Source: Symbiodinium sp. CCMP2592
Taxonomy: Eukaryota > Sar > Dinophyceae > Suessiales > Symbiodiniaceae
DNA: 64,000 bases
Assembly (NCBI GenBank): GCA_905221615.1
Contig: CAJNDT010000609.1
Span: 1-64,000, forward strand
Reading direction: 5' to 3'
The notes under the pieces are model-generated. The model saw only the letters and a list, made by a program, of their open reading frames with translations. It did no database searches and was not told the DNA's origin. Below, in pieces: positions 1 to 64,000 of the stretch (position 1 is the stretch's first letter; each line of letters begins with the position of its first letter). Position numbers and translations under genes: made by a program.

Positions 1-5
1 AGATT

Positions 6-1925
6 TTGGATTTTTCTGCGGATGAGAGAGAGTGGTATTCTCAAGTTCAGGACAATGACTTGGGAAGCTTTGAGTGCGTGGAAGAAGAGATACCTGCCTC
101 CTCTCCTGCTGCTCCGCTACTTTTGCCAGGATCACAGTCCAATAAGCTGTCTTGGCTTGAGGGACCGATGGCTGAGCTTGATGCTTCTCAGATGGTGGCT
201 GCAGCAGTTCACAAGAGAAGGAGGTTCGAGTTACCACGTCAGCCTTGGGAGACAAAGCCTTCACATCTTGATCAGTGCTCGGATTTTTTCTTGAAGTTTT
301 CGACTTCTGTCGGGGTGAGTGAAACTTTGTCTATGGCAAGAGACAAGGATCCCGAACCTGATGCTTTTTCTCACATTCCTTGGACTGTAACCAGAAGGTT
401 GGCCAGAGCGAGGCTGCCGAAATCGGATGCAGACATAAGAGATTCTTCTTTGAGGAGGTTCAAGATGCTTATCTTGATTGACCCTGAGGCCACAGCCTTA
501 GGCAGCAGCCTGGTTGATCAGGGTAAGGCCATGGAAGATGATGAAGTCATAATGCAGAGTCTGGCAGACGCCTTCAGGGGAAAGGCATCCTTGACTTTGC
601 AGAAGAGATCCTTGTCACTTCAGGTTTTTGTGGTGAGGTCCTATGATGCTTCGCTGGACTCACCATGGCGACTTAACGAGGCTCAAGTCTATGCTATCTT
701 TGCTGGATTTCGGGAGCATGGTGCTAAAGCTTCTACGGCCTCTCATATCTTGGAGGCTTTGAGGTTCTTCCATGCCATAGCCCGCTTCAAGTACATGGAC
801 CTGGAGGCCATCTTGTCTTCGAGAGTGCGTGGCGTCGCACAAGACTTGAAGCTCAGAAAGGCTCCTCTGAGGCAGAGAGATTCCCTCAGTCGTCGGCGAG
901 TGGAGGCATTGGAGCTGCTGATGGAGAGATGCTCAGATTGGACCCGATGTGTAGTCGGGCAATTTCTCTTTTGTATACACACATCTTGTCGGTGGAGCGA
1001 TTCACAGAACGTTCAGTCTTTGACTCTCACTTCTGATGGAGAAGGCCAATTGCTAATTGCAGAGGCTCTTGGATCGAAGACGTCTACCACAGTAGAGGCG
1101 AAGACGCGCCTGCTTCCGTACGTATGTGTCTCCACTGGGGTGAGCAACACGCCGTGGGCGCAGCTCTGGTTGGAGGCACGTGAGAGAGAAGGCATCCAGT
1201 TCGACCGGGGGTGTCTACCTTCGTGGTCGCAGAAGTGGGGATGCTGGGGCCAGGAGAGAATGTCATCCGAGGAGGCCAGCGACATCTTGATCGACGTCCT
1301 AACTTCATTGGACATGGCCCCTGGCCCTGATGAGTCGATAGGGACCCACAGCTTCAAGACCACCTTGATCACGTGGAGTGGGTGGTCACCTATAATTTCT
1401 TTTACTCCCAAGGAGAGGTTGTTGATGGGACATCACCTCAGGAAGGGCGGCCCTTCGTCGACTCTGATTTATAGTCGTCAGTTCTACATCAACTTGTCGG
1501 GAAAAATCCTGGCGATGTTCAGGACCATCCGCCAGAACCAGTTCGATCCGGATGCCGAGGTCACGGACAGGGTCGCGGCAGTGGCATCAGCACTTGCAGG
1601 TGACGCGACGGCTTCACAGGCTCCCGCTCCCCCTGAGGATCAGCACGTGGGTGCCGCCGATGTGGAGTCTTCTGAGTCTGCCGAGTCAATTGTGGGGTAT
1701 GAGCCAATGCCGCGCTCCGGCCAGGAGCTTAGACCGCCTTTCGAATGCACCGTGGCCGAGCTTCGTGTGCATAGCCTGTCTGGCATCGTTCATCGACTCA
1801 GGGACGAGGGCACTTTCTTTTGTGGGCGTCCCCTGACAGACAGATACAGGGACTTCGAGGAAGACGATGCCGATGACCCGGACACCTGCCATCAGTGCAG
1901 GCGGGCGATGTCGAGCGCTGATTGA
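6..1925 (+). CDS. DIRS/Crypton-like tyrosine recombinase, possibly 5'-partial
   Basis: The frame is open from the left window edge for 639 codons. It opens on TTG, and the first in-frame ATG is at 168, so the true start is at 168 or outside the window. The catalytic set of a tyrosine recombinase is visible, counting from position 6: R329 in CRWSD, H448-S-F-K451, G475-H-H and Y489 in LIYSRQ, 12-13 residues after the GHH box. The second basic residue is Lys (HSFK) instead of the usual HxxR; I recall HSxK and YSR as normal in dinoflagellate copies. Such enzymes integrate circular cDNA of DIRS-like elements, or Crypton DNA, without an integrase. The C-terminal tail has Cys pairs (FFCGR and CHQCRR) and may bind zinc. 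It lies 581 bases upstream of a Gag ORF on the same strand, whereas canonical DIRS elements put the recombinase after RT. It may therefore belong to a preceding element copy. Family call fairly sure; element assignment not. Confidence 0.8.
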   Translation: MDFSADEREWYSQVQDNDLGSFECVEEEIPASSPAAPLLLPGSQSNKLSWLEGPMAELDASQMVAAAVHKRRRFELPRQPWETKPSHLDQCSDFFLKFSTSVGVSETLSMARDKDPEPDAFSHIPWTVTRRLARARLPKSDADIRDSSLRRFKMLILIDPEATALGSSLVDQGKAMEDDEVIMQSLADAFRGKASLTLQKRSLSLQVFVVRSYDASLDSPWRLNEAQVYAIFAGFREHGAKASTASHILEALRFFHAIARFKYMDLEAILSSRVRGVAQDLKLRKAPLRQRDSLSRRRVEALELLMERCSDWTRCVVGQFLFCIHTSCRWSDSQNVQSLTLTSDGEGQLLIAEALGSKTSTTVEAKTRLLPYVCVSTGVSNTPWAQLWLEAREREGIQFDRGCLPSWSQKWGCWGQERMSSEEASDILIDVLTSLDMAPGPDESIGTHSFKTTLITWSGWSPIISFTPKERLLMGHHLRKGGPSSTLIYSRQFYINLSGKILAMFRTIRQNQFDPDAEVTDRVAAVASALAGDATASQAPAPPEDQHVGAADVESSESAESIVGYEPMPRSGQELRPPFECTVAELRVHSLSGIVHRLRDEGTFFCGRPLTDRYRDFEEDDADDPDTCHQCRRAMSSAD

Positions 1926-2506
1926 ACAGATACTGTCGAAAGAAAAATCGGCCGAGCTCGGTGGTGGTATGTACCATTGCGAGTCTTTTGCTTCGCCGGC
2001 TTTTAGCCCGTGGCGAGCTTGTGGTATGGTCAACTGCGAGAAATAGACGTCCCGATCCTTCGGATCCGTGGGACTTGCTTTCCCCAGGAGGAGTGAGTTG
2101 CATTCGACCTTCACGTGAACTGTTGGGGCTGTATAACGTGGCCCCTGAGAATACACATGGCACCGGTCTTTGACCCGAGGTGACAGACTGCGGATGCCGG
2201 CTTTCCGAGCCCGTGGCATTCCGAAAACCCAGACCTTGTTTATTGGAGATGTCGCGGGCTGGATCTGAGGTAGGACTGTGAAACGCAACCCTGCCGTATG
2301 CACCGGCCTATGGCCCGTGGTGCCAGAAGTTTTGGCGGACATGCTTAAAGTGACGTTGCTGAAATCACGATGTTGGGGTTAGCTGTGCAGCAGCTTGGCG
2401 ACATGTCAAAGCGTGGATCCCGCGCCCGTTGGCTCAGACAGTGACCGAAGCATTCTGCTTCGATACTGTGACAACGGCCGAGTTCGAGTAGCCTGCGGGC
2501 TGAGCC
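1926..2506. other. Non-coding spacer between recombinase and Gag ORFs
   Basis: No convincing gene. A short degenerate motif resembling CCGGCTTTNNGCCCGTGG recurs at about 1996, 2160, 2197, 2300 and 2428, and again just after the Pol ORF near 7549 (CGGCTTCAGGCCCGTG). This could be the split or inverted terminal sequence expected for a tyrosine-recombinase retroelement, or a Gag leader; I cannot tell which. Confidence 0.4.
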
Positions 2507-3712
2507 ATGTCCTCTGTCATATTGGACAGTGAAGCTTCGTTCCGTGAGAGATGCAGTAAAATAGGCCTCAGCAACGATCTTCTCGGTAAGTTGATTGAAG
2601 CCGGCTACAACACATTTGGAAAGCTCGCTTTCGCCGCTTCTTCCACACCGCAGGGTTTGACAGACGAAGCTGTCGATTCATGGCTAGCCACTGTGGTCAC
2701 CCCGTCTCCTGGTTCCTTTCAGGTTTCGGTGATCCGTAGGTTGCTTTTTGAATCGCAATCACTCAATGTGGCGGATCTCAAATCTAGGGTCGAAGGCACG
2801 CCGGAAGGTTCCGTGCGTCGCCTGCCCCAGGCCGAGAGAAAGGAGCGCATCGAGGCGCAGCATCGTAGGCTGTCGGGTCTCATTCTGACTTCGCATACCA
2901 CTCCTGCCCACAGCTGTATCGACCTTGTGACTGACATGTACGAGAATAACACACTCAAGTACATTCCGATTAACAGATGGATATCCCGCTTCCAAGAAAT
3001 GTCTCTTCAGAAGAAGGATTCTGCCGTTCAGATGGACAACGAGGGCAACTTGAAGGTCGTCCAGAAAAAGCCGGAGCCTACGTGCGACACCACTGGCATG
3101 TACCCTCTCCGGCAGGCCTTCCAGAGACGGTCGTTAGCATTTGATCTAGGTCACTTGTGCAGTTTTGAAGCAATGGAAACATGGATCAACCAACTCTTCG
3201 AGGCAGTTCAGCGTACCGTGCCAAAGGGATATGTAGCAGTCAGCTTGGGACAAGTCGTTACGGCAGATCGTGAGCTTTTTGTCCGGTTGGCCGACAAGCT
3301 TGAAGGACAATTGCAGAAACCCATAGGTGTGGAGAAACCCATGGATGCAGCTTTGCGTGACCTCTCGGGTAGCCAGGAGATAAATCAATTTCTCCAGCCG
3401 ATGGTAGCTCCTCCTCCTGCACCACATCCCACGAAGCGCCCTTTCAAGGAGATTGCCACGCCTAACAAAGGCGACGGAAAGGGCAAGACATCCACCAAGG
3501 GCGGCGAGAAAGGCGGTGGCAAGGCACCTCGTGTAACCATTCCGGATGGCTGTGCGGCCAAAGATCCTCAAGGCAAGCCGAATTGTTTTGGGTTTAATTT
3601 AGGCACGTGCAAGCTCAAGGTGACGAAAGGAAGATGCCCGCGAGGCTTTCACCAGTGTTGGCGATGTTTTGGGGATCACCCCTTTACTGAATGCACAAAT
3701 CAAGTACAGTGA
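2507..3712 (+). CDS. gag: Gag-like protein of DIRS-like retroelement
   Basis: A 401-codon ORF starting at ATG 2507. The N-terminal two thirds has no motif I recognise. The segment around residues 315-350 is rich in Gly, Lys and Thr (KGDGKGK and similar). The C-terminus has a Cys/His cluster (CFGFNLGTCK, CPRGFHQCWRC and a final HPFTEC) that looks like a CCCH- or knuckle-type zinc finger for nucleic-acid binding, as expected of a nucleocapsid. It ends at TGA 3710-3712 and the downstream Pol ORF continues in exactly the same frame, so it reads as the Gag part of a Gag-Pol unit. The role as Gag is inferred from the zinc cluster and from its position directly before Pol. Confidence 0.7.
   Translation: MSSVILDSEASFRERCSKIGLSNDLLGKLIEAGYNTFGKLAFAASSTPQGLTDEAVDSWLATVVTPSPGSFQVSVIRRLLFESQSLNVADLKSRVEGTPEGSVRRLPQAERKERIEAQHRRLSGLILTSHTTPAHSCIDLVTDMYENNTLKYIPINRWISRFQEMSLQKKDSAVQMDNEGNLKVVQKKPEPTCDTTGMYPLRQAFQRRSLAFDLGHLCSFEAMETWINQLFEAVQRTVPKGYVAVSLGQVVTADRELFVRLADKLEGQLQKPIGVEKPMDAALRDLSGSQEINQFLQPMVAPPPAPHPTKRPFKEIATPNKGDGKGKTSTKGGEKGGGKAPRVTIPDGCAAKDPQGKPNCFGFNLGTCKLKVTKGRCPRGFHQCWRCFGDHPFTECTNQVQ
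3710..3712 (+). promoter_or_regulatory. Single in-frame TGA separating Gag and Pol
   Basis: Gag (2507-3712) and Pol (to 7504) share one reading frame, with only this TGA between them. No other stop lies in the 4,998-base combined frame. The context is CAG TGA TGG. The first convenient Pol start codon after it is a GTG at 3746, an unlikely initiator in a eukaryote. Stop-codon readthrough, as used by some retroviruses, would give a Gag-Pol fusion. A recent CGA-to-TGA mutation is the simple alternative. Confidence 0.55.
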
Positions 3713-6700
3713 TGGGGCCATGCGAGGCCCCAGGGGCCTGACCTCGTGGCCACTTCGGATTCTGCCCCTAGTGATGCTGAGGTCCTCGCGCAGGCCATTT
3801 TGGCCAGAGGGTCAGGGATTACTAAGCAAGATGTTGGTCAGATTTTCGATCTTTTGCCCAAGGAGATTCCTTCTAGAGGAACCTCCTCGCAGCCTCCGAG
3901 CAGTTTCAGTTGTGGGGCCTACGCAAAGGGTGGATTGCAGGGTCTTCGGAGTGAATGTGCGCTGTTTCCATCCTGCATAAAGCTCCTCACTGCTTTTGTT
4001 CGCACCTTTTTGCCAGAGCATTTCTTCACGACTATCAGTTTGTTTCACAACACCAAAACCGATTTGCATGTCGATTCTAGGAACCATCGTACCCCCAACG
4101 GGGTCATTGCCGTGACTTCTTTTCAAGGAGGTGGCATCTGGATTGCCGATGGATGCGGGCCTCACAAACGGACAATCAAGGGTGACATCGTGAAAGGCTC
4201 AATCCTTAGCCTCGAGACCCCGATCACTTTTGATGCCTTCAAATACCCTCACGAGACGGAAAGCTGGGTTGGCGATAGATTGGTTTGCGTGGCCTTCACT
4301 GTCGCTAGCCTTGAGAAAATCCCAGCTGAGTCAGCCAGGACCTTGCTTGATCTAGGGTTTAGGCCCCCGCCTGATCTTTCCTTCCCCATTCCTGTGACTG
4401 CCCAGGAGCAGCCGCCTGTGAAATCAGACTCCTGGGTTTACGAGCTCTTCGCTGGCACTGCCCGCTTCAGCAAGGCTTGCAAGGATTTGGGTTTTCGGGT
4501 TTTAGGGCTAGACAGTTCTTGCCATAAAGCGGTCTCTCCTGTGGCCAGGCTTGATCTGACCTTAGATTCGGCACAGTCGATCTTTTGGGATCTCATTAAG
4601 GAGTGCCCTCCGTTTCACGTGCATGCATCGCCCCCCGCGGGCACGGCTTCTCGCTCTCGTGAGCGGCCCTTGCCAAAGAATCACGCCCTTGCCTCTAAGG
4701 CCCCTAAACCTTTGCGATCCGATGATTTCCCACTAGGCCTACCGTCACTGAATGCAGCGTCTCAGCAGAGCCTTGCCGTGCGCAAGGACAATGTACTGTA
4801 TCGCTTCGTTTACAAGCTTTTGCTACATTGTTCTGCTTCAGGCATCAATGTCAGTGTCGAGAATCCCCGGACTTCGCTTTTCTGGAAGGTTCTTCAGTGC
4901 TTTGCCGAGGCCGAGGGCTTGCTCTGGCCTCCGGCCGCCTTGGAGTACGTTGATTTCGACCAGTGTTGTCATGGTTCCGATCGCCCGAAGTCCACTCGTT
5001 TCTTGTGCACTCGAGGCTTGTTCCACTCGCTTCGAGCTACTTGTCCAGGCAATCACGAGCATCGCCCGTGGGGCCTTGTGTTCCATGAGCGTTCTATGCA
5101 GTTGTCGTCTTCTTCCGTGTCGGCATACCCCGTTCTGCTTTGCAAACGCATGGCCTCCTGTCTGGAGAGCGCGGCTTTGTTCCTGGGTCTGTCTTTGCAG
5201 GCCTCTCCTGACCTGGCAGCCAACTCTGTTGCTGTTCTTGGTCGGCAGCACCGCCGATTTCCCCCCTTGATTCCTGAGTTTCGCAAGGTCACTTGGGAGC
5301 CGCCCTCTTTCCAGCCTGACGACTCTTGTCGCATCCTTCTCTCTCAGATTGCTGGGGAGGATAGCGGGAGAGAGAATGCAGCCGAGGACGCCGACAAGGA
5401 GGTGAACCCTCCTACAAAGCTCCCCAGAGTCGCAGATAAGGTGTCCAGCAAGGTTCCCTCCTCGGGTTTCCCTAATAGTTCCGACCCTCCCCAAGGTTCG
5501 GTTAAGGTAGGGTGGTACTTGTCGATGCAGGATCACGTGGCAAAGGCCTTGACCTTAAAGCATCCCGTCGACACTGCCGTAGCCCTTGATCAGGATCAGC
5601 TTGATGCCATCAGCTTCTGCATGAAAAACACAGAGAAGGAGGTGGTAGATCATCGTAAGCTTCAACTCTTGAAGATAAAGATCCTCGCCAAAAAGTTTGA
5701 GGCCGACGAGGCTCGATTGCATTCTTCTTTCGACCCTTGGTTCGAGAAAGTTGTGGCGGGAAAGCGTCTTCTTCTGTGGAAACACCTTCTTGAGCAGAAC
5801 AATTTCGATGACATGCAAGTTTGCGATTTCATGATGTCGGGCGTCCCGATTGTCGGGCAGTCAGCCTGCCCTCAGCCTTTCAGCAGAAAGATTGTGCCGG
5901 CTACCATGACGGAGCAGGATCTCAAGGGTACCGCTTCGTTTCGCCGGAAGGTCATGACTGGATCCAGCGGCATGCAAGCAGCCGATCTACAAGACTTGCT
6001 GTCGAAGGCTACGTTGGACGAAGTCGATCTGGGCTTCCTGGAAGGCCCATACACCGAGAGCCAAGTGTCTGCTTTCTTCCACTCTGACGATTGGAACTGC
6101 GTACGAAGATTCCTGATCCTTCAAGGAGCCGAGAACAAACCTAGACCCATAGATGACGGGCATGAGGCTTTGATCAACAATTGCTTCACGGCCACCATAA
6201 AATTGGAGCTCCAGAACTCTGACTTTGTGGCGGCTCTAGCGGCAAGGATTGCCATCGAAGAGGCTGAGAGATCTCGCGCTACAGGCGAGCCCCCAAGGTC
6301 GTGGCTGGGCAAGTGCCTCGATTTATCGAAGGCGTACAAGCAGATGCCAATGAAGAAGGAGCACCGCTCTCTCGCTGTGATCTACCACAAGGGCCCTGCA
6401 GGCGAGGATCAATTCTTCATTGCAAATTCGCTGCTCTTCGGACTCACTGCTTCGGTTTACGGGTTCGTGCGCACGAGCAGAAGCCTTCACAAACTGCTGC
6501 TTAAGATTTTCAAGTTGCCCAGCTCAGTGTACTTTGATGACTTTCCGATGTTTTCGACATCGCTTTCTTCCAGTGACACTGACGGCATCATCAGCGAATT
6601 CTTAGACATTCTGGGCTGGGGCCATGCCAAGACAGGCAGCAAATCACACCCCTTTGCGGAAGTTTTCTCCGTTTTGGGAATGCAGGTCGACTTGAGCAAC

Positions 6701-7504
6701 TTGTCGAAGAGAAGCATCGTCCTATCGAACAAACCTGGCAGGATCGATAGGATCGTGGAGAAGCTTGAATCCGTGGCTGCTTCGGGTTTCCTTACGATTC
6801 ATCAGGCTCAGATTCTGCTGGGCTTGCTCAACTTCTCATCGGGTTTCTTTGCCGGTCGTGCCCTCAAGCAATCTTGCAAATGGCTATCTGGTTTTCTGGC
6901 TGGAGACAGGCCTTCGCCAAAGACCGTCAGCAGGCACACGGTCAAGATTCTTTTGAGCACACCGCCCCGCTTCATAAGCTGCGATTCAACTGGAGAGCCT
7001 CCTATCCTGATATGGACTGATGGAGCTTGGGAGCCTGCCAAGGCCTTCGCCGGGATCGGTGCAGTAATTCTTGATGCGAGCAGCGGCGTATCTAGAGTTT
7101 TCCAAGGTCGGGTTCCAGAGCGCCTCGTGGTTCGCTGGCGTGAGGAGGTCGGGGAGCAAATCATCTGCGAGGTAGAGCTTTATGCTCTCCTGATGATCAG
7201 GGCCGGCCTTCAGAACTTTCTTTCAGGAAGACGAATCATTTTCTTCATTGACAACGATGCCGCTAGATCTGTGGTGCTGCGCGGTCAAAGCAGAAGCGAA
7301 GCGATGCATCGCTTGGCCATGGCTTTGTCCATGGTCGATGCCGTCGCCCCTTGCATATCGTGGATAGAGAGAGTGCCATCATCTTCGAACATCGCGGATT
7401 GGCCCTCCAGGGGCGAAGGTTGGAAAGCTCAGAAGGTCGTTCGTGCAGTGAAGGTGGAGCCTTACTTCTTCGATCAATCTTTGATTGATGCTTACCTGCT
7501 CTGA
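3713..7504 (+). CDS. pol: Pol polyprotein: dioxygenase-like barrel, C5-methyltransferase-like domain, reverse transcriptase, RNase H
   Basis: Residues are counted from the GTG at 3746 (1,252 codons). About 50-195 looks like a double-stranded beta-helix of 2-oxoglutarate/Fe(II) oxygenases: H108-V-D110, a GGGIW strand, H169, and R178 nine residues later as the usual 2OG-binding basic residue. About 228-440 looks like a C5-DNA methyltransferase: motif I ELFAGTARF from E233, motif IV SPPAGTASRSRE at 295-306, motif VI VENPRTSLFW with E372. Position 298, where the catalytic Cys of PPC should be, is Ala. About 750-1070 is the RT: D859 in CLDLSKAY, SLLFGLTASVYGF, and Y929-F-D-D. About 1085-1225 is RNase H: D1092 (WTDGAW), E1142/E1144, D1169 (FIDNDAA), D1218 (IADWPSR). 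All RT and RNase H catalytic residues are present. No aspartic protease or integrase was seen, consistent with a DIRS-like element. RT/RNase H is sure; the methyltransferase call is good; the dioxygenase call is moderate. Confidence 0.88.
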   Translation, partial: WGHARPQGPDLVATSDSAPSDAEVLAQAILARGSGITKQDVGQIFDLLPKEIPSRGTSSQPPSSFSCGAYAKGGLQGLRSECALFPSCIKLLTAFVRTFLPEHFFTTISLFHNTKTDLHVDSRNHRTPNGVIAVTSFQGGGIWIADGCGPHKRTIKGDIVKGSILSLETPITFDAFKYPHETESWVGDRLVCVAFTVASLEKIPAESARTLLDLGFRPPPDLSFPIPVTAQEQPPVKSDSWVYELFAGTARFSKACKDLGFRVLGLDSSCHKAVSPVARLDLTLDSAQSIFWDLIKECPPFHVHASPPAGTASRSRERPLPKNHALASKAPKPLRSDDFPLGLPSLNAASQQSLAVRKDNVLYRFVYKLLLHCSASGINVSVENPRTSLFWKVLQCFAEAEGLLWPPAALEYVDFDQCCHGSDRPKSTRFLCTRGLFHSLRATCPGNHEHRPWGLVFHERSMQLSSSSVSAYPVLLCKRMASCLESAALFLGLSLQASPDLAANSVAVLGRQHRRFPPLIPEFRKVTWEPPSFQPDDSCRILLSQIAGEDSGRENAAEDADKEVNPPTKLPRVADKVSSKVPSSGFPNSSDPPQGSVKVGWYLSMQDHVAKALTLKHPVDTAVALDQDQLDAISFCMKNTEKEVVDHRKLQLLKIKILAKKFEADEARLHSSFDPWFEKVVAGKRLLLWKHLLEQNNFDDMQVCDFMMSGVPIVGQSACPQPFSRKIVPATMTEQDLKGTASFRRKVMTGSSGMQAADLQDLLSKATLDEVDLGFLEGPYTESQVSAFFHSDDWNCVRRFLILQGAENKPRPIDDGHEALINNCFTATIKLELQNSDFVAALAARIAIEEAERSRATGEPPRSWLGKCLDLSKAYKQMPMKKEHRSLAVIYHKGPAGEDQFFIANSLLFGLTASVYGFVRTSRSLHKLLLKIFKLPSSVYFDDFPMFSTSLSSSDTDGIISEFLDILGWGHAKTGSKSHPFAEVFSVLGMQVDLSNLSKRSIVLSNKPGRIDRIVEKLESVAASGFLTIHQAQILLGLLNFSSGFFAGRALKQSCKWLSGFLAGDRPSPKTVSRHTVKILLSTPPRFISCDSTGEPPILIWTDGAWEPAKAFAGIGAVILDASSGVSRVFQGRVPERLVVRWREEVGEQIICEVELYALLMIRAGLQNFLSGRRIIFFIDNDAARSVVLRGQSRSEAMHRLAMALSMVDAVAPCISWIERVPSSSNIADWPSRGEGWKAQKVVRAVKVEPYFFDQSLIDAYLL

Positions 7505-8116
7505 GTTCGTCGATCCGAGGGGGTGTGTTCGGGACAAACTCTGAGCGGCTTCAGGCCCGTGCTCTTCGCATCGGCTGCGGCCCGGATGCCATGGTTCCGA
7601 AACTGAATTCGTTCGAACCCCTGATCGCTGAAGAGAAAAAGAAGAATGCGCGACCTTCTCTGCTGCCAACTTTTTATTTGGAACGGGAGATACCTTTGAG
7701 CCTCGAGCTCGACTCTTTTGATTGAGTCATATAATTGTGAGTTGGATTCATTTGAACATATCGGATTGCGAAGTTTTTAATATATTTATCGTGTACTTCA
7801 TTGCGAGAATACCTTGTACACGATTGCCGGTAAGTGCATCTTTCAAACATCGCTGATTTTAAAGAAGAAACTTTTCTGCCTGCAGACTTTTCTTTCTTTG
7901 AAATCGGCGACAGGCCGCAGGCCGTGTTTGACAATTGGCCACAGCACATCATGCTATTTATTCCCCCCCCCTTTTTGGGGTGGGTTTTTCATGAAGAATA
8001 TTTGACATGCTTCATCGATTTTTGTTGCATGTCCATGTTCCTTGGCATCTCTGATGATACTCTTGTGTCTGACGAAGTGACTGCTCGAGCTGAGCTTTTA
8101 AAACTTTTAGCTGAGC
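7505..8116. other. 3' flank of DIRS-like element, non-coding
   Basis: No gene is recognised. Directly after the Pol stop comes GAGGGGGTGTGTTCGGG, a G-run followed by TGTGTT, the layout of a polypurine tract next to a terminal repeat. The same G-run/TGTGTT junction follows the RNase H remnant ending at 8515. Near 7549 is one copy of the motif also found in 1926-2506. The rest is AT-richer with a run of nine C at about 7964. No recombinase ORF follows this Pol. Confidence 0.4.
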
Positions 8117-8515
8117 TTCTTCTCGTATGAGCTGAACCAGAGGCAGATGGAAAAGCTCGGCAGCGCCGAGAAGAAGACCATCATCTTCGAGGCGGAACTT
8201 GTGGCGTACATCGCTGCAATTGTGCTTTGGCGTAAACGGGTTATGCATCATGCATTGGTTGCCTACGTGGATAACAACAATGCTCGCGACGTATGCATTT
8301 CAGGGAGAGCAAGAAATGACACCGGCAAGATGCTCATCGAGCTACTCCTCTCGGTGGAGGACATGGCAGGTCTAAACACTTGGATAGCTCGTGTTCCGAG
8401 TCCTTCTAATCCATCGGACATCCTGTCCAGGGAGCTGGTCGATGCCATGAAGACCAGAACAGGAACTATCAAGGCAACCCCAATTGCAAAAACGCTCGAT
8501 GACATTCTTGCTTAA
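8117..8515 (+). pseudogene. RNase H remnant of a related retroelement
   Basis: The frame encodes the second half of an RNase H related to the one at the end of the Pol ORF. FEAELVAY matches CEVELYAL, VAYVDNNNARDV matches FFIDNDAARSV, and WIARVPSPSNPSDILSRE matches WIERVPSSSNIADWPSRGE. The three downstream acidic residues are therefore present. The first Asp strand (WTDGA in Pol) and the whole RT are missing upstream, so it is 5'-truncated. It ends at TAA 8513-8515, 16 bases before a G-run and the 310-bp LTR-like repeat, which fits the 3' end of an LTR-type or DIRS-type element. Confidence 0.7.
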
Positions 8516-8530
8516 GACTTCGGTTAATTG

Positions 8531-8840
8531 GGGGTGTGTTGCCTGCCTTGGCTTGCGTGCGTTTGTGGACTGCCTAGTCCCACAGCCTTGAGCCTTCGCA
8601 TTGCGTGAACGATGTGCTCACCCGCGCCTGCGGATGGGCATGTCGTTGCAGGAGTGTGATCGCCCGACGTCACCAGTGAAAATGAAGACCTTGCGAGTGC
8701 TGCTTCCTGAAGGAACTTATTTGATATATATATATATATATATATACATCCAGTTGCGTTCGTTGCAAATAGATTCGCAAATCATTTCCTTTTTAGCGCT
8801 GCCTTTTCTGCTCAATCGGAAGAACAACGGAGTAAATTAA
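8531..8840. repeat. LTR-like direct repeat, copy 1 (310 bp)
   Basis: Nearly identical to 9245-9552. The repeat opens GGGGTGTGTTGCCTGCC directly after an RNase H remnant and ends GAGTAAATTAA. It contains a (TA)n microsatellite at about 8734-8752 whose length differs by two bases between copies. The position after RNase H and the purine run before TGTGTT suggest a 3' LTR with its polypurine tract. No matching 5' LTR upstream of a coding region was found, and the second copy lies only 404 bases away. Confidence 0.65.
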
Positions 8841-9244
8841 GCTAGCGGTCAACGGGTTGATAGCGCTTTAATTTTCGTGTTGTTTGTAAAACTGGGTTAG
8901 TTTTACTTCTTCCGATTGAGTTAGAAAGAAAACTTCGAAAGTGATTTTCTCTTGCAAGCATTCCTTGAGTGCATGACCTATGATATGCTCCCGCCGTGAG
9001 TGTGTGCTCAAGGGAGCAAGTGAAGGCAGCATGTCAACATGGGCAGACATGGGCAGAAATTTTTGTCCCGCCCGCCCACCCAGTGATAATGACGCAAACC
9101 CTTGCCGCTACTGCTTCTTGGGCTCTGATAGCCACCGGCTTGTCGACTTGAGAATATTCTCCTGCTTGCGCTTGTTCCGCCTTCGGCCTGTCCAACCGAA
9201 CTTCACTTGCGACTACGAGCTTTGTAAACTACATAGTTCCGTGA
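8841..9244. other. Spacer between the two LTR-like repeats
   Basis: No gene. It holds the right arm of a perfect 14-bp inverted repeat: CTCAATCGGAAGAA at 8811-8824 (inside copy 1) and TTCTTCCGATTGAG at 8907-8920. The segment 8999-9080, with GTGTGCTCAAGG and a C-rich CCCGCCCGCCCACC, resembles 12080-12137, so part of it is dispersed repeat. Confidence 0.4.
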
Positions 9245-9552
9245 GGGGTGTGTTGCCTGCCTTGGCTTGCGTGCGTTTGTGGACTGCCTAGTCCCACAGC
9301 CTTGAGCCTTCGCATTGCGTGAACGATGTGCTCACCCGCGCCTGCGGATGGGCATGTCGTTGCAGGAGTGTGATCGCCCGACGTCACCAGTGAAAATGAA
9401 GACCTTGCGAGTGCTGCTTCCTGAAGGAATTTATTTAATATATATATATATATATATACATCCAGTTGCGTTCGTTGCAAATAGATTCGCAAATCATTTC
9501 CTTTTTAGCGCTGCCTTTTCTGCTCAATCGGAAGAACAACGGAGTAAATTAA
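9245..9552. repeat. LTR-like direct repeat, copy 2 (308 bp)
   Basis: Second copy of the 8531-8840 repeat, with few substitutions and a shorter (TA)n tract. The reading frame of the downstream deubiquitinase-like ORF is open through this repeat, where the TA tract would encode alternating Tyr-Ile. That frame depends on TA length, since copy 1 with two more bases runs out of frame. Confidence 0.65.
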
Positions 9553-9593
9553 AAGTTAATCAAGGCGGGCCTCCTGCTGGACAGCCCCCTACG

Positions 9594-11183
9594 ATGGTCA
9601 TACACCAGGTGGGACGCGGAGAAGCAGACACACATCCCGACGGACAGGGAGCCCCTGGCACACGATCGGGCCCTGACATTCATACAGGAACTCAAACCGG
9701 TGATGATCAAGGAGGGAACCATGCATGCATTTCATGCAATGGGAGGCCTACCGGAGGAGAAGTCGGAGCAGAACAAAGTCACCCTTCTCAAGTTGACGAT
9801 CTCACAGGAAGCCCCAGACAAGATGAGAATCAGGGAGGCTCTGAGCACCCTGACCGAGAACTCAGTGCTGCGGCTCATAGGGGTCCGTCTGCGACCGGAG
9901 CGCAGCCATCGGCCACTTCCAAAGGAACTTCTGCAGCTTCTGAAAGCCACTCAGTAAAGAAGCCCAGGACCAAGGGGATGCCGTTGGCGGCCCCCACAGA
10001 AACAAAGGAGGGCGGGGAGCCCACGCCGGCCCCGAAGCAGACAATCTTCAGCAGAGGGAAGCTGAAGCACATTGAAGCGTTGCCGACAGGCGTCTTACCT
10101 GAAGACCTCCAACGTATTGACAGAAGAGGTCAGAAGGCAGAAAGCAACAAAGGGAAGCCGAGGACCGGCCCTCAGCAGGGGACGCTGACAAATCAGCAAG
10201 GGGACATCCCTAACAAGGGAGGCAAGGGGACCCTCAAGCAATGGCTTGAGCAATCGGGGACGAACTCGGCTGCAGCATCGAGTGCAGCAAACATCAGAGC
10301 GCATGATGCCCATATGGATCTTGACACGCCGCCATCGCTTGTCCTTGCGAATCCACACAATCTCTGCTATCTCAATTCGCTGATTCAGGCACTTATGTGG
10401 ATCTACAACGCCAGGGCCTCAGATCGCAAAGCACATTTTGGGGACCTCCATCCATTGCTCAGACCCCTCCTGGCTGTGCATGGAACGGTCCAGCTCTATC
10501 GGAGGAAGGCGTGGCTTGACATACTCCGAACATGGCCTAGATTGCATCAGCAGCACGATGCTGCCGAGTTCTTCACATTCCTAGCGGATCAAATACGCCT
10601 GCCAGGTATACATGGCTCATGGGAAGCCCGATCCATGGAAGGGCCCCAAATCCAAGCTCACCAACGAATGAGCCCGGTGCCGCTCATCACCTTACCCTGT
10701 ACACCAGACAAAACACTGCAGCAACTCGTGGAGGATTGGTCCTATGAGCAAGACACGGGAGAGGTAACAGCCCTCGCGAAACCCCCACCGATCCTGAGCA
10801 TTCAACTTATGCGATTTAGTGGGGACCTCAGAGGAGAAGTCGGCAAACTCCAACACAGAATCAACCTCTCACCACGACTACAGGTGCCTACATTCACCGA
10901 TGGTGTTCACACAGAGCCCTGCACCTACGTGCTCAGCTCGGTAGTGTATCACATTGGATGCACTCCGGACTCAGGTCACTATCGATCGCTGGGCATTTCG
11001 GCCCCCAAAGGGGAGCCGACTGCTGCTTTCTACAGTGAGCTCCAAAGGAGCTTAGCAGAGGATGCCGCCCATCCGGCCCTCCATGTACAGAATGATGACA
11101 CACCGACTGTCGTAGCTAACTCTACTGACCTAAATGAGATCAGTAGGACGTGGTACTTAGCTCTCTTTTCATGGCCGCAATAG
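9594..11183 (+). CDS. Ubiquitin-specific protease (USP/UCH)-like protein
   Basis: The frame is open from 9315, but the upstream part lies in the LTR-like repeat, so I take the first ATG outside it (9594; an alternative ATG at 9348 lies inside). Length 529 aa. Residues 1-240 are low-complexity, rich in Gly, Gln, Thr, Pro and Lys. The C-terminal 280 residues carry the USP catalytic signature: a Cys box NPHNLCYLNSLIQAL with C258, a helix QQHDAAEFFTFL, the strand ILSIQLMRF, and a His box DSGHYRSL with H462, followed by a terminal WYLALFSW. USPs remove ubiquitin from substrates by thiol-protease chemistry. The fold is compact for a USP and I see no CxxC zinc-finger insertion in the fingers region. 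It is intronless and directly follows an LTR-like repeat, so it is either a retrogene or cargo of a repeat element. Domain call sure; host role unknown. Confidence 0.8.
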   Translation: MVIHQVGRGEADTHPDGQGAPGTRSGPDIHTGTQTGDDQGGNHACISCNGRPTGGEVGAEQSHPSQVDDLTGSPRQDENQGGSEHPDRELSAAAHRGPSATGAQPSATSKGTSAASESHSVKKPRTKGMPLAAPTETKEGGEPTPAPKQTIFSRGKLKHIEALPTGVLPEDLQRIDRRGQKAESNKGKPRTGPQQGTLTNQQGDIPNKGGKGTLKQWLEQSGTNSAAASSAANIRAHDAHMDLDTPPSLVLANPHNLCYLNSLIQALMWIYNARASDRKAHFGDLHPLLRPLLAVHGTVQLYRRKAWLDILRTWPRLHQQHDAAEFFTFLADQIRLPGIHGSWEARSMEGPQIQAHQRMSPVPLITLPCTPDKTLQQLVEDWSYEQDTGEVTALAKPPPILSIQLMRFSGDLRGEVGKLQHRINLSPRLQVPTFTDGVHTEPCTYVLSSVVYHIGCTPDSGHYRSLGISAPKGEPTAAFYSELQRSLAEDAAHPALHVQNDDTPTVVANSTDLNEISRTWYLALFSWPQ

Positions 11184-11224
11184 TCGGCCTGCCGCCCTGG
11201 GAAGCGGCATCGTAGCAGTCCGGC

Positions 11225-11509
11225 GTGCCTGAAAAGGCCGTTCCTGTATCCACTCGACGATACGGGTACGCAGCGCCCGCTGAACAGTCGTCTCGACTGA
11301 AGCGTGTGAATGACAAAAAGGACCTTCCGTCGCGAGGGCAGTTTGCCGAGGCTTGTGAGAGGTTTCAGGCCATAAACAAGGGTGATGTGGCAGCCACTGA
11401 TACGATGATGGATTTCATCCGTGCTCCCCATTACGAGCCGAAGCTTGCCCAGGCCATCCTTTCGTTGGCTAGGCTGGAAGCCGATTGGACACAAGAAGTG
11501 CTGCAGTGA
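11225..11509 (+). CDS. Short unassigned ORF after the USP-like gene
   Basis: A 94-codon frame opening on GTG, 41 bases after the USP-like stop and in another frame. The peptide is charged and soluble-looking (FAEACERFQAINKGD, AILSLARLEADW) with no motif I recognise. It could be a C-terminal remnant of another element. Coding status is uncertain. Confidence 0.2.
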   Translation: MPEKAVPVSTRRYGYAAPAEQSSRLKRVNDKKDLPSRGQFAEACERFQAINKGDVAATDTMMDFIRAPHYEPKLAQAILSLARLEADWTQEVLQ

Positions 11510-11756
11510 TCATTGACGCATCCTCCGATCGCGGGGTCCGGGGGAAGATGGCTGCTCTGTTCGGCTGCTTTAGCCGTTGTTCAGTCTGGCTGCTCTTGCC
11601 TTACTTCGGAGGGGTTGTGTTCGCCCACTCTCGCCATCAACCCGGTAACAGAACCCCCGTTGCAACGGAGAGCAAAAAGAAGACCTGTCCGAGTGAAGCC
11701 ATTCTGCATTTGCTTATGATATAGATTGCTGGACTGATTATTCCTGTGATTGGAGA

Positions 11757-11845
11757 TTGAAAAATTTTTCCATATACATCTTTGTACATATTCGATTCCT
11801 CTTGTATCTGAGGATACTTTCAACTGCAAGGAGACCAGAGAAACG
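11757..11845. repeat. 89-bp direct repeat, copy 1
   Basis: From TTGAAAAATTTTTCC to GAGACCAGAGAAACG. It matches 12177-12265 almost base for base at an offset of exactly 420. The second copy is preceded by GGGGGAAGATGGC, which also occurs at 11542-11553, so a longer ancestral duplication is likely. Confidence 0.75.
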
Positions 11846-12176
11846 TCCCACGGAGCGGAGCGCAGTTAAGTTTATCCTGGTCTAGCAAAGCCAAAGGCGA
11901 AGCGTACTTGCAGTTTTGTTTAAACCACGCTTTTACCTTTCCACGATCTTTAACGTTTTCCTTTTCTCATGTGGTTTGATGCTGTGTTTCGCATCACCTT
12001 TTTGATGCTGTATTTTGCATCTCGATTTCCCGCATGATGCTTCGGAAGACCCTTGTGCGATTTTGAATCATGTCACCCGGCGGTGTGCTCAAGGCTGAGT
12101 TTGCCAAAATTTTTCGGCCACCCACCCGCCCGACATAGTTTCAATACGGTTTTTGTGAGACTGGGGGAAGATGGCT

Positions 12177-12265
12177 TTGAAAAATTTTTCCATATACATC
12201 TTTGTACATATTCGATTCCTCTTGTATCTGAGGATACTTTAAATTGCAAGGAGACCAGAGAAACG
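12177..12265. repeat. 89-bp direct repeat, copy 2
   Basis: Second copy of 11757-11845, with only a few differences near its 3' end (AAATTGCAAG versus CAACTGCAAG). The DNA between copies (11846-12176) has no recognisable gene. It holds two short T-rich stretches around GATGCTGTNTTTCGCAT-like direct repeats near 11977 and 12004. Confidence 0.75.
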
Positions 12266-12310
12266 AACAACAAATGCGTTACTAGATTTAGCGGCCTAGC
12301 GGTGTAGCAA

Positions 12311-12585
12311 CTCTGCAATGTTAGTACAAACGCCGTGGGCGGCGCACCCACACCGCACTTGTAGTGCGAACGCCGAGACTGTGACTTTGGTACCGGCGCC
12401 GCGACTGTAATACGATTGCTATTTCGCCGCGATTGTAGTAGCTTCGTCGGGAGATTGTCGTACCGGCGCCGTGAGCGGCGTGCCAATGCTGCGATTGTAA
12501 AACTACCGCCGCGAGCGGCATGCCCACGCCGCGATTGCAACGTCGCGAGCGGCGTGCCCATACTGCAACTGTGGTGCCGCTATTT
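12311..12585. repeat. GC-rich minisatellite, degenerate unit of about 30 bp
   Basis: Repeated variants of GCCGCGAGCGGCGTGCCCA and GCCGCGATTGTAA alternate through the segment. Open frames on both strands here are by-products of the repeat. I see no gene. Confidence 0.6.
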
Positions 12586-13490
12586 GTCGCAAGAACGAGC
12601 ACCCTTCCCAAGCCATGGAATATTCAAATCACACGCGTGATTTCCCTTGCACTCATGTGCCTCGTTTGAGGTGCTGCCGGGATCGTGCTTGGTTGTAGCA
12701 TGGACATGTGTGTATGATGCTTGCCTATGATGTGTTCCCAGGGACGCGTGCAACGTGCCGAAGCATACGTGTGTATGCATGCTTACCTTCTTGCGTGTTT
12801 CTGATATCTGTTTACAACGCATCCCTGGCGAAACACATACGTGTATGCATGCGCCCACACCTGCTTCTGGACATGTGTACGCAAGCGGACACGGCGCGTG
12901 TGGCCAATCGACTTGATGGCCAAAGAAACATGCAGTCCAGAGAGCGCGGACACTAAACCTCACACGTGGGACTTCCCTTGCAATCTGCGGCTTTAAGACG
13001 TAAGGAACGGGACAAACACTGCCAAAGGCCAAATTTCCTGTGAACTCTTGGCGTCCAAAATCAACCAAAATCTTGGTTGGATGTTTTCGTGGACCTGCGC
13101 ATTTCCGTCAGCTACTGTTTTTAAGTGTTGACTGGGCTGAACACGCCGAGTGAGCTGATGGGCAGCTGTGCATGCTGGGACACTCCCGTGTATTTGCGTC
13201 CTGCGCACGGATACACGAATCTATGTGCCTCAGCACATACGTGTAGTTCGCCATCGCTGCGTGTTTGTTGGGCGGGGTCTTGCAAACGTGCGCCTGTGCC
13301 TTTGTCGCAGCCGTACGCGGAAGGACATGCTTCCACGCTCTTGGGAGAAACGCACGTATGTCTGCATTGAACATAGGTGTACGCGCTAAAGTGAGACCGC
13401 GCATTTGCTCGCGCGACCTTTGCATGCTACAGCAGCTTCCCCTCGAGTCGGCGGGCTCGTGCGTGCAAGCGACGAAAAAAAAAGCGATGT
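12586..13490. other. Gene-free stretch with short dispersed motifs
   Basis: No coding region that I would defend. Motifs close to ACATACGTGTATGCATGC recur at about 12764, 12832 and 13237. A motif of about 23 bases, CACACGYGKGAYTTCCCTTG, occurs at about 12632 and 12961. A small perfect hairpin CAACCAA-AATC-TTGGTTG lies at 13062-13079. Confidence 0.4.
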
Positions 13491-14550
13491 AGACAGACAT
13501 AGCAGCCAGATGGTAGTCAAGTACACACTTCTTGATCAAGATGTTCGCCGCGAAAGGAAAAACGAACATGCCTTGGGTAGACACCTCCGGGAGACGATCC
13601 ACGGAGTCGCAGGGGTTGCTTCTAAGCCTGCGGCTTCGCTGGTGGCGTGGTCGCAAGACAACCCCGACGCAGCAGACTGACATGCCAACACGGCAGCAGA
13701 TCAGCCGAAGGAAGTCGCTGCAGCTAGTTCGTCAGAGCGAAAGCAGCATCGAGGAGGTGAAGGCCTTGGTAGAACAACAACCCACCAAGGAATCGGAGTT
13801 TGAAATTTTAGTTGGCTGAAGATGTGACACTGGGCCTACTATGCTTGTCCTCGAAAGTGTATATGGACTTTTATGAGCAGAAGAAGGATGCGATCACACA
13901 GCGCGGCCTACGGCTTGCGTGTGATGCCACCCACGAAAATTCCAATTCGAAAGTTAGACTTTTCGCTTTGGGTTGGCTGGCCCAGTATGTTGATGGTAAT
14001 ATAATCCGCAACACCTTCGTCCCCTTGGCCTTCTGTGGCGCCATCTGAAACCAGTGCAGCGACTTTACTCTTCCTCGAAGCCGCGGATGGCTGTTTACGT
14101 GAAGCTTGCCAAGGTAGCACATTTGGATGGAGGTACGGGGTTGGTGAAATGGTTCCGGGACTACTTCGGGCCGTTTTTGCTATTGGTGAGGAGTTTGGAA
14201 CATGTTAAGCGGAGTATCGAAAACGAAGGTGTCAACAAGCTTCACAAAACAAGCTGGTGGACCACCGTCCAGCGCTGGGTGGCGTTCAGTGCCTTTATCC
14301 GAATGATACGACTTTTCATTGTTTCTGGCACCGTTCACTGGCCATTCTTCGACGACATGGCCAAAATGCATTCGCCAGCTATATGGCCAAAGACATCTTG
14401 ACGCAGTTGGACGGTCGATGGACTTCTGCCTGGAGAGCAGGTCCTTTAGAACCGGGCTAAGGGCCAGATGCTTTGAATGCCTTCGATTCTTTTTTCACGA
14501 TTTTTGGATCTGTATGTGTCAGATGAAAGCAAGTTAAGCCTCAGCTAAGC
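13491..14550 (+). other. Unassigned short ORFs, possibly a decayed gene
   Basis: Consecutive plus-strand frames (13532-13819, 13812-14048, 14054-14401, 14319-14537) tile the segment in different phases. One contains FYEQKKDAITQRGLRLACD and another LVKWFRDYFGPFLLLVRSLE, which look like real protein but match no family I know. The pattern suits either a frameshifted gene remnant or several exons. No splice sites are clear enough to join them. Confidence 0.25.
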
Positions 14551-14606
14551 CTCACGGACTTGCTGCCACGCTACGAGCACTGTGGGCGCATGTTTTTTTC
14601 CCGCCT

Positions 14607-15455
14607 TCAGTGTGGCTTTCCCTCAATGCTGCCAGGGGCAGGCTTGCTGGCTGCAGCTACGGCAACGCTGAAGGAAACCTCACTGGCGCAGCGGCAAACG
14701 ACTGGGGCCGACGGCTTGCTGCATTGCAACAGCCAACATGCCCACCAGCGGCGCGACCAGCCCGCTGCGGCCGCACCGCGGAGAGCTGGCGGAGCTCTTT
14801 GCGACCGGACGCGGAGCAAGTACTGCACGAAGCGGCCAGCCTCGCCGTTCCATCGCCCGCCGACCTCCGAGCCCAGAACGACGAGCTCGTGCGGTCCTCC
14901 ACTGCAGAGCTCTGGGTAGGTGAACCGCTTGCACCGCTCGGCTACCCTAAGCACAGCTCCATCTGTGTCAGCGGCTCCCGCCTGTGGATGCCCCGTTCGC
15001 GCGAGGGGTTAGACGACGGTCGCGTCGCAGCACAACGAGCCGCCCCGCGGTGTGGCGCCGTAGACTACTGGTTCGAGTCGTGTGCGATCGTCAGCTGGCA
15101 CTCCCTGTGTGGCAGTGTGCACGAGCCAGTGTTGAGGGATGACTTGCCCATCAAATCCGACGTCCTCACAGGCTACGCGCGCCCAGGCCCGCTCTCGACG
15201 ATCTTGGCTTGGCGAGCCAGCAACCCTGTGCGGGGGCAGGCAAGGGCGTGGTCTCCGTACTCGTCCACCTGCTGAGAGTGAGTGCTGGTTCGCTCGGCAC
15301 TGCCGATAGCCATGCGCATCCATGCGCCAGCGTGTGCCCCGCCTTGCGAGAGTAGCAAGGCCCGAGAGGATGGCTGCAGAGCCGGCAGCAGCACGCGGTC
15401 GCGATAGTAAAGGAAAAAAGTCCGCGTAGCGTGGAACTGCCAGCCATGAGGCCAC
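14607..15455 (-). pseudogene. LINE (family A) C-terminal remnant, minus strand
   Basis: Read on the minus strand, the segment gives the post-RT part of a GC-rich LINE broken over several frames: GDHALACPRTGLLARQ (near 15240-15190), then DGQVIPQHWLVHTATQ, VVYGATPRGGSLCCDATVV to 15009, and after a frame break LRVAERCKRFTYPEL, VVLGSEVGGRW and RAPPALRGAAAAGW (14954-14700). The GDH and Cys residues belong to the usual CRCG...GDH...C cluster. The RT domain itself is absent, so this is a 5'-truncated, frameshifted copy. The same peptide blocks recur at 19261-19674, 26040-27190 and 27312-27710. Confidence 0.8.
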
Positions 15456-15619
15456 TCACCCGGGCCTGCGTCGCGAAGCTATTGCGGCCGGGCGCCTTCG
15501 TAGGCAGGGTGCCATCCAGGGCACGCCCAGCCTTCTGCTTGCAGAAGGTTTTTGGCCTCTGCTGCTTCGCAGTGTGGTTTCCCGTTTGATGTATTCCCTT
15601 CATACAGCTTGGCTTTGCA

Positions 15620-16009
15620 AAGCTGACCTACGCAAAATTTCGTTCCATCCTCGGCATACCACGTGTGCGCAACGAGACTGTGTTACAAGAAGCTGGCACT
15701 GAGAAACTTTGAATCATTCTCTGGCGCCGACAGCTGCTACTTTTGGGGCGCATCGCGCAACTTCCATGGGAGGATGTCATGCGAACATGTATTTTCCATG
15801 ATGGGACGTTTCAGCCGCGATGGCATGATGGACTTCGGAAGCGGGGTAGACCCAAACAAACATGGCTTTCAGAAGTTTTTCGCATGGCTTTGAATATGTG
15901 CGGGGATCGGCTTAGTTTAGAGACCTTATGGAACCAAACTCCAACCGTTTGGCAGCACAAAGTGCTCACGCATAATTTCACACCTATGCCACATCAGCGA
16001 AACCGTTGA
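15620..16009 (+). pseudogene. LINE (family B) extreme C-terminal remnant
   Basis: The frames read IPRVRNETVLQEAGTEKL, a break, then LLLGRIAQLPWEDVMR, and RKRGRPKQTWLSEVFRMAL with a stop at 16009. The block R-x-G-R-P-x-x-x-W near the end is typical of the C-terminus of apurinic-endonuclease-type LINE ORF2 proteins. Only about 130 codons survive and at least one frameshift interrupts them. It is a different LINE family from the GDH-type remnants nearby. Confidence 0.7.
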
Positions 16010-16170
16010 GCGGCCTTTCATGCCCACGTGTCTCAACACGAGGCTTTGACCTGACCTGACCTGCTTCGCGCAAGCAAGGGATCGTGCCCTCTGCACCCTG
16101 CTTTAGAGCCGCCAAGCAACGGCCAGCTGCGCCGGGCAAGCGGGACCGGATGACGGGGAGCGCGTCCATC

Positions 16171-16280
16171 AGCATGACCACATGAGCTCATATGCATGTG
16201 ACCGGTGTAGCCTTTCAGGTCCTAGCCAACGGAAAAAGTGAGTAGTGAGCCCAACACGTCCCAGCGTTTGCCCCGCGCGC
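16171..16280. repeat. Dispersed leader-like repeat, copy 1
   Basis: AGCATGACCACATG followed by GTGACCGGTGTAGCCTTTCA and on to GCCCCGCGCGC. The same block occurs at 25592-25691, except that copy 1 has an extra dozen bases near 16184-16195. In both places the block runs into an ORF encoding SSEPNTSQRLPRA, after which the sequences diverge completely. Confidence 0.7.
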
Positions 16281-16798
16281 ATGGTTACGCGGAGCTGTTA
16301 GTGTTCAGAACGACCGACAGTCAGTGGCACCTCGACAAATCCGGGCCGTGGCCGCCACCAACTCCACCGCCAGCAAGGCGACATCGGGATACCACAGCAA
16401 ATCCAGGACCAGCACCGTTGCCAAGTCCAGGTGTGACTGACACTACATCAAGCGTTTCGAGAGGCAGCAAACCCCAAGGCAAAGGATCCAAAGGTAAAGT
16501 CGCAGGTAAGCGTGGCAAAGGCCATCTTGCTGTCAAGAAGCGTGTTCGCAAGCGCGATCCCGACACCGGCAAGTGCATCCGATCGCAGAAGCGGTCGCAC
16601 AAAGCCCAGCAGAAGCGCGACTTGCGATTACGCTTGCACCAGGTCAAGAAGCAGATCCGCTTAGACTCCGCCGACGTTGCAAATCGCAGCGAACACTCCG
16701 ATCAAGAAGCCGACGAAAGTGGGAGCTGTTCCTGTGAACCGTCTCCTGAATGCAGTGTGCATTACACATACTCGGACGAATCGTCCTCGAGTGTTTGA
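16238..16798 (+). CDS. Basic, Lys/Arg-rich unassigned ORF
   Basis: A 186-codon frame opening on GTG inside the leader-like repeat. Residues about 75-145 are very basic (KGKVAGKRGKGH, VKKRVRKRDPDTGK, RSHKAQQKRDLRLR). The C-terminus is acidic and Ser-rich and ends in YSDESSSSV. The composition suggests nucleic-acid binding, for example a Gag- or histone-like protein, but there is no identifiable fold. No in-frame ATG lies close to the opening, so initiation is unexplained. It may be an exon or a repeat-borne ORF. Confidence 0.3.
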   Translation: MSSEPNTSQRLPRAHGYAELLVFRTTDSQWHLDKSGPWPPPTPPPARRHRDTTANPGPAPLPSPGVTDTTSSVSRGSKPQGKGSKGKVAGKRGKGHLAVKKRVRKRDPDTGKCIRSQKRSHKAQQKRDLRLRLHQVKKQIRLDSADVANRSEHSDQEADESGSCSCEPSPECSVHYTYSDESSSSV

Positions 16799-18049
16799 AG
16801 GAAGGGCTCTGGTTTCAAAGCCGTTGAGCAGCATTCCCACAAACAGTGTGTCTCTGGCGAACGTGCCATCGAGACACACCCTGAAAGGTTTGAGCCGCGG
16901 AGTTGCGGAAGGGGTTAGGTCAAAAAAACCAAGATCCCGGGTTGTAGTTGTTTGCCTTGCCCCAACAAACGGCACGATTTCGAACAGCGGAGAACTGCTT
17001 CAGATCGACGACGACAGCTGCTGGCGACCACGGCAGCTAGGACGACTACGGCGACGGAGACTGTCTGGATGACTGCAGAGGGTGCGGCACGTGGTCCACA
17101 GGAGCCGTCACCGGGGCCGGGACCATCACAGGGGCCGTCATCCAGTTCGCGCCCGACTCCACGTGGCTCCGTGGAACACGCTGCGAAGGCTGCAGCTTGC
17201 GCTGCAGATCACACTACGGCCACAAACCGTCAGAAGGAGGCCTTTGGACATCACCTTCGGCGTGTTCGGGACGAGAGATCTGAGGTTCGTGAAAGGCAGG
17301 CAATGGCGGCAGAAGATGGCGATATTCAGACTTGGACGGAGACTGAGGATGAGCGGTCACCCCCCCCCCTTGCACCTGCTCTTCATGTGGGTCTACGACT
17401 GTTCCTTTACCTCCGGATTCCGCTCAGTCGGGTGCAGGCAGCAACACCGCATGCTGATGGTCCAGCAGTGTTGCCGCATACGCCGTGCTGCCTGGGTGGA
17501 CGGAGGCTGATGTTTGGCTTCGTGTGCACATGACAAAAGAAGAACTTAGCGCGCTACGTATTGTCTGATCTATACTTTCTGGCTTGTGCTGTCACTCATC
17601 TGCTCCTCATGTCTTACGGCGCTCTTGCGCCGCACCCAGCGCATCCCTTTGTTGTCGCCATGGCCGCAGAGTGTCCCTTACCGGCTGATGTGTACATGGA
17701 TGCACTTGAAAGTTTTCTGCTTCTGGACTGCTTGCGGAACCTGCATCTCCAGATGGATGGAGGACACTTATCGCCAAGCCTTAGTCTACGCAGTCGGAAT
17801 GATCTGCTACAGGAGGCTCGCAACTGCTTCGACGCTGAGCTCTATCAGCATTTCTTACATTACGCGACGCAGCTTGGTGCCTCCAGGGAACAGTCCTGTT
17901 TTGCCTGATCCGATTATGATTGCAGGTGGAGGACATGGTCCTGCAGAGATTCTTGCATCGCAGATTTTGGAGGCAGGTAATTTCTCGATGTGGGAAGCCG
18001 TTCGTCAGGTGATCCGACTGTTGCCATATGAACGCCACGGCACAGGATT
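16799..18049 (+). other. Unassigned ORFs between LINE remnant and dioxygenase-like remnant
   Basis: Overlapping open frames at 16952-17533, 17561-17908 and 17586-18053 have no recognisable domain. The 16952-17533 frame is rich in Arg, Thr, Pro and Gln. The 17561-17908 frame has a plausible helical stretch (DALESFLLLDCLRNLHLQMD). Because a retroelement Pol remnant begins at about 18065, this could be its degraded Gag or Pol N-terminus, but I see no zinc finger to confirm that. Confidence 0.3.
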
Positions 18050-18064
18050 ATGACGGGGCATGAT

Positions 18065-18512
18065 CGTGCACGCAGCTTCACGTTGGGGATCTTTGCCAGG
18101 CATCAGCTGGTTGGCATTAGCAAAGCCACCTTTACGCACTCCAATGTGTGCCGTTTGCTTTGTTCCTATATCGGGCTTTTATGCGATTCCTTTCGATGGA
18201 CTACACTTGCGGTTCACCTCAACTACGGATCAGGGTGGGCTTTGGGTCGAACAGGTTGGTGGAAAGGACTTTCAGGAGATTCCCGGAGGCATGTGCGGAG
18301 GCCGCTACTTTCAGCTGCAGGATCAGTTTCTTATTTTCCCAGTCCGCTCAGCATGGCATGCCACGCAGCCGTGGGGTTCCTTTGATCGCTACACCATTGC
18401 AGCTTATTCTGTGCGGCACTGGCCCAGGCTCTCGAGTGCGATGCAGAATTTTATCCGGACTCTGGGTTTCCGTTTGCCGGAGGCGCCTGTGGCGGGACTA
18501 CAGCCGCTTCCT
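18065..18512 (+). pseudogene. Broken dioxygenase-like (DSBH) domain, second locus
   Basis: This aligns by eye with the N-terminal domain of the Pol ORF at 3746. SFTLGIFARHQLVGISKATF matches SFSCGAYAKGGLQGLRSECA in layout. After a frame change, QGGLWVEQ matches GGGIWIAD, FPVRSAWHATQPWGSFDRYT matches FDAFKYPHETESWVGDRLVC including the His and the Arg, and LGFRLP matches LGFRPP. The HxD strand of Pol is missing here, apparently through a deletion at the frame break near 18175. The protein is therefore inactive, but the resemblance supports the domain as a real, repeated module. Confidence 0.65.
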
Positions 18513-18978
18513 GTGCTACCGACAGTACTTCTGGATCCAGCGGTCTGATGTCTGCTGCTATGATCGTTCGGCTACTCAGGGTATCACTCCCCATCAATCT
18601 GCAACGGGGCATCATTCCTACACCGGATGGATTATGCACTCTACAGTCTTTCATTCCTGGGATGGCGAATTCCGCAATGTTCAGCGCTGCATTGTGCTCT
18701 TTCTGGGTGGGTATGTGCTTTTATGTGCAAATGTGTTCTGTCTGAGGCTTTTACGCATGCCAGGTTTGCGGCATGTGGCCATGGGGGTAGTGAACGACGT
18801 AGCTTGACTGACGTAAAGTGATAGCCTCTTTTTCTTGCCTGCGTACAGATTCTTTGTGACGTAAGATTAGCTTCCGCTAGATTCCTCTCAGCACAGCTGC
18901 GAAGAGCAGCCGAGTAGCAAGTGCCTACTTGTACGTGCCACGCGAGACACTGGACTTGTCTGCGTTCCAAAGTCAAAA
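18513..18978. repeat. Direct repeat of about 460 bp, copy 1
   Basis: From GTGCTACCGACAGTACTTCT to CAAAGTCAAAA. It matches 19758-20217 over its whole length with scattered substitutions and small indels. Copy 1 sits between the dioxygenase-like remnant and the methyltransferase-like remnant, replacing about 95 codons present between those domains in the intact Pol. Confidence 0.8.
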
Positions 18979-18990
18979 GTCAAAAGTACC

Positions 18991-19260
18991 TGCTCTCGTG
19001 CAAGGGAAATTGTGCTCCCAGGGCCATCCCCCGCCCCGCTTCGATCACTTGAATTCCCTGATGGGCTGCCTCACTTGTCCGGCCTCAACATGGTCCGAGT
19101 CAACAAGGCCAATCAGCTGTATCAGTTTACGTCCACCGTCTGTGCTGAGGCTCATCGCAGAGGCCTCCTCATTGCCGTGGAGAACCCCCGTAGCAGTCTC
19201 TACTGGTCCACCAGTTTTTGGCAAGCAACTGAGACCTTCTGTCCTATGCATACGGATTTT
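18991..19260 (+). pseudogene. Methyltransferase-like remnant, part 1
   Basis: In the frame beginning at TGC 18991 the peptide starts CSRAREIVLPGPSPAPLR, exactly where motif IV of the intact Pol continues after PPAGT (ASRSRERPLPK...). It goes on with GLPHLSGLNMVRVNKANQLY and motif VI LLIAVENPRSSLYW, matching INVSVENPRTSLFW. Motif I and the PPC core are lost at the junction with the preceding repeat. Part 1 ends MHTDF at 19260, where a LINE 3' end begins. Confidence 0.75.
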
Positions 19261-19674
19261 GAACTTTCCCGCGGCGGGCCACAACAGCTCGTGGGCGGGC
19301 GCTGGAATGAGCAGGCTCGCACTTTCGTGCGGGACCTCGTCCGCTTGAAGGCTCATCGGGCCCCGCCCACGCTACGCGCAGCGGCGTCTGGCGCTTGGGC
19401 GAGGTGCTGGTGGGGCATGCTGTCCGTAGCGGTGCAGCAGGCCGTCGCCAGCACAGCACTGGGCGGCTGGGCGCACCCCTTGCAGCCCGAAGCCAGCGAC
19501 GGCCCACCGCTGGACACCCTGCTCCACCACGAGGCCCCGGCCGGCCAGAGTCGCCTGCCGTAGAGGCCCTGACACGGGCCCGTAGCGCAGTCTCTGTTCG
19601 GTAGACGAGTCAGCTGCGACCCGCGGCTAGAACCCCTTTCGCTTGGCAGCTCGAAAAGTCCGTGACAAAAAAAA
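19261..19674 (+). pseudogene. LINE (family A) 3' end inserted in the methyltransferase-like gene
   Basis: The frame reads ELSRGGPQQLV, GGRWNEQARTFVRDLVRLKA and RAPPTLRAAASGAWARCWWG, the family A C-terminal block also seen at 14607-15455. It ends in an eight-A tract at 19667-19674. The methyltransferase reading resumes in a workable frame directly after. It is a short, 5'-truncated insertion on the same strand as its host. No target-site duplication longer than about two bases is evident. Confidence 0.75.
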
Positions 19675-19757
19675 TTCAGCATTGCGCTTTTGAGAGGCGT
19701 AGGCCCAAGTGGACTCGTCTGTGTCACAACCATCCGGCCTTCCATTCTTTGCACCGA
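19675..19757 (+). pseudogene. Methyltransferase-like remnant, part 2
   Basis: From CAG 19677 the peptide reads QHCAFERRRPKWTRLCHNHP and continues AFHSLHRVC. This matches DQCCHGSDRPKSTRFLCTRG and LFHSLRATC of the intact Pol, directly following its DF. Removing the LINE restores D-F-Q-H-C-A-F. Part 2 runs into the second 460-bp repeat at 19758. Confidence 0.7.
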
Positions 19758-20217
19758 GTGTGCTACCCACGGTTCTTCTGGATCCGGCGACATGATATCT
19801 ACTGATACGACTGTTCGGCTACTCAGGGTATCACTCCCCACCAACCTGTGACGGGGCACTTCTTCCTACATCGGATGGATTATGCACTCTGCAGTCTTTC
19901 ATTCCCTGGATAGCGAATCCTACATTGTTCGACACTGTATTGTGCTTATTCTGGTGGGTCGCATGCTTATGTATGCCAAATGTGTTCAGTCTGAGGCCTT
20001 CACGCATGCCAGGTTTACGGCATGTGGCCATGTGGGGTAGTGAACGAGGTAGCTTGCCTGTCGTATAGTGATAGCCTCTTTTCTTGACTGCGTACAGCCG
20101 GAAGATTTGCTTCCGCTAGATTCCTCTCAGCACTGCTGCGAAGAGCAGCCGAGTAGCAAGTGCCTACTTGTATGTGCCACGCGAGACACTGGACTTGTCT
20201 GCGTTTCAAAGTCAAAA
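19758..20217. repeat. Direct repeat of about 460 bp, copy 2 (leader of the copia-like element)
   Basis: Second copy of 18513-18978. It ends eight bases before the ATG of the copia-like Gag at 20225, so it acts as the leader or 5' LTR/UTR of that element. No third copy is found after the RNase H at 25344, so an intact LTR pair cannot be shown. Confidence 0.75.
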
Positions 20218-20224
20218 AGTCACG

Positions 20225-22207
20225 ATGGCGAACACTGATCAACAGATCCAAGCATTGGCTAGTCAAGTGCAGCAGCTGACGGCCCAGCTTTCGTCACAGC
20301 AGCAGGAGCTGACCAACATGCGAGCTGCACTAGAACAGCAAGCGCAGGCGACCAACGCCGCTCTAATTGTGGCGCAGTCGGCCGTGTCTCAGTCGACAGC
20401 CCACAACTCACAACGCAGTCAACAGCGTCTGCGGAACCCAAACGCAGGCCGTTGAATCCCAAGTTGGTCAAAGTGATTCTGATTGGGAGCGATTCAAATT
20501 CGGTTTCACATCGTGGATCGGTACTGTCGATCCTGAATATCCCGACCTTCTCAAGGTAGCCGCCGCGCAAACAGACGAGATCAATCCTGCCGAGATGATC
20601 TCACCTGCGAAAGGGTTGTGCACAGACCTGTTTGCCATTTTGCTACGCTTGTGCCAATCCGGCGAGATCCCAGCCATGGCGATGCTTGTGCCAGACAGGA
20701 ATGGGTTCGAACTGTGGCGCCGCATGCATGCCCGTTTCGAGCCGGAAAATAAACACAAGTTTTATGCGTGGCTCCGGGCACTTTCCAACCCTGTTTTCCC
20801 GAACAACGAATCCCAATGGCAGCGAGGCCTTGAGCAGTGGGAAGGCGAAATCGCCAAGTACGAACGGGAATACAAGAAAACGTTCGGTGAAGATCTGAAG
20901 CTCGCGATCTTGTCCGAAGTCGCTCCGAAGACGCTTGCCCCACTGATTGCCATGCATTCTGCCCACCTTACCACCTATAAGACGCTTCGGGAGTTCATTG
21001 TGCAATATCTGAAGTCCAAGAACCTTTGGAAGCGTGGTGCCGGAACCGCTTTCGGCACACAGTTTGCATCACCAGCAGCCCCATTCTCTGGGCCAGCACC
21101 CATGGAGATTGGGGCGGTGGAAGCAGACAACAGGTCAAAACCGAAAGGTGATAAGGGTGGTAAGAGTGATAAGAAGGGTAAGCCCGGTAAAGGTCCAAAG
21201 GGTGCAAGCAGCAAGGGCGACGGTAAGGGCAAGGATAAGAGCAAGGCTGAGGTCAGCAATGCCAACGCCACCAAGGGACCTCCGTGTGCAATTTGTGGTC
21301 CCGAGAAGGGGAAGAACCACACCACTGAAGCGTGCTACTTCAATGCTCGCAGCTTTCTGAAAGGAGACGGCAAGGGCAAGCGCACACCGACACCAGGTTC
21401 AACTAATATCGCCGCGGTTGAAGGGACAGCGTTTGACAATAGCGACCTGTCCAGTACCATCGCGTCCTTGCAGCAGCAACTTGCTGCTCTTCGGCTCAGC
21501 GGCGCATCTTCAGTGAGTGCCTCGTCCACGTCGTCTGCCAACGTCGGCCGCAAAGGCCAAGCAACCCAGGGCGCTATTTCACAGACGGAACAACCCATGT
21601 TGTTTGCAGTGGTTGATGCCGAGGTTGCCGAAGCCGTTTGTTCCACGGTGCATGGTGACGGGAGACAAAAGAAACTCGATGCATCAAAACGCAAGCAGTT
21701 GTGGGCCATCAACGGAACGCCCATACAGCAGCAGGGCGAACTTGCAGCTGACACTGCCCTCTCAGCAACTACTGTCGGCGGAGAGGGCGTGGAAATCCCT
21801 GCTAGGTTCCGTCTCGACTCTACGGACATCACCGAACCGGTGATGGCTGTTTGTCGCATCTTAGATGACGCCGATTGTGACATGCACTTCTACCGCTCAT
21901 CCTCCGGCAAGCCGGCGCACATCGAAACACCGGACGGTCACAACATCGTCCTGCCCCGGTTTGGGTCTTATAGTGCTTCGCATCCAGCTTTCGTTGCAGC
22001 GCAACACCACGAGGACCTCGAGGATGATGTGTCCGCAGGTCCCGTTGAAGAGGATGGCGTCGATGTTGACTTGGATCGCCAACCTGGGTCACCCAAACCA
22101 CGTCATCTCCCCGCGCCCGTGGCGCCTACAGATGACGAGCGAGCATTGCACAGCCTTGGTGCCGCCATTGCATCACTGGCAAAGCACCTGAGTCTGGACA
22201 CCATCGA
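20225..22207 (+). pseudogene. gag: Copia-like Gag with zinc-knuckle-like motif, frameshifted
   Basis: ATG 20225 opens MANTDQQIQALASQVQQL, a Gln-rich coiled-coil-like start that stops at 20455. The protein continues in another frame (to 22349) from about 20420 with VGQSDSDWERFKFGFTSW. About 21120-21250 is rich in Gly and Lys (KGDKGGKSDKKGKPGKG). CAICGPEKGKNHTTEAC near 21285-21335 is an expanded knuckle (CX2CX7HX4C). Downstream of it a region with no clear catalytic DTG/DSG was searched for the protease without success. At least one frameshift (about 20420) and one more at about 22205 break the Gag-to-integrase reading. Confidence 0.75.
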
Positions 22208-23236
22208 CAGATCAAGAACGAAGATGTCGAGGTGCCAGTCTTGCAGTTTGATTACCAATTTTTCGGCCGTGACGGTCAGCTCGTTGAAGAAGAAAGCCGT
22301 GCAGCTACAGTCCTTACGGCTACTGACACTTCCTCCGGATGGCCACTGATGGTGTTCGTGCCCGAAAAAGGGCCAGGCTCGTACGTTGTCAAAGCGATTG
22401 TGTCATGGGTAAAGCGTTTGGGGTATGCCAAAGTCACGTTTCAACACGACCAAGAGTCTTCGTTGCGAAGTGTAGCCGGGCAAGTCCAGCGCGAACTCGG
22501 ACATGCTCATGTGCACATTCAGGCAGCACCACGCTACAGCCATGCAAGCCAGGGCGGTGCAGAAAACACGAACCGGTGAATGGCTGGAATGCTGCGCACA
22601 TGGTTGTCCGCATTGAACGCAGACTTTCCCCATCCACAAGAGCCCACAGACATCAACCACCCAGTAGTTCCTTGGTTGTGCCGCTGGTGTGCATTCGTGT
22701 GGGCTCGGTACCATGTGAAAGCTGACAAGCTCACACCATTCCGCATTGTGACTGGCCGGGAGTATAAAACCCCGATCGTCCAATTTGCCGAAGTAGTGCT
22801 AGCCAAGGATCCCAAAGTTAAGGCGGCCATTAGCAAAGCTAAACCACGTTGGTTCAAGGGTTTGTTCGTAGGGCGTCTCGAGCTTGATGATTCCGCAGTT
22901 GTGTTGACAGATGCAGGTGCCATCACCGTACGAACCATTCGACGACTGCCGGAAGACGATCAACATGATGTCAACTTTCTTGATGCGGCATGTGGTTTGC
23001 CATGGGCACCTGCAGGCAAACGCGCCAAGGTCCGAGCTGAAACCAGCCACGTGATTGCCGTTCCAGCTCCAGCAGCTGCGCCTCCCGACCAACCTGCAAG
23101 GCCATGTCCCCACAGCAAGACGAAAGATCCGAGCCTGTGTTGCCGCGTCCACCTCTCACACTGGGTGTTGATCCCGAGGCAGTTCACCACGACATGTCTG
23201 CCCCAGGAACGCCTTTGTCGGAAGCACGTGCCATAA
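22208..23236 (+). pseudogene. Copia-like integrase, interrupted by an in-frame TGA
   Basis: The frame reads EVPVLQFDYQFFGRDGQLVE, with the first Asp in FDY, TATDTSSGWPLMVFVPEKG, the second Asp in FQHDQESSLRSV and the Glu in QGGAENTNR, a DDE set. TGA at 22577-22579 interrupts it, and the same frame continues MAGMLRTWLSALNADF, then KADKLTPFRIVTGREYKTP and RWFKGLFVGRLELDD, a C-terminal region I recall from dinoflagellate copia elements. Integrase inserts element cDNA into the host genome. The TGA could be a decayed CGA. The reading fades into low-complexity sequence by about 23100. Confidence 0.75.
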
Positions 23237-23320
23237 CGTCAGACAGCTCGCATCACATGACGATGACACCCCCGACACCACCATCGCCATCTGCCGAAGA
23301 ATCGCACATGCCAGCGTGAG

Positions 23321-24694
23321 GTGGCAACACCCACCGGCATCAATGCCGTCCCGCTGCCAAGTCCACCAGCAAGTGTCGAGAAACGCTCGGTGCTTGCAGC
23401 GTCAGAACCTGCAGCCGCAACTGCAGAGTCGTCACCCAAAGTCCCGAAAGTAGGTAGCATATCTTGTGCATTGCACCAGATCCAAGAGTGGGCACGCGAT
23501 GGCCAGTGGGAGCAGAAAATATCGTCCGTGCTTGATTTGCTTGACACACGGTTAGACCCTCGAGAAGTCGAGAAGGCCAGGGATGTCCAGATGGCAATGC
23601 TAGTCGAAAAGAATTTCGCTAAACCGAGGTTGAGAACAGACATGCCGCGGAAAGCGAAACTTTTCAATGTTAAATGCGTGGATGAAATCAAACGTGGAGT
23701 ATATCGTTCGCGCTTCACTTGTGCAGACATCAAGAAGAAGTACTCCAAAGAGGAACCGGCTGAAGAAACCAACACGTTCGCACCAACTCCGCATGAAGAA
23801 TCACACATTCTTCTCGAGCTCAAGTGCCTCCTCAATGGGTGGCACTCCCGCTCCGGAGACGTCAGGTGTGCATATCTCTTAGGCACCGATTCGGGCGACA
23901 GTAACGGTCAACCAGTGTTCATGCGCATGCCTCCCGAATACTTGCCTCATTTTTATGCTTGGTTGGATACCCAAGACTCCGAGACGAAAGCATTATACAT
24001 GTCGGTAGATCCGTTGAAAGAAGTAGTTCTGGAACTTGTGGGAAACCTGTACGGCAGGCGGCCTGCTGGAAGTAACCACCGAAAGGAGTTTGAAGAGGTT
24101 GTCACACATGGTTTGATCACCAAGGGGTATCAGTTCATTCGTGGCACCCGTGACCCGACAATGTACACATGTTGCAAAACCGATGCAACTCTTTTGCACC
24201 ACGTTGACGACACAGGCGTCAGACAAAGACCTGGAGTTCCTGCAGTCAGACGAGGGCCTTGGCAAATACCTCGACATGAAGAACGGCGGCATCGAGACAC
24301 CAGGCACCAAAGTCAACGTCTTAGGCCGAACCAATTGCGAACCCAAGATGCGTTCTTCACACTCCCTGACCCCAAGCATCGCGAAAACGTGCTTACATTG
24401 CTTGACCTCTGGCACGCAACGCCATCGAGAGTCGCAGGTGAGCGGGCACAACGCACGGAGAGCAACACGCTGCCGATCGACGAACAGCGCGCTGAGCTGT
24501 ATGCAAAGTGTGTAGGCTCGTTGATATGCTTAGGCATTGACCGCAAAGACATCCGTTTCGAAACGAAAGAGTTAGCGCATCACATGCAAGGGCCAAGGAA
24601 GGTGGACTGGTCCAACTTGATTGTGCTGGCGCGATACTTGTTGCACAAGCCCGACCTTGCCTTAATGCCGAAAGCACAGCTTCCGGCGTTCTGA
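23321..24694 (+). pseudogene. Copia-like reverse transcriptase, frameshifted
   Basis: The RVT_2-type domain begins around KRGVYRSRFTCADIKKKYSK. It continues with NTFAPTPHEESHILLELKCL, SGDVRCAYLLG (first catalytic Asp), NLYGRRPAGSNHRKEFEEV and LLHHVDD near 24190-24210 (the YVDD position). Immediately after VDD the frame shifts: ASDKDLEFLQSDEGLGKYLD lies in another phase from about 24216 to 24330. The first phase then resumes with QDAFFTLPDPKHRENVLTLL, so two compensating indels flank about 120 bases. It ends at TGA 24692-24694, directly before the RNase H frame. Confidence 0.85.
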
Positions 24695-24699
24695 CCGTT

Positions 24700-25344
24700 G
24701 ATGGCTTCACAGATTCAGATTGGGGTGGGTGCCTTGACACCCGCCGTTCTACTGATTGTAGCTTGATCAATGTTGGGGGCACTGTCGTTGTCGCTCATCC
24801 GCAAACGCAGGCGGGCACTCCCGCCTCATCTTCCGGTGGAGCAGAAACCCGTGCATTGAGCCGAGGGGCGCGCGACGTTATGTTCATCAAACAGTTGGCC
24901 GAGGAGGATTTCCGCTTGAGACTAGGCCAACCCCGGTTGTGGACAGATGCAACCACGGCACTGCAAACCGCCAAGCGTCTAGGTGCCGGTAGCAAGATGC
25001 GTCATATCGAGCTTGCCGCAGTGTACGTTCAGGAAGTGGTCCATCAAAAGTTGGTCAAAGTGGGAAAAGTTTCCGGTGAATTGAACCCGGCCAATTGCCT
25101 CACGAAGCATTTGAGCGCTGTCCTGAAAGAGCGGTGCGTATCTGATCTAGGCACGGTGGACATGAGCAATTCCGACCTTCGCACCCTGTTGCAAGATGCG
25201 GCTGAGATACAGCTTGTAGCTTCGCTTGTCTCCGAGCGTGTGCAAAGACAGAGGCTAACACCGTGGAAGCCTAATTTTGCCGTTATCGTTGATGCAATCC
25301 AAATTTGTGGGGCTCACTTGTGCCGTGAGCGTCCCATCGCATAA
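24700..25344 (+). pseudogene. Copia-like RNase H
   Basis: The frame reads DGFTDSDWGGCLDTRRSTDC (first Asp), SSGGAETRALSRGARD (Glu), LWTDATTALQTAKRLG (Asp), then KMRHIELAAVYVQEVVHQK and LNPANCLTKHLS, the order of a copia RNase H. It is in a different phase from the RT, with the shift at about 24695. The tail after TKHL (about 70 codons) is open to TAA 25342-25344. The domain itself looks undamaged. Confidence 0.82.
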
Positions 25345-25591
25345 GGGTTCCCTCAGGCTCAGGTTTTTGAGGATAGTGTTGCCGCGTTCAAGCTTCAGTG
25401 CCTTTGAGCCCTAACGGCCTTCAAAACTTTTGTTCACTGACATTGCGTCGTCACCACCGGGAATTGTTTCACTCTGTTCAAGCTCCAGCCTTCAAGGGGC
25501 GTGCGAGCGTTTACGAAGCGTATTCATGTATAAACGCTGTAGCTTGAGTATGCTTGAGTGTTGTACATGTACCACGAAACACGTCATGAAA
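25345..25591. other. 3' flank of the copia-like element
   Basis: No gene and no match to the leader repeat at 19758-20217, so the 3' LTR is missing or unrecognisable. Short duplicated phrases occur (TTCAAGCTTCAGTGCCTTTG and TTCAAGCTCCAGCCTTCAAG). Confidence 0.4.
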
Positions 25592-25691
25592 AGCATGACC
25601 ACATGCATGTGACCGGTGTAGCCTTTCAGGTCCTAGCCAACGGAAAAAGTGAGTAGTGAGCCCAATACGTCCCAGCGTTTGCCCCGCGCGC
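25592..25691. repeat. Dispersed leader-like repeat, copy 2
   Basis: Second copy of 16171-16280 (see there). Here it runs into the ORF 25649-26038, which shares its first 13 codons with the ORF at 16238 and then diverges. Confidence 0.7.
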
Positions 25692-26038
25692 AGAACAAGC
25701 AACTCCGCCGGATGAGAATGGCTGGACTGGAGCGGCTGCTGGGCGAAGGCACGCAATTTCGGTATGAGATGGCTGATGTTTCCGTTTGCTGCAAATATCA
25801 CCCGGCGGATTACAACGAGACACGGATGGAGTTGCTGGGTATTTTAGACACCACGCAAAAGAACCAGCTATCGTTGATCAGTGCTTGCGCGATCTGGCGG
25901 GCATTGACTCAGGAGGAGGACAGTGAACATTTCCACCCCAGGGTCCTCCGGCATCTTTATGCGCGGTACACAGCAGAATACCAGCAGGACCATGAGACGT
26001 GTGGCGGGGAAACACGCCGCTTTCCGAGCGTGGCGTAG
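25649..26038 (+). CDS. Unassigned ORF following the leader-like repeat
   Basis: A 130-codon frame opening on GTG in the repeat. It has a plausible soluble sequence (RLLGEGTQFRYEMADVSVCC, ISACAIWRALTQEEDSEHFH) but no known motif. It abuts a LINE remnant that starts at about 26040 in another frame. No ATG explains initiation of the shared first 13 codons. It could be an exon or a captured gene fragment. Confidence 0.3.
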   Translation: MSSEPNTSQRLPRAQNKQLRRMRMAGLERLLGEGTQFRYEMADVSVCCKYHPADYNETRMELLGILDTTQKNQLSLISACAIWRALTQEEDSEHFHPRVLRHLYARYTAEYQQDHETCGGETRRFPSVA

Positions 26039-26039
26039 T

Positions 26040-27190
26040 CTTATAGGCACACCCATAGGCCACCCACACTTCATATCGTTTTGGGCGGAAAACCGGATGT
26101 GCGCTGAGCGAGAGCTTCTGAGCCAACGGCCTCGCCACCCAGACTTGCAATGCGCATGGCTTCTTCTCGCTATGTGCGCATCGCCGCGAGCCAACCACGC
26201 GCTGCGCACAGTGCCGCCGCTAGATATCGCCGGCTACGCACAGGCCCATGACGATGCCGTGTGGGAGACTCGGGAGACGTTGCAAGCTTGCCTCGGCGGG
26301 GTTTCGCCTAGCGAGGTGGAGGGCGCGCAAACCTTAGCGACTCTCCCAGCATCGCTTGGCGGTTTAGGCCTAGCCAGCGCGGTCCGTATCGCGCCCGCTG
26401 CGTACTGGGCGGCATGGGCTGATGCGCTCCCTGTCCTCAGGCATGCGTCCGCCAGTTGGAAGCAGAGGCAACAGATGCGGCGTGCCTCCGCAGCGCAGCG
26501 GTGGCACGCAACGTCCTTCGAGCTGAACGCTGGCAGGCGTGTCCTTCCGGGCGAGCAAATGCGGATGGCGCTCGCCCGCCAGCGGTGACGGGCGATTGGC
26601 CGCATGGCTGGCAGCACAGTGCGTCGCGAACTCGCAACCGTCGCTCCCAGCCCTGCCACCAAGCGTTTGCGCGCTCTTGCGTTCCCAAGCTGGCCCGCAC
26701 GCAGGTGCATGGTTAACAGCCATACCGGCGGACCCAGCCACTACACTGCCGCCGCCGCCGTTTGCGCCTCCCACTGCCCCTTCGCGCAAGTCACTGCGGC
26801 CCCTCTCCCGGATGTGGCGGGCTCGTCGATGTGTACGGTGATCATGCCCTGGCCTGCCCTCGCACTGGGCTGCTAGCTGCAAAGGTCGTCGAACGGGCCT
26901 GATTGAGGGTGGCGGGCGAAGCCGTTGGGGCGGACGGCCAAGTAGTCCCGCAGCAGTGGCTCGACTGCTCCTGGCGTCGCCCCGGACGACAGGCGCCACC
27001 TTGATCTGGTGATCTATGGAGCGACGCCCATGGGAGGAGCGCTGTGCTGCGACGCAACCTTGGTGTTGTTGTTATTGCCCGAACGGGCCAGCCGCAACCT
27101 GGCACCGCTGCGCATGACGGTGCCATGTTGCGAGTTGCGGAGCGGCGCAAACGGGCCGCCTACCCAGAGCAAACAGATTCGGGTTCTTTG
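26040..27190 (+). pseudogene. LINE (family A) C-terminal half, plus strand
   Basis: IGTPIGHPHFISFWAENRMC opens the thumb-like region, followed by DLQCAWLLLAMCASPRANHA, SLGGLGLASAVRIAPAAYWA and WADALPVLR up to 26588. After frame breaks come the GDHALACP block (about 26840-26870), DGQVVPQQW (about 26925), VIYGATPMGGALCCDATLV (27009-27065) and LRVAERRKRAAYPEQ. The RT palm with its FLDD box is missing at the 5' end, so this is a truncated copy with several frameshifts. A second family A piece lies tail to tail on the minus strand at 27312-27710. Confidence 0.82.
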
Positions 27191-27311
27191 CGTTTGCGGC
27201 TGCCCTGCTCTCCCGGCCCCTTCCTCCACCACGCACTGCAACGTTGCTGCGTTTGTTTGGGGCACCTTTGGGCCGGCCCTTTGGCCGGCCTCTTAAATTG
27301 GCCTTGTGGCT

Positions 27312-27710
27312 TCAAGTTCGAGAAATTTTTAAGCAAAGCCAGCGCCCTCCGCCACACCGAACCAGGCGTAATGCTCGGTCATGCCGCACTGGCTGAAATC
27401 GTGATACTGTATAGGCAAGCCCACTACGGCCAACTAGCGCAGCGGCAGCCCCGCCGCATCGGCGAGGTCGAGCACACGGTCCAGTTCCGGGCCCAGCCAC
27501 TGGCTCGCTGCACCGCGACAGCCAAAGCTGCCCACCAGCGTCTTGTCCAGGCGAAGGCGGCAGCGGCTCGCAAGTCTCGAACGAGCCGCTGCTCGAACGA
27601 GCCGCTGCGCTGCTTCGCTCCAGCGTCCCCCCAACTTCGGAGCCAAGCACGACGTGCTGCTGCGGAGCACATCGGGAGAGCGCCAGACGGGAACCAATGG
27701 ATGTTGCAAT
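27312..27710 (-). pseudogene. LINE (family A) 3' fragment, minus strand
   Basis: Minus-strand frames give VVLGSEVGGTLERSSAAARS, RLVRDLRAAAAFAWTRRWWA and ALAVAVQRAS, the last 120 or so codons of family A. The reading jumps between phases, so it is a remnant. It faces the plus-strand copy at 26040-27190, about 120 bases away. Confidence 0.7.
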
Positions 27711-28585
27711 CTTGGATGGCAAGTAAGATTGATCCTTCTCTGTATCCGGCGGCGGGCCCTTTGGCAGCTGGAAGCATGCTGGATTCACGAGCAAGGGCAC
27801 AGTTTCGTGATCCAGCAACGCAAGCGCTCATCCCCCCCGTGCGACCAGCTGCATGGTCTTATAAGCCGTGGGCTTCCACTCCAACCCAGGCGGGGGTGGC
27901 ATGCACCCGTGGTCCAGGGCTTCTGTCAAGCCTGAGGGGACGCCGTATTGGGTTCCTCCTGTGCGCTGGTTGCGCCGGCACTGCTCCCGGGTGGTAGAGG
28001 GCAGAATGCCCTCTTCATCATGATGGCAAATCTTGCCGCCACCTCGGCGCGCCGTTGCATCCAACCGGAAGAGGTCGGCCAGCAACTCCTGAGACCTTGT
28101 ATTGTGGAGTTGCATCATGGTGAAGCTTTGTTTGCGCGGCATCATCTATTTCGGTTATGGCTACTTTGCCGAGTATCCCAGTTTGCTGACAGTGGTGCGA
28201 AGTACGAAGCCGTCAACGACCCGGCTGGTTGGTTTTCAGCAAGGGGCGACTGTTTGGGAGTTTAGTCTCTGTCTTCATCGTCGCTTTGTCACTTTCGCAG
28301 GATACGGCCGATGCGAGGGTCGAGCCATCGACCTACACCATCACTGACGGATCTTACGATGTTTACAGGCGGAGCCTGTGGGATTAGCGATGTTCTGCAC
28401 ACCAATCTGAATTCGTCGAAGGTACCGACTGCTGACTGCGTATCTGACAATGCTCTGAGCTGCCTTCGTTTCGTGCCTCTGGTCAAGATTGTGTCACTTC
28501 ATGCTTGTAGACATGTTTTCTTTGCCACTTTCCTTGCGGCGACTGCTCTGCAACTTGAATTCCGTGTTGCTGCCGAAGTCGTTTA
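27711..28585. other. Unassigned stretch
   Basis: Open frames 27948-28265 and 28311-28586 on the plus strand and 27828-28145 on the minus strand have no recognisable domain. I see no repeat that recurs in the window. Confidence 0.3.
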
Positions 28586-29312
28586 AGCCCATCCACGTGA
28601 GCAGCATGCTACGCTTTTGCTGCTGGTCTTGCAAATGTGTGCAACTCCCATACAATACAACATCCAGCGGAAATGCCCAGAGTTCTATTTGCTATACAAC
28701 AAACACCAACACCCTCAAACCCAATGATCCCCGATTAATCGTGGCATCACGACAGAAATGGAGAGGGAGAGAGGGAATGGGCCGGGCAGATAGCCAAGAC
28801 AGGCAAGAAAGACATGAATACAGAGAAGACAGAAATGAAGAAGGCAACAAAGAGAGAAAGAACGAAAGAACGAACAAAAACCAGAAACTTCGAAGTAAAC
28901 GACGGCGACGATGACTACGGCTACCGGGACACTACTGACCCTACCACGTCCGCAACCACGACCGCGACGACGAGGACGGTGATGGCGACGACGAAGAAGA
29001 CGACGACGACAACTACTTGATTACTATCCGGTGCTGCAGCTGCTGCTCCTACTACTACCCCAAGCAGCACTATTGAAATCATTAAATTGCTATCATTATT
29101 AGCATCATTGCTATGATTATTAGTAATATTGCTTCGACTCGGACTGTGACTGTGACTATGACACTTGCCGTTAATGTTGCCATGACTAGCCAGTCTATGT
29201 ACCCTTAATCATACTAGGGCTATAACGGCTTTTGGACTTAGATTTAGATTTTCGAAGCCATTTTCAGTGTTGCGGTCTGATATACTTTGCTGCTTGTCGA
29301 TCCTAATTCATT
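28586..29312. repeat. Low-complexity purine-rich and trinucleotide stretch
   Basis: 28755-28880 is almost pure GA-rich (GAGAGGGAGAGAGGGAATGG, then GAAAGAAAGAAC-like runs). 28890-29020 is built on ACGACG and GACGAC triplets. 29060-29160 is AT-rich with ATTATTAG-like short repeats. The 68- and 141-codon frames here are composition artefacts. Confidence 0.6.
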
Positions 29313-30650
29313 TTGTTTGTCTTCGTCGCTCGCTCGTCCCATGCTGCCATAGGCTGCATTAATGGAGGGGCATCAGGAATGCGTTGCTTCCGCGTGGCCG
29401 TGGACGCACTTCATCCTATACATCATCAAAGAAGCACAAGCACACACACCAGCAAGCTTACAAGAGACGGACGATGGATCCGTGCAGGAACTGGCCGCAA
29501 TCTAAGTAGATCAAGCGGAAGAAGATCAAGAAGACGCAGTGCACAGTACGGACCTTCAGACGTGGCATGACACTTTTGCATCGTTCTGCATGGTGCTGCC
29601 TAGGACTGAGATGCAGTCGGCAAAACTCCATTTCGCACGCTCGGTCATCGGGAATGGGACAGCACCGCAGCGTGCTGATACCGAGCAACGAAGCAGGAAG
29701 CTTTTTCCACTGTAGGGAGCCGATCTTTGTCGAAGCCAATCTGGATCCCCGGTGAGCATTTTACCATCCACGGAGGTGTTGTGCAGCCCCCTGCAGCAGG
29801 TTCGTATCATGACGCACATGATCAACAAGATTCAGAAGCTGTGTGAGGCGGGCAAGCCCGGCCCAGTTTGGATCCTCAGTTGTTTGGGATCTATGATGAT
29901 TTTTTGGGGGGGACTGCAATTGCCGGTTGTCTCAATCCAAGGCCTGTCGTCCACCGACGCTGCCCCTGAAGTTGTGCGCCTGCTCCCTGTTGGGCTGCCG
30001 CATTCTGCACGTCCAAAGCAGCTGCGCATGCCGTGCTCTGCATGCAGCCCGCCGGAGGTCATGCCATGGGAGCACCGGATGGGCAGCCTTGGTGCCCAGC
30101 CTTAGCAAAGAAAGCCCAGTGTCGCAACAAAGACGCCAACATGAGCCATGCTGCAGGAGTTCGCAATGAGCACGTTCTCGATACTCGGAGGCACATTGGG
30201 ATGGAATCACGCTGGCGGCTTGACACCTCTCATGGGTTTCATCCACTTTCACAATGCATCTCAGACTGGCCCAGGTTTGGGCATTTCGCTGCCGACGCTT
30301 TCGGAAGGCCTTCGGTACGTTATACGGCATGGCCTTGGGCACCAGCATCTGGTGCTCGTCACAAGACATGTTGCTTGGATTGTTCGGATGGTACCGCCTG
30401 TTGCGCGTATTGATGTGAGATGGTTTTGAGATCTGGGATGCTGGATCGACCAAGGGACCCTACCCTAAACCGTAAACTTTGAGGTGCAATCCCACCAACG
30501 TCGACACCGCCTTTCCACAGTTCTTCTCGGAAGTCAACTGGCTCCCATCTGTGGAGGCCTTGTCGGGACTCAGCCTGTCCAGCTAGGAAGACCCTGGATC
30601 TTCTCATGAGAGCAGATGTTCTCATATTCTATTTCATGTTTTTCGTACTA
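29313..30650. other. Unassigned stretch with short ORFs
   Basis: Frames 29752-30105, 30033-30413 and 29932-30453 (minus) are open but resemble no family. A telomere-like phrase ACCCTACCCTAAACCGTAAA lies at about 30459-30478. It is neither clearly genic nor clearly repetitive. Confidence 0.25.
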
Positions 30651-30759
30651 AGTTGCATGAAATGATTTTGCATTATATTACATTATATTTTTCATTACTT
30701 TCCATGATATTTTAATATATTTCAATATATTTCCTTATATTTCAATATATTTCATTATA
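30651..30759. repeat. AT-rich microsatellite-like block, left of LTR element
   Basis: Built from TTTCATTATATTACAT- and ATTTCAATATATTTC-like phrases. The same composition resumes at 38846 beyond the LTR element, so the element landed inside one AT-rich block. Confidence 0.7.
30755..30759. repeat. Target-site duplication, left (TTATA)
   Basis: TTATA directly precedes the 5' LTR and reappears at 38841-38845 directly after the 3' LTR. Five bases is the usual copia duplication. The match extends to six (ATTATA) if the LTR end is set one base earlier. AT-rich flanks make chance matches easier, but the position is exact. Confidence 0.7.
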
Positions 30760-30903
30760 TGTGAAAACCTCCTGTGTCATTTGTGTACAGCGCCTAGTCT
30801 GTGATTGAGCCTAGACGTGATGTATATATGTACTGCTGCCGTTTAGGGCCCTTGAGCTTACCGTGTAGCTTCGCAGTCGCGCGAAAAGGCCGCCAACTTC
30901 AAA
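30760..30903 (+). repeat. 5' LTR (144 bp)
   Basis: TGTGAAAACCTCC to GCCAACTTCAAA. It holds TGTATATATGTAC (a TATA-like core) at about 30820-30833. Identical to 38697-38840 except for one base. Confidence 0.9.
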
Positions 30904-30904
30904 C

Positions 30905-30919
30905 TGGTAGCGGAGCAGG
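30905..30919 (+). promoter_or_regulatory. Primer-binding site, initiator-tRNA-Met type
   Basis: TGGTAGCGGAGCAGG starts one or two bases after the 5' LTR. It closely resembles TGGTATCAGAGC and TGGTAGCAGAGC, the sites complementary to the 3' end of initiator tRNA-Met used by many copia elements. Position and sequence both fit minus-strand cDNA priming. Confidence 0.65.
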
Positions 30920-31127
30920 TGCCCTCCTTGGGACCTGCGACGCGGGCCTTAGTAGCGCTCGTAGTTCGCAGGCTGGGCGAGCCCTTAATCGACCCTGCAT
31001 TCACCTCCGCATATACATTGATTCTTGCCAGGGAACAATGTCCGTTGCCGGCTTACGCTTTAGCCGGAACACCACATCGAGTACTCCCTTGGAGACTCGA
31101 TCAGGATCGTACATTTACAATGGCGAT

Positions 31128-31150
31128 CCCCAATCATTCCATGATTGGGG
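31128..31150. promoter_or_regulatory. Perfect 10-bp hairpin just before gag
   Basis: CCCCAATCAT (31128-31137), loop TCC, ATGATTGGGG (31141-31150). The stem is perfect and ends 15 bases before the first gag ATG at 31166. In a retroelement leader such a stem-loop could serve in packaging, dimerisation or start-site control. No function is shown by the sequence itself. Confidence 0.6.
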
Positions 31151-31165
31151 GAGTTTAGGACCTCT

Positions 31166-34100
31166 ATGAGGCTTAAACTATACGAAGACGCCATACGCTC
31201 TAAGAGCAAGGCGAAGGGCGATGCCAAGAGCATCGACCCGGACAACAGCGAGGACAGTGACGCGAGTCCTCGAAGGACCGCGGCTTCTGCTCCTGTACCC
31301 TCTGAGGACAGACCTGACATGGATGCATCAGCCGCCACGGCTCCCGCCGAAGAACCCGCTGCAGATGGACCTCCGCCGTCGAGGCCATCACCTGTTTCCC
31401 CGAAGTCGGACGACTCGGGCTCCGTCAAGAGTGTCGCCGTCACCCTCGATGAGAGCACGTCCTACGCTATCAAGGCGAGGACCGAGATGGTGCACAAGGT
31501 GCTAGAAGGACTTCGCGATGAAGCCTTCGAACTTGCCAGAGATATCGGTATCGAATCTCTGACCGCCCCAGGTGGACTTAGGAGTTTCATCACGCCGCTG
31601 AGAAACATCGTGTTTCCCCGCGCAGCAGAAGAAGCCCGAGAGCCCTTCAGAGCGGGACAGCGTCAGGGGCCCTTGCGCGGCAACCCGGTGAATCTATGCT
31701 TTCGTACGTCAGCCGACGACGAAGGTGGTGGAAACTACTGAAAACCCTCGATTCTAGCATCGAGCTCTCCGAGCCGATGCGAGTTGAACTCTTGCTTGAA
31801 CTGTCCGGCCTCAGCCGACAGGAAAGCCTGGTCGTGAAGGCTTGCGCCTCAGACTCCAAGAACTTTGAGGCGATTGCTACCACCTTGGTGGAGCACTACA
31901 GCGGTACCCACCTAAAGGAAGGCCGTTCCTTAGGCGGTACCTACTCGGATCGCCGTTTCCCAGGCGGTGGTGCTCGACCCAAGGGCAACCAAAAGGGCTA
32001 CGGGAAACGCAAGCCGTTCACCAAACGCGCCTACGTCGCTGAGGACGAGACGCCAGAATACTTCGACGACGTGTACCCAGAAGAGGACGAGGATGCAAGT
32101 CAGTACGACGACACCTCGTACCCCGCCTTTGGGGACGAGACCGAATACGACCCACATTCCTACCCCGCCGGGGAGGAAGATGAGGAACCGAGCTACGAAG
32201 ACTTCGAGCTCGACGAAGATGAAGCCACGGCGCGCAACTGCCTCGAGGATTTCGATCCCGAGGACCCAGACAGTGGGCACGTCATTCAACTGCAACTTGC
32301 AGCGAATGCCGCCTTCGGCCACGCCAAAGGCCGCAAGGGCAAAGGTCGTGGAAAAGGAAAATCTAAAGGTAAGGTAGTCCGGTCACACCTTACGTTAGAA
32401 GATAGGCGTGATAAAATGAAATCCCTGAAGGCTCGATCTAAATGCCTCAGGTGCGGCGCCATAGGCCATTGGGCCGGCGACCCTGAATGTAAGTTCCCTA
32501 CCACCAAAGGTGGAGGGAAATCCAAGCCCAAGGGGCATGCGCACGTCGCAATCGTCGCCCCGCGACAGGATCCCGACGGGGGCCTGTACGTGCCATCGGG
32601 GAATGACGAGGGTCCCTACGCCCACATGATCACGGAACTAGGCTCTGCCAGTTCCAAGGCCGCTCCTGCTCGACCATCTAGCTCAATGCAGATGGAGGGC
32701 GGTGATCGCAGATTCTTGTATGGACAGCATAAGGGTCAAACCTATGATGAAGTCTCATGCAAGATCGAATTCGTTCGATGGGCACTCATGCAGCCTAGCC
32801 CGGCATCTCACCTTAGGGATTTCCTCACCTGGTTTAGTAGATATTATATCATTAAGGAAGGTGTAGGTGGTCACCACTACCGTGAGACTCGGTCTTCAAT
32901 AGGTATCCCTGAGGGAACCTATAATCCTCGACCGAGGGCAAAGGGCGCGAAGAAGAAGACTCCACCGAATCCTCCTACGGATCGGTGCGCAGAGTGCAAG
33001 GACTTCTCCTATCAGGGGAGTTCCGCCAACTTCGTGCGGAAGACCTGCAGAGATTGCGGACATGTATCCCAAGAGAAAAGGGAACATGTGTACACCGTGG
33101 ACCCCTCCGTATGCTCACACGAGGCAACGGACCACAGGGGCAGTTCGAGGACTACGTCCCGAACCTTCTGCAGGATGTGTGGAACATTCATCGATGAAGT
33201 TCCACAAGACTTCCACCGGGAGCGCAAGGCCGCCTCGGAACGCCTGTTGGGAGCGACCGAATTGGCTCTGCCAATCGTTCAAGCAGTCACTGCTGATGAC
33301 GCGACGGCCGACCTTGACCACGAGGCGGTCGGTGTTCTCATGGAGCTCTTCAAGCAGCGCGTCAATCAGGCGATCGCTCTTGAGGAGCGAATCCATCCAA
33401 CAGCGCTGCACGCTTGGCTCAAGGAAGCCATTACCACGGTAATGGACCCGGTTAGCCCCTCCTGGGAGTTTGCGCCTACGGCGTACATGGCCCGAGGGAG
33501 AAGCCCCGGGAAGAACAAAGGAAAAGGCAAGGGTTTACCTCAAGCTAAGCCTAAGGCTAAACCCAAACCTAAGCCTAAAGCTAGGCCTGATCACCCGGAG
33601 CCAGAGCCAGAGCAGAGAACTACCGACGAGCCGGAGTTCTACCGCATATCGGATCCTATGGGGACCGATAATTTCCTGGGAAGCCGAGACCAGGATCTCG
33701 AGCAAGACTACGTAGAGGCTACCATCCTAGAGTCTTTCCTGCACCAGGATGATCCCTATGATCCATTCCCAGGTGGCTCCTCAGACGACGGGGCTCCCGG
33801 ATCTTACAACATCGATGAGCTGGACGATTACTTTCGCCAGCAGGAGATCGAGGAAGCCCGACAAGCGGAGCTCAACGCTCAGCGTGAGCTCGATGAGGCA
33901 TTTGAGAGGGCGCGTCAGCAGAATCTGGAAGATCTGCAGGAAGATTCCCGAACTCCTATGGAGTCGGCCTCTGCACCTAAGAGTAGGATGCAGGTTAGGC
34001 ACGTCCCAGGTACTGAGCCCCACCGTCTCAACTACCAAGTGAGACAACGTGTCGAGGTGGAAGCTGTGCCTCACTGGCAGGAACCAACGGAGGCAGAGCT

Positions 34101-34422
34101 GGAAGCGGAGGCCCAGAGACAGCATCAAACCTACATGAGGGACCGCGAGAGGATCCTCAGGGAGGCGTACAATCGACGACGCCAGGAGTTCGAGCAAGAT
34201 TTGGCCGAACGGTTCCAACGACGCCGCCAAGAGTTCCGTAAGGAAATGGATGATTGGTACGAGGACGCATGTAGCCGTGCCGGACCTGCGTACAGAGCCG
34301 CTATGGAGCAACTCCGAGCGGAAAATGAGAGGAATCGGTCGGGATCCCTTCGTCGCATCAAAATCAAAATATCCCTAACTCTAATCCCCAAGACGACCCT
34401 AAGGGGAGTGGTAAGGGTTTAG
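31166..34422 (+). CDS. gag: Gag-like polyprotein of the LTR element (one frame change)
   Basis: ATG 31166 opens MRLKLYEDAIRSKSKAKGDA, running to 31741 with a Ser/Pro/Ala-rich middle and a helical end. The reading then continues one base back in the frame of 31696-34422: ESMLSYVSRRRRWWKLLKTL and SEPMRVELLLELSGLSRQES, a block I recall from dinoflagellate copia Gags. An acidic Tyr/Glu stretch follows (about 32040-32230), then KGRKGKGRGKGKSKGK, then the knuckle CLRCGAIGHWAGDPEC (about 32440-32490). Further on are a YGQHKGQTYDEV block (about 32720), two Cys-rich ribbons (CAEC...CRDC near 32985-33060 and CSH...CRMC near 33110-33190), a KPKPKPKAR run and a charged coiled-coil-like tail (about 33830-34330). 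The overlap 31696-31741 permits a -1 shift but may also be damage. Confidence 0.75.
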
Positions 34423-35784
34423 AAGTAGATGCTGCATCGTCATCTGTGCAGGCACAGGATCCTCCTGAGGACCTGGCAGCAAGCTCTACCCAAACGGGAG
34501 AGCCAGAACCCCTAGGTAGGAGACCCAACCGGTTCTCTTCCCATCAGGACTCTGGATCTGCATCTGCCTCGACCTCCGGTGTGCAGAGGAGCGTTGGGGA
34601 GGGGAAGGGTTCCGTAGGGGTTAAGCCTAGGTGGGCCAATAGAGGAAAGGGGAAGGGTTCTTCAGCTTCAGATTCGTCGGGACCGCCTGAATCTGGAACG
34701 CTTAGGACCCCGGTAGGACCTACCCCTAAGGCCAAGGCAAAAGGGAGAGGCCCTCCACAGGTATTCCCAAGAAACATAGCCGGAGCGGGATCAACCCCTC
34801 AAGGTGATCTCGTTAGGATAGATAATCTGCCCCTAGTTAACATGTGGGAAGAGGATGAACCTCACGTGTGGGGAGCGCTAGACGAAGGCTGTAACTCTAC
34901 GTGTCATAGTGTATCCTGGGGAACACTTGCAGCACAGCGTCTTGAAGCCTTCGATCTAACATTCCCTTGGGTAGATTCTAAAGCCAAATCGTTTGCGGGA
35001 CTAGGTGCAACATCTAGTACCCTTGGGAAACGTAGGTTGCCGTTTTGCATTACGAAGGGAGACACCCTTAGGCGGAGTGTTAGAAAGCCATGAGTCTGAG
35101 ATTGATACTCAGGCTCGCAAACCCCTTCTTCTTAGTCTGTTTGCCCAAAGCACACTAGGCCTGATTAAGGACATGAAATCATGTACCTGTTACATTCGCA
35201 ATCATGATGGCTCCATGTCGCGTGTGCCGCTAGCTCGCTGTAGCGAGACGGGCTTGCTCCTAATATGCTTAAGCACATTCACGGAAGACCTTCCTGAATG
35301 CGTTAAGGCACTTAGGAACGCTAAGGCTAAGGCTAGAGCTAGGTCACCTCGTAGGACCAACGCTCCAACCCCTAAGGGCCTAGGTCAGGTGCTGGATCCT
35401 GGTACCCCACGGGGACCAGGGGAGGCATCCGAGCAGGAACCCTTTCGAGGGTCCTGCAGGACAGCCATGGTCCTTACGGCGCCGGTGGTTAACGCCGAAG
35501 GCGTCGTAAACGGCTGCTTCTGCAGCCAAGATTCGCGGCAAAAAAAGCGGGCCACGGAACACTGGCCGAACATCGCTATCCTCACAGGGGGAGCGAAGTA
35601 CCAGATTGATCTGCGCGGCTCAGACCGTCGCAAGATCAATCAGAAGGCCGGCTGGACGGACGTGATTCCGCCAGCAATCCAGCACTTCCTGCTCTACCTG
35701 CATGATGTGAGGAGTCTTAAGGACTCAGGACCCTCACGATGGAGAGTTTTCTCATTGCATTGGGCGTCACCCAGGCATTATTGA
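34423..35784 (+). pseudogene. Copia-like protease region, frameshifted
   Basis: Coding continues from the 908-codon Gag frame by a shift at about 34360, where QNQNIPNSNPQDDPKGSGKG follows. Then comes HVWGALDEGCNSTCHSVSWG (about 34865-34920), in the place of a copia aspartic-protease active site although the usual DTG/DSG reads DEG. After another shift at about 35065 comes ARKPLLLSLFAQSTLGLIKD and CYIRNHDGSM, with LARCSETGLLLICLS, a pattern I recall as the second half of dinoflagellate copia proteases. The end (35500-35784) leads into the P-loop domain below through one more frame change. Protease identity is inferred from order and partial motifs. Confidence 0.5.
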
Positions 35785-35788
35785 TGGA

Positions 35789-37381
35789 GTGCTGGGGTCT
35801 CAGACAGGGCGGATGCTTCTATCAATGATCTTTAAGGACATTGAGAGGTCGGTTGCTAGTCACAAACCCGTGATTGTGATCCCCTTCTGCAACTCGAACC
35901 GGCACAGAAGCATCGCGATCGGCACCTGTGTCTCGGCGGGACTTTACGTCCATGGGATGGACCATTTTCTTGGCCATCTCCACGCCAATGCATCATGGGG
36001 CCCGATGAAGTGCGGCGGAAACTGCGCGCAGTGTCGAGCTCGTTTCGATCATAACAGGACGATCGAGCTTGGCAATCGGGTACTAGCACAGCTAGACCCG
36101 AAGATCACTGGCCTGGCAATCCACCCTGCGGATGCCGCTTTGACAAGGGCAGCCAGGAATCCCTTGCCGGATCCTGCAGTCCACTCTGGACCCGCCGCAG
36201 CGAGCCAAAGCGTACCGCCCGAGAGAAGAGCACCGTCGACCACACCAACGACAAGGCAGGGCTCAGGTACGCCAAGGAATCCGCCTAGCGGATCCTTGAG
36301 TCAGGCCGCAAAGCGCAGCACTACGCCGAATAAGCAACCTAAGGAAGGTGCTAAGCCGAGTGCGAGTTCTGAGACTGGTTCTGGCGTGCCACCTCCGCCG
36401 CCACCAGAGCCGTCTCAGGACAGGTCACCACGAGGACCAGTCCGTGGGCCACCAGGGCGAGGACCGGGTGGACCCCCAGGCGGGCCACCGGGTAAACCCT
36501 CTGGTGGGCCACCTTCTAGCTCGAGCGAGTGGCGTGACAGAGCTATCGCTGCAGAAGCTCTCCTGGAGAAGTACAAGACCGAGAACGGCGAGCTCAGGGA
36601 CCGTGTTTTGGCCCTGGAGACAGCAAATCGTGATTTGACTGCAGAGAACAAGGAACTCTACGCTCAGGCGAGAGTTGCCGAGGAGTGGAACACGTGGTTT
36701 GAGGAGCAGCAGCAGGCCGGCTACCTTGGAGGCTACCGTTACACTCCAGCGAGTACCCGTCATGGGACTCCTAGAGCTCGGTCTCGCTCAGCTGGAAGTT
36801 TTATCTCGAGGAGTTCTACGCCAACCCGCTCGCGTTCGAGACAGCCCGCGAAGCACGGACAAAGGAGATCTGCTACACCTGCAAGGGGAAGCACGGATGT
36901 ATCAGAGCCTGAACATCCTCTCCCAGATCCCCGTACCGATCATCCGGACGGGTTCAACACCATGGATCCAATCGGTGAAGAGATGGATGCAGGCGTTCCC
37001 GGAATCGACGATGATCCGGATGAGGATCGCCCGTGGGCTGCTAACCTGTCGTTCCCCGACTTGATCGATCTGGCTAGGACGATCAAGCGGGAGCAGATGG
37101 AGACCGGTCACACCTACAAGAACAAGGACGGTTGGAGAGGCCCGGTAGGTCTAGGAGCACCACCGAAGCAGTGCTTGAAGCACAACGTCCGTTTTTGGTG
37201 GCGACCCAAGGGTGGCTATGTGCCGCAGGATTTTAAGTACGATCATTCTCTCCACCATTGGCTTAAAACAGTCCTACTGTTTAAGCGGGGAGAGCTCACT
37301 ATCCTTCAAAGGGAAGTGAGGATCGATGCGCTACACCCTGCAATCCTCCTGAGGCGAAAGAGGTCAACCGTTTCCTGGTGA
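35789..37381 (+). CDS. CX5R P-loop (phosphatase/RapZ-like) domain fused to a proline-rich region
   Basis: The frame opens on GTG and is probably reached by frameshift from 35784. Near the start, VIVIPFCNSNRHRSIAIGT contains C34-x5-R40-S41 after a hydrophobic strand. This is the P-loop layout of Cys-based phosphatases and of the RapZ C-terminal domain (C...HRS). WGPMKCGGNCAQCRARF follows with three Cys. Residues 120-250 are rich in Pro, Gly and Ser (a GPPGRGPGGPPGGPPG-type run), then come a charged helix (about 250-310), an Arg/Ser-rich stretch with SRSRS-like runs, and an unassigned end (FWWRPKGGYVPQDF). Such a domain has no part in the copia life cycle I know, so it looks like captured host sequence. 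Confidence 0.5.
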   Translation: MLGSQTGRMLLSMIFKDIERSVASHKPVIVIPFCNSNRHRSIAIGTCVSAGLYVHGMDHFLGHLHANASWGPMKCGGNCAQCRARFDHNRTIELGNRVLAQLDPKITGLAIHPADAALTRAARNPLPDPAVHSGPAAASQSVPPERRAPSTTPTTRQGSGTPRNPPSGSLSQAAKRSTTPNKQPKEGAKPSASSETGSGVPPPPPPEPSQDRSPRGPVRGPPGRGPGGPPGGPPGKPSGGPPSSSSEWRDRAIAAEALLEKYKTENGELRDRVLALETANRDLTAENKELYAQARVAEEWNTWFEEQQQAGYLGGYRYTPASTRHGTPRARSRSAGSFISRSSTPTRSRSRQPAKHGQRRSATPARGSTDVSEPEHPLPDPRTDHPDGFNTMDPIGEEMDAGVPGIDDDPDEDRPWAANLSFPDLIDLARTIKREQMETGHTYKNKDGWRGPVGLGAPPKQCLKHNVRFWWRPKGGYVPQDFKYDHSLHHWLKTVLLFKRGELTILQREVRIDALHPAILLRRKRSTVSW

Positions 37382-38540
37382 TCGCGCGGCCGCTCCAGAC
37401 CCAAGCTGGGCTGGTTCACCCTGCCTCTACCTATAAAGGAGAGCGCCAGCCCGAAGGGCAGAGCAAGAAGCGCGACCGTCCCCTTGGCGCGTACACAGGG
37501 GAGGGTACAGTGCTTCATGGGACTAAGTTAGATAGTCCTAAGAACGAGCCCGTGGTTCTCAAACCAGGCCCCGGGGTACTAACAAAACGGAAACCTCAAC
37601 CCAAGTGCCCTAAGGTTGAACCCGTTGAACCCCAGAGCCTTGAGACCACGAAGCCTGCAGAACCGAAGTCTGAAGGAGGTACCGTAGAGGACCCCGAGGA
37701 CCCAGGTTGGCTAAAGGTATAAAACCTAGAGGCTCAAAACCGAAACCCCCAAAGCCGCCAAAGCCCCCATCACCCAAGAAGAATAAGGGTTTGCCAATTC
37801 GGAAGCGTTGGTCTTCTTGGTCTTCTAGTGATTCAGAAGATGACGCTATCTCGAAGCAGTTAGGCCTTACCTTGAAGAAGGAGAGTGGTGATGGTGATGA
37901 TTCCGGTGATGACGGTGATGGTTTGGTGATTTCGGCTGAGGGTCCCACCGGTACTGGTTTCAGATCGGTTTGCAACATGGCAGTTCTTAGTAAGGCCCGG
38001 ACGAAGGTCATTACGAAGGGCATAAGCCAACTGAGGGACCATGACAGAGCTCTCAAGCGTCTGTTGGAGGTAAGTAATGTAGGCAGTGTAGTTCCCCCGA
38101 AACACATTGTCGTATTCACCAGCGAACCTCAGCATTTCCAGGACTCGATGATTCATTGTGTGAACGTCGGGATCAATGCAACTGGCGACTGGACTCCGGA
38201 AGGAGCCAGCACTGGCCCCGACTGGGAGGCGCGTGCGAGGGCTCATGTCCCGCACATTAGCTTAACCGACTGCCGTAGTCTGTCAGATCATCTGAACAGC
38301 GAGGCTCCAGCCCGAGTGCAAGACAAACGTCTGCAGATCGAACTAAGTGCACTCAGACAGTCGATCTTTACAGAAGACGGCTTACGCACAGCCGACACCT
38401 ACCCAGCGGGAGGTGATCGCGTCGATTGGGTTGACACAGCGACACAGGCTGCAGATTGCTTGACGAAATCAATGAAACCAGACTTCATGATTTCAATCAT
38501 CGAGTCTGGCCGTTACAAGGTGAGTCGTAGCAAGTTGTAG
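37382..38540 (+). pseudogene. Truncated copia-like RNase H with unassigned upstream region
   Basis: Frames 37378-37722 and 37707-38540 are rich in Pro, Lys and Ser (KPKPPKPPKPPSPKK) and acidic (SGDGDDSGDDGDGL). From about 38260 the second frame becomes recognisable: ISLTDCRSLSDHLNSEAPAR, KRLQIELSALRQSIF and VDWVDTATQAADCLTKSMKP, the middle-to-end of a copia RNase H including an Asp, a Glu-containing helix and the last Asp. The first strand and the Glu of a full RNase H are not seen upstream, and no RT precedes it. It ends 156 bases before the 3' LTR. Confidence 0.7.
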
Positions 38541-38696
38541 CCTGTAGACCGGAAGCGCTACTACAAAGGACATACCTCGTATGTACCTAGTAGCTGAGTA
38601 GTTCGCAGACACCACATGCAAAGGAACATCTGTTGATGTATCCCTGTGGTTAATTAATATCTGTACATGCCAATCACAGCTAGAGAACAGGTTGAG

Positions 38697-38840
38697 TGTG
38701 AAAACCTCCTGTGTCATTTGTGTACAGCGCCTAGTCTGTGATTGAGCCTAGACGTGATGTATATATGTACTGCTGCCGTTTAGGGCCCTTGAGCTTACCG
38801 TGTAGCTTCGCAGTAGCGCGAAAAGGCCGCCAACTTCAAA
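38697..38840 (+). repeat. 3' LTR (144 bp)
   Basis: Same as 30760-30903 but for one base. Preceded by the weakly purine-rich AGAGAACAGGTTGAG, a possible polypurine tract. Confidence 0.9.
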
Positions 38841-38845
38841 TTATA
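38841..38845. repeat. Target-site duplication, right (TTATA)
   Basis: Matches 30755-30759; see there. Confidence 0.7.
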
Positions 38846-39140
38846 GTTTAAGTATATTTCATTGTATTGAAGTATAGTGCATAATATTACAGTGTATTAC
38901 GTTGTGTTACTCTATGTTGCATCATTTGGCATTATACTACATTGTGTAACTTCTGCATTTTTTGCACTATTTTGCAGTATATTACATGATTTCGCACTAC
39001 TTGGCATTGTATTAGATTGTATTGCATTTTTTGCATTACATAGCAGTGTCTTACACTATTACATTATATTACATTATATCACATTATATCACATTGTATC
39101 ACATTATTGTATGGTATATTCCATTTTAGTTTTACATTCG
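38846..39140. repeat. AT-rich microsatellite-like block, right of LTR element
   Basis: Built from ATTATATTACATT and ATTATATCACATT phrases with a period of about 10-11 bases near 39055-39110. It continues the block left of the element. Confidence 0.7.
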
Positions 39141-39159
39141 AAATTCCAGTATTGCTGCA

Positions 39160-40850
39160 TCGCTCAGGGAGTTGATTTGGCTTCAGCAGGCCACCGCGCG
39201 AATGTGGATCGGCGAGTCCAGCATCACTCACAACAAGGTGCATTGTCTTCAACATTCTTCAATGCACCAATATTCAGCTATGTTTTGATCGGTTTCTCAG
39301 CCAGCTGCCGTGTGTATTGACTCGAGGTTCGGCTGACCGGAGATCTCGATGGTGCGAACCAGATGGCTTACGCCCCAGCAGCTGGCCCTGCCAAGTGCCA
39401 TTTTTGCTTGGATGACTCTGTGCTGCAAGACTCTGACGCATGTGGATGGTACTCTCTAGGGGTCCTCGCAAGCGGATGGATCTGCTTGGACTTCAGGCGT
39501 CATGGGAGCATGGAAGAAGAGAAGCCACAACAAACACTTCTGTTGAGTCATGCAGCCGATGGCCTTGCTAAGTTGGTCACCGTCTACAATCCAGGGCTGG
39601 CAGAGCAAAGCCGCACGACACGGTATAGTGTAGCGCACGAGCTCCATCTCTTTGGCGTTTATGTCCAAAGTGCCACTCTGTACCACTGGGTTCAGACCAT
39701 AGTGCGCGTGCCAAGACCCAGCAACTACACGTTCTGCACTGCAAGGTAGAAATTTAAGCGGTGTTCAGGAACACTAGTGAACATTTGTTTGGAGTGTCTT
39801 AAAGTGTCGCACAACTCAAGATTCGGTCAAGATATCATTCATCATGTTAAGCTGCTTGCGCACTGAGGGAATTTGGTGGCAGCTGCTAGAGCTGTCCTGA
39901 TCTGCGGCTGCGCTACATGACCTGGGAGGTGTGCCCTGGAGCTTTGCGATCGTAGTAGACGTTCATGTCGGGACTTTTCGCTTGTCGAGGCAGTTGGAGG
40001 TCCATCCCACCGTGTCCTCAGCAAGTTCAAGGCGCCAAGTTCACCAAGTCATAAGAGTCAGGGCTAGCCGACTAGCACAGCCTTCGGAGCCGACGAACTC
40101 CGATACTTTTGCACAGGCTTGGAGAGCCTCCGATGGCCGCTCTACCTGGTCTACAGGTGGCAAGATCCAGCGTCTCCCACCTCCCACTCCCCTTTCAGCA
40201 ACCCTCGTTGTTGCAGGGGCACAGCCTGACAAGGGCTGCACCCCGAGATCGCGGATCGCAATGTTCACTAATTGTCGGACCTCCAGCCTCCTGCAGTCTT
40301 GAGGTTGCATTCCTGACAAAGCCGAGCAAAGATTCGCGCTCTCCTGATGGGCCAGTGATGCTTGCAGGCAGTAAGTGCAAGCTGAAGGTATGCCAGGCTG
40401 ACGTGTTCCTGCGAGGTCCAAATGACATGTACAACCTCACCATGTGCGAGCTTTAGCATTCACATTCACATTCTGTCTTCTGTCTTGAAGCATCTTTCAG
40501 TGTATTGCTGCTGACCCACAGGTTTACATCACCACGAAAGCACCATCGATTGTTCTGGTTCAAAGAGTCCCAGCTGCGGACTGTGAGCCCGCGGGCAGCA
40601 GACAGGACGAAACGATCCGACTTGACATCTTCTTGACCCAGCCATTCAGACTGGAGGCAACCTGTAATTGTGTCCTTCGCAGCACGACTGCTTTATTCAG
40701 TTATGATTGCACAGGTTTATGTTGATGGCACCCTCATGCCCGAAGAGTCCTACGACACTGCCAAGCCACGGACCTGGACTGGCAGGCACCAGGAAGAGCG
40801 GACAGTTTGACTGATCCATGTCACCTATAGAGACAGGCGGCAGGAAGTCA
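39160..40850 (+). other. Unassigned stretch, possibly exons of a host gene
   Basis: A 128-codon frame (39363-39749) opens with ATG and reads as plausible protein (CHFCLDDSVLQDSDACGWYS). Two later segments start right after an intron-like AG: CACAG/GTTTACATC at about 40520-40523 (VYITTKAPSIVLVQRVPAAD) and CACAG/GTTTATGTT at about 40710 (VYVDGTLMPEESYD). A repeated AG/GTTTA acceptor is suggestive of spliced exons, but I cannot assemble a gene and recognise no domain. Confidence 0.25.
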
Positions 40851-40924
40851 GTGAAGAGCAACTGCACTTTCCCCTTCGTGCAAGCATGTCACCACGCAGC
40901 CAGTTTCGGCTGTAAGGCTGGTAT

Positions 40925-41585
40925 GTGCGGCTTTACGGGGGGCTTGAAGGAGGCTTAAGAAAGCTGCTGCCCGCTCAAGAGGCCCGCCACGGGAGCGCAG
41001 CACCCCAGAGCGTGGGCATGCCGCACCATGGTCACCGAGAGCATCCAAGCCACGACGGCAGCGGCAAGCTGCAGGTGCGAGGGGCAGCGGCATACGCAGT
41101 CGCCGGAGAAGCAGCGCCCGAAAGAGGGGCGACGGCAGGCAGAGCTCGGGGGCGGTCTGTGAAAACACGCGCGCGTATGGGCCAGCTTGAGAATCAAGCA
41201 TGGCAACGGATGCTGGGTCGAGCTCGCGTCGGAGGGCTCTGTCACCGAAGTCGTCAAGAGCACGAGATGGTGAACGCTGCCAACCACGAGTGACGTCGAC
41301 GCCTGGGTCATCATCATGCTGTGGGGGAGGAGTCTGGCGTGCGCGACAACTCTTGCCATGCGGGCAGATCAAAACCTGCAGCGGACAAGGAGTGGCTGGC
41401 CAAGCGAATGGAATCCGAGGCAATTGGTAGCGAGTCGCTGCTCGCCAAGGATGCGCGCAGACGCTCAACGAAAGTGGGCTCACGGCGTGCAAAGAGTTGG
41501 AGGCAGTCTGCCCAAGAAACCCAATACGCGGCTGACGCCTGACTCGTGCCGGACGGCAGACCCAAGCCGCCGTGCCGCAGCGCAA
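40925..41585 (-). pseudogene. LINE (family C) C-terminal remnant, minus strand
   Basis: Minus-strand frames read TSQASAAYWVSWADCLQLFA and QAGPYARVFSQTAPELCLPS, then CRCRRGLDALGDHGAACPRS followed by GVLRSRGGPLERAAA. The CRC...GDH...C cluster and GVL...RG.PLERAAA mark a LINE family also present at 42190-43624 and 56975-60085. It has at least one frame break and no RT palm. Confidence 0.75.
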
Positions 41586-41639
41586 GCTGGGCCCGGCGGC
41601 GGCGAGAGGTGGCAGAGAGTCACAGTCGGCACTTCATCA

Positions 41640-42189
41640 GCGTTGTGAAGCTAGGTTTTCGCAGTATTTGAGACAAGAATCATCTAATACACATCAAGCC
41701 AGCCAGCGCCCGGGCAACCTCCTCCCCGCGCCGGGAAACAATTTTCCCGGCGCCAGGAGAACCTACACATTTTTCTTCGATAGTGCAATGAATGTGACTC
41801 GTACTGAAAGTCATTCAAAGTTTATCCTTGAGCAAGCAAACTTGTCAAGATAAAGTTGCCCGGCGCCGGGCGGTATTTTCAATCAGCGCCAAGACAAACA
41901 TTTTCTAGCACCAAAAATTTGTGTGAAAACCAATTTTCCGACGCCGAAACATGTAACAAGTTTCTTCGGCGCCGGGATGTTCTTGCAAGAACCAAAAACT
42001 TTTTCTGTTGAGTAAAAATATTAATGTGTTGGCAGGGTACTGGCGACGGTCTCCGGCGCCGGGAACCAGCTTTCCCCGGCGCCGGGGGACAGCTATCCCC
42101 GGCGCCGGGAAAGAACATACCCCGGCGCCCGGCGCCGGAGAAAACTCTGCACACGTCAGCGCTGGGAAACTAAGTTTCGAACTATTTGA
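41640..42189. repeat. GGCGCC-palindrome repeat field, left part
   Basis: Repeated CCCCGGCGCCGGGA-like palindromes are separated by 15-60 bases of A/T-richer DNA. They are densest at 42048-42135, where five lie almost back to back. The block shares phrases (TATTTGAGAC, CATCAAGCCAGCC, CCGGGCAACC) with 43700-44095, so both are parts of one dispersed repeat, now separated by a LINE. Confidence 0.75.
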
Positions 42190-43624
42190 TATGTGAATGC
42201 ACAGGCCGAATTGCTTGGCAGCGAACGCCTGTATGCATTCTTAGATGATTCTGACGTGCGACCCCGAGCGCGTTCGCGCAGCCTTCCTGGCCTTGCGACA
42301 CGCGCTCAGGAGCCATGCCAACATTGACTTGAATCTGGGCAAAACTCCGGTGTGGAACGCGGCGGGCGATGAGCCCCCTAGGCTCTCGGAATGGTTGCCG
42401 CCCGCCCGAGATGGCCGGCCAGTGTGGGTTGGGGACCCTGCACTCCCTCCGGACCAACGGGGCATCCACGTGCTTGGCACCCTCGTTGGGCATGACACCT
42501 TCCAAAAAGCGGCACTGCTGGCCAAACAATGCCAGCATGACTCGCTCCTGGACAAGCTGCCGGGCCTCCCAGACCTCCAGACAGCCTGGCTGCTTCTCCT
42601 CATGTGCGCAAACCCCTGCAGCAACTATTTGCTCCGGACCGATCATGGGCTGCCTAGGCGAACTCCTTGGAAGCGACGGGCCATTGCACTTCGACGATCA
42701 GGCACTGCAACGCGCCATGCTGCCGCTACGACTCGGCGGGCTGGGTCTCCGCTCGGCCGTGGCCGGCCGCTGCGCAGCTTATTGGGCTTCGTTGGCAGAC
42801 ACATTGCCCACGTTGCAAAACCGAGCTCCGGAGCTGGTGGCTGCTGCGTACCACCCCGCCGGGAGTGCCGGCGCGGTGCCACAAGCAGCGTTGCCGAGCT
42901 GCTGCAAGCAACCACACGCGTGAGCGAGGCGGGCTACGCAGCACCGGGATGGGGCGTGCTCTCGGCCGGCGGGGAACCACCGTGGGAGCGTGCTGAGCGC
43001 GACCATGGTGATATCTTGCGAGGCTGGTAGCGAGCTGCGGCTGCCTGTTTGGACATCTGCGTGCGCGAGCCTTTATTCTGACCTTGATCCGGCTTCACGC
43101 CTCCCCTTTTGTTGCGGCATCCTCTCCAGCCCCTGCCAGTCGCGCCTCGCACCTGCAGGTGCGGTGGTGTTTGGATCCGCGGGCGACCACCGAGCAGCCT
43201 GCCCCAAAGCCGGAGTGCTGGTGTTCGGGGTGCGCCGTTTGAGTGGGCAGCAGCGCTAGCCGCTAGCTTCCTGATTCGGGACATGAATCTGGATGCACCT
43301 GCCACGAACGCGCGCAGCATCGAGGTGCTGGCGAATGGCCTGCTGCTGTGGGCGGGAGCACAAGCCGCCGTCGACAACACTTTGGTTTCGCCGGTGACGC
43401 GCGATGGCGCACCGCGTCCCGGTGCTGACCGCAAGGCTGGGAGCGCGGTCTCAGCCGCGGCCACTCGGAAACGGCGGGACACGTACCGAGAACTGGACAT
43501 TGCCGCTGGCTGGCGTCGATGCAGGCACTGGCGCCGAACCACGGGAGACCTCCTAGCGGACGCGCGCGGCAACCACGATGTGCCCAGCAGCCACCTGCCG
43601 GCCCCCACCGGTGAGCGCTGCTAG
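42190..43624 (+). pseudogene. LINE (family C), truncated inside the RT palm
   Basis: The 5' end falls at ERLYAFLDDSD, the catalytic DD box of the LINE RT, so everything upstream is missing. It continues HANIDLNLGKTPVWNAAGDE, VWVGDPALPPDQRG, LPDLQTAWLLLLMCANPCSN to about 42650. After frame breaks follow the CRCGGV cluster (about 43155), MNLDAPATNARSIEVLANGL and NTLVSPVTRDGAPRPGADRK, ending at TAG 43622-43624. At least two frameshifts. Peptide by peptide it parallels the minus-strand copy at 56975-60085. It sits within the GGCGCC repeat field. Confidence 0.82.
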
Positions 43625-43699
43625 CCGCTGGCCAGATTAAAGCACAATGGGCAGACGGAAAAGTCCGCTGATGTCCGCTGGAAAAAAAGGAAGAATCAC

Positions 43700-44099
43700 C
43701 CACATCAAATCAAACCAGCCGGCGCCCGGCTAACCTTTCCCCGACGCCGTGAAACAGCTTTCGCAGCGCCGGGACACAGCTTTCCCCGGCCCTGCGAAAA
43801 CCTTCGCTGGTGGAACGAATGTTACTCGTATTCAAAACTGTCCTTGAAATCAAACAAACTTGCCGGCCGGCGCCGGGCTGACCGTTCCCCGGCGCCGGAA
43901 AGATGCAAAAGAAATCAAAAGAACACCTTCCCGGCGCCGGGGCACGACTTTTTTCGGCGCCGGGAAAGCCAGGAAAGTATTTGCATGACACGTATCAATT
44001 CATCGGCGCTGAAAAGTAGGTCTTCGCGCTGTTGAATATGAGAAATTTCCAGTTCAAATCTAACCGGCTGGCGCCGGGCTAACCCTTCCCAAACGCCGG
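43700..44099. repeat. GGCGCC-palindrome repeat field, right part
   Basis: Same type as 41640-42189, with CCGGCGCCGGG-like palindromes at about 43869, 43891 and 43930 and degenerate ones at 43722 and 44070. No gene. Confidence 0.75.
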
Positions 44100-44530
44100 C
44101 CTTGCTCCGGAACCCCGCTCCGGAACTGCTCCGGAACAATTCTCCGGAGCTTCGCTCCGGAACCTCCGGAACCTCTTCGGAACCTTGGCTCCGGAACCTT
44201 GTCCGGAATCTGGCTCCGGTACCTCTCCATAACCTTGCTCCGGAACCTTTCCGCAACCTCTCCGGAACCTGTCCGGAACTTCGCTCTTGAACCTCTTTGG
44301 AACTTCGCTCCCGAACCTTGCTCGGGAACCTTGCTCATTGCTCCGGAACCTATCCGGAACCTCCAGAACCGGAACCTCACTCCAGAACCTCTCCAGAATC
44401 TTGCTCTGGAACCTCTCCGGCACTTCGCTCAGGAACCTGTGTGGGACCTGGCTCCGGAACCTCTCCGGAACCTTGCTCCGGAACCCTTCTGGAATCTCGT
44501 TCCGGAACCTCGCTCCGGAACCTCTTCAAA
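44100..44530. repeat. TCCGGA short tandem array
   Basis: About 35 variants of CTCCGGAACCTTG with a spacing of roughly 10-15 bases. The palindrome TCCGGA is the constant core. All frames on both strands are open here (AsnLeu/AlaProGlu-type peptides on plus, ArgPheArg-type on minus), an artefact of the repeat. Confidence 0.85.
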
Positions 44531-45500
44531 ACTCTCTAAAGCTGTTGGGGAATTAGTGAAGGTCCAGTCGCAGAACGAAGGTCCTTGAAGGACCTAAGGC
44601 GAGTGGCCGTGCACTTCAACGGCGAGCAGCTATCAGTTGCGGCGGGGCAGGCTTTGAAGAACACATTCTTTTTCTGCAGCTGAGGAGCTTGCATGCCAGG
44701 GCACGTCATTGCGTGGGCCGTCGGCTCCAAAGTTTTGCCACTCGCATTGCGACCTGCTGCTTGGCATTTGCCAGGGCACACTTCATGAGACAATGATTTC
44801 TGGATGTGCTGAGGAGCATTTGTGCCAGGGATAACCCCCCCCCCCCAGGAGAAGCTGTGCATATGGATACCGGAAAGCAAACGTTCCCGCCCCATCAACC
44901 TGGCAGCACGAAAGCCTACTGCCCAGTCGGTGGGCCTGGCAATTCTGTTTGCCCGGCGGTGCTTAGAGAGCGTGACTAAAACGCTAGCCGGGTGGGGTTC
45001 ATATTGGTCTCTGAGAGCGGAATGCCTATCAAACAAATTGAATTATATAAAAAATATAATCAAAAAGAAATTAAGTCATAATAGAGGGCGAAATGCCTGC
45101 AAAACACAGCACCTCGGCACCACCGACCTCTGGAACCCAACGATGCCTGCTGAAGGTTCTACATAAAGAAAACAGTGCGGAAACATAGCAGACAGCAAAA
45201 AAAGAAAGAAAGCAAGAGGACAATGAAGAAGGAACGAAATATGAAATGAAACAAATAGATAAAGAGAGATCTGAAAATGTAGACAGACAGCAGAGAAAGA
45301 AAGAGAGACAACCAGAAACAGCCAGAATGAAATGCATGCTAAGACGCAGAAACAAGAGGACCTCAGAAAAGAGAAGGAACGCAGCACAAAATAGTAAATC
45401 CAGAAAATCGCGAAGAGAAAAGCGGAGCACGGCAAGAAATAAAGAAAGACAGAAAGAAAGATATGCAAACATAAAAAATAAAGCAAAAACTATATTGTAA
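44531..45500. other. Gene-free stretch with A/G-rich tail
   Basis: 44540-45080 shows no gene; a run of ten C lies at about 44837-44846. 45170-45490 is strongly purine-rich with AAAGAAAGAA and GAGAAAGAAAGAGAG phrases. Frames on the minus strand rich in Phe, Leu and Ser are its mirror. Confidence 0.5.
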
Positions 45501-46084
45501 ACACCTCGTAGCCCAGCTATGGTAGAAATACACGAGCAGCAATAGTACTAGTGAAACAAAATATATTGTCGTACAAACAATGGTAATAATAACACGAATA
45601 GCAGCACGAACATTCATAAGAGCAACTCTGGTACGGTATTTTTGTTTGTGCATGCGGCCAACGTTTTCTGACAATTTGTGTTTGCCATATGCAACAATTC
45701 GGCAGCGATACAACCTCCAGGGTGTGCAGCCTTCGGTTCTCAAGGTAAACGCAGCAGGTTCGTGAGCAACTTGCGCCGGGTTTCTCGCATGCTTGAACTT
45801 GCGCCTCTTGACGGACGGAGTCAAGAAAACGATATGATATGTCCACCATGTTTGCAGCAAGGGAATGTTGTGCGGCTGTGCCCCCCCAACCCGCCTGTTT
45901 GTAGTAAAGGAAGTTTGTGCGGATCATTTGGTTTGCACATGGGGGGGGCAGCCCCCCGGTATTTTTAATCCATCCGTGTTTGCAAAAGAGGAAAGGGCAT
46001 CATGTCATCACCATGTTTTCAATAAGCCAAAGTTGCGCGGATCGCCTTGTTTGCACATGGCAGGCCACCGTGCGTGTCCACATT
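45501..46084. other. Gene-free stretch with CATCATG/TTTGCACATGG repeats
   Basis: Related phrases recur: CACCATGTTTGCAGCAAGGG at about 45842, GGATCATTTGGTTTGCACAT at about 45920, and CATCATGTCATCACCATG with GTTTGCACATGGCAGG at about 45999-46065. The last matches 61906-61970. I see no gene. Confidence 0.45.
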
Positions 46085-46545
46085 CTTTAAACTCCAAGCG
46101 AATCCGAGGATCCTGATCCAACAGCGCCCGTTGTTACGAGGATCGTGCCCCCGAACCCAGAATCTTTGAGGCTGTTGACCTGTGTTTAAACTTCAAGAGG
46201 GTCCGAAGATGTAAAACCGATGACACTTATGAGGATGGCGACCCCGAAGCCCACAAGCCTTGTAACTGTTGACTCCTTGCAAATTCCGACAGACTTTGAG
46301 GGTCCCAAAGCCACGACAGTTGCGAGGATCGCGACCCCGACCCCAATTATCCCTGTGACTGTTGACACTTTTCAAACTCCGAAAGGCTTCAAGGGTCCAA
46401 AAGCTACGACAGTTACGAGGATGGTGACCCCGACCCCAACGATCCCTGTGACTGTTGACACTTTGCAAACTCCGAAAGGCTCCAAGGGTCTAGAAGCGAC
46501 GACAGTTTCAGGGATGGCGACTCCGACCGCACAATCTCTGTGACT
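46085..46545. repeat. 93-bp tandem repeat, about five units
   Basis: The phrase CAAACTCCGAAAGG recurs at 46373 and 46466, with diverged units at about 46280, 46187 and 46090, giving a period of exactly 93 over the last three. Since 93 is 31 codons, the plus frame 46220-46543 encodes a 31-residue repeat (KGPKATTVTRMVTPTPTIPV, then TVDTLQTPKGF). The minus strand is open as well. Most likely a satellite; a repetitive protein is possible. Confidence 0.8.
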
Positions 46546-46696
46546 GTGCGCATTTGGCAGGTGGAGCATTTTTTGATTACAACTTTTTTTACCATCTTTT
46601 TTTTGATAGGTCACCCCCTGAGAGTCTTGGAGATGTCAATCCTTGGACCCCTAGGTCCAAAAACTCAGCTCCGGCGCCTGCATCCAGAACATGCAA

Positions 46697-49600
46697 TAGG
46701 ATCCATGAAGACGGCAAACGTTGAAATGTTTGTTCAGGTCGTGCTGTTTGGCTGCGGCCAGGGCACGGAATGCAAAACTGTTTGATTTGCCAGATTTTTT
46801 TGTTGTTGCGCACGCGCAAGCATGAGCACCGAAAGAGCCTTGTGCTACATGGCAGATAGCCAGAGCATGTGCATAGCAAGCAGTGCGATTAGTGATTAGA
46901 GTGTGATTCGTATCCGGAGCATAATCAAGATGTGCGGCCGGCACATGTAGAATCAAGCGATTCAAACTTTTGTGTTGTCATGTAAGACGCTGTTGTGTGT
47001 GGCGATGGAAATCAAAGATCAAAGAAGTGTCTTATAGTTGATTGTGTTCGAAGAAGCAACGTTCGGTAATCGAAAATATGCTTGATAGGATCCATGAAGA
47101 CGGCAAAAAATTGAATTGTTTGTTCAGGTCGTGCTGTTTGGCCGCGGCCAGGGCACAGAATGCAACACTGTTTGATTTGCCAGGTTTTTGTGTTGTTGCG
47201 CACGCGCAAGCATGAGCACCGAAAGAGCCTTGTGCTACATGGCAGATAGCCAGAGCACGTGCATAGCAAGCAGTGCGATTAGTGATTAGAATGTGATTCG
47301 TATCCGGAGCATAATCAAGATGTGCGGCCAGCACATGTAGAATCAAGCGCTTCAAATTTTTGTGTTGTCATGCAAGACGCTGCTGTGTGTGGCGATGGAA
47401 ATCAAAGATCAAAGAAGTGTTTTATAGTTGGTTGTGTTCGAAGAAGCAACGTTCAGTAAGCGCAAACATATCTGACAGGATCCATGAAGACGGCCGAAGT
47501 TGAAATGTTTGTTCGGGTCGTGCTGTTTGGCCCCGGCCAGGGCACAGAATGCAGAACCGTTCGATTTGCTAGGTTTTTGTGTTGTTGCGCACGCGCAAGC
47601 ATGAGCACCGAAAGAGCCTTGTGCTACATGGCAGATAGCCAGAGCACGTGCATAGCAAGCAGTGCGATTAGTGATTAGAATGTGATTCGTATCCGGAGCA
47701 TAATCAAGATGTGCGGCCGGCACATGTAGAATCAAGCGATTCAAATTTTTGTGTTGTCATGCAAGACGCTGTTGTGTGTGGCGATGGAAATCAAAGATCA
47801 AAGAAGTGTCTTATAGTTGATTGTGTTCGAAGAAGCAACGTTCGGTAATCGAGAATATGCTTGATAGGATCCATGAAGACGGCAAAAAATTGAAATGTTT
47901 GTTCAGGTCGTGCTGTTTGGCCGCGGCCAAGGCACAGAATGCAAAACTGTTTGATTTGCCAGGTTTTTGTGTTGTTGCGCACGCGCAAGCATGAGCACCG
48001 AAAGAGCCTTGTGCTACATGGCAGATAGCCAGAGCACGTGCATAGCAAGCAGTGCGATTAGTGATTAGAATGTGATTCGTATCCGGAGCATAATCAAGAT
48101 GTGCGGCCGGCACATGTAGAATCAAGCGCTTCAAATTTTTGTGTTGTCATGCAAGACGCTGTTGTGTGTGGCGATGGAAAGCAAAGATCAAAGAAGTGTC
48201 TTATAGTTGATTGTGTTCGAAGAAGCAACGTTCAGTAAGCGCAAACATATCTGATAGTATCCTTGAAGACGGCCAAAATTGAAATGTTTGTTCAGGTCGT
48301 GCTGTTGGGCCGCGGCCAGGGCACAGAATGCAAAACCGTTCGATTTGCAAGGTTTTTGGTGTTGTTGCGCACGCGCAAGCATGAGCACCGAAAGAGCCTT
48401 GTGCTACATGGCAGATAGCCAGAGCACGCGCATAGCAAGCAGTGCGATTAGTGATTAGAATGTGATTCGTATCCGGAGTATAATCAAAATATGCGGCCGG
48501 CACATGTAGAATCAAGCGATTCAAACTTTTTTGTTGTCATGCAAGACGCTGTTGTGTGTGGCGATGGAAATCAAAGATCAAAGAAGTGTCTTATAGTTGA
48601 TTGTGTTCGAAGAAGCAACGTTCAGTATGCGCAAACATATGCCAAAGTTGAAATGTTTGTTCAGGTCGTGCTGTTTGGCCGCGGCCAGGGCACAGAATGC
48701 AAAACCGTTCGATTTGCCAAGGTTTTGTGTTCTTGCGCACGCGCAAGCATGAGCACCGAAAGAGCCTTGTGCTACATGGCGGATAGCCAGGGCACGTGCA
48801 TAGCAAGCAGTGCGATTAGTGATTAGAGTGTGATTCGTATCCGGAGCATAATCAAGATGTGCGGCCGGCACATGTAGAATCAAGCGATTCAAATTTTTGT
48901 GTTGTCATGCAAGGCGCTGTTGTGTGTGGCGATGGAAATCAAAGATCGAAGAAGTGTCTTTTAGTTGATTGTGGTCGAAGACGCAACGTTCAGTAAGCGC
49001 AAACGTATCTGATAGGATCCATGAAGACGGCCAAAATTGAAATGTTTGTTCAAGTCGTGCTGTTTGGCCGCGGCCAGGGCACAGAATGCAAAACCGTTCG
49101 ATTTGCAAGGTTTTTGGTGTTGTTGCGCACGCGCAAGCATGAGCACCGAAAGAGCCTTGTGCTACATGGCAGATAGCCAGAGCACGCGAATAGCAAGCAG
49201 TGCGATTAGTGATTAGAATGTGATTCGTATCCGGAGCATAATCAAAATATGCGGCCGGCACATTTAGAATCAAGCGATTCAAACTTTTGTGTTGTCATGC
49301 AAGACGCTGTTGTGTGTGGCGATGGAAATCAAAGATCAAAGAAGTGTCTTATAGTTGATTGTGTTCGAAGAAGCAACGTTCAGTAAGCGCAAACATATCT
49401 GACAGGATCCATGAAGACGGCAAAAAATTGAAATGTTTGTTCAGGTCGTGCTGTTTGGCCGCGGCCAGGGCACAGAATGCAAAACCGTTCGATTTGCTAG
49501 GTTTTTGTCTTGTTGCGCACGCGCAAGCATGAGCACCGAAAGAGCCTTGTGCTACATGGCAGATAGCCAGGGCGCGCGCATAGCAAGCAGCGCGATTAGT

Positions 49601-49992
49601 GATTAGAATGTGATTCGTATCCGGAGCACAATCAAGATGTGCGGCCGGCACATGTAGAATCAAGCGATTCAAACTTTTGTGTTGTCATGCAAGACGCTGT
49701 TGTGTGTGGCGATGGAAAGCAAAGATCAAAGAAGTGTCTTATAGTTGGTTGTGTTCGAAGAAGCAACGTTCAGTATGCGCAAACATATCTGATAGGATCC
49801 ATGAAGACGGCCGAAATTGAAATGTTTGTTCAGGTCGTGCTGTTTGGCCGCGGCCAAGGCACAGAATGCAAAACCGTTCGATTTGCCAGGTTTTTGTGTT
49901 GTTGCGCACGCACAAGCATGAGCACCGAAAGAGCCTTGTGCTACATGGCAGATAGCCAGGGCACGCGCATAGCAAGCAGTGCGATTAGTGAT
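46697..49992. repeat. Satellite array, unit about 390 bp, nine units
   Basis: The marker CATGAGCACC falls at 46821, 47211, 47600, 47990, 48380, 48748, 49138, 49528 and 49917, spacings 389-390 except one of 368 bases. Units are highly similar. Each begins near GATCCATGAAGACGG and contains GGCCGCGGCC, CACGCGCAAGCATGAGCACC, GATTCGTATCCGG and AGAATCAAGCG. The minus strand of each unit holds a 60-125-codon frame starting around MNRLILHVPAAHLDYAPDTN, but it varies in length and ends differently between units, so I do not call genes. The last unit is cut after GTGCGATTAGTGATT. Confidence 0.92.
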
Positions 49993-50822
49993 TTGGACAT
50001 GTGAATTGGCTGCAACAGGACTGAATTCTCAATGCAGGTGCATGAGGCATGAGGATGCCCTCTGGACACCTGGGTATTGGCTCTCTGAGGCATACAATGG
50101 TTTCAGGAGTCCGGCTGCAACATTACATTCGAACCGCTGCTGTGGCCGCGCGGAAGCTTTGCGCCGCTCTATGGAGTCATTGCAATGCTGGAATTCAGCA
50201 GGAAATTCAAAATTCAGTGCTTCCTGAACTGAGCTGCGTTCAGCCAACTGCATGACAGCGGGGAGTGCAACGCATCTGAGAGATGTGGCTTGGTTCTCTG
50301 GATTTTGCAATTAGGTGCAACAATCTGAATTGGATGCAAGTGCGGCTGTGCAGATGACTGCGGGAGTGCAACGAATCTGTGAGATGGGGCTTGGTTCTCT
50401 GGAATTCGTTCTTGGGTGCAACAACCTGAATTGACGTGCAAGTGCGGCTGTGCAGATGACTGTGTTTCTATGGCTTTGTGAGGCGGTGACTTGAGGATGC
50501 TTGTGCCAGTAAATGCATGAGTGGAGAGGTTACGGTATGAGAAGCTCGAGAGGAGGATGCAAGTTTCGCGGCTTGCTCCTGTCATCATTTAAAATGATGG
50601 CGAACTGATGTGGATTCGAAAAGAACCCGTTTCTGACTCTGAGGATTAGCCAACAAGTTGCTACATCGACAGAGTAAGCTTTTGGTACATTCTGAAATTG
50701 GAATGACTGTCAACTGTTCAACCAAGATTCCCTGCAATGCGGGCTTCGTCCTTGCTAGGTGGGAGGGAAAAAAAAGTGATTAGAATGTGATTCGTATCCC
50801 GGGGCCACTCAAAGGCGAGAAC
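49993..50822. other. Spacer with a 101-bp tandem duplication
   Basis: GGGAGTGCAACG...GCAGATGACTG is present twice, 50261-50361 and 50362-50462, with a few differences. The rest shows no gene. At 50774-50800 the phrase GTGATTAGAATGTGATTCGT from the 390-bp satellite reappears. Confidence 0.6.
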
Positions 50823-51240
50823 TGTTTGTTTTAAGATTTTTTTGGGGGGAAGGTGATTTTTTGTTTCCCTGCGTTTCTGTTTGTTGCCTGTCTTGCTTCA
50901 TTTTTACGTTTTGCTGTCAGCTTTTTGCTCGCTGTTTGTTGCTGCCCGCGATCTCCTGAATACTGTTTGCTCGCTGTTTTAGCTTCCTGGCTCTCGTTGG
51001 CTGCGCTCAGCTTCCCGATTGCTGCTATCTGCGATTGTTTTTTTGCTTCTTGCTTCTTTTTCCTGGTAGTACTTTTCTGCTTAATGGTACTTGCCGTCTT
51101 TCATCATGTGTCAAAATTTTTCATCGTATCCTGAATTTCCCCTATCTTCCATTTCTGTCAATTTCTTTCAGCAATTGCCATATCTTTTATCATTTTCCAT
51201 AATTCTTGGCAGTTCTCATGACTGGTCATCAATTGCACAT
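50823..51240. repeat. T-rich segment duplicated at 61310-61760, copy 1
   Basis: Shared phrases in the same order include TGCGTTTCTGTTTGTTGC, TCAGCTTTTTGCTCGCT, CCCGCGATCTCCTGA, CTGTTTGCTCGCTGTTTTAG, TGCTATCTGCGATTGTT and TCCTGGTAGTACTTTTCTGC. Both copies follow a piece of the 390-bp satellite, so satellite end and flank were duplicated together. The 93-codon frame here is T-rich and not convincing. Confidence 0.8.
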
Positions 51241-51280
51241 TCTCCTCAGAAGAAAAAGGAACGCGCCTGGCGGGATGGGC

Positions 51281-51366
51281 GGCACGCGGCTCGGGAGCTG
51301 GGGGCCCGCAGAGTTTGGATGACTGGCACGCGGCTCAGGAGCTGGGGGCCCGCACAGTTTGGATGG
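51281..51366. repeat. Two-copy tandem repeat of about 44 bp
   Basis: GGCACGCGGCTCGGGAGCTG followed by GGGGCCCGCAGAGTTTGGAT at 51281 recurs at about 51325 with two or three changes. Confidence 0.65.
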
Positions 51367-51684
51367 AGACGGGCCTACTTTCGGTCCAGCGCTGGTTTTG
51401 CCAGTGTGTTTTGATTTTGTTTTCTACAGTGACTAGAAAGTTCCCGTATAAATCTGTGGTCTACACAATTTGTAGACGGCAGATTTCCGTAACTTGCATA
51501 GATACGATATATGCAATATGTTTTTTAAGGATGGGGGGCCGAGGAAGGGGGTTGTTATACAAATGGGCGCGTCCGGCCTGGTCAGGCCTTGGGCCGTTAT
51601 CCGGCAAGCGGCACCGGGCAACCAAAACGCGCTTCAGGTTGATTTTACTCGTTTAGGCAGCATTGAGTTGGGCACCCTAAGCCT

Positions 51685-51790
51685 GTAAAAATTGCTCCGA
51701 TGTTCCGTGATGCTCTGAATACGGGAGGGTGCGATGTTCAGTGATGCTCAACAAGCGAGGCTACCAATGTTCGGTGATGCTCTGAACAAA
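51685..51790. repeat. Three short GATGTTCNGTGATGCTC repeats
   Basis: CGATGTTCCGTGATGCTCTG, CGATGTTCAGTGATGCTCAA and AATGTTCGGTGATGCTCTGA follow each other at a spacing of about 34-37 bases. No gene in 51370-51890. Confidence 0.6.
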
Positions 51791-51894
51791 CGGAAAACGT
51801 ACAGCACGCGTTGCAAGGGAGTCGGCCAGCAAAGAGCCCCTGCAAGGAAGCCCTTCCGCGCGGTTGTAACCTTTGTGTCTTTCGGTATTTAATC

Positions 51895-54880
51895 AGGAGA
51901 ACGCGCGAATGCAAGTTCCCAAGCTTGAATATTTTCCCAAGCCTGAATAATGCATTTGGTGCTGCTGCAAGCAATCTTCTGCCGTGCTCTCAACCGGTTC
52001 TCTTGGTATCTGCAATAGAAAACCATTGAAAACTAGCACAAAACCTATGGGTTTTTTGGTGTTTGCAACAGAAACAATTGAACATAGCAGAAAACCCATT
52101 GGGTTTTTGGTGTCTACAATTCAAAACTATTGAAAATAACAAAAAACTTATGTGTTTTAAATTCAAAACCATTGAAAACAGCAAACAACCCATGTTTTTT
52201 TGGTACTTTCAATGGGAAACCGGTTAACAAAGCAAAAAACCTATGTGGTTTTTGTATTTACAATTGAGCACCATCACTTTAGCAGCTTCCATAAACGCAT
52301 TTGGATGGATGTGCATCGGAAGATCCATAGCCTCTTCTGTTGCTTCGACACAGCACGAGATCTTCTTTAAATTTTCAAGGAAAGCTATCCGAATGCATTT
52401 TTGTAGCCCCTTAAAATGCATGTGGGCATGTGTCCCTTTGCTTTGGTCTTGTCGGAAACGGCCAAAATGCTCGTTTGATTTCGAAAGCGCTCTTGTGGTT
52501 CTATGGCTTTCCTTGATAAAAAGCGCATAGAGGCATAGAGCTTTAGATTCCGCGAAGCCGACAGAGCCCAACTTATCCGTCGGTAGAAAGCCTGAAGAAC
52601 GCATTTGGCTTGTCACGGATGCTTATGCAATTGTGGCACCAACCAATTTGCGATGTTTGGCTTTGGTTTCGTGGTCTTGGGTTGTCATGAACCATAAATA
52701 AACGATTCTATTAGTCAGGAAAACACGCGAATGCATGTTCCCAGGCCTGAATAATGCATTTGGTGGTGCTGCAAGCATTCTTCTGCCGTGCTCTCAGCCG
52801 GCTCCTTTGGTATTTACAGTAGAAAACCATTGAAAACTAGCACAAACCTATGGGTTTGGTATTTGCAACAGAAAACAACTGAAAATAGCAGAAAACGTAT
52901 TGGGTTTTTGGTGTTTACAATTGAAGACCATTGGAAAATAGCAAAAAAACCTATGTGGTTTAATTCAACACCATTGAAAATAGCAAAACAGCCATGTGTT
53001 TTTTGTTATTTTTGATGGAAAGCCATGCAAAAGAGCAAGAAAACCTATGTGTTTTTTCTATTTGCAATAGAAAACCATTGAAAATAGCACAAAACCTATG
53101 GGATGTTTGGTGTTTGCAACAGAAACCATTGAACATAGCAGAAAACCCATTGGGTTTTTGGTGTCTACAATTGAAAACCATTGAAAACAACAAAAAACTT
53201 ATGTGTTTTAAATTCAAAACCATTGAAAATAGCAAACAACCCATGTTTTTTTGGTACTTTCAATGGGAAACCGGTTAACAAAGCAAAAAACCTATGTGGT
53301 TTTTGTATTTACAATTGAGCACCATCACTTTAGCAGCTTCCATAAACGCATTTGGATGGATGTGCATCGGAATATCCATAGCCTCTTCTTTTGTTGCGAC
53401 ACAGCACGAGATCTTCTTTAAATTTTCAAGGAAAGCTATCCGAATGCATTTTTCCAGCCCCTTAAAATGCATGTGGGCATGTGTCCCTTTGCTTTGGTCT
53501 TGTCGGAAACGGCCAAAATGCTCGATTGATTTTCGAAAGCGCTCTTGTGGTTCTATGGCTTTCCTTGATAAAAAGCGCATAGAGGCATAGACCTTTAGAT
53601 TCCGCGAAACCGACAGAGCCCAACTTATCCGTCGGTAGAAAGCCTGAAGAACGCATTTGGCTTGTCACGGATGCTTATGCAATTGTGGCACCAACCAATT
53701 TGCGATGTTTGGCTTTGGTTTCGTGGTCTTGGGTTGTCATGAACCATAAATAAACGACTGTATTAGTCAGGAAAACACGCGAATGCATGTTCCCAGGCCT
53801 GAATAATGCATTTGGTGGTGCTGTAAGCATTCTTTTGCCGTGCTCTCAGCCAGCTCCTTTGGTATTTACAGTAGAAAACCATTGAAAACTAGCACAAAAC
53901 CTATGGGTTTGGTATTTGCAACAGAAAACAATTGAAAATAGCAGACAACCCATTAGGTTTTTGGTGTTTACTATTAAAAACTGCTCTCAGCCGGTTCCCT
54001 TGTTATTTACAGTAGAACACCATTGAAAAATGCCACAAAACGTATGGTTTTTTTGTATTTGCAACGGAAAACATTTGAAAATAGCAGAAAACCCACTGGT
54101 TTTTTTGTGTTTACAATTGAAAACCATTGAAAATAGCAAACAACCTATGTGTTATTGAAGATAACGAAACAACCCATGTGTTTGTTGGTGTTTTGAATTG
54201 AAAACCATTCAAAAAAACAACAAACCTTTAATTTTTGTGTAGTTGAAACCCATCATTTTAGCAGCATCGATAAACGCATTTGGATGTGCTTTGGAAGACC
54301 CATAGCCTTTCTTTTGCTTCGACACAGCACGAGATCTGCACTAAATTTGCAAGGAGAGCTATCCGAATGCATTTTTCCAGCCCCTTAAAATGCATTTGGG
54401 CACGTGTCTCTTTGCTGTGGGCTTGTCGGAAACGGCCAAAATGCTCGTTTGATTTTCGAATGCTCTTGTATTTCTATGGCTTTCCTAAATAAATAGCCCA
54501 CAGAGCCCTAGATTCCGCGAAACCGACAGAGCCCAACTTATCCGTCGGTAGAAAGCCACAGGCAAATGCATTTTTCCAGCCCTGAAAAACGTATCTGGCT
54601 TGTCACGGATGCTTATGCAGTTGTGGTCAGTCTCCAGGCACCAACGTATTTGCGATGTTTGGCTTTGGTTTGGTGGTCTTGGGTTGTCATGAACCATGAA
54701 TCAACGATTCTGTTAGTCAGGAAGACACGCGAATGCATTTTCCCAGGCCTGAATAATGCATTTGGTGGTGCTGCAAGCATTCTTCTGCCGTGCCCTCAGT
54801 CGGCTCCTTTGGTATTTAGAGTAACTAGAAGACAATGGCCCGAAAGCATCATTAACAAAGAGATGTGCGCTACGTTATAG
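51895..54880. repeat. Composite satellite, unit about 0.8-1.05 kb, with inner 55-60-bp repeats
   Basis: The marker GCCTGAATAATGCATTTGGT is at 51941, 52745, 53797 and 54747 (spacings 804, 1052, 950). Each unit has two halves: a field of AAAACCATTGAAAATAGCAA and AAACCTATGTGTTTTTTGGT phrases with an inner period near 55-60, and a conserved block from CATAAACGCATTTGGATGG to CATGAACCATAAATAAACGA. That block holds open frames of 95-98 codons on the plus strand and 68-130 on the minus strand. I treat these as incidental, because their ends shift between units. Confidence 0.85.
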
Positions 54881-54889
54881 AAACCAGTG

Positions 54890-55325
54890 CATAGAATCAT
54901 AGAGTCATAGAGTGAAGTGCATATAGACTTCAAGTACATAATAATGCCGAGGTCGATGTACTTGACCTTATGTACTTCACTCTATGTACTTCACTTTGCG
55001 TACTTCACTCCATGTTGTCAGAGCTGCATAAACTCAAGTACATGAAGTCAACTGCATACAATGAAGTGCATAGAGTCAAGTGCATAGTCCAGTGCATAGA
55101 GTCAAGTACATAGGGTCATATAGTCCAGCGCATAGATGCATAAACTTAAACCCTTAAGCAATAAACCCCAAACCCTAAGCCTTAAACCCTCAGCTTTAAG
55201 CCCTGAAGAGTCATAGGGTCAAGTATACATGTACATAGAGTCATATTAGTCCAATCCAGTCCAGTGCATAGAGTCAAGTACATAAGTCAGGTACACAGGT
55301 ACATAGAGTCGTAGAGTCAAGTATG
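54890..55325. repeat. CATAGAGTCAAGTA short-repeat field with inverted part
   Basis: Variants of CATAGAGTCAAGTACATAG run through the segment. Near 54920-55015 the same motif is inverted (GTACTTCACTCTATG), and CAAGTACAT (54931-54939) pairs perfectly with ATGTACTTG (54956-54964) as a hairpin with a 16-base loop. A further piece is at 56275-56470. Confidence 0.75.
55136..55206. repeat. Degenerate telomere-like stretch
   Basis: AAACCCTAAGCCTTAAACCC, ACTTAAACCCTTAAGC and TTAAGCCCT are one or two changes from the CCCTAAA repeat, the plant-type telomere motif also reported for dinoflagellates. There is no perfect tandem run, so it is an old or chance interstitial tract. Confidence 0.4.
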
Positions 55326-56235
55326 TGTCACTTGCCCACACGTTTGGGCGCTTCAACGACACGAATCGCTGGGAAGGGTTGCGCGTGGCGCTTACGAGCG
55401 TGTCACTTTCCCACACGTTTGCGCTCTCTGAAGCAGCTCCAAAAATGCAATTTTCCCACGCGTTTGGGCATTCGACCACCCGAATCCCTGTGAAGAGTTG
55501 CGAGTGGACACTACAAGCAGCTCAAAAAGTGTAACTTTCCCACACGTTTGGGCGCTCGACCACCCGAATCCTTGTGAAGGGTTACGAGTGGACATTACAA
55601 GCAGCCTCAAAAATGCAACGCGTTTGGGCACTCGACCACCCGAATCCCCGTGAAGGGTTGCGAAAGCACGAATCCGCGAATCGCGCCGAAAAGTAGTAAC
55701 TTTCCCACACGTTTGGACACTCGACCAAAACTCGACCACGCTAATCCCTGTGAAGGGTTCAATAATGCCGCCTGAGAATCGTCACTTTCCCACACGTTTG
55801 AACACTCGACCATATTCGACCACACGAATCCCTGTGAAGGGTTGCGTGGCGCCACCGCGGCGCCTATAAATTGTAAACTTTTCCACACGTTTGGGCGCTC
55901 GGCCACACAAATCCCTGTGAAGGGTTGCGAACGGCGCCACGCGGCGATAACAAATTGTTAACTTTCCCACACGTTTGGACGCTCGACCACACGAATCGCT
56001 GGGAAGGGTTGCGCGTGGCGCTTACGAGTGTGTCACTTTCGCACACGTTTGAGCGCTCGAGCACACGAATCGCTGGGAAGGGTTGCGCGTGGGCCCGGCG
56101 AGTGTGTCACTTTCCCACACGTTTGGGCGCCCGACCACACGAATCGCTGGGAAGGGTTGCGCGTGGCGCTTACGAGTGTGCACTTTTCCACACGTTTGGG
56201 TGCTCGACCACGCGAATCCCTGTGAAGGGTTGCAT
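55326..56235. repeat. Tandem array CACACGTTTGGGCGCTCGAC, 12 units of 48-95 bp
   Basis: Starts of the CACACGTTTGG phrase are near 55336, 55410, 55458 (CACGCG variant), 55539, 55609, 55703, 55788, 55875, 55966, 56041, 56114 and 56189. Units also carry CACACGAATCCCTGTGAAGG or the GAATCGCTGGGAAGGG variant. The two variants cluster: GAATCGCTGGG in the first and the 10th-12th intervals, GAATCCCTGTG in the middle. Frames on both strands are repeat artefacts. Confidence 0.85.
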
Positions 56236-56274
56236 TCCCGATCGATGACGTCGGTGCCACCCTGGCTTTGAAAG

Positions 56275-56480
56275 AGATTAATTAATATTTACCGAGACGT
56301 AGATACGTCGGATAGAGTCGGATAGAGTCATAGAGTCAGAGTACTCACAGTGTCATAGTGTCATACTGTCATAGAGTCATAGAGTGCGAGTGTCCTAGTT
56401 CACTATGTATACTATGCACTTCACCCCACGTACTTCACTCTATATGTATGTCTCCCAAGCGCTCCGCACGGAAGAACCCT
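56275..56480. repeat. Second piece of the ATAGAGTCATAGAGT field
   Basis: CATAGAGTCAGAG, CATAGAGTCATAGAGT and, inverted, GTACTTCACTCTATATGT. Same family as 54890-55325. Confidence 0.7.
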
Positions 56481-56494
56481 TCGCGATGCTTTCG

Positions 56495-56968
56495 GTAAAG
56501 AACCATTGAAAACTAGCACAAAACCAATGGGTTTTTTGGTATTCGCAACAGAAAACAATTGAAAACAGCAGAAAACCTATTGTGTTTTTGGTGCTTACAA
56601 TTGAAGACCAAAACCTATGTGTTTTAATTCAAAACCATTGATATAGCAAAACAACCATATGTTGTTTGGTATTTTCGTTAGAAAACCATTCAAAAAGAGC
56701 AAGAAAACTTGTGTTTTTTGTATTTGCAATTGAAAACCATTGAACATAGCCCAAAACCTATGGGTTTGGTATTTGCAACAGAAAACAACTGAAAATAGCA
56801 GAAAACCTATTGGGTTTTTGGTGTTTACAATTGAAGACCATTGGAAAATAGCAAAAACCTATTTTTTAATTCAATACCATTGAAATGAGCAAAACAACCC
56901 ACGTGTTGTTTTGGTATTTTCAATGCCTTTCCATTCAAATAGCAAAAAACCTATGTGTTTTTTAACAC
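56495..56968. repeat. AAAACCATTGAAAATAGC inner-repeat field, second location
   Basis: The 55-60-bp phrases of the composite satellite without its conserved second half. It ends in TTTTTTAACACACCTTTTTCC, where the LINE on the minus strand begins with its 3' end. Confidence 0.8.
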
Positions 56969-56974
56969 ACCTTT

Positions 56975-59900
56975 TTCCGCCTGCAGACGGTCGGGGCGTC
57001 TAAGTCTTACGTGACGGCTAGAACTCGCCAAGGAGCCGGCACGCCACCCTCCAGAAGGGCGCATGTCACGCGGCGGGGGGGCGGCTTACGGGCACAGCCT
57101 CGGCATCACGAGCATCCGCCAGCAGGTCGCGTAAGGATGGCTCTGTGCCATCGCACTCGTCTGCGCGCTGGGCCGCCACCGCCAGCATGCCCGTCCACGG
57201 TGTAACGAGGCACGTTGCACGGCGGGGCGCAACCGCGCTGGCGACTCGCGGGCGCGAGCTTTGGCCAACCGTCGCAGGAAGGCAGATGCCTCTCGGCGAA
57301 ACCTGCCGCCCACCTCGAGGCCTAGCACAACCAGTTTGCAGCGGCGAGCGACTGCAAGTTCTGGGTAGCGCGGGCGTTTGCGCTTCGCCGCCTTCTCAAG
57401 CGCTGTGCCTGCGACACGATCGGCATGAGGCTGCGCGTCACCCGCCCGCGTGACTGGAGACACCAAAGTGGTGTCGACGGCCGCCTAAAGTGGTAAGCCA
57501 CTGGCCAAGACCTCGATGCGGCGGCCGTCCGTCAAGGGCACATCAACATTCATGTCTCGTAGGAGGACATTGGTGGCCACTCGCGCTCCCGCTTCCCTGC
57601 AGACGCGCGCCGCCGCTCTTTCCAACGCTGCCCCACGCGTTCCGAGCACACCGGCGGTCGGACGCTGCGCGATGGTCACCGAAGGCGTCGAGGTCGCCTC
57701 CGCAACGGCATCGGCGGGGCCCGATAGGCACGGGCAGCCGCAACCTGAGAAGCAACAGTACTCGAAAGCAAGAGCTCGAGAGTCTGAACTCCGGAGCCGT
57801 GGGCAAGGCTGTTAGGGCACGTGAACCACCGGGGCCTGCCTGGGACAACATCAACGCGCGTAGAGCCGGGTCAAGGTCAGAGAAAAGTGCAGCTGCGCCG
57901 CTGCAGTCGTGAGTTCGGCCAGGTTTCGCGCTGACACGTTAGCCCCGCCAACGTCGGGCGACTGTACACGGCGGATAATCTCCGCAAAGACTCTCGGATG
58001 ATGCTGGCGCAGGATTGGAAAGGTGTCTGCCCAGGATGCCCAGTAGGCTGCACTGCGGCCTTCCGTGGCCCGACGTAGTCCTAAGCCCCCGAGCTTAAGA
58101 GGTAGCGCTGCACGTTTGCTACCAAGTTCGTCAATGCGGACCGGGGCATCGTTGGCAAGGAGGTCGGCAAGGCAGCGCGCGACTCCTTCGTCGTGGCTGC
58201 GTGCGAACTCGTCCGTCAGGGAAGGTGCCAGCGACCGGAGGAGGCAGTTACAACATTACAACGTGGCGCGGCACACATTTGCAGTAGTAACCACGCCGAT
58301 TGAAGGTCGGGTAAGCTTGGGATTCTGTCCAGCAAGCGGTCGTGGTCGAGCGCTTTATTCCGCAGGGCCTCCTTTTTGAAGGCCTCGCTTCCAAACAGAG
58401 TGCCCAGAACAAGGAAGCCCTGCTGCTCAGGCGGCAAGGAGTGGTCACCAACCCAAACGGGCGCCTCCCCCGGCGCCGTAGGGAGCACTTCAGCAAGGCC
58501 TGGTGGTTGCTCGCCTGTAGAGTTCCATGCGCGCGTCTTGCCCAGGTGCACATCAATGGTGGCATGACGCTTGAGCTCCGTGCGCAGGGTGACGAACGAG
58601 GCGCAAGCGTCCGCTGGATCGCACGACACATACGTATCATCCAAGAAAGCTTAGAGTTCAGCACGTGGTCCGAGCTCGGCGTGCGCCGCCAGAAGGGCTG
58701 GGTGGATACCCACTTCGAACAAGCCCGGCATTAGGGGGTCACCTTGTTCCCCTCCTTCCGCCTGGGCTACCTCATGTGCCTGTCCTATAGTTGGTCATAA
58801 AAGAGGTACGTGCTATCGCGGCCATAAAATTGACGGACAAATGGTATCAACGAAGCCAAGCGAGCATCCCGGCGGAGGCCTTCAAACATTGCCGCCCTGG
58901 CTATGTGGTCGTAGGCACCAACACCATCAACGCTGACAACCGTCTTACTCGGACTCAGCTCGCAAGTGACCGCGAGGGCGCGGGCGAGCGCCTCGGTCCC
59001 TACGAGCATGGAAAGCGCGTATTGGAACGGGCTGCACACTTCCATGAAAGCGTCAGATGCCTGTTGGGCAAGGGTCCGAGCTACCAGGCGACGGAAAACG
59101 TCGCCCAAAACTAGGACGTATGCCCCCGTTCAGTTTCTGTAGCGCAACCAGTCGCCCAAGACGGAGGCCGTCGACGACCTTTGCCGGCAGACCGCCTGCG
59201 GCGAGGAGTTGGGGGCATGGAGGAGCAGCTCGGAGCAGGTTTCGTCGTCAAGCAGTGTACGCAGATGTTCAGCGGCGCAACCGGAGGCTCGGCGGCTGCT
59301 CCCCGCCGGGCTCCCCGCAGGTTACCAAAGAACTTACCTGCATCGAGTGCCATATGTCCGTTCTGTGGGGAAAACTGGTGAGCCATTCCGGAAGCGGCAC
59401 TTGGCTGGTTTGGGGTCGTTTGGAAGGGTCGCGCAAAACTGCAAGTGTCTCGTCGGTGGCAGGGGCGAGCGGGGAGGCCTCGCGCGGCAGACAGTTCACC
59501 CAGATGCGCCGCCCCCGCCGCTGTGTGTCCAAAGCGGTGGAGGCGGCGGCGGGCTCTTTCACGGTACAATAACATCCGTGGCGCCAGCAGGAACAACTTC
59601 CACCCAGCTTCTTGATCCGGTGCCTCCCGCACCAGCTCAAGCCCCGCACGTAGCACTTGGCGTAGGGCTCCCCGGATCTGTGGCGGCGGGCTTTGTAACG
59701 TGTATGCTCGTCGTTTCAACTCGGCACCAAGGTCCGACGCAAAGGCGCCTGCGCTCGCCGCGGGTCGCATTTGGGTCGGCGGAGCGGGAATGCAGTGCCC
59801 TACGTCCGCCGCGTCAACACAAGTTGCCTCCTCCGCGCCGGATTGCAGGCGCGTGCGGCGGCGCCCCCTCCCATTTCCACGGCCCCGCCTGCACCGGCCC

Positions 59901-60085
59901 GTGGCTCGGCCCACCGCGGCCTCTGCTGCTGCCGCCGGAACTAACTCGTCGGCGTCTGTTTCTAGGGCCGGAACAGGGGTGCCTGTGGTAATGACGGGGG
60001 CGCGCGAGAGATGCGGGGCGCCGCCAAGGCGGTACACCTCGGCGAGCGCAAGGATTTCGTTGGACAAGGCTACGTTGCCATAGGC
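56975..60085 (-). pseudogene. LINE (family C), longest copy, RT to C-terminus, minus strand
   Basis: Read from 60085 downwards: an open N-terminal part (DADELVPAAAAEAAVGRATG, GAALRQVLRAGLELVREAPD-like and GWKLFLLAPRMLLYRERARR) to 59111. RT fingers and palm follow, MGDVFRRLVARTLAQQASDA and TVVSVDGVGAYDHIARAAMF (motif A Asp), in 59108-58785. After a break come ELWAFLDDTYVSCDPADACA-type catalytic DD (about 58645), DVHLGKTRAWN and LPDLQSAWLLLQMCAAPRCN to 58216. The C-terminal cluster CRCGGDLDAFGDH (about 57690), AGVLGTRGAALERAAARVCR and VVLGLEVGGRFRREASAFLR end near 57080. There are several frame breaks. T-rich plus-strand DNA at 56962-56985 may be its poly(A). The first 110 codons of the open frame (60439-60090) are satellite, not LINE. 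Confidence 0.85.
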
Positions 60086-61300
60086 TTGTTGTGTGTGTGT
60101 TGTCATGCGAGACGCTGTTGTGTGTGGCGATGGAAACCAAAGATCAAAGAAGTGCCTTATAGTTGATGGTGTTCGAAAAAGCAAAGTTCGGTAAGTTCGG
60201 TAAGCACAAATATGTTTGATAGGATCCATGAAGACGCCAAAGTTGAATTGTTTGTTCAGGTCATGCTGTTTGGCCGCGGCCAGGGCACAGGATGCACAAC
60301 AGTTTGATGTGCTAGATTTTTGTGTTGTTGCGCATGCGCAAGCATGAGCACCGAAAGAGCCTTGTGCTGCATGGCAGATAGCCAGGGCACGTGCATAGCA
60401 AGCAGTGCGATTAGTGATTAGTTCGTATCCCGGGGCCATTCAAAAGTGAGAATGGAGCAGAAACAAGATGTGCGGCCGGCACATGTAGAATCAAGCGATT
60501 CAAACTTGTGTGTGTTGTCATGCGAGACGCAGTTGTGTGTGGCGATGGAACATGATGGAACTCAAAGATCAAAGAAGTGCCTTATAGTTGATGGTGTTCG
60601 AAAAAGCAAAGTTCGGTAAGTTCGGTAAGCACAAATATGTTTGATAGGATCCATGAAGACGGCCAAAGTTGAATTGTTTGTTCAGGTCATGCTGTTTGGC
60701 CGCGGCCAGGGCACAGGATGCACAACAGTTTGATGTGCTAGATTTTTGTGTTGTTGCGCATGCGCAAGCATGAGCACCGAAAGAGCCTTGTGCTGCATGG
60801 CAGATAGCCAGGGCACGTGCATAGCAAGCAGTGCGATTAGTGATTAGTTCGTATCCCGGGGCCATTCAAAAGTGAGAATGGAGCAGAATCAAGATGTGCG
60901 GCCGGCACATGCAGAATCAAGCGATTCAAATTTGTGTGTGTTGTTGTGCGAGACGCTGTTGTGTGTTGCGATGGAAACCAAAGATCAAAGAAGTGCGTTA
61001 TAGTTGATGGTGTTCGAAAAAGCAAAGTTCGGTAAGCACAAATATGTTTGATAGGATCCATGAAGACGCCAAAGTTGAAATGTTTGTTCAGGTCGTGCTG
61101 TTTGGCCGCGGCCGGCGCACAGAATGCACAACAGTTTGAGTTGCTAGATTTTTGTGTCGTTGCGCACGCGCAAGCATGAGCACCGAAATAGCCTTGTGCT
61201 GCATGGCAGATAGCCACAGAACGTGCATAGCAAGCAGCGCGACTAGTGATTAGAGTGTGATTCGTACCCCGGACCCATTCAAAAGCGAGAATGGAGCACA
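60086..61300. repeat. 390-bp-type satellite, second array, three longer units
   Basis: CATGAGCACC recurs at 60343, 60769 and 61175 (spacings 426 and 406). Compared with the 46.7-50 kb array, these units have an insertion of about 30 bases after GATTCGTAT or TTCGTAT (CCCGGGGCCATTCAAAAGTG), a form also seen once at 50795. They form a separate subfamily. The first unit abuts the 5' end of the minus-strand LINE. Confidence 0.88.
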
Positions 61301-61309
61301 TTCAGCGGG

Positions 61310-61760
61310 TGCCTGTATTTTTATTAATCTTTTTTTTTTGGGGGGGGGGGGGAAGGGCTGGTGAGCTTTTTTTCCTCATGCGTTTCTGTTTGTTGCTTTT
61401 TGCGTTCTGCTTCCTGTTTTCTGCAGTTCGCTGCTGGCTTCTTGTTGCCACCTGCTTTTGGCTTTGTGTTTTCCTTTCTCTGTCAGCTTTTTGCTCGCTA
61501 TTTGTTGCTTCCCGCGATCTCCTGAGTACTGTTTGCTCGCTGTTTTAGCTTCCTGGCTCTCGTTGACTGTGCTCAGGTTCCCGATTGCTGCTATCTGCGA
61601 TTGTTGTCTTTTGCTTCTTGCTTCTTTTTCCTGGTAGTACTTTTCTGCTCACTAGTACTTGCCGTTTCCATTTCTTTCAATTTCTTTCAGCAGTTGCCAT
61701 ATCCTGTATCAGTTTCCGTAGTTCTTGGCAATTTTCATGACTTTTCATCAATTGCATATT
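61310..61760. repeat. T-rich segment duplicated at 50823-51240, copy 2
   Basis: See 50823-51240. It begins with a T-run and G-run (TTTTTTTTTGGGGGGGGG) at about 61331 and contains about 70 additional bases near 61395-61470. Confidence 0.8.
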
Positions 61761-61901
61761 GTTTAATAATTCTCCAACCTTCCGCATTATTGCCCATGTT
61801 CTTCATGGGTTTTCATGCTTTCTCGGTAGTTTCCATCATCTTTCATCGCCTTTATCCTTGTTGTTTGCAAGCCTTTTTTGAGGCCATCAATGCTGTAATA
61901 A

Positions 61902-61985
61902 AGAAGCATCATGTCATCACCATGCTTGCAATGAGGAATGCTTCTGCAGATCATTTTGTTTGCGCATGGGCGGGAGTTGTCCCCG
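61902..61985. repeat. CATCATGTCATCACCATG dispersed repeat
   Basis: AGCATCATGTCATCACCATG and GATCATTTTGTTTGCGCATG match 45999-46065 and, less well, 45842-45945. Confidence 0.6.
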
Positions 61986-63981
61986 CCCCTCACCCCTTGT
62001 TTTAACGCCATCCACCCTCGCCGTGTCCGAGAAGCGCCGTGTTATTGCCAGAAATGGCAACAAAAGAGCGTTGTGCTGCATGGCAAATTGCAGAGCACGT
62101 GCAAAGCAAGCAGTGCCATTAGTGATCAGGGCCATCTGCGGTTTCAGCGGGTTTGCCTTATGCGTTGATAAACGCTTCTGGCGGAGTGGAGCTCTTCCAA
62201 GATGTGGTGAACCAGACTAGTGCTCGCCCTGAACATCAGCCTGCAGCGCCTTTTGGAGGGATGGTCGTCCTGCTCGAGAACGTGAGGCTGGTGTCTTCGC
62301 TACAGGACCTGTCTCCTATTGGTTTGGTCGAATCAGTGTGCAAACCGAGCGCAGCACTTGCAGCGGCTCGCACTGCCGATAACTGGCCTCTGCCTAATGA
62401 GCAACTTGGTGGGTTGCCAGGGATTCAGGTTGCTGAGGTGGATTGAGGTGGTGTGGTTGGCAAACAGCATGATGGCTAGGAGTGCCATGTACGATGATGG
62501 CCACGTGTTTCTCAAATTTACATCTCGGCAGCAATTGATAGCCTTGACCATGGGGCAGTTCAGTGGATCGTTGCCCGATTCAACAATCCTGAGGTTGCTA
62601 CCGGCATGCGCTTCCTCAATAGTCTTCTTACCAACCAAACCTTGCATTTCAGTTTGTCGGGCGAGAATTGATCGCAGAAGATTTCGCGGCACAGCCACAT
62701 CACAGCCGAAGGTGGAACGCACTTCCCGAAGCTATGCCCGAATTTTGTGTTTGGTGTTCGCTGATTGGGGTGAAGCTTGGATGCTTCGGGGAGAAGTGCC
62801 GCCCTTCACAGCTTTGTCCTTGGCCCTTTGGGCGCTCTTTTTTGTGGATGATGGACTGCTGCCTTTCACGGGGATGGCCCAAATATGAAAGCTCCTGCCA
62901 GATATCATTCAAGCCCTGCATCACCTTGGCCTTGGCATTCATCGCGGCTGTTGGGCCGGCACGGGCGAGGGCCGTTGCCAGCCTGCTTTGCCTGGTGAGC
63001 AGGTGGTTGCTCAAGTCACATTCTTGGGCTGTAGTGTTGTTTGTTACTGCATCAGATGAGGAGGTGGCCCAGTTGTTAGGGTTTTTTTTGCGTCTAGCCA
63101 ACTATGTGTTGGATCGCATGGTCACATTTTCCAAAGGGTTTTCTTGATCAACATGTCGGTGGTTGCTTGAATTCGATGAATGATTTGGTGGGTGGGCGCC
63201 CTCTTCTGCAGTGTTGTGGCTACGCTGAGTCCAGCATTGCACGCTGCTGGCTTGGCTACGGGTTTTTCCGACAGCATCAGTCATGGGCCGATCTTTCCCA
63301 GTTTGCCTCGACGCGTCATGCGGCGAAGTTGCGGGGACGATGCTGTAATGGGTATCGTTGGGATGGTCTATGTGCTGTGCAGTGTTGGGGTTTGGTTGGG
63401 CATATGGTTCGCTCTTCTGCCTCAAGGTTGCCGTGTGCCGCTTTGACTTAGAGGTCCATATGGGAGCTTTGCATCAGGGCATGCGGCGGTCCAGACGCGG
63501 TCCCGATAAAGCCAATGCAGCTCGAGTGTCTCAATTCTTGCACTTACTACACAGGAGATGGGAGTCTGCCGAAAGCCGAGTTTCGTGGCCATCCTTGGAT
63601 CGCAATGGGTGCACTATTGCGGTGTGCTGACCCGTGATGTGGCCTGCAATGTGGAGCTTGTTCCCGTCGAGCACATGTCGTTCAGCTGTCGTTGTTTACA
63701 AAAGTGTGCTTCAGGGATCCCACCCTTTTTGCCACGCAGTTTCGGGACGTTTGCAGTTGAGTGAGTTGCGCATGCGTGAGGGGAGGGTTTCCTTTTTGAG
63801 CTCCATCTCGGAGAGCAAGTTTCAGTCGTTGGAGCTCCTAATTTTGGACGCTCCATGCCACTGTGATATGGTGCATCTCATGTTAGGTTATATTTTTGCG
63901 AAATGTCTGCTGTTGCCATTCTTTCGCTTCCGCCCTCAGCTAGCATGCTGTGTGGTGTTCCCGTGCAGCGGATTTCCATAG
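61986..63981. other. Unassigned stretch with overlapping ORFs
   Basis: Plus-strand frames at 62153-62446, 62319-62888, 62668-63147, 63104-63451 and 63634-63981, and minus-strand frames at 63425-63102, 63101-62700 and 62722-62333, are open. The three minus-strand frames adjoin and could be one broken gene, but none carries a motif I know. The plus frames are Trp/Cys/Leu-rich and read like antisense. I make no gene call. Confidence 0.25.
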
Positions 63982-64000
63982 TGTCATTTGAACCTTGATT

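Follow-up and report, generated by a model that had tools for sequence, protein, structure and literature searches.

A predicted TET/JBP-like oxygenase domain within DIRS-like and Copia retrotransposon polymerases of a dinoflagellate, in some DIRS-like families next to a predicted methyltransferase fold lacking its catalytic cysteine

Retrotransposon polymerases of two superfamilies, DIRS-like and Copia, carry a barrel whose features point to the TET/JBP-like oxygenases, and in the genome of Symbiodinium sp. CCMP2592 this barrel occupies at least 200 places (well over that figure). The window, by which we mean the whole 64,000-nucleotide stretch analyzed here, holds a DIRS-like copy in which the barrel and a C5-cytosine-methyltransferase-fold domain are fused to a reverse transcriptase (RT) in a single Pol frame (Table 1). 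Such a fusion had been proposed in a sequence-only reading of the same DNA, and it stands: both folds are predicted and the arrangement recurs. The Pol frame has exactly the limits given in that reading, and H108, D110, GGGIW, H169, R178, ELFAG, SPPAGT, VENP, CLDLSKAY and YFDD all lie where it had placed them. The reading further proposed a methyl-writer cooperating with the oxygenase; in the window element this part fails, as the C5-methyltransferase nucleophile is missing in all eight near-complete copies.

Table 1. Features of the element in the window (positions of the window; residue numbers are those of Pol)
Feature	Position	Strand	Basis or remark
Tyrosine-recombinase-like ORF	3..1925	+	Open frame; 5' side truncated by contig start
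Gag-like ORF, terminating in TGA; Cys/His cluster near the C-terminus recognized by eye	2507..3712	+	Open frame
Single in-frame TGA separating Gag from Pol	3710..3712	+	Recurs across loci
Pol ORF: TET/JBP-like barrel, C5-methyltransferase-like domain, RT, RNase H	3746..7504	+	1252 aa, without stop
Predicted TET/JBP-like 2OG/Fe(II) dioxygenase domain, Pol 58-205	3917..4360	+	AF2, fold matches, profile kinship via L020
HVDSRN: H108 and D110 (Fe ligands), N113	4067..4084	+	Barrel alignment
H169 to R178: third Fe ligand and 2OG-binding arginine	4250..4279	+	Barrel alignment
C5-cytosine-methyltransferase-fold domain (predicted), Pol 229-490	4430..5215	+	AF2 and structure matches
Ala codon, Pol 298, at motif IV catalytic Cys position of relatives	4637..4639	+	Alignment
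Reverse transcriptase (CLDLSKAY, YFDD)	5843..6775	+	Pfam RVT_1
RNase H-like region (TDGA, EVELYA, DNDAA, DWPSR)	6923..7465	+	Motifs by eye only
Repeat B, first copy, 348 bp	7519..7866	+	Twice in L009-L015, on both sides of A
Repeat A, 242 bp	7867..8108	+	L026-L030, L009-L015; complete elements have left-end copy too

The element around Pol is a DIRS-like retroelement with split repeats and a putative tyrosine recombinase (YR), in the order A-YR-Gag-Pol-B-A-B. Split direct repeats of the form A-coding-B-A-B were found in five complete copies of family A and two of family A2; the window copy has no terminal repeat B, its homology ending at 8108. The YR-like frame is 743 aa long in the complete copies L009, L010, L012 and L013 and 764 aa in L011, and an R..HxxK..GHH..Y-like motif can be recognized in it by eye. 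Pfam searches gave no match for the YR-like ORF of the window or for the Gag-like ORF, and a homologue of the former matched Phage_int_SAM_1 weakly (E 0.42). In families A, A2, B and C, the Gag/Pol junction reads CAG/CAA-TGA at 13/13 loci. Within the 1.1 Gb genome, eight near-full-length Pol matches, the window included, share 93-100% amino-acid identity, and all but one are free of internal stops. The domain order, whose recurrence in related elements the reading had proposed as a check, is found again in families 46-51% identical and in other database proteins. Four annotated proteins (P0010, P0013, P0014 and P0016), with RT parts 85.7-95.3% identical to that of the window, do not have the whole barrel and miss further stretches, including around motif IV; these gaps are probably gene-model artefacts.

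The barrel, modelled by AF2 with high confidence (pLDDT 91.5, pTM 0.88), is predicted from structure comparisons including Foldseek to form a double-stranded beta-helix like those of 2OG/Fe(II) enzymes in the TET/AlkB group, the very fold on which the sequence-only reading had staked its dioxygenase in advance. H108, D110, N113, H169 and R178 are all present in the window and in 8/8 near-complete copies. Counts over the wider alignment take in the 71 barrel rows that have letters at all five catalytic sites: 63 of them have all five residues and 69 the Fe triad, which is retained in every one of the 26 rows taken from the same genome. The Fe ligands lost are H108 in P0002 and H169 in P0070, and R178 is replaced by Gln in six rows (P0060-P0065), which belong to the Copia group.

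Kinship with TET/JBP was approached through profiles and sequence matches. A Pfam search with the barrel of the window gave no match at E up to 10, and other weak Pfam matches of single barrels (bpX6, Viral_FcR, PH_17, Exop_C) were taken as chance. A homologous barrel of the same genome, L020, matches Tet_JBP with E 3.1e-7 (30.2 bits, against a cut-off of 34.9); over the whole genome, in a six-frame search that overlooks short exons, the Tet_JBP profile gave four matches, none of them above the curated cut-off. A sequence match to TET2 brings out shared HRDxHNM and HATxP stretches, and together with the HxDxxN motif it points to the TET/JBP-like oxygenases as the probable group of the barrel, in agreement with the earlier proposal. 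A PHROGs scan of nine barrels returned weak, unrelated matches only (best E 0.1), and the A2 profile, run against PDB sequences, gave two matches, both unrelated, with TET absent. In Copia elements, the homologous barrel is placed between integrase and RT. No Tet_JBP match came from the Copia proteins P0045, P0046, P0049, P0052 and P0056 (E up to 1), from six further Copia proteins (E up to 0.1) or from L033 and L051, so that the link of the Copia barrels to TET runs via the DIRS barrels.

The neighbouring domain (AF2 pLDDT 89.5) has DNMT3A/B and M.HhaI as the best structure matches of its predicted fold, and shows C5-methyltransferase motifs I, VI and VIII, including an ENV-like VENP. At motif IV, however, the window has SPPAGT where relatives have PPCGT, with Ala instead of the catalytic cysteine; the fold and the other methyltransferase motifs of the earlier reading thus survive, but not SPPAGT as a working motif IV. 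Ala occupies this site in 8/8 loci of families A and A2 and in 4/4 of family B, and the cysteine is retained in sister families such as L025, which has PPCGT and an intact barrel. As read from the alignment, the catalytic cysteine has been lost at least twice, each time beside an intact barrel. The window Pol has no PF00145 match at E up to 1, and on these sequence features we class its domain as a C5-methyltransferase fold, not an active methyltransferase. L049, an element with a canonical DNMT, has no barrel in the 684-aa piece examined of its 1204-aa frame.

Downstream, the RT matches Pfam RVT_1 slightly below the cut-off (E 4.4e-6, 27 bits against 29.6). The RT-RNase H assignment of the earlier reading is borne out by profile and motifs for the RT and by motif only for the RNase H-like region, where a Pfam search gives no match. 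For one subfamily pair, dN/dS is 0.145 in the barrel and 0.094 in the methyltransferase-fold domain, and both domains look constrained by this measure; the same pair gives 0.049 for RT, 0.110 for the RNase H-like region and, against subfamily A2, 0.050 for Gag. Among more distant families, synonymous sites are largely saturated.

The explanation we favour, and consider probable, is a DIRS-like Pol whose barrel is a base oxygenase that would hydroxylate 5-methylpyrimidines of element DNA, with the cysteine-less methyltransferase fold kept as a DNA-handling module. Joined to RT in one protein, which may be made by readthrough from Gag into Pol, the barrel would act on element cDNA or on resident copies. 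The reaction would be thymine to 5-hydroxymethyluracil (5hmU) rather than 5mC to 5hmC, because thymine requires no methyltransferase and because dinoflagellates have abundant 5hmU with enrichment in repeats. The methyltransferase fold would persist as a DNA-binding or base-presenting module, and the resulting mark would protect cDNA or change the silencing of new copies. Against this account count the missing Pfam match of the window barrel and the Tet_JBP scores of its kin below the cut-off, the tie of TET and AlkB structures in structural Z, the rows that have lost an Fe ligand or R178, a Val in the window at R+8, where TET2 and NgTet1 have a base-contacting His, and the report in Breviolum of 5hmU peaks on Maverick DNA elements, in a paper that does not name DIRS. 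If the account is right, the element may be placing a chemical mark on its own DNA instead of both writing and erasing methylation, and the barrel is a concrete candidate enzyme for repeat-enriched 5hmU in dinoflagellate DNA. That the cysteine was lost more than once while the neighbouring oxygenase stayed intact is a natural experiment on the use of a methyltransferase fold without methyl transfer. A wider proposal is doubtful: that the TET/JBP-like domains of DIRS and Copia polymerases, and not a dedicated host gene, are a main source of 5hmU in dinoflagellate nuclear DNA, some fused C5-methyltransferases being silent DNA-presenting modules.

The barrel could instead counter silencing by oxidizing host-deposited 5mC on element copies, not thymine, a reading with a real though minor chance of being correct. 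It would lie in the same family as 5mC oxidases, and a similar role is proposed for the TETs of fungal DNA transposons (PMC12730594). The CpG observed/expected ratio of the element, 0.80 against 0.92 in window positions 12001-64000, is a weak hint of former methylation, but it is a single composition statistic with a small difference and is not diagnostic. Moreover, the cytosine-contacting His of TET2 and NgTet1, at R+8, is not conserved in the barrel, the corresponding residue of the window being Val. An active writer and oxygenase in one Pol, as first proposed for the window element, is very unlikely: sister families such as L025 do combine PPCGT with an intact barrel, and phages pair a C5-methyltransferase with TET/JBP (PMC12730594), but the replacement of the cysteine at all 12 loci of families A, A2 and B led us to reject a methyl-writer here. 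Such a tandem would be plausible only in the sister families that keep PPCGT.

An AlkB-like RNA demethylase or repair enzyme guarding element RNA appears improbable. ALKBH2-type entries head the Foldseek list, AlkB/ALKBH and TET structures tie in structural Z, which we rejected as a discriminator between them for this reason, and a 2OG oxygenase functional in vitro is described from orchid Ty3/Gypsy retrotransposons (PMC9289625). However, none of the 13 places found genome-wide with the AlkB profile 2OG-FeII_Oxy_2 is among the listed barrel places, AlkB family matches are absent from Pfam scans of barrels, and HxDxxN and the TET2 match favour TET/JBP; membership of the AlkB family was accordingly rejected. 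Equally hard to credit is a barrel serving as a structural or binding module, or as a protein hydroxylase for Gag or host proteins. Prolyl hydroxylases do appear among the Foldseek matches, some rows have lost R178 or an Fe ligand, and the adjoining domain has lost its own nucleophile; yet the near-universal Fe triad would be needless in a purely structural role.

With TET2, Naegleria Tet1 and CcTet, the barrel shares its predicted fold, and with TET2 also the two sequence stretches, but it is only 11-13% identical to these structures and compact, at about 150 residues. Kinetoplastid JBP counts among the kin of the same fold. Likewise, the methyltransferase-fold domain resembles DNMT3A/B and M.HhaI in predicted fold (DNMT3 being closest by Foldseek), motif I and VENP, and differs from them in its Ala and in identity (10-16%).

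Among mobile elements, the closest counterpart is SymbioDIRS-Dnmt3 (de Mendoza et al. 2018, PMC5890265), a group of dinoflagellate DIRS-like elements which, as its main text describes them, share the methyltransferase-RT Pol fusion and the A-coding-B-A-B repeats and have a separate tyrosine recombinase, putative in the window element; their DNMT is, however, a PF00145 domain with key residues conserved, and the terms TET, JBP and dioxygenase do not occur in that main text. The TET+ fungal elements (Kyakuja and others, Helitrons; PMC12730594) are also mobile elements bearing a TET/JBP-family dioxygenase, but are DNA transposons, whereas here it is a Pol domain of retrotransposons. The Ty3/Gypsy elements of Phalaenopsis (PMC9289625) provide a retrotransposon-borne 2OG/Fe(II) oxygenase; theirs is an RNA m6A demethylase of AlkB type encoded by an additional ORF, whereas the window barrel is TET/JBP-like, lies within Pol and adjoins a methyltransferase fold. 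No description of a TET/JBP-bearing retrotransposon was recognized in the open-access journal literature searched. Retrotransposons with DNA methyltransferases and DNA transposons with TETs are already known; what is new, as far as the searched literature shows, is a TET/JBP-like domain built into the polymerases of two retrotransposon superfamilies.

The Pol frame is open throughout, and the motifs by which the sequence-only reading recognized a dioxygenase-like barrel, a DNA-methyltransferase-like domain and an RT-RNase H can all be read in it. Because Pfam matches the RT alone (RVT_1, E 4.4e-6) and phmmer retrieves nothing from PDB with the whole Pol at E up to 1, its domains needed fold prediction. 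Two Symbiodinium sp. CCMP2592 proteins are close, P0001 (93% identity to the N-terminal query) and P0005 (98.8% across the RT), which makes the host a dinoflagellate of Symbiodinium type. Among 46 relatives from a first database search, the methyltransferase fold is present in 44 and the barrel in 17, part of these barrels being cut by gene models. Public Symbiodinium gene models P0010, P0013, P0014 and P0016 leave out stretches of Pol, including the region of methyltransferase motif IV, possibly owing to false introns: domain surveys based on such models would overlook the fusion.

The genome searched comprises 1.10 Gb in 5383 contigs, the window being the start of contig C609. A near-whole Pol occurs at 8 places at 93-100% identity, window counted, 7 of them free of internal stops and one with a TAG. 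Comparison of ten-kilobase stretches around these places gives the element order: repeat A (242 bp), a tyrosine-recombinase-like ORF (a 743-aa frame in 4 copies), Gag (402 codons), Pol, repeat B (348 bp), A and B, with a length of 9.36 kb in contig C783. This is the split-repeat layout reported for DIRS-like elements of Symbiodinium (PMC5890265). The window copy lacks the left A, since the contig starts within the element, and the last B, homology ending at 8108. The stretch 8109-9552 looks to be the 3' end (B-A-B) of another DIRS-like element, joined on at that point. Gag and Pol share one frame, separated by one TGA after a glutamine codon (CAG/CAA), in 13/13 loci examined, drawn from the window's family (A), its subfamily A2 and related families B and C; this TGA is a candidate for programmed UGA readthrough.

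Features of the window and barrel-bearing loci elsewhere in the genome
Feature	Location	Description
In-frame TGA	window 3710-3712	same position in 12 other loci
Pol frame	window 3746-7504 (+)	1252 residues
RNase H-like fragment	window 8147-8515	directly past the element's truncated 3' end; Pfam RT_RNaseH, E 0.042
Direct repeat, 310 bp	window 8531-8840 and 9245-9552	98.7% identical
Single-frame ORF, 622 aa	window 9315-11183	ubiquitin-specific protease domain (PF00443, E 3.1e-14), low-complexity N-terminus ahead
L050, DIRS-like Pol	G000:C5011:431000-434500	barrel (HRDANN) after a methyltransferase-like fragment (by eye), before RT
L024, Pol	G000:C947:86500-96499	by eye: barrel (HRDLAN), a different SPPC methyltransferase-like stretch, YVDD-type RT; repeated GAPDH-like frame adjoining
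L051, barrel-bearing Copia polyprotein	G000:C110:196500-201500	SAP-like match at C-terminus (also in Copia polyproteins P0046 and P0056); hydrophobic segments past RNase H, by eye (also in P0046)

The catalytic site of the barrel is well preserved. The barrel profile was aligned to database proteins and to frames from the window's own genome, 81 rows in all, of which 71 can be read at every one of the five sites. H108, D110, N113, H169 and R178 are all present in 63/71 rows and the iron triad in 69/71, the exceptions being Arg for H108 in P0002 and Arg for H169 in P0070; R178 is Gln in P0060-P0065. All 26 own-genome rows, which count two places twice (C485, as L020 and L025; C110, as L033 and L051), are intact, including 8/8 near-complete copies of the window's family. 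The Asn of the HxDxxN motif touches the base in TET2 (N1387) and NgTet1. Of two further positions in these enzymes, the aromatic at R+6 is kept in the window barrel as F184 and the His at R+8 is replaced by V186, no more than a hint that the substrate is not 5mC.

As to the dioxygenase family, Pfam Tet_JBP matched 2 of 9 diverse barrels (best E 0.0047), the window barrel not among them, and 3 of 21 further barrels; neither AlkB nor a prolyl-hydroxylase family appeared among the matches of either set, and the Copia proteins scanned gave no Tet_JBP match. Searched against the whole genome in six frames, the Tet_JBP profile reached four places at E 2-3e-4 among 150 candidates scored, none above the curated cut-off, and all four carry the barrel motif HRDTHN followed in one frame by the methyltransferase motif PPCGT. 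The AlkB profile, run as a control, found 13 genome places, none at a listed barrel place. The one Tet_JBP place fetched whole, L025, is a sister-family Pol with the window's order of Gag, barrel, methyltransferase fold and RT. Its barrel matches Tet_JBP at E 3.1e-7 (30.2 bits, below the cut-off of 34.9), and its three best phmmer matches among PDB sequences are all TET2 at E 0.08, not significant alone, with HRDTHNM against HRDLHNM and LHATLP against LHATTP. Homology links the window barrel to that of L025 (30% across 161, E 2e-24). We therefore regard the barrel as TET/JBP-like on sequence grounds, counting against certainty that the window domain lies below Pfam detection.

Barrels extend beyond DIRS-like elements. 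The barrel of protein P0045 retrieved 21 proteins, 16 with an annotated Copia RT domain (PF07727); in the Copia proteins inspected it lies between the integrase (weak rve matches) and RVT_2. In the window's genome this query gave at least 150 matches (the best 150 of 4867 candidates, weakest E 1.4e-18); of these 150, 121 by eye count lie in open frames of at least 1000 aa, and 3 have an internal stop. Among the matches listed are Copia frames, one place by Pfam (L033/L051) and three with like motifs (L032, L034, L035), and the DIRS-like L050, where methyltransferase-like fragment and barrel stand in the reverse of the window's order. The L020 search, too, returned at least 150 matches (best 150 of 5059 candidates), at least 35 of them full-length at 83-100% identity, and shares at least four places with the P0045 list; catalytic sites were read at a minority of these matches. 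In the barrel tree one branch (99/93) separates 17 Copia from 16 DIRS barrels, so that a single exchange, or one shared source, suffices.

Selection was gauged between A and A2, a single subfamily pair. The barrel has a dN/dS of 0.145 (0.067-0.285) and the methyltransferase domain one of 0.094 (0.053-0.148); the values elsewhere are 0.153 (linker), 0.049 (RT), 0.110 (RNase H), 0.050 (Gag) and 0.189 (recombinase ORF). With overlapping intervals, neither barrel nor methyltransferase domain is clearly more constrained than the linker. Estimates between near-identical copies carry too much noise (barrel 0.31, interval up to 1.6), and family pairs further apart are mostly saturated. In this one pair both domains look constrained, although the methyltransferase domain is without its nucleophile.

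An intact oxygenase site is tethered to an RT in an element that is mobile and was copied recently, and whose family has lost the methyltransferase nucleophile. A C5-methyltransferase without this Cys reportedly still binds and flips bases, as in M.HhaI mutants. The barrel would oxidise 5-methylpyrimidines in element cDNA or resident copies. Thymine is the favoured substrate for two reasons: it requires no methyl writer in families without the Cys, and in Breviolum minutum 5hmU is enriched on most classes of repeats (PMC11071213). Enrichment there is strongest on Maverick elements, so any link to DIRS or Copia is putative. The six-frame Tet_JBP scan named no host TET/JBP gene, but a host enzyme may exist, since very short exons, with medians of 65-68 bp for dinoflagellate DNMT genes (PMC5890265), could escape it.

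The domain fusion is real, surprising, conserved, abundant and testable. SymbioDIRS retrotransposons carry a DNMT, and the words TET, JBP and dioxygenase do not occur in the main text of the paper describing them (PMC5890265), nor dioxygenase in the accessible part of an article on accessory domains of retrotransposon polyproteins (PMC6338049). We recognized no closer precedent in the literature searched, though 2OG-superfamily surveys outside open access may mention one. A functional AlkB m6A demethylase is carried by orchid Gypsy elements (PMC9289625). The proposal that one Pol unites an active methyl writer with an oxygenase fails for the window's family and holds at most for the PPCGT sister families, where a methylate-then-oxidise tandem is possible by analogy with the one described in phages (PMC12730594).
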